Assembly: GCA_014382535.1 (NCBI GenBank)
Contig: JACNJN010000161.1
Coordinates: forward strand, 1-37,504
Source: Candidatus Desulfolinea nitratireducens
GTDB lineage: Bacteria; Chloroflexota; Anaerolineae; Anaerolineales; Villigracilaceae
Direction: 5' to 3'
Length of the DNA: 37,504 bases
In this document: positions 1 to 37,504 of the stretch, piece by piece
Layout of the letters: each line of letters begins with the position of its first letter
Position numbering within the stretch: position 1 is the first letter of the stretch
Made by a program: the position numbers and the translations under genes
Notes under the pieces: model-generated
Databases searched by the model: none
Told to the model about the DNA's origin: nothing
Seen by the model: only the letters and a program-made list of their open reading frames with translations

Positions 1-747
1 GGGCGGAGGAAACACTATCCCAATCATCATTTGTGAGGGTATGGATGATGCTCTACAAAGGGCAGTCATCAGACGTGCAAAGCCTGTGCACACACATGAA
101 CGAGTTTCATAGGCTCTCAGAGCAGATTCATTGGCACAACCGCAATCCTCATCTTCCTCTGCATAGGACAAATGATCGGCTGTAAATGAATAGATCTTGT
201 AAACATCCTTGTCAGTTATCCCATTCACCAAGAGTGAAGCTTGCTCTTGTAAGGGTGGGCTATCAGATTCTATGCCAGTCTGCGGGAGTCGTTGGAAACT
301 TTCAACTGGAGCAGTCCAGGAAATATATCCCTGTGGTAACTTTACATCATATTTGATCACTACTACAAGGTCTTCCTGCCCACTTTTCTCTCCAGCAAAT
401 TTAATAATATCTACAAATCCATAATCTTCTTTTTGTTGTATTCCATTCCAAAATATCTCTACATTCTCAACTGATTGATAGGGCCCACTTTTTGGAAGTA
501 TCAGCCCAAAATAAACCCACGCATCTTCATCAGCACCCGTAAAAATAAATCTTTCAGTGACATGATAGTGTAGGTTTGCAGGAAGTAAAAAGAATGACCC
601 CAGTACGACGATTGTGATAAATCCCAAACATAAAATAATCCTTGTGCCGTAAAGTATGGATTGCGGAATTGCTCCGAGAATTCCTGTCTGACACAGCGAA
701 TTTTTTACATCAGTATCTTGGATTCTGGAACGATATAAGTGGGTCAC
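1..747 (-). CDS. Transglutaminase-like membrane protein (partial, C-terminus beyond left edge)
   Basis: An open frame of 249 codons runs on the minus strand from a GTG at 747 to the window edge with no stop. The start follows an in-frame TAG directly, and GGAG lies about 8 nt upstream, so GTG is the likely initiator. Residues 1-37 are cytoplasmic-looking, a hydrophobic segment spans about 38-56, and the rest looks extracytoplasmic. Near the visible end, C218-V-C220-T-G-F-A-R-L followed by a R/GIP-like stretch (SSIPSQMMIG) matches the start of the transglutaminase-like core, in which the Cys is the nucleophile; C220 is the probable one. The His and Asp of the triad would lie outside the window. 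Such membrane-anchored proteins are common in Chloroflexota; the substrate is unknown. Fold call fairly good, function open. Confidence 0.7.
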   Translation of the reverse strand, partial: MTHLYRSRIQDTDVKNSLCQTGILGAIPQSILYGTRIILCLGFITIVVLGSFFLLPANLHYHVTERFIFTGADEDAWVYFGLILPKSGPYQSVENVEIFWNGIQQKEDYGFVDIIKFAGEKSGQEDLVVVIKYDVKLPQGYISWTAPVESFQRLPQTGIESDSPPLQEQASLLVNGITDKDVYKIYSFTADHLSYAEEDEDCGCANESALRAYETRSCVCTGFARLMTALCRASSIPSQMMIGIVFPPP

Positions 748-872
748 CTAAAAATCTCCAACTTAGAGTTTAGTTTGCAGCCACCCCTCAGCGGAAGGAG
801 GGGCGTTAGCATTCCTTTGGATAATCATGTGAAATATATCACATAGTTGTATTTTTATTGTACTCTGTAAGA
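748..872. other. Non-coding stretch with a GC-rich hairpin
   Basis: This is the upstream region of the transglutaminase-like gene. It contains a hairpin at about 784-803 (CCCCTC/GAGGGG, loop of 8) without a T-run. A similar GC-rich hairpin followed by GCGT(T)AG-type sequence lies at about 12107-12137, so the two may belong to one short repeat family. No ORF with coding character was seen. Confidence 0.4.
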
Positions 873-1020
873 TAGGGAGTGTCGAATTTGATGAGTAAAA
901 ACTTGGTCGTCACTGCGAGCATCTTTTCGCGAAGCAGTCTCCCTCTCCGGGTTGGAGATCGCCAAGTCGGGCTACAAGCCGCCTCGCGAAGACAGTACCC
1001 ACTGATTTAGGCACTCCCTA
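873..1020. mobile_element. MITE-like element with 25-bp imperfect terminal inverted repeats
   Basis: The left end 873-897 and the reverse complement of the right end 996-1020 match at 18 of 25 positions, including the first nine (TAGGGAGTG). At 148 bp and without an ORF it fits a non-autonomous (MITE-like) element. The ends recall those of some IS256-type elements, but that is only from memory. No convincing target-site duplication is visible. Its interior is occupied by a REP-like repeat (909-996). Confidence 0.55.
909..996. repeat. REP-like dispersed repeat, copy 1
   Basis: The stretch begins GTCACTGC and contains GCAGTCTCC (934-942), an 11-nt gap, GGAGATCGCC (954-963), then CCTCGCGA-AGAC. 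The same blocks with the same 11-nt spacing occur at 22084-22223. GCAGTCTCC/GGAGATCGCC can pair partly, so transcripts would fold. This copy sits inside the inverted-repeat element 873-1020. Confidence 0.65.
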
Positions 1021-1296
1021 CGATATAAAAATTGTTATTGGCAAAAAGATCAACCCTCAATCCTTGTTATAGAGCTACTTTTTTTATTGGCTATCCCGAA
1101 CTTTTATGGGATATACGTTGCATATTTAAGACAAGCCTGCAGAAGGCTCACCGATTTATCGGATGGAGAGGCTGGCTGGCCGCTTTATTTCGCACCGCTA
1201 GCCTTTGCTAATAATCGTGCCATTGGGCTCAGATTTATGATGGGGCTTTTATTAGCTATAGCTTTACGGTTAATATTCCCCACTTTTTGGGTCTAG
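1006..1296 (+). pseudogene. Possible 3' remnant of a membrane-protein gene
   Basis: A frame is open from just after a TGA at 1003-1005 to a stop at 1294-1296. It has no good start or ribosome site, and its first codons lie in the right end of the inverted-repeat element. The residues look protein-like: a hydrophobic stretch around 1066-1100, a basic/acidic middle (RQACRRLTDLSDGEAGW), then a hydrophobic C-terminus. I was reminded of the end of UbiA-type prenyltransferases, but cannot support that by motif. It could be a gene tail cut off by the element, or a chance frame. Confidence 0.25.
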
Positions 1297-1305
1297 TTTA
1301 AAAAC

Positions 1306-1337
1306 AAGCCTCCTACCTGTTTACGGGTAGGAGGCTT
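1306..1337 (-). terminator. Intrinsic terminator of the lipoprotein gene
   Basis: A perfect 12-bp stem, AAGCCTCCTACC (1306-1317) with GGTAGGAGGCTT (1326-1337), is followed in the minus direction by TTTTT. It lies 25 nt after the stop of the 1363-2571 gene. Confidence 0.85.
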
Positions 1338-1362
1338 ATATGGTCAATTACTCTCTTGATGC

Positions 1363-2571
1363 TTATTTATCATGGCATACGCTTTTGACTCTATCCCAGG
1401 AGCAGGCAGTATTCGATACACAGGATTTCAAGTCAGTAAGCGTGGAGCAAGATGACGCTGGGGGTGGTGCCGCTGGGGCAGGGGCCTCAGGTTCCGGTTC
1501 CGGTATTGGGTCATGGGCAATTAATGGGAAGAGTGAAGGGTCAAAAACTGAACCCGGTGGCTGCATCTCGACTGCGGTTAAAACCACCCAACACTCTCGG
1601 CTGTTCAATAGTTTGAAAAAGCCCCAAAAACGATCCTGACTTACCCCCATTAGCGTAGCAGTTTGACCCATTGCCAGCATACCAACCTCATTGCCACCGA
1701 TCCATGGATTATTCCGGCAGTTGGCGTTCTTGATACCCAGGAAATCTGGAGGGCCCGGGGGAACTGTCTCTATAAATTCAGGAATGATTAATTCGATGGG
1801 ACAGAATGTTCCTGGTGTGTTCACGAGAAAAGACCATGTTGGTGAAAAGGGGCCGCTCCCACTTGCTGTTCTGGCTTTGACGCGCCAGTAATATGTTTCA
1901 CAGTTTTCCAAATCAGAACTTGGCTCAAAGGTAGTCATTGGGCCTATTGATTGACCACCATTTGCAACAGTTGGGAAAAAAGGATCAGTAGAAAGATCCA
2001 CCCAATAATGGCTGGGATGACAGGGTAGCGGATTCTGCCACGCTAGCACGGGGCGTAGTTCCTGAACAGTTGCTCCATCTGAAGGACCAAGTTGAATTGG
2101 TGGGATCAATTCAGACTGGGCACATACCGGGCCAACAAAGAAATATTGGTCAGAGGATACCGGGCCTTCGCTACCGCCACTAATGGCAGCAGCGGACCAG
2201 CGATACATTTTTCCGGCTTGTAGTGTTGAAGTTGTTTCCCAGGAATAATTATTGGATATCCCGCCAATCTCATCTGTGAAATCCATGCCAGTGGATAAAT
2301 AAAAGTGAATTTGTTGCGCAAAGCAATCATAGGCAGGAGATGGCGATGGATATGGATAGGTAATCGCTGTGTAAGAGACTGACAGATAAGGGGTCGTATC
2401 AGATACTGTACTCCAGCTATATGGAGTTGTGAGTTGTGGGGCGACCAACTCTCCAGGAGGGCAGGCAACCCACGGTAATGGAGTCGGAGCAGGTGGTGTC
2501 GGGGGCCCACAGCTACTTAAAATAATAAGCAAGAAAATACCGAATAAGAATGTAAATAGTTTGTTTTTCAT
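1363..2571 (-). CDS. Secreted lipoprotein with fibronectin-like repeats, SH3-like domain and Cys-rich tail
   Basis: This is a 402-residue exported lipoprotein. A signal peptide ends in a lipobox with C21 (LSSC), followed by a Pro-rich linker. Two beta-sandwich (fibronectin III-like) units follow, about 40-145 and 155-250; each ends with a YRWSAAA- or YYWRVKA-type strand typical of such repeats. Residues about 285-340 (NANCRNNPW...ECWV) resemble the bacterial SH3 domains common in Chloroflexota envelope proteins, and a Pro/Glu/Ala linker leads to a C-terminal module with four cysteines (C-x8-C-x5-C-W-x6-C pattern). GGAGGAG stands just before the ATG, and a good promoter and a terminator bracket it as a single-gene unit. 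A role in binding envelope or surface ligands is inferred only. Confidence 0.75.
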   Translation of the reverse strand: MKNKLFTFLFGIFLLIILSSCGPPTPPAPTPLPWVACPPGELVAPQLTTPYSWSTVSDTTPYLSVSYTAITYPYPSPSPAYDCFAQQIHFYLSTGMDFTDEIGGISNNYSWETTSTLQAGKMYRWSAAAISGGSEGPVSSDQYFFVGPVCAQSELIPPIQLGPSDGATVQELRPVLAWQNPLPCHPSHYWVDLSTDPFFPTVANGGQSIGPMTTFEPSSDLENCETYYWRVKARTASGSGPFSPTWSFLVNTPGTFCPIELIIPEFIETVPPGPPDFLGIKNANCRNNPWIGGNEVGMLAMGQTATLMGVSQDRFWGFFKLLNSRECWVVLTAVEMQPPGSVFDPSLFPLIAHDPIPEPEPEAPAPAAPPPASSCSTLTDLKSCVSNTACSWDRVKSVCHDK

Positions 2572-2602
2572 TTTCTCCTCCGTTTTGTTGGCGACTTATT
2601 CT

Positions 2603-2631
2603 ATTCTAGCGTTTTTGTGAGCGAATTTCAA
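2603..2631 (-). promoter_or_regulatory. Sigma70-type promoter of the lipoprotein gene
   Basis: On the minus strand TTGAAA (2631-2626), a 17-nt spacer and TAGAAT (2608-2603) lie 32 nt upstream of the start codon at 2571. Each hexamer matches consensus at five of six positions. Confidence 0.65.
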
Positions 2632-2675
2632 TAGGCTGATTGGGTATGTGACCTACATAAAAATATCAATATAAC

Positions 2676-4385
2676 TTAATGCGAAGCACAGTCAATCTGA
2701 TAAATACTTGTTTTCCCTTGCGAAAACAACTCCTTATAACGATTGGACAATTCTGGTTCAGAAGAGTTAAAGCTGAACTGACGCCCACCAACATAGATAT
2801 AGGGGGAATTAAACAGGCAAAAATCGTTGACTACATCGGGGGCAAACAAACTGATATCGAAGGGACGTTTTTTTGTCTCTCGTCCTGTTAAAGGTTGAAT
2901 CCAGATCCCCGCATCGGTGCCAATTAACCGGTCGCTGACCCGTAATCCGGGGATGATTAACGTCGCATCGCTCGGGAGGTTTAATTTGATCCAGTCATAT
3001 GCGGCTAGGTCCCTATTCCTGACATAACCGCAGCATGGGTCAGGATAATATGAGAGTTGTGTCGCATTCCAGGCGAATATCAGGAAGATTACTGTGATTG
3101 CCCCTCGTTTCACATGGCTCTGCCCTGTGAAGGCCTTGATAAATCCAGAAAGACCCAAAGCTCCCAACATGGATAATGGTAAAAAGAGTGCGATTTGTAG
3201 AAAAGTGCGATCAAGCAAGCGATAGCTATAGCCCTGTAAAAATGGAGGTAAAGTAATTTTTGATGCAAACCCTATTCCGAATAAATATAAGAATGCTGCC
3301 AGTGACAAAATTGGAAATGATCGAAAAGCGAAGGGGATAAAGATGGCGATGATTATTAGCACCACAAAATAATTGCTGTAATACACTTGAAAGAAAGTAG
3401 TCCAGTGCATCCAAAATGCGAGGAGGATGCTTATGGCCCATAAAACTATTTTTATTGTCTTTCCTTTTGTCATCAGAAAATCTGTGAACTGAAGTGCAAG
3501 ATAAAATGAAAGAAATGCCAGGACAAAACTAACCAGAATACGCGAATGTAAAAAAACAGCGCCGACTACGAAGAATAAGCCAACGATAAGGGTTGTATTT
3601 TTCAAATTCTTATTTTGCCAAAACAAATAAATTGCCACCAGAACACCAGGGAATACTGCCATCCCCACGATTGCCGGGTATTTCCCCCAATTGGCCGCAA
3701 ATGCTGGCATCTGCCAACCGAATCCGCTTAGAAGGAGGGCAATCCATGCTGAGGTATTGTTTTGTGTGATGCCACCGACTAGCGCAAAAACGGAGAAAGG
3801 CAAAACTACGAGGAATATTTGCCCGAGCAGAGCCAAAAGTAAAGGTGAGTCAAACCCCCGAATGACGGTGAGCCATGTTGCCAAACTGTGAAAACCAAAG
3901 TGATAATATGGGCCTGCGATAGCGTAAAAAGAATTCCCCTCCAGGGTCGGCGATAGAAAATGCTGAACGATCAAATAATGTTCAGGAGAATCACTATAGG
4001 GTGGTAACTGCATATCTTTGAGAAAAGCCAGGCGGATGATCAGAAGCACGCTAAATCCCATGATGTACAGAATATGTGAGCGCCAGTCTTGCCCATGTCG
4101 TCCATGCAGAAAAAGTGCGCCTAGACCCAGGACAAACAGGATCCAACTACCTAAATGCAATATATTGGGCCATACGCGAGCCAGGGAAAATAAAGCAAAA
4201 GAAAGGAGAGCCAATATGATTGTTCCCAATGGCAGGCTCATTGGGAAAAGCAGCCAATCTATTCTCTTTTCTCGTGAAAGAATACTTGTAATCAGCCCCC
4301 CAAAACCAAGGACTGGCACCATGAATAATAGAATTTCTTCCCAATATCTTCCAGCTATGACTATCCCATCAAAGAATATCTGCAT
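2676..4385 (-). CDS. Polytopic GT-C-like membrane protein
   Basis: A 569-residue protein with about a dozen hydrophobic segments and a soluble C-terminal tail (from about 465). After the third or fourth membrane segment there is an acidic loop, PPYSDSPEHY (about 127-136), and a nearby YYHFG motif. Such a DxE/DxP loop is what GT-C glycosyltransferases (which use lipid-phosphate sugars outside the membrane) carry in their first large loop. This is a family-level resemblance, not proof of activity. The sugar and acceptor are unknown. It may act in envelope glycan or glycoprotein assembly together with the larger GT-C protein at 6413-8884. The ATG at 4385 has no strong ribosome site in view. It lies 27 nt downstream of the DMT gene, so the two may be co-transcribed. 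Confidence 0.65.
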   Translation of the reverse strand: MQIFFDGIVIAGRYWEEILLFMVPVLGFGGLITSILSREKRIDWLLFPMSLPLGTIILALLSFALFSLARVWPNILHLGSWILFVLGLGALFLHGRHGQDWRSHILYIMGFSVLLIIRLAFLKDMQLPPYSDSPEHYLIVQHFLSPTLEGNSFYAIAGPYYHFGFHSLATWLTVIRGFDSPLLLALLGQIFLVVLPFSVFALVGGITQNNTSAWIALLLSGFGWQMPAFAANWGKYPAIVGMAVFPGVLVAIYLFWQNKNLKNTTLIVGLFFVVGAVFLHSRILVSFVLAFLSFYLALQFTDFLMTKGKTIKIVLWAISILLAFWMHWTTFFQVYYSNYFVVLIIIAIFIPFAFRSFPILSLAAFLYLFGIGFASKITLPPFLQGYSYRLLDRTFLQIALFLPLSMLGALGLSGFIKAFTGQSHVKRGAITVIFLIFAWNATQLSYYPDPCCGYVRNRDLAAYDWIKLNLPSDATLIIPGLRVSDRLIGTDAGIWIQPLTGRETKKRPFDISLFAPDVVNDFCLFNSPYIYVGGRQFSFNSSEPELSNRYKELFSQGKTSIYQIDCASH

Positions 4386-4412
4386 TTTAGGTTGTTTTTG
4401 CGATTAGGGAGT

Positions 4413-5312
4413 TTATTCCTTTGGGGGAATTCGATTGACCAGATAAACACCCAATAAGATGATGGAGCCTCCAACGAGGGAGACCCAGGTGATAGGTTCA
4501 TCAGTAAGAATGACTGCTGCGACTAAAACGGCGACGAGCGGTTCAAGGTAAAGAAAGGCCCCCACCTGTGAGGCAGGGATGGCTTGTAAGGCATCATACC
4601 AGGCGATATAGGCCAGCCCGGAGCAGAAGATGCCCAGAAAGGCGACAGCCATCCAGCCATCAAAGCTTAGTTTCGGGATTTGGCTGAGATTGCCACCGGT
4701 GAAAAAGGCGACTGATGAAAATATCCAGCCGAAGGTCATCACATAAAACATCATCCTTGCGGCGGGATGTTTTTGAAGCCCACGTCGTGAGAGCGTGGAA
4801 AAAATGGCCCAGTTTAGTGCACTGATCAGGATCAGAATATCACCGGGGGTGCCGAAGTTGCCGACGGAAATGCCGCTTAGATCACCGTTGCTGACGACCA
4901 GAAGCACGCCCAAAGCCGCGAGCGCGATCCCGGCACTTTGTCCCCAGGTTAATTTTTCTTTTAATACCAGCCAGGCAAGTAAGGCCATGAAGATCGGAGT
5001 GGTGGCAACGATCCACGCGGTTGTGGTGGCCTGCGCAGTGACCAACCCTGTCGATTGCAGCCATTGATGCCAGGTAATGCCGAGAAATCCGAGCAATGCA
5101 AAATAAGCCCACTCATTTTTGGCAGGCCAGGCAAATTCCTTTCTCGCGGCAACTGCGACACCTAGAATCATGACGCCCATCCCAAAGCGCAGCCAGACGA
5201 TTGTGATTGGCGTGACTTCTTTTACCCCGATCTTGGTCGCGATGAAGGAGGCACCCCAGACGACGACGGCAAAAAGAACTTCAAGATAAGGAAAGACTTT
5301 TTCTTTTGACAT
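4413..5312 (-). CDS. EamA/DMT-family transporter
   Basis: This 299-residue protein has ten hydrophobic segments arranged as two repeats of five, the layout of the drug/metabolite transporter (EamA, RhaT-like) family. Typical features are the N-terminal VVWGASFIATKIGV segment, the internal repeat beginning ILISALNWAIFSTLSRR, and the late segment SQVGAFLYLEPLVAVLVAA. The length is normal for the family. The substrate cannot be predicted; members export amino acids, nucleotides or other metabolites. AAGGAA lies 6 nt before the ATG, and a TATAAT (5341-5336) lies 23 nt upstream. It is divergent from the metallo-beta-lactamase-fold gene. Confidence 0.85.
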   Translation of the reverse strand: MSKEKVFPYLEVLFAVVVWGASFIATKIGVKEVTPITIVWLRFGMGVMILGVAVAARKEFAWPAKNEWAYFALLGFLGITWHQWLQSTGLVTAQATTTAWIVATTPIFMALLAWLVLKEKLTWGQSAGIALAALGVLLVVSNGDLSGISVGNFGTPGDILILISALNWAIFSTLSRRGLQKHPAARMMFYVMTFGWIFSSVAFFTGGNLSQIPKLSFDGWMAVAFLGIFCSGLAYIAWYDALQAIPASQVGAFLYLEPLVAVLVAAVILTDEPITWVSLVGGSIILLGVYLVNRIPPKE

Positions 5313-5335
5313 GCGGTTCCTTAATTAATTGAAGA

Positions 5336-5370
5336 ATTATACTCTCGTACACGCCTCTTGCGGGTATAAT
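5336..5370. promoter_or_regulatory. Divergent -10 boxes between the DMT and MBL-fold genes
   Basis: TATAAT on the minus strand (5341-5336) serves the transporter, and TATAAT on the plus strand (5365-5370) serves the MBL-fold gene. Neither has a clear -35 hexamer at 17 nt. Confidence 0.5.
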
Positions 5371-5388
5371 ATGGGGCGGAGGATCTAT

Positions 5389-6036
5389 ATGGAAATCATT
5401 TGGTACGGACAATCTTGTTTTAGACTAACAGAGCGCGGATTGGCCTCTGTAGTGACCGATCCCTTCGACCATAAGGTCGTGGGTTATGGAGAATTAAAGC
5501 TCAAGGCGGATATCGTGACCGCCAGCCACGATGCGCCGGGGCATAATTTTATTGCGGCAGTGAAAGGTTATTCTCATATCATTGATGGCCCTGGAGAATA
5601 CGAAATTGGCGGCGTATTTATTACCGGCGTACAAACAAATGGACGCAGCAAAAACGATGATGATCAACCTCGTAATACCCTGTATGTTTTTGATTATAGT
5701 GGCCTCACTATAGCCCACCTTGGCGATTTACGAGAAATCCCCCGTCGCTCACAAGTGGATGCGTTAGGGACGGTTAATATAGCCCTTGTTCCGGTTGGAG
5801 CGGGGGGGGGGATGAGTGCAGCCAAAGCAGCGGAGGTGGTCAGCGTTTTGGAACCGAATATCGTCATCCCAATGCATTATGCGACTCCTGATGCAAAATT
5901 ATCCCTTGATCCATTGGAGAAATTCATCAAGGAGATGGGGTTGGGAACGGTGGATCCCGAAGCCTCGATCAAGATCACAAGCGGAAGCCTGCCGGAAGAG
6001 ACACGCGTTGTTGTCCTCGATTATCAGCGCAAATAG
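5389..6036 (+). CDS. Metallo-beta-lactamase-fold protein with altered metal motif
   Basis: This 216-residue protein starts with MEIIWYGQSCFRL, the usual beginning of small single-domain MBL-fold hydrolases (Lactamase_B_3-like). I chose the ATG at 5389 because GGCGGAGGA precedes it and homologues begin here; a longer frame from 5329 runs through the promoter. The position of the HxHxDH metal motif reads H47-D-A49-P-G51-H52, so the second His and the Asp are absent. Downstream, HLGD (about 131-134) and a late MHY (about 166-168) remain as possible ligands. The protein may therefore bind metal in a reduced way or act on an unusual substrate. A run of ten G (5802-5811) encodes its GGG segment. 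The next gene follows after 9 nt. Confidence 0.75.
   Translation: MEIIWYGQSCFRLTERGLASVVTDPFDHKVVGYGELKLKADIVTASHDAPGHNFIAAVKGYSHIIDGPGEYEIGGVFITGVQTNGRSKNDDDQPRNTLYVFDYSGLTIAHLGDLREIPRRSQVDALGTVNIALVPVGAGGGMSAAKAAEVVSVLEPNIVIPMHYATPDAKLSLDPLEKFIKEMGLGTVDPEASIKITSGSLPEETRVVVLDYQRK
5802..5811. repeat. G10 homopolymer inside the MBL-fold gene
   Basis: Ten consecutive G encode part of an Ala-Gly-Gly-Gly-Met stretch. Such tracts are prone to slippage, and any change not divisible by three would truncate the protein. It could also be a sequencing or assembly artefact. Confidence 0.6.
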
Positions 6037-6045
6037 GAGTATCTA

Positions 6046-6348
6046 GTGGCAGTCAAAATTTTAATGACCTGGGATATTTCGCAAGATAATGAGCAAGAGT
6101 ATTTTGAGTTTGTTATCAGCGAAATGATCCCCGGCATACAGCGGCTCGGATTTCAGCCTCTCGATGCATGGGCAACACTCTATGGCGATTATCCCCAAAT
6201 TCAGGTTGGGATGATCGCTACGGATGCTGACACTGCTCAACAGATGCTGGATTCTGATGAATGGGGAATTTTGAGAGAAAAGCTGTTTGGCTTCATCGAC
6301 AATTTTTCCTATAAGATTATTCCCGCGCGCAGCGGTTTTCAGTTTTGA
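6046..6348 (+). CDS. Small conserved alpha/beta protein
   Basis: A 100-residue soluble protein starting with GTG at 6046, 9 nt after the MBL-fold gene, with GGAG upstream. The pattern strand (VKILMTWDI), helix (QEYFEFVISEMIPGIQRLG), strand (PLDAWATLYG), strand (IQVGMIATD), helix (DTAQQMLDSDEWGILREKLFGFI), strand (SYKIIPA) is that of a ferredoxin-like, dimeric alpha-beta barrel fold. No catalytic residues are evident. Co-transcription with the MBL-fold gene suggests a shared role, but I do not recognise a defined function. Confidence 0.7.
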   Translation: MAVKILMTWDISQDNEQEYFEFVISEMIPGIQRLGFQPLDAWATLYGDYPQIQVGMIATDADTAQQMLDSDEWGILREKLFGFIDNFSYKIIPARSGFQF

Positions 6349-6412
6349 GATGTAAGCTGATCAGAAAAAGGCTTTTTTCGAAGAGCGCCCCATTTTAAAT
6401 TCAGAGAATGCT

Positions 6413-8884
6413 GTGCCACCAAAAGGAATGCTCAAATACTGGTTCTTTTTCTTTCTGCTAGCCTCACTTGAAGGAGGCTATGCATTATTTACGCTGCTGC
6501 GCATTCCCGCAGATCCAACAAACAGCTTCTTCCTGGGACTTTCTATCTCGCGCTTATCTATGGCAGGAATACTGTTGAGTATGGTATTCATCTCTGCGTG
6601 GCTGGGAGTGCTTGCTTGGCGAAAGCCACTTTGGAGGGAAACATACCTCGACCCAGGGAAATATCCAAAAACCTTTGACACGCTAACCTGTCTATCTGCC
6701 TTGAGTGCGCTGCTAGTATCCGTTGGCCTCTTTTTATTGCGCTTCTATGATCCCACACGCTTCCTGCCTCTTTTCGAGCGAGCCAAGCCCCTTGCCATTA
6801 CGATCATTGTTTTAGGTTTACAACTTTCCATTTGGTTGCTTTTTCTTCGCAATGGTTTTGACTCCAAGTTTTTCAAAGACAGAAAAATAAATCGAGCGGC
6901 CGGGATTTTCTTTGGTATTTTACTTGCTATTTTTGCGTTTATTGCCATTACTCGCATTGGGCTAACCCCAGATGCAGCATATTGGGCTGAGCCAGGGGTG
7001 GCTTTGCAGGGTTGGCAGTTTGGCTTGGCTTTACTCGGTGGTTTTTTCACATCACTTCTTAGCTTGAAGATTGATCCCCACCTTAAAAAAACCGATTTAA
7101 TCTTTGCCATATTGCTTTGGGGTATTGCTGTCGTGATCTGGCAAAGTGTCCCGATGGATGTTCTTAAGAACAGCTTTTACGGTCCTTTTGCTTATCCGCT
7201 TGGACAATCGCTTCCTTATTCTGATGCTGGTTTTTATGATTATCTTGCACAGGGACTTTTGCTAGGGAAGGGATTTATTACGAGTATTCCTCCGCGCCCT
7301 CTTTATATCGTTTTACTGGCTGGGTTGCATGCTCTCTTTGGGCTTGACTATAGTCTAATCTTTCTGGGACAGACCCTTATTCTTGCCCTCTTTCCGGTAG
7401 TCCTTTATTTTCTTGGGAATACGCTCCATAGTCGTTCTGCAGGCGTGACCGTGGCTCTCTTTACTATTTTTCGGGAATGGACGAATCTCCTTATTTCCTC
7501 ACAGACGCGAGTTTCCAACTCAAAAATGACTTTGACGGATATCCCGACCGCTTTTGTCCTTAGCTTGGCCGCATTATTCGTCATTCGCTGGCTTCAGAAA
7601 CGGAATCGTCAGCCCCTTTCCCCTCTTATTGCAGGTGGCATATTTGGGCTTCTACTTATCCTGCGCACCCAGTCAATGCTAATTTTGCCCCTGATTGTTC
7701 TCCTGGCTCTGCTCATCTTTTGGCCGCGATGGAAAGAGTGGTTAGTAGTAAGTCTTATCTTCCTTTTTGGTGTGACTCTCAGTGTGTCTCCGTGGCTGAC
7801 GCGCAACACCCACATCACCGGGAAGATCACATTCGATGATCCCAGCCAGCTTGGGCTACTTTCGAGCCAATACAAATTTACCGATAACCTGAACTCGACT
7901 GATTTTGATCTTGCGAACGAAAGTCTTTCCAATTCAATACTTAGCTTTGCTCTCCAAAACCCTGGTTTTGTTGCGGAATTTATTTCCACTCATTTTCTTG
8001 CCACCGAAATAAATGGATTACTGGCCCTGCCTCTCATTGAGCCATTTTACGGATTTCAGGAACCCATTAATATTTATTGGACCAACTGGGATGGGCATCT
8101 TAGTTTTTACAACCAACTCCTGCTAATTTTTTATCTTGCCATAATCGCATTAGGTTTGGGTGCAGTTTGGTGTCGCTTCACCTGGATCGGTTTGACACCT
8201 CTTATATTCAATCTCGGCTATGCCCTCTCAAATGGAGTCGCCCGTTTTTCTGGTTGGCGATATGATTTTCCGGTTGATTGGGTTGCCTACTTTTATTTCG
8301 GGGTTGGTTTTGTTGAACTTCTCACTCTCCTGGCCTCCAGCTTTAGTGAAGACAGTGAAAAAATCTATTCTTCCCCACCTGAAAAAGTCCCTCACCAAAA
8401 TATAAAGGGCTCCAGCCTCATTCTATTCTCTTTCCTCTTTCTCTTGATCGGCTCTTCTCCACTGATATTTGAAAATGCCATTCCCCCCCATTTTGAATCT
8501 TTCTCTGAAGAAGCTCTTCTATCTAAAATTTCCCCTTTTGCTGCTGAAATCGAAGTTTTTGCCGCACAGGACGGTGCCAGAATTCTTATAGGACGTCTAC
8601 TATATCCGCGATTTTATCGGGACGGCGCAGGGTTGGCATCCGCACATCCTTGGCCTGCCTACGCTATCCGAGATTTTTCCAGAATGGGCTTTGTTCTTAT
8701 CGACCAACAGAATACGCAGGTTGTTTTCCCCATTAAAAAGATGCCTGTCGAATTTCCCAACGCCGAAGATGTGATTGTTTTAGGGTGTCAGAAAGATGAT
8801 TATTTGGAAGCGCGACTCATCTACTTGATGGATAATCAGGAGATTCTTCTAAACGAAAAGATTTTTGTTACCTGTACAGAATGA
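6413..8884 (+). CDS. Large GT-C-type membrane glycosyltransferase-like protein
   Basis: An 823-residue polytopic protein. About 16 hydrophobic segments are visible up to about residue 690, followed by an extracytoplasmic C-terminal domain. Between early membrane segments lies an acidic loop, LPYSDAGFYDYLAQG (about 262-276), resembling the catalytic Asp loop of dolichyl/undecaprenyl-phosphate-sugar-dependent GT-C enzymes (GT39/GT83-like). A conserved-looking SKMTLTDIP segment follows at about 371. Donor and acceptor are unknown. The GTG at 6413 or the ATG at 6428 could start it; neither has a good ribosome site. The stop overlaps the mutY start (ATGA), so translation is probably coupled, although a functional link to DNA repair is not implied. 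Confidence 0.7.
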   Translation: MPPKGMLKYWFFFFLLASLEGGYALFTLLRIPADPTNSFFLGLSISRLSMAGILLSMVFISAWLGVLAWRKPLWRETYLDPGKYPKTFDTLTCLSALSALLVSVGLFLLRFYDPTRFLPLFERAKPLAITIIVLGLQLSIWLLFLRNGFDSKFFKDRKINRAAGIFFGILLAIFAFIAITRIGLTPDAAYWAEPGVALQGWQFGLALLGGFFTSLLSLKIDPHLKKTDLIFAILLWGIAVVIWQSVPMDVLKNSFYGPFAYPLGQSLPYSDAGFYDYLAQGLLLGKGFITSIPPRPLYIVLLAGLHALFGLDYSLIFLGQTLILALFPVVLYFLGNTLHSRSAGVTVALFTIFREWTNLLISSQTRVSNSKMTLTDIPTAFVLSLAALFVIRWLQKRNRQPLSPLIAGGIFGLLLILRTQSMLILPLIVLLALLIFWPRWKEWLVVSLIFLFGVTLSVSPWLTRNTHITGKITFDDPSQLGLLSSQYKFTDNLNSTDFDLANESLSNSILSFALQNPGFVAEFISTHFLATEINGLLALPLIEPFYGFQEPINIYWTNWDGHLSFYNQLLLIFYLAIIALGLGAVWCRFTWIGLTPLIFNLGYALSNGVARFSGWRYDFPVDWVAYFYFGVGFVELLTLLASSFSEDSEKIYSSPPEKVPHQNIKGSSLILFSFLFLLIGSSPLIFENAIPPHFESFSEEALLSKISPFAAEIEVFAAQDGARILIGRLLYPRFYRDGAGLASAHPWPAYAIRDFSRMGFVLIDQQNTQVVFPIKKMPVEFPNAEDVIVLGCQKDDYLEARLIYLMDNQEILLNEKIFVTCTE

Positions 8885-9942
8885 TCGAAATCGCCCCGCG
8901 ACTTTTAACCTGGTACCGCCAAAATAAACGGTTTCTCCCCTGGCGAGACCACCCCGATCCCTATGCCGTTTGGGTTTCGGAGATCATGCTCCAGCAAACC
9001 CGCGTGGATACGGTCATCCCCTATTTTGAGCGTTGGTTCGCCAAATTCCCCACGATCAAAGCTCTGGCGGATGCTGAGGAGCAGGAAATTCTCAATCTTT
9101 GGGAGGGGCTTGGTTATTACAGCCGGGCTCGCAATTTGCATAAGGCTGCTAAAATCCTTGTTGAAAGTTCCCTCTCCCTGGGGGAGAGGGCGGAGGGTGA
9201 GGGCAAACTCCCTGAAGATTCCGCAGCCCTGCAGAAGTTGCCTGGCATCGGGCGTTATACTGCTGCCGCAATTTCCTCGATGGCTTTTGGGCAGGATGCC
9301 GCCGCACTGGACGGAAATATACGGCGTGTTTATGCGCGCATATTCAATATTGCAGATGTTTTGGGCACCACAAATGCAGAGAAAATCTTTTGGGACCTGG
9401 CAGAGGAAAATATTCCCTCAGGGGAGGCTGGCGACTATAATCAGGCCCTGATGGATTTGGGCGCGCTGATTTGCACACCGCGCAATCCCTCTTGCGGTGA
9501 ATGCCCTGTAAAAGAATTATGTCAGGCCAAAAAACTTGGCATACAGGATGAGCGTCCAGTGCGGAAAGCAAAAAAGACAGTACCGCATTATCTCCATGCG
9601 GCCGCGCTGATCGTCGAAGAGGGGAAGGTTTTGTTGGCACAGCGCCCGGAGAAAGGGTTGTTAGGCGGGATGTGGGAATTCCCAAACGGACGCGTAAATG
9701 GAGATCCTGCTGGGGAGTTGGTATCTGTAATTGATAAGGGATACCAGCTCAAGGTCCAGATTGTAGATCCGCTTGGAGAAGTGGATCATGCCTACACTCA
9801 TTTCAAGATAAAAGAAGTAGCTTTTCGCTGTACGCTGATCCGATCATCCCACAAAGAGAATTTACGCTGGGTGGCATTGAATAAATTGGACGATTATCCG
9901 ATGGGCAAGGTGGATCGGATGATCGCTGGAAAATTACAATGA
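8881..9942 (+). CDS. mutY: A/G-specific adenine DNA glycosylase MutY
   Basis: MutY removes adenine mispaired with 8-oxoguanine. The 353-residue protein has the expected order: catalytic Glu in SEIMLQQT (E34), helix-hairpin-helix LPGIGRYTAAA (about 115-125), catalytic Asp in LDGNIRRV (D144), a 4Fe-4S cluster with C198-x6-C205-x2-C208-x5-C214, and a C-terminal NUDIX-like domain (from about 237) that reads 8-oxoG. All key residues are present. An in-frame palindromic repeat (9169-9203, residues about 96-108) enlarges the loop just before the HhH motif; other MutY proteins have a much shorter stretch here. The start overlaps the previous stop (ATGA), and the amidohydrolase follows after 10 nt. 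Confidence 0.95.
   Translation: MIEIAPRLLTWYRQNKRFLPWRDHPDPYAVWVSEIMLQQTRVDTVIPYFERWFAKFPTIKALADAEEQEILNLWEGLGYYSRARNLHKAAKILVESSLSLGERAEGEGKLPEDSAALQKLPGIGRYTAAAISSMAFGQDAAALDGNIRRVYARIFNIADVLGTTNAEKIFWDLAEENIPSGEAGDYNQALMDLGALICTPRNPSCGECPVKELCQAKKLGIQDERPVRKAKKTVPHYLHAAALIVEEGKVLLAQRPEKGLLGGMWEFPNGRVNGDPAGELVSVIDKGYQLKVQIVDPLGEVDHAYTHFKIKEVAFRCTLIRSSHKENLRWVALNKLDDYPMGKVDRMIAGKLQ
9169..9203. repeat. Palindromic repeat inserted in frame in mutY
   Basis: CCCTCTCCC (9170-9178), a loop of three, and GGGAGAGGG (9182-9190) form a perfect 9-bp stem, followed by GGGTGAGGG (9195-9203). This composition recalls a short dispersed repeat seen in many bacterial genomes (from memory). It adds Ser-Leu-Ser-Leu-Gly-Glu-Arg-type residues to MutY without breaking the frame. 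Confidence 0.75.
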
Positions 9943-9952
9943 GGAGAAGATC

Positions 9953-11563
9953 ATGCCAAATTTGATTTTGTATCATGGAAAATTACATACGCAGGATGCA
10001 GACTATCCTGATGCGACCGCGATCGCGTTGCGAGATGGACGGATTTTGGCCGTAGGAAGAGATTCGGAAATTCGCGCCTTGGCAAAAACGGATACGGAGG
10101 AAATCGATCTCGAGGGGCGACGGGTACTCCCCGGCCTGACGGATTCCCATATCCATTTCTATGATTGGTCTTTATTTTTGGAGAGAATTCAATTGGATGA
10201 TGTCGCTTCTTTGGCAGAGGTTCAGGAGCTTGTCCATAAGACGGCAAAGATGACGGGTCCGGGTGAGTGGGTCATTGGGCAGGGCTGGAACGAGGAGAGT
10301 TGGGATCCCCCAAAAATGCCGACCAGATCAGATTTGGATGCAGTTGCCCCTGATCACCCGGTGATTATTTGGCGCAAAGATCTGCATCTTGCCAGCGTCA
10401 ACTCCCTGGCGCTTAAGCTTGCTAATATTTCTGGAGCTACGCCCGATCCCGATATGGGTGTGATCGAACGGGATGAATTCGGGAACCCAAATGGGATATT
10501 AAAAGAATTGGCGATCAATTTGGTACGAGATATTATGCCCCAGCCAAGCGAGATGCTAATTGATAACGCGATGAAAAATGCGATGATGAAGATCCATCAG
10601 CTTGGGATCACAGGGGTTCATGATATGCGCATCATGGGTGGTGAAGATGGCCCTCCTGCTTTACGCGCCTGGCAGCGGCTTCGTGATGCCGATGAGGTAA
10701 GGCTCCGTGCGTTGGTGATGCTTCCCGGAGAACTTCTGGATCAGGCCGTTTCGCTGGGATTGCAAAGCGGGCTGGGTGATGAGTTTTTGCGCATAGGCGG
10801 GATCAAGCTCTTTTCAGATGGCGCTACAGGAGCACGAACTTCATGGATGCTGGAACCCTTTGCAGATGGTGGATCCGGGATGCCGCTGACACCAATGAAT
10901 GTTATCGCTGAAAAGGTTGCCAAAGCGGATAAAGCTGGGATCACAGCGACAATTCATTCGATCGGTGATCGTGCAAATCGTGAATTATTGGATGTTTTTA
11001 GCGAAGTTATAGGAAAGAACGAGAATCAGACTTCTTTGCATGGCCGCCATCGGATTGAGCATGTCCAGCATAGCCATCCCGATGATCTGGGGAGGCTTGG
11101 GCCTCTGGATCTGGTTGCCTCTGTGCAGCCCCTCCATTTGGTCGAGGATATCAGCATGGTGGATAAGGCGATTGGCGACCGTGGGCAATGGACCTATGCT
11201 TTTCGTGATCTTTTGGATGCGGGGACAATTCTGGCATTTGGCTCCGATTGCCCGGTCTCTTCTCCGAATCCCTTCCTGGGGATTCAGGCAGCCGTTACCC
11301 GTCAGCGTGCGGATGGGACCCCGGCGGGGGGCTGGTACCCCTCACAGTGCTTGACCGTGGAAGAGGCTGTTCACGGGTATACGATGGGTGCGGCCATCGC
11401 GGCTGGGGTGGAGAATGACCAGGGAAGTTTAACCCCAGGGAAGTTGGCTGATCTGATTGTCCTGGATCAGGATATATTCTCAATTCCACCGCTGGAAATT
11501 GCTAAGACACAAGTTGATAAGACTGTTTTTAATGGAGATGTTGTATTTGATCGACTCTCCTAG
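9953..11563 (+). CDS. YtcJ-like amidohydrolase (Amidohydro_3 family)
   Basis: This 536-residue metal-dependent hydrolase of the amidohydrolase superfamily has an N-terminal beta-sandwich strand set (ILYHGKLHTQDADYPDATAIALRDGRILAVG) and the metal motif HIH in LTDSHIHFYD (about 62-71). Later motifs are ATIHSIGDRANRELLD, RIEHVQHSHPDD and the catalytic Asp in LAFGSDCPVSSPNP. The C-terminal LTPGKLADLIVLDQD is typical for returning to the sandwich domain. Members hydrolyse various amides and lactams; the substrate is unknown here. GGAGAAG precedes the ATG, 10 nt after mutY, so it is probably in that operon. No signal peptide, so it acts in the cytoplasm. Confidence 0.88.
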   Translation: MPNLILYHGKLHTQDADYPDATAIALRDGRILAVGRDSEIRALAKTDTEEIDLEGRRVLPGLTDSHIHFYDWSLFLERIQLDDVASLAEVQELVHKTAKMTGPGEWVIGQGWNEESWDPPKMPTRSDLDAVAPDHPVIIWRKDLHLASVNSLALKLANISGATPDPDMGVIERDEFGNPNGILKELAINLVRDIMPQPSEMLIDNAMKNAMMKIHQLGITGVHDMRIMGGEDGPPALRAWQRLRDADEVRLRALVMLPGELLDQAVSLGLQSGLGDEFLRIGGIKLFSDGATGARTSWMLEPFADGGSGMPLTPMNVIAEKVAKADKAGITATIHSIGDRANRELLDVFSEVIGKNENQTSLHGRHRIEHVQHSHPDDLGRLGPLDLVASVQPLHLVEDISMVDKAIGDRGQWTYAFRDLLDAGTILAFGSDCPVSSPNPFLGIQAAVTRQRADGTPAGGWYPSQCLTVEEAVHGYTMGAAIAAGVENDQGSLTPGKLADLIVLDQDIFSIPPLEIAKTQVDKTVFNGDVVFDRLS

Positions 11564-11895
11564 AGAATCCAACTATAATAAATATGAAAAATCGAAAAGG
11601 ATTGTTCCCATATATTTGGTAGTTTCCCTTTTTCTATCCTGTAAAAGGCCAGCGGATATGCTTTCAAACATGGTTCGGCGGGATGAAAAAATTCAGGTTT
11701 TACTCAGGTTAATGAAGATGAGGGCAAAATTATTAATGGAAATACGCATAATTTGACTGGTGTGACTGTACACACAATTATTGAACTGATATTTGGCTTG
11801 GTAAATTGCACAATTCATGATTTTGCAAAGATTTCATTTGATCAAATTGCTTATATGCGATCTCGTTTGAATCGCAAAATCATAAACTTCAATGA

Positions 11896-12033
11896 GGCGA
11901 ATCTGGCATTTGCCCAAAGTGCGTAGATCGCCTTGAAGTTGTCTGGTTTGATCCACTTGAACTGGATTGGCCTGTAGTAGATTACTATGATTATGAAGAT
12001 GAGATAGACTGTGATGACGATTTCGAGAAATAA
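11896..12033 (+). pseudogene. Remnant of a small acidic, zinc-ribbon-like protein
   Basis: After a TGA (11893-11895) the frame reads GESGICPKCVDRLEVVWFDP, then an Asp/Glu/Tyr-rich tail ending at TAA 12031-12033. The CPKC pair followed by a VVWFDP strand resembles half of a zinc ribbon. There is no start codon in this frame. The preceding frame (about 11793-11923) ends at TAG in another phase, so a frameshifted relic is likely. Confidence 0.3.
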
Positions 12034-12106
12034 TCGTGGTCAATTTCGAAGGATTCTTGATATTATAACCATTCAGATAGCACAAATTTTAAAAGTATGT
12101 TTTCCC

Positions 12107-12137
12107 CCTATCCGCCTCCAGGCTGGAGGGCGTAGGT
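12107..12137. repeat. GC-rich hairpin upstream of the ATP-grasp gene
   Basis: CGCCTCCA (12113-12120) pairs with TGGAGGGCG (12124-12132) with a one-base bulge, extended by CCTA/TAGG on the outside. There is no long T-run. It resembles the hairpin at about 784-803 and may be a short dispersed palindrome. Confidence 0.45.
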
Positions 12138-12171
12138 TTTACACAAAAATTGATTACATTTTAGGAGCAAA

Positions 12172-13278
12172 ATGAAAATATCTCAATCACCAGGCGGATG
12201 GCTTCTTGAACCTCCACAATGGCGCGTGGCCGTTTTAGCTAATGTCAAGGATGAAAATCAGCACCGCCCGGCAGGCATCCCTCCCGATGCCTATGCCGAT
12301 TTCGACCATATTGATACCATTCGCGCTATTCAAGCTGCTATAGAAACAGATGGACATGAAACCACCTTTATCATAGCAGACGAAAACCTGCCTTTCGCAC
12401 TTAGGGAGAATAAGCCTGATATTTGTTTCAATATTGCAGAAGGCTTGGGTGGGGATGCTCGTGAAGCTCAAACGCCAGCGTTATTGGAAATGATGCGAAT
12501 CCCCTACACTGGCTCACGGGTCTTAACCAATGGGATTGCACTAGATAAGAATCTTACAAAAAGAATTTGGAGAGATCGCAATCTTCCAGTTGCTTCTTTT
12601 CAGGAATTCATCTCCGGAGATGAACATCTACGCCCTGAGCTAAAATTCCCGCTTTTTGTAAAACCATCTCGTGAAGGCACTGGAATGGGTGTTGATATGA
12701 AAGCTCTTATAGAGAGTGAATCTGAACTTTTTGAACGTGTCAATTATATTATCAATACATATAAACAACCGGCACTTGTTGAAAACTACTTGCCTGGGAG
12801 AGAATTCACTGTTGGACAGATTGGGCGTCCAGATGCTAAAAGGTTTAGTCGTTATCCTGAGTGGTATGAGAAGGATGGTTTTCATCGTTTGGCTATCCTG
12901 GAATTGAATACAGCCAAATCGGCTACCCCTGGCATCTATAGCCATGCTGCCAAAGCGCAACAACTGGGCGTAGAGGGTGCACCAGAATATCTCTGCCCAG
13001 CAGATATAGACCCAGTATTGGCAAGAAAAATGCACCGTTTGGCTTTACGAGCACATCGGGTTTTAGGTGCATTAGACGTCTCACGTGTTGATATCCGTTT
13101 GGACAATGAAAATAAACCACGCCTTATTGAAATCAATCCGTTGCCTGGACTAACCCCAGGCTATAGTGACCTTTGTATCCAGGCCGCAGCAGATGGGATC
13201 GCTTATGAAGATCTCATCCTTGAGATCCTATACCTTGCTGCAGGGCGTTGGGGAATGATTGCTCCAAGAGATATTTAA
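12172..13278 (+). CDS. ATP-grasp protein of the D-alanine-D-alanine ligase family
   Basis: This 368-residue ligase-like protein has an N-terminal Rossmann-like half (VAVLANVKDEN; DICFNIAEGLGGDAREAQ, about 82-99) and an ATP-grasp core: LTKRIWRDRNLPVASF, the ATP-binding strand PLFVKPSREGTGMGV (about 159-173), ALVENYLPGREFTVGQIG, and the metal-binding segment RVDIRLDNENKPRLIEINPL with E-x-N. These are the landmarks of Ddl-type enzymes. The usual Ddl HGxxGEDG motif is replaced by EGLGGDAREA, so it is probably not the cell-wall Ddl but a paralogue joining other amino acids or peptides. AGGAG precedes the ATG. The P-loop gene downstream is separated by a small mobile-like element. Confidence 0.8.
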   Translation: MKISQSPGGWLLEPPQWRVAVLANVKDENQHRPAGIPPDAYADFDHIDTIRAIQAAIETDGHETTFIIADENLPFALRENKPDICFNIAEGLGGDAREAQTPALLEMMRIPYTGSRVLTNGIALDKNLTKRIWRDRNLPVASFQEFISGDEHLRPELKFPLFVKPSREGTGMGVDMKALIESESELFERVNYIINTYKQPALVENYLPGREFTVGQIGRPDAKRFSRYPEWYEKDGFHRLAILELNTAKSATPGIYSHAAKAQQLGVEGAPEYLCPADIDPVLARKMHRLALRAHRVLGALDVSRVDIRLDNENKPRLIEINPLPGLTPGYSDLCIQAAADGIAYEDLILEILYLAAGRWGMIAPRDI

Positions 13279-13283
13279 ACATT

Positions 13284-13393
13284 AGGCCTCTTGCATATGT
13301 GCCCTCGGTGGCGTCCCCGCCGCCGCCCTGAAGGATGCTGCGCGAAGGACAGCGGCGAAAGCAGTATTAAAAACGGGCTATTGCAAGAAGTCT
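13284..13393. mobile_element. MITE-like element with inverted ends
   Basis: AGGCCTCTTGCATA (13284-13297) and the reverse complement of TATTGCAAGAAGTCT (13379-13393) agree at 12 of 14 positions apart from a one-base gap. The 110-bp interior is GC-rich and partly self-complementary and has no ORF. It begins 5 nt after the ATP-grasp stop, and its right end supplies the TAG that closes a remnant gene on the minus strand. Confidence 0.5.
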
Positions 13394-13490
13394 ATTGTTT
13401 GTGAATGCGCTCAACGCTTTTCTGAACGTATTGCGTGTCCAGGAAATTCCCAGGCAAACTGATAACTTTCCCGTCCAGAGCGAAAATCAT
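13392..13490 (-). pseudogene. Remnant of a minus-strand gene cut by the element
   Basis: A frame of 32 codons from ATG 13490 reads MIFALDGKVISLPGNFLDTQ and continues YVQKSVERIHKQ, which looks like a real alpha/beta protein end. It extends upstream in frame (NLPVEKGSVL) to a TAA, and beyond that stop reads RLLRVEKMFAYRSSK before another stop. Its 3' end coincides with the inverted end of the 13284-13393 element. A gene disrupted by nonsense changes and an insertion explains this best. The family was not recognised. Confidence 0.35.
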
Positions 13491-13609
13491 TAAGACAGAG
13501 CCTTTTTCTACAGGGAGGTTTTATTTTGAGCTACGGTATGCAAACATCTTTTCCACACGCAAGAGCCTCTATATCTTTTTTGTGGATCATCTAGATAGGA
13601 AATAATTTA

Positions 13610-14644
13610 ATGGATATAAAAAAAATAAAATCCAATCACATCATCCCAAGCTCCGCTTTTTCAGTACCAAAATCGAAGATAAAGCAATATGATGTCTCGA
13701 ATAAAAAGAAGCCCGAGGTAGGTGATCTCATCTTTGGTGAGGTGATCAAAATTGGACATCACAAAAGCATTCAAAACAGATCAGCTCGATTACATACACT
13801 CAATATTGGGACGCGTTCGGTTTTTGTTTTTGGCAACCGCTATGCCCCTGATCAATATGAAGGACTGGTGCCTGGTTCATTTATGGAACATGTAGATATC
13901 TTCAGCCAGGGCGGTATTGTTGGTGAGGTTAAAAGTCAAAACCAATTGATCAGTGCACCCACGGTTATACGGGTACTGGGTTATATTTGCGACTCCGAAG
14001 GAAAAGTAATCAACACGAGGGACCACATACTTTTACAACCAAAGAACACAACTCGAAAAAAACGTGGTGCAAAAGTTATTCTTTGTATTGGTACCAGCAT
14101 GAATAGCGGTAAAACTCATGCAGCAGCGGCATGTTGTTATGCACTCTCTTCCTCTGGGAAGAACGTGAGAGCAGCGAAAATTACCGGTACAGCCAGCCTG
14201 AAGGATATTCTTTTAATGAATGACTGTGGGGCCGACCATATTGCAGACTTTACCTACTTCGGTTATCCGTCAAGCTATTTAATGGATCCGGACAAGTTGC
14301 TATGGATGTTTAACTCGTTTGATATGAAATACGGTAATGATCCAAAAAACTACCTGGTAATTGAGTTTGCAGACGGAATTTTTCAGAGAGAAACTGCGAT
14401 GCTACTTAGGATGCCAGAGGTACGTGACCGCATTCACAAATTGATATTTTGTGCCCCAGGTTCAACCTCAGTTTTTGGCGGTATTCACGTTCTAAAGGAA
14501 GAATTTGATTTAGAACCTGATGCCATATCTGGTTTGTGTTCCAGCTCACCCTTAGCCATACGAGAGATCGAAACCTTTACCAATCTGCCAATTTTGCAAA
14601 GCATGGAAAAGGATTACAAAGCAATATTTAGAATCATTAAATGA
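13610..14644 (+). CDS. P-loop NTPase, distantly DUF1611/MobB-like
   Basis: A 344-residue soluble protein. Residues about 36-130 form a beta-rich N-terminal module (GDLIFGEVIKIG; LNIGTRSVFVFGNRYAP). The C-terminal half is a P-loop domain: Walker A GTSMNSGKTHAAAACC (about 164-179), a following KITGTASLKD segment, CGADHIADF (about 206-214), and a hydrophobic strand with acidic end, YLVIEFADG (about 250-258), as Walker B. The glycine-rich loop and the ADF segment recall DUF1611-type proteins, one of which acts in D-amino-acid chemistry, but similarity is distant. AGGAAAT precedes the ATG. Its neighbour is a Ddl-family ATP-grasp protein, so a joint pathway is possible. Confidence 0.6.
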   Translation: MDIKKIKSNHIIPSSAFSVPKSKIKQYDVSNKKKPEVGDLIFGEVIKIGHHKSIQNRSARLHTLNIGTRSVFVFGNRYAPDQYEGLVPGSFMEHVDIFSQGGIVGEVKSQNQLISAPTVIRVLGYICDSEGKVINTRDHILLQPKNTTRKKRGAKVILCIGTSMNSGKTHAAAACCYALSSSGKNVRAAKITGTASLKDILLMNDCGADHIADFTYFGYPSSYLMDPDKLLWMFNSFDMKYGNDPKNYLVIEFADGIFQRETAMLLRMPEVRDRIHKLIFCAPGSTSVFGGIHVLKEEFDLEPDAISGLCSSSPLAIREIETFTNLPILQSMEKDYKAIFRIIK

Positions 14645-14832
14645 GATTAGTAGTAGCCAAATAATAAAGAGTATTTCTGGAACATTATATTGAAGTATTA
14701 ACATGTAAACGCTACATTTGTTTTAATCTTAGACCGTATAAACCCAAATTGGAGTTTTGTGCTTTCCTCGCACAAGGTGTTACGAAAGGCTCAAAAGAGG
14801 TAACAATCCGCTCAATTACAGGTTAAATAAAA
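14645..14832. other. Non-coding stretch, nothing recognised
   Basis: Between the P-loop gene and the gltA terminator I see no gene, promoter pair or repeat. A 61-codon plus-strand frame from about 14757 runs through the terminator hairpin and is judged spurious. Confidence 0.5.
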
Positions 14833-14859
14833 AAGTGCCCTTGTTTTGCAAGGGCACTT
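14833..14859 (-). terminator. Terminator downstream of gltA
   Basis: A perfect 11-bp stem, AAGTGCCCTTG (14833-14843) with CAAGGGCACTT (14849-14859) and a 5-nt loop, is followed in the minus direction by TTTTATTT. It may also stop plus-strand readthrough weakly. Confidence 0.75.
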
Positions 14860-14952
14860 CTAATTATATTGAAATTTCCAGTTCTATTGAAAAAAAACAC
14901 GTTGAATCCATAGATCTCAAAAAATATATTTTTTGTTTTTAATTAAATTTAT

Positions 14953-16251
14953 CTATCCAGCCGCGATATCTTCCAACATTTTGGTTGTCAATGATTTTGG
15001 TCGTTCGAGCGGCTGCCCAAGGGCGCGAGCCCACACATAGTTGGCTGTCACGCCCAAGGCACGTCCGACCCCAAAAAGAACAGTATAAAAGTCAAACTCG
15101 GTGATCCCATAATGATACTGGAGCGAGCCGCTGACCGCATCCACATTGGGCCATGGATTCTTGGCTTTGCCCTGCTCTTTGAGAACAGCAGGGATGATCT
15201 CGTCCATCATTTGCACAATCATAAAAAGTTCGTCGTTCGGGAAATGTTCCTTGCCAAATTTGAATTGGGCTGTATAGCGTGGATCAGGCACGCGCAAAAC
15301 AGCATGGCCGTAACCGGGGATAACTCGGCCGCTATCCAGCGTCTCATTGGCATATTCGGTCAATTGTTCTTTTGTCGGTACGCCGTTGAATTTATCCTTG
15401 ATACCCATCACAAAGGCCAGACAATTCTGATTTGCCAGACCATGCAGGGGACCGGCCAGTCCATTCATTGCAGCAGAGAAGGCAAAGAAAATATCAGAAA
15501 GTGATGAACCAACCAGGTGCATCGTATGCGCACTGACATTCCCGGATTCGTGGTCAGAATGCAGGATGAAGTACAGTCGGATCAGATCTGCATATTCTTT
15601 ATCATCCACACCCATCATTTTGGCGAAATTAGCGCCAAAATCCAGATTTGGATCATAACTCGGCTCTGCTTTTGCTCTGTATTTCAGTTGATAAATGAAA
15701 GCTGCGATCACACCCAATTTGCTGGTCAATGTCATCGCATCATCCAGGGCTGGCTCCCATAAATCCATTTTGCTCATGCCTTCAGCATAGCGTTTCGCAA
15801 ATTTCGAATCGTTTTGTAAGGTCAAAATGGCCTGGGAGAATAACGCCATCGGATGGGTATCCTTTGGCATATCTCGCAATACCTTGAAAACATGATCGGG
15901 GACATGACTATTCTTTGCCCACTCGGCTTCGACTTCCAGGGCCTGCTCTTTTGTTGGAAAGTCGCCAACCATTAAAAGATAATAAAGACCGCCGACATAG
16001 GGCATTTCAGCCCCATCTGGCTTGGGCAATCTTTCCAATACTACGGGAAGGGTATGACCGCGAAAACGGATTCCCTCATTTGGGTCAACAAAAGAAATGT
16101 CGGTTACGAGGGCTCTGACGGCACGCATTCCGCCATAAATCTGGCTGATTGTAACTTCCCCCACCACCTTATCACCATGTTCTTCGAGCAATTTGGTGAC
16201 ACGCTCACGCCATTCCGGCAATTGCGCTGAAATTTTATCATGCAAAATCAT
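14953..16251 (-). CDS. gltA: Citrate synthase, eukaryote-like type
   Basis: Condenses oxaloacetate and acetyl-CoA at the entry of the TCA cycle. The 432-residue sequence carries the catalytic set H270 (PLHGLANQ), H316 (PGYGHAVLR) and D387 (EFDFYTVLFG), equivalent to H274/H320/D375 of the pig mitochondrial enzyme. The wording of these motifs is of the mitochondrial kind rather than that of E. coli GltA or the common bacterial type II. There is no targeting peptide. GAGGAGATACC precedes the ATG. It lies downstream of mdh on the same strand with a 67-nt gap containing a GCCGCA/TGCGGC hairpin (16286-16310), so the two TCA genes may be partly co-transcribed. Confidence 0.93.
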   Translation of the reverse strand: MILHDKISAQLPEWRERVTKLLEEHGDKVVGEVTISQIYGGMRAVRALVTDISFVDPNEGIRFRGHTLPVVLERLPKPDGAEMPYVGGLYYLLMVGDFPTKEQALEVEAEWAKNSHVPDHVFKVLRDMPKDTHPMALFSQAILTLQNDSKFAKRYAEGMSKMDLWEPALDDAMTLTSKLGVIAAFIYQLKYRAKAEPSYDPNLDFGANFAKMMGVDDKEYADLIRLYFILHSDHESGNVSAHTMHLVGSSLSDIFFAFSAAMNGLAGPLHGLANQNCLAFVMGIKDKFNGVPTKEQLTEYANETLDSGRVIPGYGHAVLRVPDPRYTAQFKFGKEHFPNDELFMIVQMMDEIIPAVLKEQGKAKNPWPNVDAVSGSLQYHYGITEFDFYTVLFGVGRALGVTANYVWARALGQPLERPKSLTTKMLEDIAAG

Positions 16252-16318
16252 GGTATCTCCTCACAAGCTACTATACTGTTAAATGGCCGCACTCTTTTCC
16301 AAAATGCGGCTGGCCTGC

Positions 16319-17254
16319 CTAAAGCTCAACAAGGCCCTTAAGTTCTTCTACGCTTTTGGCGACAGCATCAGCGGAATTTTGCAAAGCTGTCTTTTCGTCT
16401 TCATTCAAATCGTACTCGATGATCTTCTCAACGCCACCTTTACCAAGCATGACGGGAACACCGAAGAAGATCCCCTTTTGTCCATATTCGCCATTCAGAT
16501 AAGCGGCACAAGGGACAATAAGTTTCTTATCTTTCAAAATGGCCTCAGCCATCTGCGCGATTGCGGCAGAGGGGGCATAGAAAGCAGAGCCAGTCTTCAA
16601 CAGACCAACGATCTCGCCCCCACCTTTGCGGGTGCGCTGTACGATCGCTTCCAATTTATCGGCATCAAGATATTTTTCCAGCGGGACGCCGGCAATATTC
16701 GAGTGACGGGTCAACGGAACCATCGAGTCGCCATGTCCACCGAGAACATAGCAATTGATATTCTGGACACTTACGCCTGTTTCCATGGCGATAAATGCAC
16801 TCATCCGGGCGGAGTCCAGGATCCCGGCCTGACCGATGATCTTGTTTGCGGGTAACCCTGTTTTCATCATCGTCATATAGGTCATCGTGTCAAGCGGGTT
16901 GGTCAGGATCAGATAAATCGCGTTTGGCGAATATTTGATTGTTTCTTCCGCAACCGAACCGACAATATTGGCATTCTTCACCAGCAGATCTTCGCGGGTC
17001 ATACCCGGCTTGCGGGGCAAACCTGCGGTGATCACAACGATGTCGGAATCTTTGGTATCTGCGTAGTCGTTGGATCCTAAAATCATCACGTCCTTGCCGA
17101 TAATGGGCATGGCCTGAGTCATATCGAGAGCTTTGCCCTGTGGCATCCCCTCCATGATGTCAACCAAAACGATGTCGGCTATTTCACGCTCAGCCAGCCA
17201 ATGTGCCGTTGTCGAACCAGTCATCCCAGCGCCAATTACAGAAATCTTTGCCAT
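16319..17254 (-). CDS. mdh: Malate dehydrogenase (LDH-like type)
   Basis: Oxidises malate to oxaloacetate with NAD. The 311-residue protein starts MAKISVIGAGMTGSTTAHWL; I chose this ATG (17254) because GGAGGAGAT precedes it, while a longer frame from 17293 adds 13 unlikely residues. Landmarks: Rossmann GAGMTG, an acidic residue after the second strand (VDIMEG) favouring NAD, the substrate loop RKPGMTREDL (whose first Arg follows the MDH rather than the LDH pattern), LTNPLD, and catalytic His in GGHGDSMVPL. These assign it to the LDH-like MDH group common in Chloroflexota. It sits upstream of gltA, supplying that enzyme's substrate. Confidence 0.93.
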   Translation of the reverse strand: MAKISVIGAGMTGSTTAHWLAEREIADIVLVDIMEGMPQGKALDMTQAMPIIGKDVMILGSNDYADTKDSDIVVITAGLPRKPGMTREDLLVKNANIVGSVAEETIKYSPNAIYLILTNPLDTMTYMTMMKTGLPANKIIGQAGILDSARMSAFIAMETGVSVQNINCYVLGGHGDSMVPLTRHSNIAGVPLEKYLDADKLEAIVQRTRKGGGEIVGLLKTGSAFYAPSAAIAQMAEAILKDKKLIVPCAAYLNGEYGQKGIFFGVPVMLGKGGVEKIIEYDLNEDEKTALQNSADAVAKSVEELKGLVEL

Positions 17255-17413
17255 ATCTCCTCCATGGAAATAAAGTGAACCTTGGGTATACATTAAACTT
17301 CGATAAATGTGATTGCATATATCCCAGATAGGATACTATCAAATCATTCAAGAGGCTAGTTTAATTTGTCATATTTGGAGTGTGTAATGTCTAACGTAAA
17401 CTCATATAAAAAG

Positions 17414-17445
17414 AAAAGCTTGTCAAAGAGAAAAGACAAGCTTTT
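17414..17445 (-). terminator. Terminator downstream of trxB
   Basis: AAAAGCTTGTC (17414-17424) pairs with GACAAGCTTTT (17435-17445). In the minus direction it is followed by TCTTTTTATA. It lies 18 nt past the trxB stop; the plus direction would also give a T-run (TTTTTTG). Confidence 0.8.
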
Positions 17446-17462
17446 TTGTTTCCAATGGATAT

Positions 17463-18434
17463 CTAAAGACCTTTTTCTTCAATATATCGGACCGCTTGAA
17501 TCGCTGCGGCCGCTCCCATGCCTGCCGAAGTGACTACCTGTCGAAAATGCGGATCGGCCACCTCACCAGCGGCGTAAACGCCCTCAACACTGGTTTGCAT
17601 CAGACCATCAACAACGATATAGCCTCCATCATCGAGGGCTAACTGACCGTCAAATATATCTGTATTTGGGGTGTGCCCAATGAAGATAAAAAGACCGTCC
17701 GTCTCGATGGCAGATTCCTCTTCCGTTTTGAGATTTTTTATTTTAACGGAAGCAACTTTTTCGTCCCCAACGACATCGGTGACGACCGTATCCCAGATAA
17801 AATCGATTTTCGGATTCTCGTTCGCTCGCGTTATCAGGATTTGACCTGCGCGTAATTCGTCCCGTCGGTGAATGATCGTTACGGAGGTGGCATGACGTGT
17901 CAGATAGAGGGCCTCTTCCAGAGCGCTGTCGCCGCCACCCACTACAACAACCTTCTTGTCTTTGAAGAACCAGCCATCACAGGTTGCACAATAGGATACA
18001 CCTCGGCCGGTTAGTTCTTCTTCTCCGGGGATATTCAAATGATTGGGACGCGCACCAGTTGCGATGATGACTGTGTTTGCCTGATATTCGCCGCTCTCTG
18101 TCTTGATCTGGAAGGGGTGTTTTGTCAGGTCAACTTCGGTTGCCGTATCAAACTCGGTTATTGAGCCGAAGCGCTCAGCCTGTTTTTGGAATAGATCACC
18201 CAATTCGCTCCCGCCAACCCCCTCAGGGAAACCGGGGTAGTTTTCGATCATGTGGGTTAACGCGGCCTGCCCGCCTAATTCCATCCCCGTCAGGACAACC
18301 GGAGCCAACTCTGCGCGGGCTGCATATAGCGCAGCGGAAAAGCCTGCGGGCCCCGAACCGATGACAAGCATCTTTAGCGGCTCATCCCCATTTGCAGAAG
18401 GGCTGGATAGATTGGATAAATTTAGATCGAGCAT
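17463..18434 (-). CDS. trxB: Thioredoxin reductase
   Basis: This NADPH-dependent flavoenzyme keeps thioredoxin reduced. The 323-residue protein has FAD-binding VIGSGPAGFSAALYAA (about 24-39), the redox pair C149-A-T-C152 in YCATCDGWFF, the NADPH-binding GGGDSALEEALYLT just after it, and the C-terminal FAD motif VEGVYAAGEVADPHFRQ. The order and length are normal for low-molecular-weight TrxB. The N-terminus is about 20 residues longer than usual (LSSPSANGDEPLK). GGAGG stands 6 nt before the ATG. It lies behind groES but is separated from it by a terminator hairpin. Confidence 0.94.
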   Translation of the reverse strand: MLDLNLSNLSSPSANGDEPLKMLVIGSGPAGFSAALYAARAELAPVVLTGMELGGQAALTHMIENYPGFPEGVGGSELGDLFQKQAERFGSITEFDTATEVDLTKHPFQIKTESGEYQANTVIIATGARPNHLNIPGEEELTGRGVSYCATCDGWFFKDKKVVVVGGGDSALEEALYLTRHATSVTIIHRRDELRAGQILITRANENPKIDFIWDTVVTDVVGDEKVASVKIKNLKTEEESAIETDGLFIFIGHTPNTDIFDGQLALDDGGYIVVDGLMQTSVEGVYAAGEVADPHFRQVVTSAGMGAAAAIQAVRYIEEKGL

Positions 18435-18452
18435 ATAAACCTCCGTTTATAA

Positions 18453-18480
18453 AAAGAACCCTGCGCTGGCAGAGTTCTTT
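18453..18480 (-). terminator. Terminator between groES and trxB
   Basis: AAAGAACCCTGC (18453-18464) pairs with GCAGAGTTCTTT (18469-18480), with one mismatch and a 4-nt loop. In the minus direction the run TTCTTTTTATA follows. It uncouples groES from trxB. Confidence 0.75.
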
Positions 18481-18497
18481 GAGTTCAGGCAAGAAAC

Positions 18498-18773
18498 CTA
18501 TTTGACTATTGCCAGTAAGTCGGTGGCTTCCATAATCATATGTTCAACACCTTCCAGTTTAATCTCGGTGCCGGTATATTTCGGGAAGAGAACCTTCTGG
18601 CCAACTTTGACCATCATTTCTTCATCATCACCCACTGCGATAACTTCACCGATCTGTGGTTTTTCTTTGGCGGAATCAGGTAAGATCAATCCGCTGGCTG
18701 TTTTGGCTTCCTGTTCGATGGGGCGTACGAGAACGCGAATTCCCAAAGGTACGATATTTGTCTTCTTACTCAT
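18498..18773 (-). CDS. groES: Co-chaperonin GroES
   Basis: The 10-kDa lid of the GroEL chaperonin. I set the start at MSKKTNIVPLG (18773), with AAGGAG 9 nt upstream; a longer frame to 18824 overlaps the promoter. The 91 residues show the family signature VPLGIRVLVRP, the mobile-loop region EQEAKTASGLILPDSAKEKP that docks GroEL, and the end GTEIKLEGVEHMIMEATDLLAIVK. groEL is not adjacent, which is unusual but known in some phyla. No CIRCE inverted repeat is seen in front of it. Confidence 0.93.
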   Translation of the reverse strand: MSKKTNIVPLGIRVLVRPIEQEAKTASGLILPDSAKEKPQIGEVIAVGDDEEMMVKVGQKVLFPKYTGTEIKLEGVEHMIMEATDLLAIVK

Positions 18774-18822
18774 TGTCTTTCTCCTTAGAATTTTTTTCCT
18801 GCCCGATAACGAGCAAAATATC

Positions 18823-18828
18823 ATTATA
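18823..18828 (-). promoter_or_regulatory. -10 box of groES
   Basis: TATAAT on the minus strand, 49 nt upstream of the groES start. No clear -35 is seen at 16-18 nt. Confidence 0.5.
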
Positions 18829-18892
18829 ACAGCGCTATTTTATCAGATGTTTCGTGAGAAAAAAGGGTATCCACTAATCTCATACAAAATGC

Positions 18893-20239
18893 TTATATAA
18901 CGGCCTTGTCTGTGATCTTCAAGGCTTCATCCAGCACTTCAAAACCCTCTGCTAACTGTTCCTCAGTGATATTCAAAGGCGGAACAATGAGTACAGTATG
19001 CCAATGAACGGACAAAAAGAGACCATGGTCGCGGCAATATTTATTAAAGGCTTCCATTTCAGAGCTGGATGAATCCCAAGGCGCCATTGGCTCTTTGGTT
19101 TCACGATTTTTGACCAGTTCAAGAATGCCAAACAAACCAATTGAACGAACATCGCCAACAGATGGATGTGCTTCTCCTAAATCGGTTAGCATCCGATTCA
19201 AACTTGGCCCAAGGCTTGCTGCGTTTTCGATCAGCTTATCATCGCGCATAACATTGACGTTCGCGATCATTGCTGCCAACGAAACGGGATGCGCAGTATA
19301 GGTTAACCCTGAACGGAAAATTTTATCTTCAAAAAAGGAAGCGATCTCATTTGTCATACCTACTGCACCGAGAGGCGCATAAGCTGAGGTAAGGCCCTTG
19401 GCCATCGTTATGATGTCGGGGGACACACCCCAATGATCCACGGCGAACCAGGCTCCTGTACGTCCAAAACCGCTCATCACTTCATCAGCGATCAACAAAA
19501 TTCCATATTTATCACAAATCGCGCGCAGCCCCTGCATATATCCATCTGGTGGAATAATGACGCCGTTTGTCCCAGTGACCGTCTCTATCAAGATCGCCGC
19601 AATAGTTTCTCCTCCCTCGTAAAGGATGATTTCCTCAATATGATTGAGATAATCTTGTGTAAATTCAGCTTCGGAGATGTTGGGGTTCGTACGATGAAAA
19701 GTAGAACGATAACGATAGGGATCCAGGAAATGGACAACACCGTGCATCAGATTTGGCTCCCACTTCGTCCGGCGGGGATCGCCGGTGAGCGCCATCGCGC
19801 CGGCTGTCGCACCGTGATAAGAACGGTAGCGCGTCAGGATTTTGTGATGCCCAGTAAAGGCTCGCGCCAATTTGACGGCATTCTCGTTGGCATCAGCACC
19901 GCCGAGGGTGAAGAGGAAATGGTTAATGCCTTCGGGTGTGACCTCTGCCAAAGTTTTTCCCGCCAGCGCCCGGACTTTTGTCGCCATTGGTGGGCCGGCA
20001 AAGGGCAGCTCGTGCAATTGCTCTGTCATCGCGTTGATGATGCGCTCGTCGCCATGACCGGCATTGACACACATCGTCATCGAGTTGAAATCGAGATAGC
20101 GTTTGCCATCTGTATCCCAAAAGTAAACGCCTTTGGCACGTTCTACTGAAATCGGGTTGACCTTGCCCTGTGCAGACCACGTCCAGAAGCCGTGTTCGCG
20201 CATGAGGGGGAGTATTTGATCGTTATCTAATTCAAACAT
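18893..20239 (-). CDS. Class III (PLP) aminotransferase
   Basis: A 448-residue fold-type I aminotransferase. Landmarks: N-terminal GVYFWDTDGKRYLDFNS, GGADANENAVKLAR (about 113-126), YHGATAGAMALTG, PLP-ring Asp in ADEVMSGFGRTG (D252), and the Schiff-base Lys in ITMAKGLTSAYAPLG (K281). The pattern fits the omega-amino-acid or taurine/beta-alanine-pyruvate transaminase branch more than ornithine aminotransferase. The true amino donor cannot be told from sequence. CGAGG lies just before the ATG. It is alone, with groES downstream on the same strand but carrying its own -10 box. Confidence 0.88.
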   Translation of the reverse strand: MFELDNDQILPLMREHGFWTWSAQGKVNPISVERAKGVYFWDTDGKRYLDFNSMTMCVNAGHGDERIINAMTEQLHELPFAGPPMATKVRALAGKTLAEVTPEGINHFLFTLGGADANENAVKLARAFTGHHKILTRYRSYHGATAGAMALTGDPRRTKWEPNLMHGVVHFLDPYRYRSTFHRTNPNISEAEFTQDYLNHIEEIILYEGGETIAAILIETVTGTNGVIIPPDGYMQGLRAICDKYGILLIADEVMSGFGRTGAWFAVDHWGVSPDIITMAKGLTSAYAPLGAVGMTNEIASFFEDKIFRSGLTYTAHPVSLAAMIANVNVMRDDKLIENAASLGPSLNRMLTDLGEAHPSVGDVRSIGLFGILELVKNRETKEPMAPWDSSSSEMEAFNKYCRDHGLFLSVHWHTVLIVPPLNITEEQLAEGFEVLDEALKITDKAVI

Positions 20240-20309
20240 GAGACCTCGATATTCGATAGAAGAAAACAGAGCTTTTTTGTGCGGCGAATGGTATCACGGT
20301 TTGGGATTA

Positions 20310-20353
20310 GGGAAAAGAAAATCGGTGCAGGAGTTTGATGTCCCTACACCGAT
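20310..20353 (-). terminator. Terminator-like hairpin with repeated sequence, copy A
   Basis: ATCGGTG (20321-20327) pairs with CACCGAT (20347-20353), with partial pairing further in. In the minus direction it is followed by TTTTCTTTTCCC. The flank GGGAAAAGAAAATCGGT (20310-20326) is repeated exactly at 20730-20746. Confidence 0.5.
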
Positions 20354-20446
20354 ATAAAGGCGAATAGAAAGAAGTTAGATTCTCTAGGGTGTTGGGGTTG
20401 CTGTTGACATAAGTCAAGAGTAGGAGAAGATACCTGAGTGCTAATG

Positions 20447-20481
20447 AAACAGACCCACTCCGAATGCAAATGGGTCTGTTT
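20447..20481. terminator. Hairpin following the small ORF
   Basis: A perfect 11-bp stem, AAACAGACCCA (20447-20457) with TGGGTCTGTTT (20471-20481). Neither side has a long T-run, so it may be a terminator or an RNA-stabilising stem. It lies 35 nt past the end of the candidate small ORF. Confidence 0.5.
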
Positions 20482-20516
20482 ATAAAACAACTTGCTTATT
20501 CAATTGTCACCTACAC

Positions 20517-20630
20517 TTACTCGATGCCGCAAGCACCTGTCTGTTGATTTAGCTCGTTAAGCTTTCCTGAGATAATCCACAGGTGGGGTTTATCGACGAG
20601 GCCGCCAGCGGTTGGAAAGGATGAATATAT
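20517..20630 (-). CDS. Candidate 37-residue peptide gene with non-standard start
   Basis: A minus-strand frame opens after a TAA and runs through YSSFPTAGGLVDKPHLWIIS and GKLNELNQQTGACGIE to TAA at 20517-20519. AAGGAGGT, a perfect ribosome site, stands at 20648-20641, and ATA at 20630 is 10 nt after it; there is no ATG, GTG or TTG. A promoter (20664-20692) and a hairpin (20447-20481) bracket it. Composition is mixed with a single Cys near the end. It may be a real small gene with a mutated start (ATG to ATA), a peptide-product precursor, or a chance frame behind a ribosome-site-like sequence. Confidence 0.25.
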   Translation of the reverse strand: MYSSFPTAGGLVDKPHLWIISGKLNELNQQTGACGIE

Positions 20631-20663
20631 TTTATGGGGAACCTCCTTTCGTTAGTCACTTCC

Positions 20664-20692
20664 ATTATTGCGGATTTATTGCTGAAAAGCAA
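20664..20692 (-). promoter_or_regulatory. Candidate promoter upstream of the small ORF
   Basis: TTGCTT (20692-20687), a 17-nt spacer and AATAAT (20669-20664) on the minus strand, 15 nt before the AAGGAGGT. Confidence 0.4.
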
Positions 20693-20729
20693 GTACCTTT
20701 CAGATTTATCAGAATTCGTTAATTCTTAT

Positions 20730-20746
20730 GGGAAAAGAAAATCGGT
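20730..20746. repeat. 17-bp direct repeat, copy B
   Basis: GGGAAAAGAAAATCGGT is identical to 20310-20326, and the following CCCTACACC block is also shared. In the minus direction it gives a C/T-rich tail after an imperfect hairpin, 55 nt past the stop of the 20802-21482 gene. Both copies may be terminators of the same design. Confidence 0.55.
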
Positions 20747-20801
20747 ATGATGAACACTCCCCTACACCCGCATCGTCGTTGTTGGTACGATCAGTTTTTA
20801 G

Positions 20802-21482
20802 CTAAGTACCAGATACTTCATACAGGTTAGCACGCCCCCGTTTGCCTATTAGCTTGATTATATTCGCCTTTCGCAGGCAATATGCCATTTTTTGTGATAG
20901 TTGTTTCCTGATGCCCATTCTCTCTGCCAGGTCTTTACCTGTAAATTCTCCCATCCCCCTGGGGAGCAGTGTATGCCAATCAGCTGGATTCTCAAACAAA
21001 ATTTGATCTACGACCTCCAGCAAGCGACGCTCTTTGATTCCCCATCCTTTTCTGCGCCATTTTCGCTTCCCTTCGTACTGCCAAAATTCCTCTTCCTTTG
21101 TCATCAAAACTTCCAGCGAGAAATTGGAGTTCTCCAGCAATTGCGGAAAGCTGACCATTTCCCCAAAAACCTCCTCCACTCGTCCCCTTTTGGGTGACTT
21201 GCGGCGTGTGATTTCACCGCCCACATTTTTCGGCAATTTGACGATCCACTTCTCATAAGCAATGGGATAAACCAATCGCACGCTATGTGAACTCAGCAAC
21301 TTGTTCAGCTTTGGTTTGATGGATGCAAAATTCCCTGTCTGGATTTCAACCAGTAAATCCCCTTGAACAATGTCGATCACAAAGCCATCCACTTTGACTT
21401 CAATTTGATCCCCAGGCTGTACATACCATTTCTTCAATGATGCGTGGAGCGGTTTTTCGTTTAGTACGCCAATATTTGACAT
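20802..21482 (-). CDS. Nuclease-like (PD-(D/E)XK-type) protein with winged-helix end
   Basis: A 226-residue soluble protein. The N-terminal half reads HASLKKWYVQPGDQIEVKVDG, then FVIDIVQGDLLVEIQTGNF and a KLNKLLSSHSVRLVYPI helix-strand. The spacing D (about 35), then E-I-Q (about 46-48) after a beta hairpin, matches the core of PD-(D/E)XK nuclease folds, with Q in place of the usual Lys. The C-terminal region from about 170 (LPRGMGEFTGKDLAERMGIRKQ, split here by type) looks like a winged helix for DNA binding. No known defence partner is adjacent. A TATAAT (21494-21489) ends 6 nt before the ATG and there is no ribosome site, so the mRNA is probably leaderless. Confidence 0.55.
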   Translation of the reverse strand: MSNIGVLNEKPLHASLKKWYVQPGDQIEVKVDGFVIDIVQGDLLVEIQTGNFASIKPKLNKLLSSHSVRLVYPIAYEKWIVKLPKNVGGEITRRKSPKRGRVEEVFGEMVSFPQLLENSNFSLEVLMTKEEEFWQYEGKRKWRRKGWGIKERRLLEVVDQILFENPADWHTLLPRGMGEFTGKDLAERMGIRKQLSQKMAYCLRKANIIKLIGKRGRANLYEVSGT

Positions 21483-21488
21483 TTTGAG

Positions 21489-21529
21489 ATTATATCAACA
21501 AGGGGTGTACTGGCCTTTTCTGCTATACT
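21489..21529. promoter_or_regulatory. Divergent -10 boxes giving leaderless starts
   Basis: Minus strand TATAAT (21494-21489) is 6 nt from the ATG at 21482. Plus strand TATACT (21524-21529) is 7 nt from the ATG at 21537. No -35 hexamers or ribosome sites are evident for either gene. Confidence 0.55.
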
Positions 21530-21536
21530 GCCCTGC

Positions 21537-22079
21537 ATGAAAACTTTCCCCCACACCCGGATCATCGTCGTCGGGACGACCAGCTCCGGTAAATCCACCC
21601 TGGCTGAAAATCTGGCAATTAAACTGGGTCTGGATTTCGTCGAGTTGGACGCCCTCTATTGGCAACCCAATTGGGTAGGTACGCCTGATGATGAGTTTGA
21701 TACCAAGGTGGATGACGCAACGCACGGCGACCATTGGGTGGTTGCCGGGAATTACAGTCGTACCCGCCCCATCACCTGGCCTCGTGCGGAAGTGATCATC
21801 TGGCTGGATTATTCATTGCCCGTTATCTTTTGGCAATTAACAAGGCGTACCCTTCGGCGTACATTTACACGTGAGGTACTCTGGGGGACAAATGTGGAAA
21901 GACTTTGGCCGCACCTCAAGTTTTGGTCGGATGTGTCACTTTTTAAGTGGCTCTTCAAAACTTATTGGCGGCGAAAAAGGGAGTATCCAGCACTCATGGC
22001 GCAGCCAGAACATCAGCATTTGAAACTGATCCGATTTACTTCCCCACGGGAAACGCAGGATTGGCTGGAGTATTTATAA
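21537..22079 (+). CDS. FlaR-like P-loop kinase (adenylate-kinase-related)
   Basis: A 180-residue P-loop protein with Walker A GTTSSGKSTLAE (about 13-24), the segment LGLDFVELDALYWQPNW, then WVVAGNYSRTRPITWPRAEVIIWLDYS and a TRRTLRR basic helix. This layout is that of the small 'topology modulation' or adenylate-kinase-related family (FlaR-like), whose members are annotated as nucleoside kinases without firm substrates. A -10 box lies 7 nt before the ATG, suggesting a leaderless mRNA. It is followed by a REP-like repeat. Confidence 0.75.
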   Translation: MKTFPHTRIIVVGTTSSGKSTLAENLAIKLGLDFVELDALYWQPNWVGTPDDEFDTKVDDATHGDHWVVAGNYSRTRPITWPRAEVIIWLDYSLPVIFWQLTRRTLRRTFTREVLWGTNVERLWPHLKFWSDVSLFKWLFKTYWRRKREYPALMAQPEHQHLKLIRFTSPRETQDWLEYL

Positions 22080-22083
22080 AAAT

Positions 22084-22223
22084 GTCACTGCCTGTACTGT
22101 GCGTACATCGTCCCAATGTCCTTCGGGAGGCACACGTGCGAGGAAGGCGTAGCCTGACGTGGCAGTCTCCATCACATAGGAGGAGATCGCCGCGTCGGTT
22201 TATTGCCCTCCTCGCGATGACGA
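22084..22223. repeat. REP-like dispersed repeat, copy 2
   Basis: Shares GTCACTGC, GCAGTCTCC (22162-22170), an 11-nt gap, GGAGATCGCC (22182-22191), GTCGG and CCTCGCGA-GAC with the copy at 909-996. It is longer at its left side, with an insert of about 50 nt. It lacks the inverted ends that surround copy 1. Confidence 0.65.
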
Positions 22224-22227
22224 ATCC

Positions 22228-22719
22228 CTAATTCCTTATCATCCACCGTACTAATAAACTCATCCCCCAAACACTGGCCAGCCCAAGAAAGATTGCCCAT
22301 TCAAAACTGAATGCTGATTGCCAACTCATGGCAATACTGGAAAAAATCAGTGTCAGAACGATCAACAAGCCCAACCTGGCCAAATGTGTACGCTCCAAAC
22401 GCTTGCTGTCCTCACCCTGTGCAGCGTAACGTAAACGGTTGCTGAATGAAGACAGGTCGTAAGCCAGTAACCCGCCCACGCCCCCGACCAGCATCCAGCC
22501 GAATGGCAAGTTGATCCAGAGTCCGGCCGCGGCGGCCAGTGTTGTGGCGGTCAGCCCTATCGCTGAGAACCATCTCCTCCGGCGCCAAATGCTCCATCCC
22601 CAGAGCAAACCGAGCCCAAGGATTGCAAATGCTAGATCCGGATTGCCACCATCATAATATCCCCAGGCCAGCGAACCAATCCCCAATAGCAAGTTAATGA
22701 TCAATGCAATCGTAGACAT
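22228..22719 (-). CDS. Four-helix membrane protein of unknown function
   Basis: This 163-residue protein has about five hydrophobic stretches: 3-20, 27-41, 52-82, 108-127 and 138-160, with a charged RRRR turn after the second and a soluble loop (SSFSNRLRYAAQGEDSKRLERTH, about 90-112 in parts) between the middle and last pairs. No family is recognised. It follows the interrupted small membrane gene by 7 nt, with GAGG in that gene's last codons as ribosome site, so the two were built as one operon. A possible role is a paired small membrane complex, but nothing in the sequence indicates what it does. Confidence 0.6.
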   Translation of the reverse strand: MSTIALIINLLLGIGSLAWGYYDGGNPDLAFAILGLGLLWGWSIWRRRRWFSAIGLTATTLAAAAGLWINLPFGWMLVGGVGGLLAYDLSSFSNRLRYAAQGEDSKRLERTHLARLGLLIVLTLIFSSIAMSWQSAFSFEWAIFLGLASVWGMSLLVRWMIRN

Positions 22720-22726
22720 ATTTTCT

Positions 22727-22960
22727 TTACCTCGCCGTGGCTTTATGCCAGGCTGGTTGACGTCCGAGGCGACTTTCCAGCACTCTGTCGATTGGGATGT
22801 TTCCCTCCCAATTGACAGTCTGTATGCCAGAGCGCTGCAAACGCATCAAGAGCATATTCCGTTCCATGCGGATGATTCTAGCAGCCAGCCAGACCAGCAT
22901 AAATAATGCCGCGATAGAGAAGAGGATGACGATCTACCTGCGTTGCCAAAGAGATTTCAT
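22727..22960 (-). pseudogene. Small single-span membrane protein gene with in-frame amber codon
   Basis: From ATG 22960 the frame reads MKSLWQRR, then TAG (22936-22934), then IVILFSIAALFMLVWLAARI, a membrane segment, and a charged tail (IRMERNMLLMRLQRSGIQ ... GRQPAWHKATAR) to TAA at 22727. A TAAAAT box (22974-22969) lies 8 nt upstream, in the leaderless layout seen elsewhere here. Everything about it is gene-like except the TAG at codon 9, which splits the cytoplasmic N-terminus from the membrane helix. It may be a recent nonsense mutation, a readthrough site, a sequencing error, or translation may begin at ATG 22900 and give 57 residues with a shortened helix. It ends 7 nt before the downstream membrane gene. 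Confidence 0.55.
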
Positions 22961-22968
22961 CGAAAGGG

Positions 22969-23015
22969 ATTTTACCACCACGAATTGGTGGGATGACGAT
23001 TCATCGTGCTATACT
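22969..23015. promoter_or_regulatory. Divergent promoter with palindromic operator candidates
   Basis: Minus -10 TAAAAT (22974-22969) and plus -10 TATACT (23010-23015) face away from each other. The palindrome CCACCACGAATTGGTGG (22975-22991, 6-bp arms) fills exactly the 17 nt expected as spacer of the minus promoter. A second inverted repeat, ACGATTCATCGT (22996-23007), lies just before the plus -10. GGATGACGAT occurs at 22924-22933 and again at 22991-23000. These would suit a repressor controlling both sides. Confidence 0.45.
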
Positions 23016-23021
23016 TTTGAC

Positions 23022-23420
23022 GTGCTAAACTCCTTCGATTGCAACGCTCCGCTTCACCCTGCTGCCAGACTTGGAATTGACCGATTCAATGACGGAAAAT
23101 ATTGGCTGGCGCATGAGGCTCTTGAAGATGCCTGGAACGCTGAGACCGGTCCTGTTCGTGATCTCTATCGGGGTATTCTGCAAGCAGCGGTGGTTTATCA
23201 CCACATCAGCCAGCAGAATTTTCGCGGTGCCCTCAAGGTCTATCAACGCAGCCAAAAATGGTTGAAAAAATGGCCCGATACCTGTCGCGGTGTGGATGTG
23301 GCCGAACTGCGATCTAATCTGGATATGGCCCTCAGCGAAGTTAAAAGTCTCGGCTCAGAAAATCTTGCAAAATTTAAATCCTATTCCAAAATAACTTATG
23401 AAAAATCAACTTCCCTTTGA
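23022..23420 (+). CDS. DUF309-domain protein
   Basis: A 132-residue helical protein carrying the DUF309 signature: RFNDGKYWLAHEALEDAWNAE followed by RDLYRGILQAAVVYHHISQQN, with the conserved HE..E..W set. I start it at GTG 23022 because TATACT ends 6 nt before; the frame stays open back to 22797 but that part overlaps the opposite gene. DUF309 proteins are all-helical and of unknown function, often annotated only as such. The stop overlaps the fabL start by 23 nt in another frame, indicating translational coupling with fatty-acid synthesis. Confidence 0.8.
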   Translation: MLNSFDCNAPLHPAARLGIDRFNDGKYWLAHEALEDAWNAETGPVRDLYRGILQAAVVYHHISQQNFRGALKVYQRSQKWLKKWPDTCRGVDVAELRSNLDMALSEVKSLGSENLAKFKSYSKITYEKSTSL

Positions 23421-24186
23421 AAATAAAATCGTATTGGTGACCGGCTCCGGGCGCGGGATCGGACGTGAGATCGGCTTGCACTTTGCCAGGTTAGGCGCAG
23501 ACGTGGTGATCAATTTTTTCCGCAACCGCGCTCCCGCAGAATCTACCGCTATCGAGGTTGAAAAGCTTGGTCGGTGTGCCTTGGTAGTAAAGGCTGATAT
23601 GGGCAATCTAGACGATATCTCCCGTCTCTTTGACGAGATCGAAGCGACCTTCGGTGGCCTGGATATTTTTATCCACAATGCCGCCTCTGGCTATAACCGT
23701 TCGGTGATGGAGCAAAAGCCCCGCGGTTGGGATTGGACGATGAATATCAACGCCCGCGCCCTGCTTTTTGCCGCACAGCGAGCTGCCCCCCTGATGGAAA
23801 AGCGTGGAGGCGGGAGCATCATTAGCATCAGCAGCCCGGGGGCAAATTATGTCCTGCCAGAGTATGTGGTAGTGGGAGCGAGCAAAGCGGCATTGGAAGC
23901 GTTGACGCGCTATCTGGCGGTCGAATTTGCCCCGATGAATATTGTCGTCAACGCGGTCTCCCCGGGAGTTGTAGAAACGGATGCACTCAAACATTTTGAT
24001 ATCATTCGTGAACAGGAAGATATTATCGGAAAGGCCGTCAAGGCCACACCAGTGGGACGATTGGCAAAGCCCAGGGATGTGGCTGAAGTAGTAGCCTTTC
24101 TGGCCAGCCCATCTGCAGCGATGATCTGCGGGCAGGTGATCACGATCGATGGGGGTTATTTGTTGGCGATGAAGAATAGGGAATGA
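23398..24186 (+). CDS. fabL: FabL-type enoyl-[acyl-carrier-protein] reductase (SDR)
   Basis: A 262-residue short-chain dehydrogenase/reductase. The cofactor motif TGSGRGIG (15-22), NAASGYNRSVMEQKPRGWDW, TMNINARALLFAAQRAAPLM and SISSPGANYVLPEY follow the order seen in Bacillus subtilis FabL. The catalytic pair is Y156-x6-K163 (YVVVGASK), the six-residue spacing typical of enoyl-ACP reductases rather than the Y-x3-K of ordinary SDRs. Then come ALTRYLAVEFAP and the C-terminal GQVITIDGG. FabL reduces the trans-2-enoyl-ACP double bond with NADPH in the last step of each elongation cycle and is triclosan-resistant in Bacillus. Assignment rests on motif order; a related SDR with another substrate is possible. 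Confidence 0.75.
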   Translation: MKNQLPFENKIVLVTGSGRGIGREIGLHFARLGADVVINFFRNRAPAESTAIEVEKLGRCALVVKADMGNLDDISRLFDEIEATFGGLDIFIHNAASGYNRSVMEQKPRGWDWTMNINARALLFAAQRAAPLMEKRGGGSIISISSPGANYVLPEYVVVGASKAALEALTRYLAVEFAPMNIVVNAVSPGVVETDALKHFDIIREQEDIIGKAVKATPVGRLAKPRDVAEVVAFLASPSAAMICGQVITIDGGYLLAMKNRE

Positions 24187-24197
24187 TGTTAAAAAGT

Positions 24198-24227
24198 GAA
24201 AAGTTTAAAGTTTCTAGTTAACTTTTC
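24198..24227 (-). terminator. Terminator at the end of the pst operon
   Basis: GAAAAGTT (24198-24205) pairs with AACTTTTC (24220-24227). In the minus direction CACTTTTTAAC follows. It serves the pst genes that end at 24251. Confidence 0.55.
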
Positions 24228-24250
24228 AACTATCAATCGATTATCCGTAT

Positions 24251-25006
24251 CTATCCAAATCTCCCGGTAACGTAGTCTTCAGTGCGCTGATTTTGGGGAT
24301 TTGTGAATATCTCGGTGCCGGGGGCATATTCGATCAATTTGCCTTGCAGGAAAAAAGCGGCGAAATCGGATGTACGTGCCGCTTGTTGGACGGAGTGGGG
24401 GACAAGGATAACGGTATACAGCTTTTTAAGTTCTTCAAGTGCGTTTTCAACCTTTGCGGTCGAGATCGGGTCAAGACCGGAGGTAGGTTCATCCAGCAAA
24501 ATGACCTCAGGCTCTTGCGCTAAAGAACGGGCAAGGCAGAGTCTTTGCTGTTGTCCACCCGAGAGGGCAATGGCGGGCTCATCAAGACGGTCGTGGACTT
24601 CATCCCAGAGGGCAGCCAATTTCAGGCTGCGTTCAATCGCTTCGTCGTGGCGGGATTTTCGCTTTTCTCCAGCGAGTTCGAGGCCATAGGTCAGGTTACC
24701 ACGAATGCTAAAGGGCAGCACCACCGGGCGGGCGAAAACCATCCCGACTTTGCGGCGCAGGGCGATCACGTCGATATTCGGGTCAAGAATATTCTCCCCA
24801 TCCAGGATGATACGCCCTGAAACGCTCTCGACGTCGGCCAGGTCGTTGAGCCGATTCAGACATCGCAGCAAGGAAGATTTGCCGCCTCCAGCCGGGCCAA
24901 AGAGCACGGTTGTGGCATTGGCGACGATATCCAGGCTGATATCGTGGAGGGATTCAGTCCCGTCGGAATATTGGAGAGTCAGATTTTCAATAACGATTTT
25001 ATTCAT
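24251..25006 (-). CDS. pstB: Phosphate ABC transporter ATPase, copy 1 (Q-loop Gln missing)
   Basis: The ATP-hydrolysing subunit of the Pst phosphate importer. With ATG 25006 the protein has 251 residues (GTG 25018, overlapping the pstA stop, is an alternative). Walker A is GPAGGGKSS (37-45), signature LSGGQ (148-152) intact, Walker B ILLDEPTSGLDP intact with the catalytic Glu, and the switch His present in VPHSVQQAAR. The Q-loop, however, reads MVFARPVVLPFS: Ala92 stands where PstB proteins have Gln (VFQ-P-NPFP). The Q-loop Gln helps link ATP and magnesium to the permease. It is last in the operon pstS-phosphatase-like-pstC-pstA-pstB. A second pstB with a complementary defect lies at 29333. 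Confidence 0.88.
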   Translation of the reverse strand: MNKIVIENLTLQYSDGTESLHDISLDIVANATTVLFGPAGGGKSSLLRCLNRLNDLADVESVSGRIILDGENILDPNIDVIALRRKVGMVFARPVVLPFSIRGNLTYGLELAGEKRKSRHDEAIERSLKLAALWDEVHDRLDEPAIALSGGQQQRLCLARSLAQEPEVILLDEPTSGLDPISTAKVENALEELKKLYTVILVPHSVQQAARTSDFAAFFLQGKLIEYAPGTEIFTNPQNQRTEDYVTGRFG

Positions 25007-25011
25007 GATTT

Positions 25012-25875
25012 TTACCACTGCCTCTTTGCCCGTGCTCGTGAACGTATGATGGTCGCGATCACATTCATGCCAAGGACAAAAACCAGCAGGACAAGCGCTG
25101 TTCCGTACTGGATTTGGATCGGCATTTCCGGGACTTGTGTGGAAATGACAAAGAGATGATAAGGAAGTGCCATGGTCGCATCGAAAGGGCTGTGTGGCAA
25201 ACGCGGGAGGAAGAAAGCCGCTCCTGTGAAGAGAATCGGTGCAGTCTCGCCCGCGGCACGCTCAAGACCGAGGATGACTCCAGTGATGATGCCGGGTAAG
25301 GCCTGTGGGAGTACCGTTCGACGGATGGTTTGCCAGCGTGTCCCGCCGAGTGAGATGCTGACTGTGCGGAATGATTGAGGCACGGCGCGCAACGCTTCTT
25401 CGGTAGTGCTGATGATCACGGGTAAGGTCATGATAGAGAGTGTCATTGAGGCGGAGAGGATGCTAGTACCAAAATTCAGGAATAGAACGAAAAGCCCCAA
25501 TCCGAAGAGCCCATATACCACGGAGGGAATCCCCGCCAGATTGATGATCGCCAGTCGAATCAGTCGCGTGAGTCTGTTTTCGGATGCATATTCAGAGAGA
25601 TAGATCGCAGCTGCAATGCCAAGTGGCACCGAAAATACCGCTGTGCCGAGGGTGAGATAGAAGGTCCCGATGATGGCTGGCAGGATGCCGCCCTCACGCA
25701 TCCCCTCGCGTGGAAAGCCGGTAATGAATTCCCATGAGATAGCGGGTGCACCTTGCACAATGATGTAAATAACAGTCCCAATGATAGGGATGACTGTTAA
25801 AAGAGTCATCAGAGTTAACAGAGAGAAGCCTAATTTTTGGGTAAGATCCCGGTTTTTTGTGAGGATTTTATTCAT
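25012..25875 (-). CDS. pstA: Phosphate ABC transporter permease PstA
   Basis: This is one of the two membrane subunits of the Pst importer. I start it at MNKILTKNRDLTQKLG (25875), 4 nt after the pstC stop; a frame from 25941 would overlap pstC by 62 nt. The 287 residues have six membrane segments and the permease EAA-type loop, LRAVPQSFRTVSISLGGTRW (about 179-198), which couples to PstB. The FYLTLGTAVFSVPLGIAAAIYLSEYA segment is characteristic of PstA. The end overlaps a possible GTG start of pstB, so translation is coupled. Confidence 0.92.
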   Translation of the reverse strand: MNKILTKNRDLTQKLGFSLLTLMTLLTVIPIIGTVIYIIVQGAPAISWEFITGFPREGMREGGILPAIIGTFYLTLGTAVFSVPLGIAAAIYLSEYASENRLTRLIRLAIINLAGIPSVVYGLFGLGLFVLFLNFGTSILSASMTLSIMTLPVIISTTEEALRAVPQSFRTVSISLGGTRWQTIRRTVLPQALPGIITGVILGLERAAGETAPILFTGAAFFLPRLPHSPFDATMALPYHLFVISTQVPEMPIQIQYGTALVLLVFVLGMNVIATIIRSRARAKRQW

Positions 25876-25879
25876 AGGT

Positions 25880-26776
25880 TTATGACAACACTCGTTCGGC
25901 ACGTTTCTTCTGTCGGAAAACGACAGCCGAGGCAGCAACATTGACGGTCATTGAGATCAGGAATAAGACCATGCCGATAAAAAAGAGTACATGATAATGG
26001 GTGCTGGCATTGGCGACTTCACCCATCTCGGCAGCGATGGTGGCTGTCATTGTGCGGACGGGGGAGAATAGATCTGCAAGACCAGTGGCGAGGACAGGGG
26101 CATTGCCTGTGACCATCATCACGGTCATCGTCTCACCGATGGATCGTCCTACACCAAGCATGACAGCGGTTAATACGCCAGAGCGTGCAGCGGGCAAAGT
26201 GACACGCCAGATGGTCTGCCAGCGGGTTGCGCCTATTGCCAGCGCTGCGTCGCGGTAGGATTTGGGGACTGCATCCAATGCATCTTCGGCAATTGAGACA
26301 ACGGTAGGGATGGCGATCCCCCCCAAAAGCAGGGACCCGGACAATGCTGTTAATCCCGTGGGCAGGTTCAGGGTCACGCGGAGTGTCGGTGATAGGATGA
26401 GGATTCCTAAAAATCCGAGCACGACAGAAGGTAATCCGCCTAATAGTTCCACTAAGGGTTTGAGCAAATTCCGCACCCAGCGTGGGGCAATCTCTGCGAG
26501 GTAGATGGCTGTCCCGATCCCGAAAGGCACAGCGATCAATCCCGCGCCAATGGTCACCAAAAGAGAGCCTGTGATAAGCGGCAGGATGCCATAATAGCTC
26601 TCAATGGGATACCAACGCAGATCGAAGAGATCGCCGAGTGGGACTTCGGCAAGGGTGGGCAGACCTTCTTTGAGGAGAAAAAAGAAGATCAGGCTTACAA
26701 AAATGACGGCTGAATAGCCAGAGAATTTGATAAGGCGGGTAATAATATATTCACGCCAGTTCAGGTCTTTTTCCAT
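25880..26776 (-). CDS. pstC: Phosphate ABC transporter permease PstC
   Basis: The partner of PstA in the membrane channel. The 298-residue protein has six membrane segments, the PstC-type GTIAVPFGIGTAIYLAEIAP-like segment (here ITGSLLVTIGAGLIAVPFG, about 66-84), and an EAA loop, LDAVPKSYRDAALAIGATRW (about 170-189). GGAGAAC lies just before the ATG. It follows the membrane alkaline-phosphatase-superfamily gene by 30 nt and precedes pstA by 4 nt. No phoU is found in the window. Confidence 0.92.
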   Translation of the reverse strand: MEKDLNWREYIITRLIKFSGYSAVIFVSLIFFFLLKEGLPTLAEVPLGDLFDLRWYPIESYYGILPLITGSLLVTIGAGLIAVPFGIGTAIYLAEIAPRWVRNLLKPLVELLGGLPSVVLGFLGILILSPTLRVTLNLPTGLTALSGSLLLGGIAIPTVVSIAEDALDAVPKSYRDAALAIGATRWQTIWRVTLPAARSGVLTAVMLGVGRSIGETMTVMMVTGNAPVLATGLADLFSPVRTMTATIAAEMGEVANASTHYHVLFFIGMVLFLISMTVNVAASAVVFRQKKRAERVLS

Positions 26777-26806
26777 CTGTTCTCCATGAAATAAATTGTA
26801 ACAAAT

Positions 26807-28312
26807 TTATGGTGATGTACAGTTATTTTTAATAATATTATCCTGCGTGAATTGATCTGGTTTATTCATAAAATAACTAATATCGTCAAGCAAGGGAAAA
26901 TCGCTGTCAAAATAATGATTGAATATTATTCTGAAAGAATTAACTGGGGTTATGGTGCTATAAAGCGCAGCCTTCGATTCTGTATTGAGATAATATGCAT
27001 TTAAAATTGATAATCTCATTTGAGGGGTGATAGCGCTTCCAAAAGCACCATGATCCCCTTGAATAATGATGATGGGATGAATATCTGATTTTTCAATAAT
27101 TGTTTTGATAACCGGAAAAAGGTGGGCATTGATGAATTCAACATTCGATATATAGCCAGAACGTTTGTTGTCTGTCCATTGAAATTTTCCTGAAGGTGCG
27201 AATATATAAGGGGGATGAGGAACAAGAATATGAGCAAAGACAAAATTTTGTCCACTCATCTGGGGAATATTTTCTAATTCATCCAGGATAAAAAGCGTTT
27301 GGCGGTAATGCTCATTATGTTCGGCTTGTTGTATATCTGTAAGTGTTAGTCCAGGGATTAGTTGAGGCATATCATAGAATAATTTAAAAAGGGTGGTCTT
27401 CAGTAGCTCTGCTTCAAATTCATTTGGACCACCTGCCAGGTCGACAAGCCCCAAAGCTTGTTGGTTGCGAGAAATATGAATATCTTCCAGCAAATCAAAA
27501 TGCCCTGTTGCACTATTTTCAAATGCTATGGTGGTGTAGCCCAATTTTTGCAAGGTTTGGTTTACAAAACTTGATTTTAGTGGAGGAAGCATTTCAATAT
27601 TTGAATAATTTTGCAGATAATCAGCATTCATTACTGAACTAAGTGAATATTTTGTAATTGGATAGTTACTTTGACTGCATTCTGCTACATAAAACCCTAG
27701 CTCACTTAAATTTCCCGTGAAATCTGAGTTATCAAAATCATATTCATCTTTAAGGACATCAGCTCTTGTATACCCATCTAGAATAATCAGATAAATATCT
27801 GGTAATTCGGCCGAAAGTTGATTGGTGAATGCTGTTCTATCATGCAATTCATTTTCTGCTTTGGCCGCGGTTTTATATAAGGAAAGATCATAGATAAGTG
27901 ACTGACCAAGGGCTAAAATTAGCAGTATCAAACTGAAATTCGCTAAAAACTGATTTATTGGCTGGATATTTTGAAGGCGTAACAAGGATGCGCTTAAAAG
28001 GATTAAGGTCAATAAATAGATAATTGCCAGATACCGGTGTCGAAAGCCCTCAAATAGTTGTTCAAATTGCATATATATATGGCCGTAAGAAAAGAGCAAA
28101 GTGATGATTAGCGTAGCAATCAAGCGGGCTTTATTCCAATCTTTTATAATCAGTTTAAATAATAAAAGCAAAATCGCAGTAATCAAAAAGGATATTAGAA
28201 GTGACCGGATAATTGCATTTATGTTGACGTATACAAGATTCTGATTTCGCAAAGCAAAAACAGGATATGCAGCGAATAAAAGGGGGTAAATATTTAAAAG
28301 AACTTTTTTCAT
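26807..28312 (-). CDS. Membrane sulfatase/phosphoglycerol-transferase-like protein (alkaline phosphatase superfamily)
   Basis: A 501-residue protein with about five N-terminal membrane helices (to about 155) and an extracytoplasmic catalytic domain. Its landmarks fit the alkaline phosphatase superfamily: first metal Asp in PDIYLIILDGYTRADVL (about 171-187), a Thr/Ser nucleophile region in NYPITKYSLSSVMNADYL, the VPHPPYIF segment, and the metal motif IIIQGDHGAFG. LTA-synthase-like and sulfatase-like membrane enzymes share this layout. It is visibly more AT-rich than its neighbours and stands between pstS and pstC, where pst operons have no such gene. It might release phosphate at the surface, move phosphoglycerol groups, or simply be an insertion. 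A G8 tract lies in front of it. Confidence 0.7.
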   Translation of the reverse strand: MKKVLLNIYPLLFAAYPVFALRNQNLVYVNINAIIRSLLISFLITAILLLLFKLIIKDWNKARLIATLIITLLFSYGHIYMQFEQLFEGFRHRYLAIIYLLTLILLSASLLRLQNIQPINQFLANFSLILLILALGQSLIYDLSLYKTAAKAENELHDRTAFTNQLSAELPDIYLIILDGYTRADVLKDEYDFDNSDFTGNLSELGFYVAECSQSNYPITKYSLSSVMNADYLQNYSNIEMLPPLKSSFVNQTLQKLGYTTIAFENSATGHFDLLEDIHISRNQQALGLVDLAGGPNEFEAELLKTTLFKLFYDMPQLIPGLTLTDIQQAEHNEHYRQTLFILDELENIPQMSGQNFVFAHILVPHPPYIFAPSGKFQWTDNKRSGYISNVEFINAHLFPVIKTIIEKSDIHPIIIIQGDHGAFGSAITPQMRLSILNAYYLNTESKAALYSTITPVNSFRIIFNHYFDSDFPLLDDISYFMNKPDQFTQDNIIKNNCTSP

Positions 28313-28354
28313 AATGGATCTTTGTCTAAATGACGATAATGTAAATTATTTTTT

Positions 28355-28362
28355 GGGGGGGG
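28355..28362. repeat. G8 homopolymer upstream of the phosphatase-like gene
   Basis: Eight G (C on the coding strand), 43 nt upstream of the start at 28312, in the 89-nt gap behind pstS. A change in tract length there could shift promoter spacing, as in phase-variable genes. Confidence 0.5.
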
Positions 28363-28401
28363 ATAAATTTGCCTAATTCATGGTGCGGTTATTTTCAAAA
28401 C

Positions 28402-29271
28402 TTAATTTATCGGCACAAAACCCAACTCCCTAACGATCTCTTGAGCCTGTGCAGACATGATCCAATCAAGATATTCCTTGACCGCACCCGTTGGCTCGCC
28501 ATCGGTATACATATAGAGATCTCGTGCAATTGGATATGTGCCAGAATTGACGGTCTCTACCGATGGCAGGATGAAAGCATCACCTGCTTCAGGGGCAATA
28601 GCGATCACCTTCAGATCATGGGGGACATATCCCAATCCATCATAACCGATTGCATTTGGATTTTGACGCACTTCGATGATAATTCCTTCCGATGAGGGTA
28701 GCAATAATGTATTGGTGGAAAAAAGGGTATCAGAATCCTTGACGCCCAAACGCAAAACAGTTTCCAAAAAATATACGTGTGTGCCAGAATTGGTCTCACG
28801 AGAAAGGCGCACGATTGGCCGATCTTCGCCGCCGACCTCGCTCCAGTTGGTGTATACGCCGCTGTAAATATCAGATATTTGTTGCAGGGTCAACTTGGTA
28901 ACAGGATTTTCTGGATTGACGATTACTGCAATCGCATCCCTGGCAATGATATGCTCGACAGGGACGATCCCTTTATCGGCAGCCAGGTCAATCTCGTTGG
29001 ATTTGATCTGACGGGATGCGTTGGCGATATCCACGGTTCCGTTAACCAGCGCGGCGATTCCCGTCCCCGACCCTCCGCCTGTTACCGATAAACGGATATT
29101 GGGGTAATCCATTTGGTATTGTTCAGCCCAAGCCAGCGCCAGGTTGACAATCGTATCCGAACCTTTATTTTCAATATAGCTTTGGGGCTGGGCGTCTGTA
29201 CCTCCCTGCCCGGAAGATGAACACGAGACCAAAAAGATAAATAAAAGGATGAGGGGAATGATGCGTTTCAT
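28402..29271 (-). CDS. pstS: Phosphate-binding lipoprotein PstS
   Basis: Captures phosphate outside the membrane and hands it to PstC/PstA. The 289 residues begin with a lipoprotein signal peptide (lipobox LVSC, C17). Landmarks: ENKGSDTIVNLALAWAEQY (the GS-T phosphate-binding start), VTGGGSGTGIAALVNGTVDIANASR, YSGVYTNWSEVGGEDRPIVRLSRE-type segment, and NSGTHVYFLE. These are the anion-binding loops of the family. The ATG at 29271 lies 8 nt after a TATAAT (29285-29280), so the mRNA is probably leaderless. It is divergent from the second pstB with 61 nt between. Confidence 0.92.
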   Translation of the reverse strand: MKRIIPLILLFIFLVSCSSSGQGGTDAQPQSYIENKGSDTIVNLALAWAEQYQMDYPNIRLSVTGGGSGTGIAALVNGTVDIANASRQIKSNEIDLAADKGIVPVEHIIARDAIAVIVNPENPVTKLTLQQISDIYSGVYTNWSEVGGEDRPIVRLSRETNSGTHVYFLETVLRLGVKDSDTLFSTNTLLLPSSEGIIIEVRQNPNAIGYDGLGYVPHDLKVIAIAPEAGDAFILPSVETVNSGTYPIARDLYMYTDGEPTGAVKEYLDWIMSAQAQEIVRELGFVPIN

Positions 29272-29279
29272 AATTCCGA

Positions 29280-29326
29280 ATTATAGCGTTAAATATCAAC
29301 AATAAATATCGGGTTTAGGGTAAAAT
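29280..29326. promoter_or_regulatory. Divergent promoter of pstS and the second pstB
   Basis: Minus TATAAT (29285-29280) is 8 nt from the pstS ATG; plus TAAAAT (29321-29326) is 6 nt from the pstB ATG. The 61-nt region is AT-rich. No clear Pho-box direct repeat (CTGTCAT-like) was found. Confidence 0.55.
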
Positions 29327-29332
29327 CACGCC

Positions 29333-30100
29333 ATGTCTACTGAAGAGCCAGTTTTCGCAATCTCAAATCTTGATTTTTACTATGGGGAAAAACGGGCTTT
29401 GTCCAACATCAATATGGAGATCATGCCTCGCAAGGTGACCGCCCTGATCGGCCCCTCCGGATGTGGCAAATCGACCTATTTGCGTTGTCTCAACCGGATG
29501 AACGATACCATTTCTGGAACGCATGTGGAGGGGGAGATTCGCCTGCATGGCGAGAATATTTACGCGCCATCAACAGATGTCGTGGAGCTACGTCAACGCG
29601 TGGGGATGGTTTTTCAGACGCCCAACCCTTTTCCCCAATCGATTTTTGATAATGTCGCCTTTGGCCCCCGCGTTCTCGGTCTTTCTGAAAATAAAATTGC
29701 CCTTGAAGAAACTGTTGAGCAGAGTCTGCGTAAAGCTGCGCTCTGGAACGATGTCAAAGATGACTTGAAACAAGGGGCCATGGGTCTTTCGCTGGGCCAA
29801 CAGCAGCGGCTTTGTATTGCCCGTGTTATTGCGGTGCAGCCTGAAGTCATCCTGATGGACGAATCAACATCTGCTCTTGATCCCATCGCGACGGGACACA
29901 TAGAAGATTTGATCGCGGAATTGAAAAAGGAATACACCATTATCATCGTTACTCATAATATGCAGCAGGCTGCGCGTGTTTCCGATTCAACCGGACTCTT
30001 CTGGCTGGGTGAGCTGATCGAATTTGCACCCACAAAAGAGCTTTTTACCCGTCCTAAGGAAGAATTGACCGAAGCATATATTACCGGACGTATGGGGTAA
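29333..30100 (+). CDS. pstB: Phosphate ABC transporter ATPase, copy 2 (signature LSLGQ)
   Basis: A second PstB of 255 residues. Walker [10 protein letters not shown] (40-48), Q-loop [12 protein letters not shown] with Q95, Walker [13 protein letters not shown] (Pro changed to Ser, catalytic Glu kept) and switch His in [10 protein letters not shown] are present. The signature, however, reads LSLGQ (152-156) instead of LSGGQ, Leu154 replacing the Gly that contacts ATP. Otherwise it is closer to typical PstB than the operon copy. It is divergent from pstS and shares its promoter region, so both may be induced together. With copy 1 it could form a heterodimer with one canonical and one degenerate ATP site. 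A strong hairpin follows. Confidence 0.9.
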
Positions 30101-30126
30101 TTATTCAATAGTTGTCCTGGTCTGAT

Positions 30127-30172
30127 AAAGCCACAGCTCAGCCCAAATTTGTTTGGACTGAGCTGTGGCTTT
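30127..30172 (+). terminator. Strong hairpin after the second pstB
   Basis: AAAGCCACAGCTCAG (30127-30141) pairs perfectly with CTGAGCTGTGGCTTT (30158-30172), and CCAAA/TTTGG pairs inside. The T-run after it is short, but the stem of 15 bp plus extension and its position support termination. Confidence 0.7.
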
Positions 30173-30174
30173 GG

Positions 30175-30202
30175 TTGACAAAACTCTCGTTTCGGATACA
30201 AT
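30175..30202 (+). promoter_or_regulatory. Promoter of tRNA-Leu
   Basis: TTGACA (30175-30180, consensus), a 16-nt spacer and TACAAT (30197-30202), with the tRNA starting 12 nt later. It is the clearest sigma70-type promoter in the window. Confidence 0.85.
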
Positions 30203-30213
30203 ACTCTTCGCCA

Positions 30214-30297
<84 letters not shown>

Positions 30298-30301
30298 CAA
30301 G

Positions 30302-30332
30302 AAAAAGACCCGTTTTTTATGGGTCTTTTTTT
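30302..30332 (+). terminator. Terminator of tRNA-Leu
   Basis: AAAAAGACCC (30302-30311) pairs with GGGTCTTTTT (30321-30330), running into seven T. Confidence 0.9.
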
Positions 30333-30368
30333 ATTTAATTTGGAGCACATTTTAGGGGCGTCTCGCGG

Positions 30369-30374
30369 TATAAT
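30369..30374 (+). promoter_or_regulatory. -10 box of gyrA
   Basis: TATAAT, 84 nt before the gyrA start, leaving a leader of about 78 nt. No clear -35 was seen. Confidence 0.5.
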
Positions 30375-30458
30375 TAGGGCAGGTTCTCGCGCAGTATTTC
30401 TCCCGCCAGAAGTACGTAAAATGGCGTTTTTTTTATTATATTTCAAGAAGGAAATACC

Positions 30459-32969
30459 ATGGAAGCAGGCAATATTCAACCGGTTGATATTAATCACGAA
30501 ATGCGCTCCTCATATCTTGATTATGCAATGAGCGTAATCGTTGCACGCGCGCTCCCAGATGCGCGTGACGGATTGAAACCTGTACATCGGCGTATCTTAT
30601 ATGCCATGCACGATATGGGCATCCGCGCGACGGGATCGCATAAGAAATCTGCCCGTATTGTCGGCGAAGTCCTGGGGAAATACCATCCCCATGGCGATTC
30701 GGCAGTCTACGAATCGATGGCGAGAATGGCGCAGGATTTCTCCCTCCGTTATATGCTTGTGGATGGACAGGGAAACTTTGGCTCGATCGACGGAGACTCT
30801 CCCGCTGCTATGCGTTATACCGAAGCGCGGCTGGGTAAACTTGCTGAAGAGATGCTCGTTAATATTGAAAAAGAGACCGTTGATTTTGCCCCCAACTTTG
30901 ATGATTCTCTCCAGGAGCCAACTGTTTTACCCTCCCGGTTGCCGAATCTCCTGCTGAATGGTTCTTCGGGTATCGCTGTTGGTATGGCGACCAATATCCC
31001 ACCACATAATTTAGGCGAACTTTCCAATGCTTTGCTTTATATGATCGATAATTATGAGGATATAGACGAGATCGCGATTGACAAGTTAATGGAATTTATT
31101 CCCGGACCCGATTTCCCGACTGGCGGAATTATTGTCGGGATGGAGGGAATTGTCCAGGCATATAGCACAGGTAAAGGTCGTGTTGTGATGCGGGGAATGG
31201 CGCATGTCGAGGAGATGCGTACCGGACGCTATAAGATCGTCGTTACTGAAATCCCTTATCAAATCAACAAAACTACGCTTATCGAGCGAATTGCATCCCT
31301 GGCACGCAGCGGAAAGATTGACTCCATCTCTGATTTGCGCGATGAATCTGATAGAACCGGGATGAGTATTGTGATCGAACTCAAACGTGGCTCCCAGCCC
31401 AAAAAGGTGTTGAACCAGCTTTACAAATACACCACGCTTCAATCCACCTTTGGTGTACAGATGCTGGCACTGGTGAATAATGAGCCAAAATTACTTTCAT
31501 TGAAGCGTGCTCTGCAACATTTCATTGAGCATCGTCGTGAAGTTATCACACGTCGCACCGAATTCGATCTTAGGAAAGCCCGCGACCGTGCCCATATTTT
31601 AGATGGTTTGATCATTGCTCTTGACAATATTGATGCGGTTATTGAGACAATCCGATCCTCTGCAGATGTAGACGAAGCCAAAAGTAATTTGATGACTCGC
31701 TTCAAATTGAGCGAGATTCAGGCTCAGGCAATTCTCGATATGCAGTTGCGTCGTTTGGCTGCGTTGGAACGCTGGAAAATCGAAGAAGAGCATAAAGAGA
31801 TCATGGCAAAGATTGCCTTTTACGAAGAGTTGCTCGCTGATTCCAAAAAAATCTTGGTGATCATCAAAGAAGATCTGCAAGAACTCTCAGAAAAATACGG
31901 TGACGAACGGCGTACACGGATTGCAGCAAATGCCAGTGGTGATCTCAATGAAGAAGATCTCGTTGAAGATGAAGCTGTTTTGGTAACGATTACCGAGCGT
32001 GGTTATATCAAGCGTGTTGTTGCCATAACCTTCCGCACCCAGGGACGAGGAGGGCGCGGCGTAAGGGGGCATACCACCCGGGATCAAGATGAAATCATGA
32101 TGATGATTCCCGCCCGCACATTGGATACGATTCTCTTCTTCACAGACAAGGGAAAGGTTTACTCGGAGAAAACCTATCAGATCCCCGAGGCAAGCCGAAT
32201 CGGAAAGGGTATCCCTGTCGTCAATATCCTGGCCCTCGATGCTGATGAGCGGATCACCGCCGCGATTCCAGTTCCCGATTTTAATAATGCAGCTTTTTGT
32301 ACTTTAACGACTCTTGGCGGGCGCATAAAACGTGTAGCCCTCTCTGAATTTGCGTCAGTCCGTCCCTCCGGCTTAATTGCCATGGGCCTGAACGGTGATG
32401 ACAAACTTGGTTGGGCGAAACTGACCAGTGGTGATGATGAGATCATCCTTGTCACCGAGTTGGGAAAGGCCTTGCGTTATTCTGAGAAGCAGGTCCGCTC
32501 AATGGGGCGTCCGGCCGCGGGTGTGATCGGGATTCGTCTTGCCAAGGGCGATAAGATGACCACCATGGATGTTATCCAACCAAATTCAACGCTGCTGACC
32601 GTTACTGAAAATGGGGTTGGCAAACAGACCCGCCTTGATGAATACTCCCCCAAGGGGCGCGGCACACAGGGCATCCTGACCATTGACAAGAACGCCATTC
32701 CGATTGTTGGAAAGATCGTTGCGGCGCGTGTTGTTCAACAGGAGGATCATCTCACCCTGATGTCTACAGGGGGAGTGATAATCCGCTTGAAAGTCAAAGA
32801 TGTGAAAACAGCCGGGCGCGCAACACGAGGTGTTCATCTGATGCGCGTGCAGGAGGGTGATACTGTCGCTGCGGTTGCACGTATCGCTGCTGAAGATTTG
32901 AAACAAGTTGGCGTGGATTTAGAGACCGAGAACGATACTCCGGACGATGGGCAGAAGGAATTGCTTTAG
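30459..32969 (+). CDS. gyrA: DNA gyrase subunit A
   Basis: The DNA-cleaving subunit of gyrase, which introduces negative supercoils together with GyrB. The 836-residue protein has the N-terminal [20 protein letters not shown] and [12 protein letters not shown], the quinolone region [20 protein letters not shown] (the Ser of GDSAVY unchanged, Glu where E. coli has Asp87), and the catalytic Tyr in [10 protein letters not shown] (Y120). The GyrA box QGRGGRG (528-534), a variant of QRRGGKG, distinguishes it from ParC. Six beta-pinwheel repeats follow to about 810. AAGGAAAT precedes the ATG. No gyrB is nearby. It ends in a strong bidirectional terminator. Confidence 0.96.
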
Positions 32970-32989
32970 CTTATTTTTCCCCTAAACCA

Positions 32990-33023
32990 AAAAGAGCCGC
33001 ACCAATCAAGGTGCGGCTCTTTT
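32990..33023. terminator. Bidirectional terminator between gyrA and the rho-birA cluster
   Basis: AAAAGAGCCGCACC (32990-33003) pairs with GGTGCGGCTCTTTT (33010-33023), with A-runs and T-runs on both sides. It serves gyrA (plus) and the minus-strand operon ending at 33038. Confidence 0.9.
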
Positions 33024-33037
33024 CTTCTTTAGACTAA

Positions 33038-33283
33038 TTAGAATATTGCCAAACGCTGTGTTACAAGCAAAAGCATCGATCCGATCAAACAGACAGTCAT
33101 AAAAAGCATGACCGCAATTATAAAGCGCTGCAATGGGGATAAATCTAAAATCGGCTTTAAAAAACCGGAAGAATCATTTGTCCGTCGATCTCTTCCCCCC
33201 ATATCGACTTCAAGAAAATCGGGCAATCCATCATCTTCGTATAAAGGTGACGCATCGGCGTCATCACGCAAATTATCTAACAT
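33038..33283 (-). CDS. Small C-tail-anchored membrane protein
   Basis: An 81-residue protein: residues 1-50 are acidic and soluble (LRDDADASPLYEDDGLPDFL; GGRDRRTNDSS), then LSPLQRFIIAVMLFMTVCLI begins a single membrane helix close to the C-terminus. GAGGTG lies about 6 nt before the ATG. It follows birA by 32 nt and is last in the operon rho - peptidase - birA. No family is recognised and no function is suggested by the context. Confidence 0.65.
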   Translation of the reverse strand: MLDNLRDDADASPLYEDDGLPDFLEVDMGGRDRRTNDSSGFLKPILDLSPLQRFIIAVMLFMTVCLIGSMLLLVTQRLAIF

Positions 33284-33315
33284 AAATCACCTCTTCACTT
33301 GTATTTTCGAGTATA

Positions 33316-34089
33316 TCATAACTGTGTTGGACGCAAATGAACATCCCCAAAATGGATAGATTCAACTGTATCAAGGTGCAAACTGCCATCCTGATTTAGC
33401 CCTAAAACCCTTCCGTGGATGACCTGCCCGTCGCCCCCCGTAATTTCAACCTGCTTGCCGCGAAAAGCCAATTTCTCTCCCCAGGCAGCTACCATTTCTT
33501 CCCTCCCCAAAAGCGGACGCCATTTAAGGAGCGCGGTCAAAAACCCATGGAGAACTTCAACACGGTCTACGGATTTGCCAAGAACCTCTTCGAGGCTCGT
33601 TGCGGGGAAATGCAATTCTCCCTCTGGCGGCACTGCGGAGGCATGGATATTCACGCCCATCCCCAACACGATCGCTTTTGCGACATCGCCAATCCAACTG
33701 ACCTCGACAAGTATTCCGGCCACTTTTTTTCCGTGGATCAGAATATCGTTTGGCCATTTGATCTCAGGCTTTAGTGCATAGTTCTCCTCCAGGGTGGTGG
33801 CGAGGGCTAAGGCACCGAGTCCTGTAAGGAGAGAGATATTTTGATTTTCGCGGTTCTTTGGGAGAAGAAGCAGGCTCAGGGCAAGGGCGGAATCGGGCGG
33901 TGTTTGCCAACCTCGTCCGCCGCGTCCGCGACCTGTCGTTTGCTCATTGGCGATTACGAGAGAAAAATCCCGCGCATCCTCCTGCGCCCAGGCAAGGGCA
34001 ATATCGTTGGTTGAGCTGACCTCCTCAAAATAGCGCAAACCGCCCAACGGGATGTCTCGCAGGGCGGTTAGGAGTTTTACTTCGTACAT
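33316..34089 (-). CDS. birA: Biotin--[acetyl-CoA-carboxylase] ligase, HTH-less
   Basis: Joins biotin to the biotin-carrier domain of acetyl-CoA carboxylase through biotinyl-AMP. I start it at MYEVKLLTALRD (34089), 10 nt after the peptidase stop; an upstream frame to 34176 overlaps that gene. The 257 residues show the biotin-AMP loop GRGRGGRGW (53-61), KWPNDILIHGKKVAGILVE (about 110-128) and a C-terminal SH3-like domain (GKQVEITGGDGQVIHGRVLG). No N-terminal helix-turn-helix is present, so it is the non-regulatory (group I) type. It is third in the operon that starts with rho. Confidence 0.92.
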   Translation of the reverse strand: MYEVKLLTALRDIPLGGLRYFEEVSSTNDIALAWAQEDARDFSLVIANEQTTGRGRGGRGWQTPPDSALALSLLLLPKNRENQNISLLTGLGALALATTLEENYALKPEIKWPNDILIHGKKVAGILVEVSWIGDVAKAIVLGMGVNIHASAVPPEGELHFPATSLEEVLGKSVDRVEVLHGFLTALLKWRPLLGREEMVAAWGEKLAFRGKQVEITGGDGQVIHGRVLGLNQDGSLHLDTVESIHFGDVHLRPTQL

Positions 34090-34099
34090 ATGCTTCTGG

Positions 34100-35161
34100 C
34101 TAGGGTGCAGGCAGCCAGCGCCAGGGATTTTGGAAAGCTCCGTTATTACGAACCTCAAAATGAAGGTGAGCGCCAAAGGAATTACCTGTATTGCCGGAGA
34201 GCCCGATAAGCTGACCAGCGAAAACGCTTTGGCAACGACCTGCGTTAATGCTGCTTAAGTGGGCATAAAGAGTTGCAAAGCCATTGCCGTGATCAATTGC
34301 CACAACATTGCCGTAACCGTAATTATAGCCACCCTGTGCCATTGTTACCACGCCGCTGTCGGAGGCATAAACCGCTGCGCCAGTGTTGGCGGCTATATCA
34401 ATAGCAAGATGTCCTGACCAGAAATCGTTGCCGGTGAGGTAATGGTTGTCTGCAGGCCAGATGAAATATCCTGTGCCAACCGCGCCACCTGGACAACTAC
34501 TGTTGGAAATATTAGATGTGCCTGAATCTCCGCTTGCTTCAATCGGAATAACCCATTGGATAAATTCACGTGATCCACCGGGGATCATTACCCAGTCGCC
34601 GGCGTTAAGGGTCGGATTGGTCAGGTCTACGTTATTGCCGGGCCAGTGTAATATATCGTTGGGGTCGGCTTCAAATTCGGCTGCAATGCTTTCAATCGTA
34701 TCGGCTTCCTTCAATTGGTGATAGATTCCATCTACGGGGGGGATATTAAGCTCTTGCCCCACGCGTAAACTATCTGGGCTATCTTCAAGGGTTTCGTAGT
34801 TGGCCCAAAGGATGGTTTCCGGTTCGATATTATTTTCTGTGGCAATGCTAAACGTGGAATCTCCACGTGCAACGGTGTAGTGGGTCACTTCGTAGTTTGG
34901 GCGGTCTTCAGGGATGAGGGTTTTTAGGGTGATCTGGCGTCTGATCGCGTTGGTGTTGACGCCCAGGGTGGGAGCGCTGCCCGGTAATGCCGCAATTGAA
35001 GGATTGGTTTCAGGAGCAATTGTTGCCTCACTGACGATGGGAGGCGCAGTTTCTACAAAGGCATCTTTATTGTTATAGGCAATGAAGATGATAACCGCGA
35101 CAAGTACAAATGTGAGCACCCAACTCAGGATTGAAAAAAGATTATTTTTAAGAAAGGACAT
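34100..35161 (-). CDS. Membrane-anchored LysM/M23 peptidase
   Basis: A peptidoglycan hydrolase-like protein. I start it at MSFLKNNLFSILSWVL (35161), 23 nt after rho; the frame is open back to 35338 but that part lies within rho. Residues 12-28 form a membrane anchor, two LysM modules follow (about 94-141, HYTVARGDSTFSIATENN; about 147-194, HQLKEADTIESIAAEF), then an M23 domain (about 230-345) with the zinc ligands H-x3-D in GHLAIDIAA and the H-x-H in AHLHFEV. All metal ligands are present. It probably trims cell-wall peptide bridges; what cell wall the organism has cannot be told from this. Confidence 0.88.
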   Translation of the reverse strand: MSFLKNNLFSILSWVLTFVLVAVIIFIAYNNKDAFVETAPPIVSEATIAPETNPSIAALPGSAPTLGVNTNAIRRQITLKTLIPEDRPNYEVTHYTVARGDSTFSIATENNIEPETILWANYETLEDSPDSLRVGQELNIPPVDGIYHQLKEADTIESIAAEFEADPNDILHWPGNNVDLTNPTLNAGDWVMIPGGSREFIQWVIPIEASGDSGTSNISNSSCPGGAVGTGYFIWPADNHYLTGNDFWSGHLAIDIAANTGAAVYASDSGVVTMAQGGYNYGYGNVVAIDHGNGFATLYAHLSSINAGRCQSVFAGQLIGLSGNTGNSFGAHLHFEVRNNGAFQNPWRWLPAP

Positions 35162-35184
35162 AAGAAGATGGAATACGGTTTTAA

Positions 35185-36465
35185 TTAAATTTCCTTGGTT
35201 AATGAGTCGAGGAAATCTTCGTTGTCTTTTGCATCCCGCAAACGTTGAATAATCGCTTCCATGGCCGCACCCTGCGCCATTCCTGCCCCTTGTGGTTTGG
35301 GTGTGGTCATTTGAATATACATACGGCGCATTAGCCAAACTTGCTTGAGCAGGTCAGGTCCAAGCAGCAAATCTTCGCGGCGAGTAGATGAGCGGTCAAT
35401 ATCGAGGGCGGGGAAGATGCGTCGTTCTTGCAGGCGGCGTGAGAGATGCAATTCCATATTGCCAGTGCCCTTGAATTCCTCGTAGACCACATCGTCAAGA
35501 CGGGACCCGGTATCTACCAGGCAGGTGGCGATGATGCTCAATGAGCCACCATCTTCAATATTACGCGCGGCACCGAAAAAGCGTTTTGGCGGGTAAAGGG
35601 CAGAAGGATCCAATCCACCAGAGAGAGTCCGGCCAGAGGGGTTGACGACGAGGTTATAGGCACGGGCCAGGCGTGTAATCGAATCCATTAGGATTACGAC
35701 ATCGCGTCCTACCTCGACAAGACGTTTGGCTCGCTCCAATGCAATTTCTGCCGTGCGGACGTGGGAGGTGACCGGCTCATCAAATGTGGATGCGATCACT
35801 TCGGCGTCTACTGAACGATCCATATCGGTTACTTCTTCGGGACGTTCGCCGATCAGTGCGACCATCAAATGAATTTCCGGGTATTTTTGTGAAATTGCGT
35901 TGGCGATATTCTTGAGAATGGTGGTCTTGCCTGCTTTGGGTGGCGAGACAATCAACCCTCTCTGACCGCGACCAATCGGGGCGATTAAGTTTATCAGACG
36001 GGTTGCGAGCTCGCGCGGATCGTGCTCAAGATCGAAGCGCCGATCAGGGAAAATCGGGACAAGGTTTTCAAATTTGGGTCGGCGCCGAGCCTCTTCCGGG
36101 TCAATACCGTTGACGGTATCCACCTTGGTCAGCCCGAAATGACGCTCTGATTGGCGCGGTTCACGTACAAACCCAACTACCATATCCCCATTGCGTAAAT
36201 TATATTTCCGCAATTGTGCCTGTGAGACGTAAATATCCTGATTGCTAATGCGATAGTTATCCGCCCGCAAAAAACCGATCCCTTCACTCATGATCTCAAG
36301 AATACCGCCGCGAATTTCGAGGCCTTCCTGCCCGGCTTCCGCTTGTCGAATATCGAGAATAAGGCGTTCTTTTTTTAGGCGGTTGGCACGCGAAATTTCA
36401 TGCGTTTTTGCTATGGCGCGCAATTCTATTAGAGGAAGTTTTTCAAGTTCAAGGATGGTTTTCAT
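35185..36465 (-). CDS. rho: Transcription termination factor Rho
   Basis: An RNA-dependent hexameric ATPase that ends transcription. The 426 residues from ATG 36465 (a TTG at 36477 is less likely) contain the N-terminal helix bundle (LPLIELRAIAKTHEIS), the RNA-binding cold-shock-like domain with GFLRADNYR (about 64-72), Walker A PPKAGKTT (175-182), LIGERPEEVTDM, Walker B VVILMDSITRLARAYN and the arginine finger region KGTGNMELHLSRRL. It lacks the large insertion seen in some actinobacterial Rho. The promoter is about 190 nt upstream, leaving a long leader that may serve autoregulation. It heads the operon rho - LysM/M23 - birA - small membrane protein. Confidence 0.96.
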   Translation of the reverse strand: MKTILELEKLPLIELRAIAKTHEISRANRLKKERLILDIRQAEAGQEGLEIRGGILEIMSEGIGFLRADNYRISNQDIYVSQAQLRKYNLRNGDMVVGFVREPRQSERHFGLTKVDTVNGIDPEEARRRPKFENLVPIFPDRRFDLEHDPRELATRLINLIAPIGRGQRGLIVSPPKAGKTTILKNIANAISQKYPEIHLMVALIGERPEEVTDMDRSVDAEVIASTFDEPVTSHVRTAEIALERAKRLVEVGRDVVILMDSITRLARAYNLVVNPSGRTLSGGLDPSALYPPKRFFGAARNIEDGGSLSIIATCLVDTGSRLDDVVYEEFKGTGNMELHLSRRLQERRIFPALDIDRSSTRREDLLLGPDLLKQVWLMRRMYIQMTTPKPQGAGMAQGAAMEAIIQRLRDAKDNEDFLDSLTKEI

Positions 36466-36650
36466 GGTTGGTCTCAATTCTGCTACGTAGGAATGGGAAA
36501 AGCAATGCCCCCCAATTGTATGGGCATATATTTAAAATTGTTTTGACAAAAAAAGGGCAAGTTTCAAGATAAAATCAGGGGTTAACCAAATGGATGGTGA
36601 ATTGCTGTTTGGATTCTTTCTTAGAATAATTGTGAAGGTATTTGGGGAAC
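36466..36650 (-). other. Long 5' leader of rho
   Basis: About 185 nt lie between the likely transcript start and the rho ATG. The first part is rich in C and A and poor in G (for example ACAGCAATTCACCATCC), the sort of sequence Rho binds. A hairpin, ATGCCC/GGGCAT (36505-36510 with 36522-36527), lies near its end. Rho autoregulation through its leader is known in other bacteria; here it is inferred. Confidence 0.4.
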
Positions 36651-36656
36651 CCTGAA

Positions 36657-36685
36657 ATTATAGCACGTTCATTTGGGCTGTGCAA
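36657..36685 (-). promoter_or_regulatory. Promoter of the rho operon (extended -10)
   Basis: TTGCAC (36685-36680), a 17-nt spacer and TATAAT (36662-36657) on the minus strand, with TGC directly before the -10 (extended -10). The -35 is weak, the -10 perfect. Confidence 0.6.
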
Positions 36686-36842
36686 GCAGTTTTTCGCCAT
36701 TAATTCAACTAATGTTTGGGGATTTAAGTTAGGAGCAGAAGACGATTATTTGGCTGAATTTTGCTGAGACGCCAGATCAGATGCTGGGAAATTTCCCTTT
36801 GTGATGAGATGAATGACCCTTGTATTTTATTCTAATTTGCGC

Positions 36843-36871
36843 TTACCAATAATCCTTCCGCATGGTATAGT
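36843..36871 (+). promoter_or_regulatory. Promoter of the MFS transporter gene
   Basis: TTACCA (36843-36848), a 17-nt spacer and TATAGT (36866-36871), 29 nt before the start codon. AAGGAG follows at 36885-36890. Confidence 0.55.
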
Positions 36872-36900
36872 TCTGCTTTTCATCAAGGAGATAAAGAGAT

Positions 36901-37504
36901 ATGCAGGATTATCTTGAAGCACCACCCCGCGAAGAGAATAACTTTCAAGGAGAACAGGTTCTTGTAATCGCAGGGGGGCATTTTATTCACGACATATATT
37001 CCGCTTTTTTGGCACCCTTATTACCACTAATTATTGAAAAACTGTCTCTAACGTTAACTTTGGCTGGCTCATTGACAGCCTTCCTGCAAATTCCGGCTGT
37101 GCTGAATCCCCTTATTGGTCATTTTGCGGATAAATTCAGCATGCGCTTTTTTGTTATCCTTGCACCCGCAGTCACAGCGACCATAATGAGTTCGATGGGG
37201 TTGGCTCCTAATTACTTCACCCTGGCTTTATTACTATTCATTACTGGAATCAGTGTTGCCGCTTACCATGCACCAGCACCGGCAATGATCGCCCGAGTTT
37301 CAGGTCAACGCGTTGGCAAAGGGATGAGCTGGTTTATGGCTGGTGGTGAACTGGGACGTACGCTGGGACCGATCATCGCAGTATGGGCGGTTTCTCTTTG
37401 GTCGTTTGATGGTTTGTTCCGTGTAGCGGTGCTTGGTTGGGGGACTTCTCTGATCCTGTTTTTGCGTCTGCGTGATACACCTGTAAATATGCGAGAAAAA
37501 GGTA
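36901..37504 (+). CDS. MFS transporter, fosmidomycin-resistance-like (partial, cut by right edge)
   Basis: The first 201 residues of a major-facilitator protein. After a soluble start, IAGGHFIHDIYSAFLAPLLP (about 24-43) opens the first membrane segment; the GH-x2-HD-x2-SAFLAPLLP pattern is typical of the fosmidomycin-resistance (Fsr) group. The loop GHFADKFSMR (about 73-82) is the family's G-x3-D-(R/K) motif between helices 2 and 3, and AAYHAPAPAMIARVSGQRVGKGM lies at helix 4-5. Six hydrophobic segments are visible, then the window ends. AAGGAGA stands 10 nt before the ATG. The real substrate is unknown. Confidence 0.82.
   Translation, partial: MQDYLEAPPREENNFQGEQVLVIAGGHFIHDIYSAFLAPLLPLIIEKLSLTLTLAGSLTAFLQIPAVLNPLIGHFADKFSMRFFVILAPAVTATIMSSMGLAPNYFTLALLLFITGISVAAYHAPAPAMIARVSGQRVGKGMSWFMAGGELGRTLGPIIAVWAVSLWSFDGLFRVAVLGWGTSLILFLRLRDTPVNMREKG

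Follow-up and report, generated by a model that had tools for sequence, protein, structure and literature searches.

The mutY gene of Candidatus Desulfolinea nitratireducens carries a 38-bp palindromic unit at positions 9166–9203 of the window, the whole 37,504-nucleotide stretch of DNA that was analysed. The unit consists of a tag, a perfect 9-bp hairpin and a GGGTGAGGG tail, lies in frame, and is an insertion. We think it probable (at about 0.65) that the insert arose recently as an in-frame copy of a short non-autonomous unit that also forms ends of elements encoding a DUF559 nuclease of the PD-(D/E)XK type. Full elements of this kind form part of the reading frame of conserved genes in several phyla, and the mutY insert is best read as a detached end of such an element, without the gene. 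From the sequence patterns described below, we infer that the DUF559 nuclease drives movement. The element family behind the mutY insert looks undescribed within the literature covered: among the open-licence papers listed, none was seen to tie DUF559 to palindromes or to in-frame insertion.

A palindromic insertion in mutY

The earlier note had described a hairpin repeat in frame in mutY; the arms, loop and tail are all present and the open reading frame continues through them. The features are as follows.

8881–9942, + strand: mutY, A/G-specific adenine glycosylase, complete, 353 aa; helix-hairpin-helix (HhH), LDGN aspartate and four Fe-S cysteines present
9166–9203, + strand: palindromic unit (tag, hairpin, spacer, tail); boundaries judged from 27 oriented copies
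9166–9192, + strand: net insertion, nine codons relative to 29 aligned relatives (MutY alignment)
9166–9169, + strand: AGTT tag preceding the hairpin; the consensus before the stem is A-G-T-C/T (AGTC/AGTT), with per-position agreement of 19, 13, 19 and 25 of 27 tailed copies
9170–9178, + strand: left hairpin arm CCCTCTCCC
9182–9190, + strand: right hairpin arm GGGAGAGGG
9191–9194, + strand: spacer CGGA, shared by 7 of the genome's 27 oriented copies, the mutY copy included
9195–9203, + strand: tail GGGTGAGGG, the motif that also closes full DUF559 elements on the outside, for example in valS
9238–9264, + strand: helix-hairpin-helix motif LPGIGRYTA, 3′ of the insert

The two arms are perfectly paired around a 3-nt loop, and the peptide encoded at the palindrome is SSLSLGERAEGEGK. 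With up to three mismatches allowed, the hairpin pattern matches a single site in the window, that in mutY (chance mean 0.01). A scan for GC-rich hairpins found five in the window, of which mutY's alone falls within an ORF of 150 aa or more. The RNA fold of the mutY element is no better than that of shuffled sequences (z −0.9; 43 of 200 shuffles as good), so the evidence for the element is its recurrence and the empty site in relatives rather than fold stability.

In an alignment of 30 MutY sequences (codons for 11 of them), this genome shows a net gain of nine codons, residues 96–104, that is found in none of the 29 relatives, five of which belong to the same genus and are 64–72% identical. 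Of 201 genomes searched within the order, 170 gave a MutY match. Among the matches listed, 149 other MutY sequences (counted by hand) span 201–210 nt over the matched residues, shorter by nine codons, and the same nine-residue gap is present in two solved MutY chains that were aligned with this one. The alignment, a check proposed in the earlier note, supports insertion, and neither of the outcomes that the note had named as refuting its reading was observed: the relatives lack the residues, and the repeat recurs in the genome. The note's figure of about ten added residues requires adjustment: the unit with its tag is 38 bp long and touches 13 codons, with a net gain of nine. Similarly, the insert does lie upstream of the HhH motif, with 11 residues between the two instead of directly before it. 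The enzyme is otherwise complete, as had been claimed, with the HhH, the LDGN aspartate and all four Fe-S cysteines in MutY; we take the aspartate to be catalytic and the cysteines to serve the Fe-S cluster. A target-site duplication at mutY could not be fixed because the MutY of the nearest relative is 72–74% identical, and no DUF559 gene lies inside any mutY examined.

The AlphaFold model of MutY (mean pLDDT 92.9) has a helix at residues 81–99 and coil at 100–113, and its weakest block is 101–110 (mean 67). The insert therefore corresponds to a helix end and low-confidence coil, a modelled placement that is as expected of a tolerated insert. The added residues show no sign of any role, and the term ‘exapted’ used in the earlier note is not warranted.

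Copies in other conserved genes

The pattern CCCTCTCCCN{0,12}GGGAGAGGG has 41 copies in this Anaerolineales genome and its reversed control none; the same 41 copies are recovered when the pattern is shortened by two bases at either end (loop 2–14). The repeat is also present in all eight other genomes of the genus examined, with 1 to 22 copies each and none for the control. The tail GGGTGAGGG lies within 16 nt of the hairpin in 27 of the 41 copies. Other copies are longer palindromes, some of them ∼95 bp long and bearing CCCTCACCC at the opposite end. A comparison with MITEs, gene-less elements that have terminal inverted repeats and a target duplication, showed outer CCCTCAYC and GGGTGAGGG in some copies.

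A genome-wide count of in-frame insertions, also proposed earlier, places 14 of the 41 copies in frame in 13 conserved genes: mutY, pyrF, metH, valS (on two contigs), cofE, the gene for the CCA-adding enzyme, maf, and those for a DEAD/MZB helicase, a membrane glycosyltransferase-like protein, DUF1786, moeA, priA and HMG-CoA reductase. Host names that lack a Pfam assignment, such as that of the glycosyltransferase-like gene, are our own reading. On a rough view, the remaining 27 copies seem to be intergenic or near gene starts. Comparison with orthologues in genomes G007, G003 or G008 revealed alleles that are clearly shorter, by 29 residues for HMG-CoA reductase, 21 for the glycosyltransferase-like gene, 20 for maf and 12 for DUF1786; priA is 21 residues shorter in G003, and G007 has the insert too. 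Length differences are small for the helicase (8), valS (4), moeA (3) and pyrF (1 to 5). Clean insertions are not evident in cofE and the CCA-adding enzyme, since the loops of their relatives are equal or longer, with none shorter among those seen; some of these loops carry palindrome-like peptides of their own.

Three of the host genes have further peculiarities. In priA (L042, G000:C178) there is a second in-frame palindrome-like peptide, NPSPTRGGGRGGG, beyond the CCCTCTCCC element, and in the DEAD/MZB helicase (L033, G000:C108) the CCCTCTCCC element is followed downstream by a palindrome-like peptide, PPPQAGEDRGGG, and an HNH domain (PF01844). The valS genes on short contigs L023 and L025 (G000:C71 and C80) have the same palindrome insert and differ in sequence; they are either strain variants or a duplicated gene in the assembly.

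The repeat as an end unit of DUF559 elements

The repeat is an end unit of a family of nuclease-bearing elements, which the earlier note had missed. This genome has three DUF559 (PF04480) genes (L095, L096 and L097), all with palindromes on both sides, and 2 of the 41 repeat copies adjoin them. At L096 and L097 the mutY-type unit is found on one side only, with other palindromes opposite, and L095 has a different palindrome subfamily on both sides. Loci with the mutY-type unit on both sides, tails outward, are the valS elements of G030, L219 and L230, and also L114.

Matches to PF04480 were found in 33 of the 40 genomes searched, this genome included, and we examined the best 64 of the 88 matches listed for the relatives and this genome. 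In a loose hairpin test on these best 64, a hairpin was detected upstream at 47 of 64 loci and downstream at 32 of 61; 54 of 61 had one on at least one side, 22 on both sides, 22 upstream alone and 7 on neither. As background for this test, 16% of 1007 distant windows were positive, as were 8% of the shuffled flanks, and the flanks of 30 mutY genes, used as a control, gave 8 on the left, 4 on the right and 1 on both. A strict test on the first 32 loci, 29 of them testable, found hairpins on both sides of 10 and on either side of 20, against a both-sides background of 2.8% of 363 windows and 0 of 30 mutY genes. In a larger set (the best 80 of 382 matches), 55 of 78 testable loci are bracketed by strict GC-rich hairpins, made up of 32 of 51 embedded and 23 of 27 other copies, as compared with 4.2% of 2709 distant windows; the loose test gave 33 of 78 versus 16.7%. 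An AGT tag occurs within 7 nt of 49 of the 242 hairpins beside DUF559 genes, where 18 are expected, mostly directly 5′ of the stem. A number of loci, including L101, L107, L128 and L131, have loose hairpins upstream only, often with A/T in the stem, and these are perhaps regulatory rather than element ends.

The DUF559 profile matches the solved structures 3hrl (E 1.9e-35) and 3r3p, a ‘mobile intron protein’ (E 1.1e-5), the latter of which we take to be the homing endonuclease I-Bth0305I (EDxHD/Vsr-like). Residues D43, E54, D56 and H60 are invariant among 20 rows compared, and DUF559 thus has both the homology and the conserved acidic and histidine core that characterize the Vsr-like/EDxHD family.

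Nucleases embedded in host genes

We counted a DUF559 domain as embedded when the open frame around it continues without a stop for 80 codons or more in both directions. This is the case for 12 of the best 64 of 88 listed matches from the relatives and this genome. A GTDB scan with a profile built from nine embedded copies identified 382 relatives, of which the best 80 were kept, some on contigs shared with the 64. Among these best 80 of 382, 51 loci are embedded, a fraction that overstates embedding because the loci were found with an embedded-copy profile, and 58 reach this length in one direction or both. Palindrome-encoded peptides occur at the junctions as a rule, if not always at both (e.g. 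L218 and L200).

Pfam scans of 19 frames named a host family in 17, the exceptions being L218 and L272. The hosts are methionine synthase at two places (L152; and L227, from Stagnimonas aquatica), valyl-tRNA synthetase, HMG-CoA reductase, HsdM, HsdS, HsdR-like proteins, Eco57I- and MmeI-type methylases, a type ISP enzyme, a radical SAM protein, UvrA, a UvrD-type helicase, and members of the PIG-L and APH families; one helicase host named by Pfam is read as HrpA. The same scan (E 1e-5) found DUF559 and no intein domain in the 19 host proteins. Several of the records bear no metagenome-bin mark (Nitrosomonas nitrosa Nm90, Nitrosomonas sp. Nm166 and Mariprofundus erugo), which makes binning artefacts less likely. 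In the 30 codons before the domain, 8 of 51 embedded copies have an in-frame ATG, or 26 of 51 if ATG, GTG and TTG are all counted, and 13 of 51 have a start codon within the first 12 codons of the domain. The scarcity of upstream starts suggests that many of the embedded nucleases are probably made only as part of the host protein.

Restriction-modification hosts recur in this collection (L253, L254, L256, L263, L264, L235, L207, L234, L270 and L211), with L254, L256 and L263 assigned by their resemblance to L253. A site in metH before the B12-binding module has DUF559 elements in many Anaerolineales bins and in one bin named Chloroflexus. Some metH members (L195–L226) have long strings of junction palindrome peptides, for example L204 and L226. 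Named relatives place this genome in the Anaerolineales, L194 being the contig of the same-genus genome G007. A structure prediction for HMG-CoA reductase with its embedded DUF559 (three rows) had a mean pLDDT of 32.9 and was unusable.

Allelic states, selection and phylogeny

In valS, the full element is present in G030, L219, L224 and L230, and this genome has the right-hand unit alone at the same place and in the same frame. The element in G030, L219 and L230 ends in outer CCCTCACCC and GGGTGAGGG, with one hairpin at each end. At the HMG-CoA reductase site, the element is full in G003 and G007, reduced to palindromes in this genome and absent from G008; the Pfam match to HMG-CoA reductase breaks after profile position 211 in G007 and resumes at 216 in this genome. 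The palindromes at this site in this genome belong to another subfamily than those of G003 and G007, and we therefore rejected the idea that they are a simple remnant of the G003/G007 element. The metH site is filled by a full element in this genome and G007 and is empty in G008 and G003.

The embedded nuclease is apparently under purifying selection, judging from 15 codon-aligned pairs with pN of 0.05–0.24 and pS of 0.58–0.92. The dN/dS ratio is 0.03–0.06 in the six pairs for which it could be computed, with rough dS values of 1.1 to 2.6, and the other nine pairs are dS-saturated. In a tree of 130 DUF559 domains, which is built on few columns and whose bootstrap values are not settled, host labels cluster strongly, with 17 changes versus 55.3 when shuffled. 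Single groups are formed by the copies in valS (weakly supported), in hsdM, in HMG-CoA reductase and at the second hrpA site. The HMG-CoA reductase and UvrD-like host copies, together with a metH copy, nest inside the metH group; copies at the second hrpA site branch from within those at the first, and the hsdM copies unite Nitrosomonas, Methylophilaceae and Mariprofundus.

Proposed origin and movement of the elements

The simplest account of the same-site presence and absence, the terminal inverted repeats and the conserved nuclease is a homing- or transposition-like cycle driven by DUF559. The nuclease would cut target DNA, with either the palindromic ends or the site as its recognition target, and the element would be copied in by host repair, as in homing. 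The short units may be moved in trans, or may be left behind once the nuclease part is lost. Copies would persist in genes by being open in several frames and lying in exposed loops, where the host protein would tolerate them without splicing.

The pairing of nuclease and palindrome could also be a nested insertion, with the palindromes primary and moved by other means and the DUF559 genes acting as homing nucleases that land on them. The palindromes do far outnumber the DUF559 genes in this genome (41 copies and three genes), the two sides of L096 and of L097 carry different palindromes, subfamilies differ at the HMG-CoA reductase site, and stand-alone DUF559 genes exist (71 of 130 rows are so labelled, contig-end cases included). 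However, the two ends of any one locus resemble each other: across 29 testable loci, the mean best score between left and right flanks is 45.7 versus 21.4 between loci, and none of 10,000 permutations is as high. In addition, the valS outer motifs CCCTCACCC and GGGTGAGGG stand at both outer boundaries as terminal inverted repeats. We consider nested insertion unlikely on this evidence.

Movement of the unit by a RAYT-type (Y1 tyrosine) transposase, as for classical REPs, is less probable still. This genome has nine matches to PF01797, and the hairpin-plus-tag layout resembles that of REPs as described in PMC3733652, but none of the nine Y1 loci is flanked by the unit, and we rejected RAYT genes as its partner. 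One of the nine has the unit nearby, ∼1 kb away (L092), and a lone half-motif lies at the edge of L091. Strict hairpins are present on either side of one of the nine loci and on both sides of none; the looser test gives four of nine and one of nine (L086), respectively. The GTAG tag is absent. The last alternative, that DUF559 proteins are Vsr-like repair enzymes such as VsrA of Caulobacter, which belongs to DUF559 and has been proposed to serve in mismatch repair as a nuclease (PMC12907096), and that the adjacent palindromes are transcription or recombination features with no mobile meaning, is very hard to reconcile with in-frame embedding in many unrelated genes, with junction palindrome peptides as a rule, and with presence and absence among relatives.

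Returning to a cycle driven by the DUF559 nuclease, we consider a broader proposal about as likely as not: that DUF559 nucleases with palindromic, translatable ends are a class of bacterial mobile element in their own right, an in-frame insert that does not splice and homes through housekeeping and restriction-modification genes across phyla, whose nuclease is often a domain of the host protein and which seeds coding palindromes such as that in mutY.

Comparison with known systems

Taken as given, the insert in mutY adds one more case to a known phenomenon, the coding palindrome. The Rickettsia palindromic elements (RPEs) are palindromic repeats found in frame in unrelated protein genes and tolerated by the host protein (PMC10969869). 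The parallel with Rickettsia drawn in the earlier note holds in kind, in that a genome-wide palindrome lies in frame in an intact gene, and the 14 copies in 13 genes found here likewise occupy conserved genes of unrelated function. The host phylum is a different one, and the unit here is ∼38 bp, compared with ∼150 bp for RPEs. The unit here is also tied to a nuclease gene, whereas the passages on RPEs in PMC10969869 mention none.

REPs of the GTAG and CGTC superfamilies consist of a short hairpin, an unpaired 4-nt tag and a tail, and occur in many copies, some of them intragenic, including in uvrA and tRNA synthetase genes (PMC3733652). The unit described here likewise has a short hairpin, a 4-nt tag and a tail, and occurs in many copies, some of them in genes. 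Its tag consensus over 27 oriented copies is AGTC/AGTT, unlike the GTAG that defines the GTAG superfamily. CGTC REPs have a CGTC (or TGTC/CCTC) tag, A-T pairs at stem positions 1–2, a loop of 4–5 and a CCA tail (PMC3733652). The stem length of 9 fits that superfamily and the tag is one base from CGTC, but the tag is AGTY, the stem CCCTCTCCC lacks the A-T pairs typical of CGTC REPs, the loop is 3 in mutY and the tail is GGGTGAGGG. As in RAYT–REP systems, the palindromes flank the gene of a single-domain DNA-processing enzyme and outnumber it; here, however, the enzyme is PD-(D/E)XK/Vsr-like rather than a tyrosine HuH transposase, and the elements embed in frame in genes.

The elements share with homing endonuclease genes and inteins a nuclease that is related by profile (3r3p) and a presence or absence at the same site in conserved genes. 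They differ in that the frame runs through the element with no intron needed, in having palindromic ends and palindrome-only derivatives, and, with respect to inteins, in that the Pfam scan of the 19 host proteins (E 1e-5) revealed no self-splicing Hint domain.

The whalefall-1 RNA (RF01762) resembles the unit in having a CUCUCC/GGAGAG hairpin followed by AGGGUGAGG. A full-length whalefall-1 match covers 9168–9204 of the window (E 0.0004 and 0.0002), with a score of 23.9 bits at the mutY unit, below the gathering score of 37. The Rfam search gave sub-threshold matches only, with whalefall-1 at the mutY unit and near L123; matches to miRNA families on GC-rich flanks were likewise sub-threshold and were set aside as chance. 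Whalefall-1 is classed as a noncoding RNA known only from environmental sequence (PMC2864571), and this ‘RNA’ may itself be a palindromic repeat of the mutY-unit kind.

Implications

The palindrome-bracketed nuclease gene inside valS, metH and HMG-CoA reductase is a concrete candidate for the mover of the unit, and the sites that are empty or palindrome-only in relatives provide ready pairs of empty and filled alleles. DUF559 elements may also supply the missing mobiliser of REP- and RPE-type coding palindromes elsewhere. The findings suggest a function for DUF559, as well as a route by which proteins could gain loops or whole nuclease domains without splicing.
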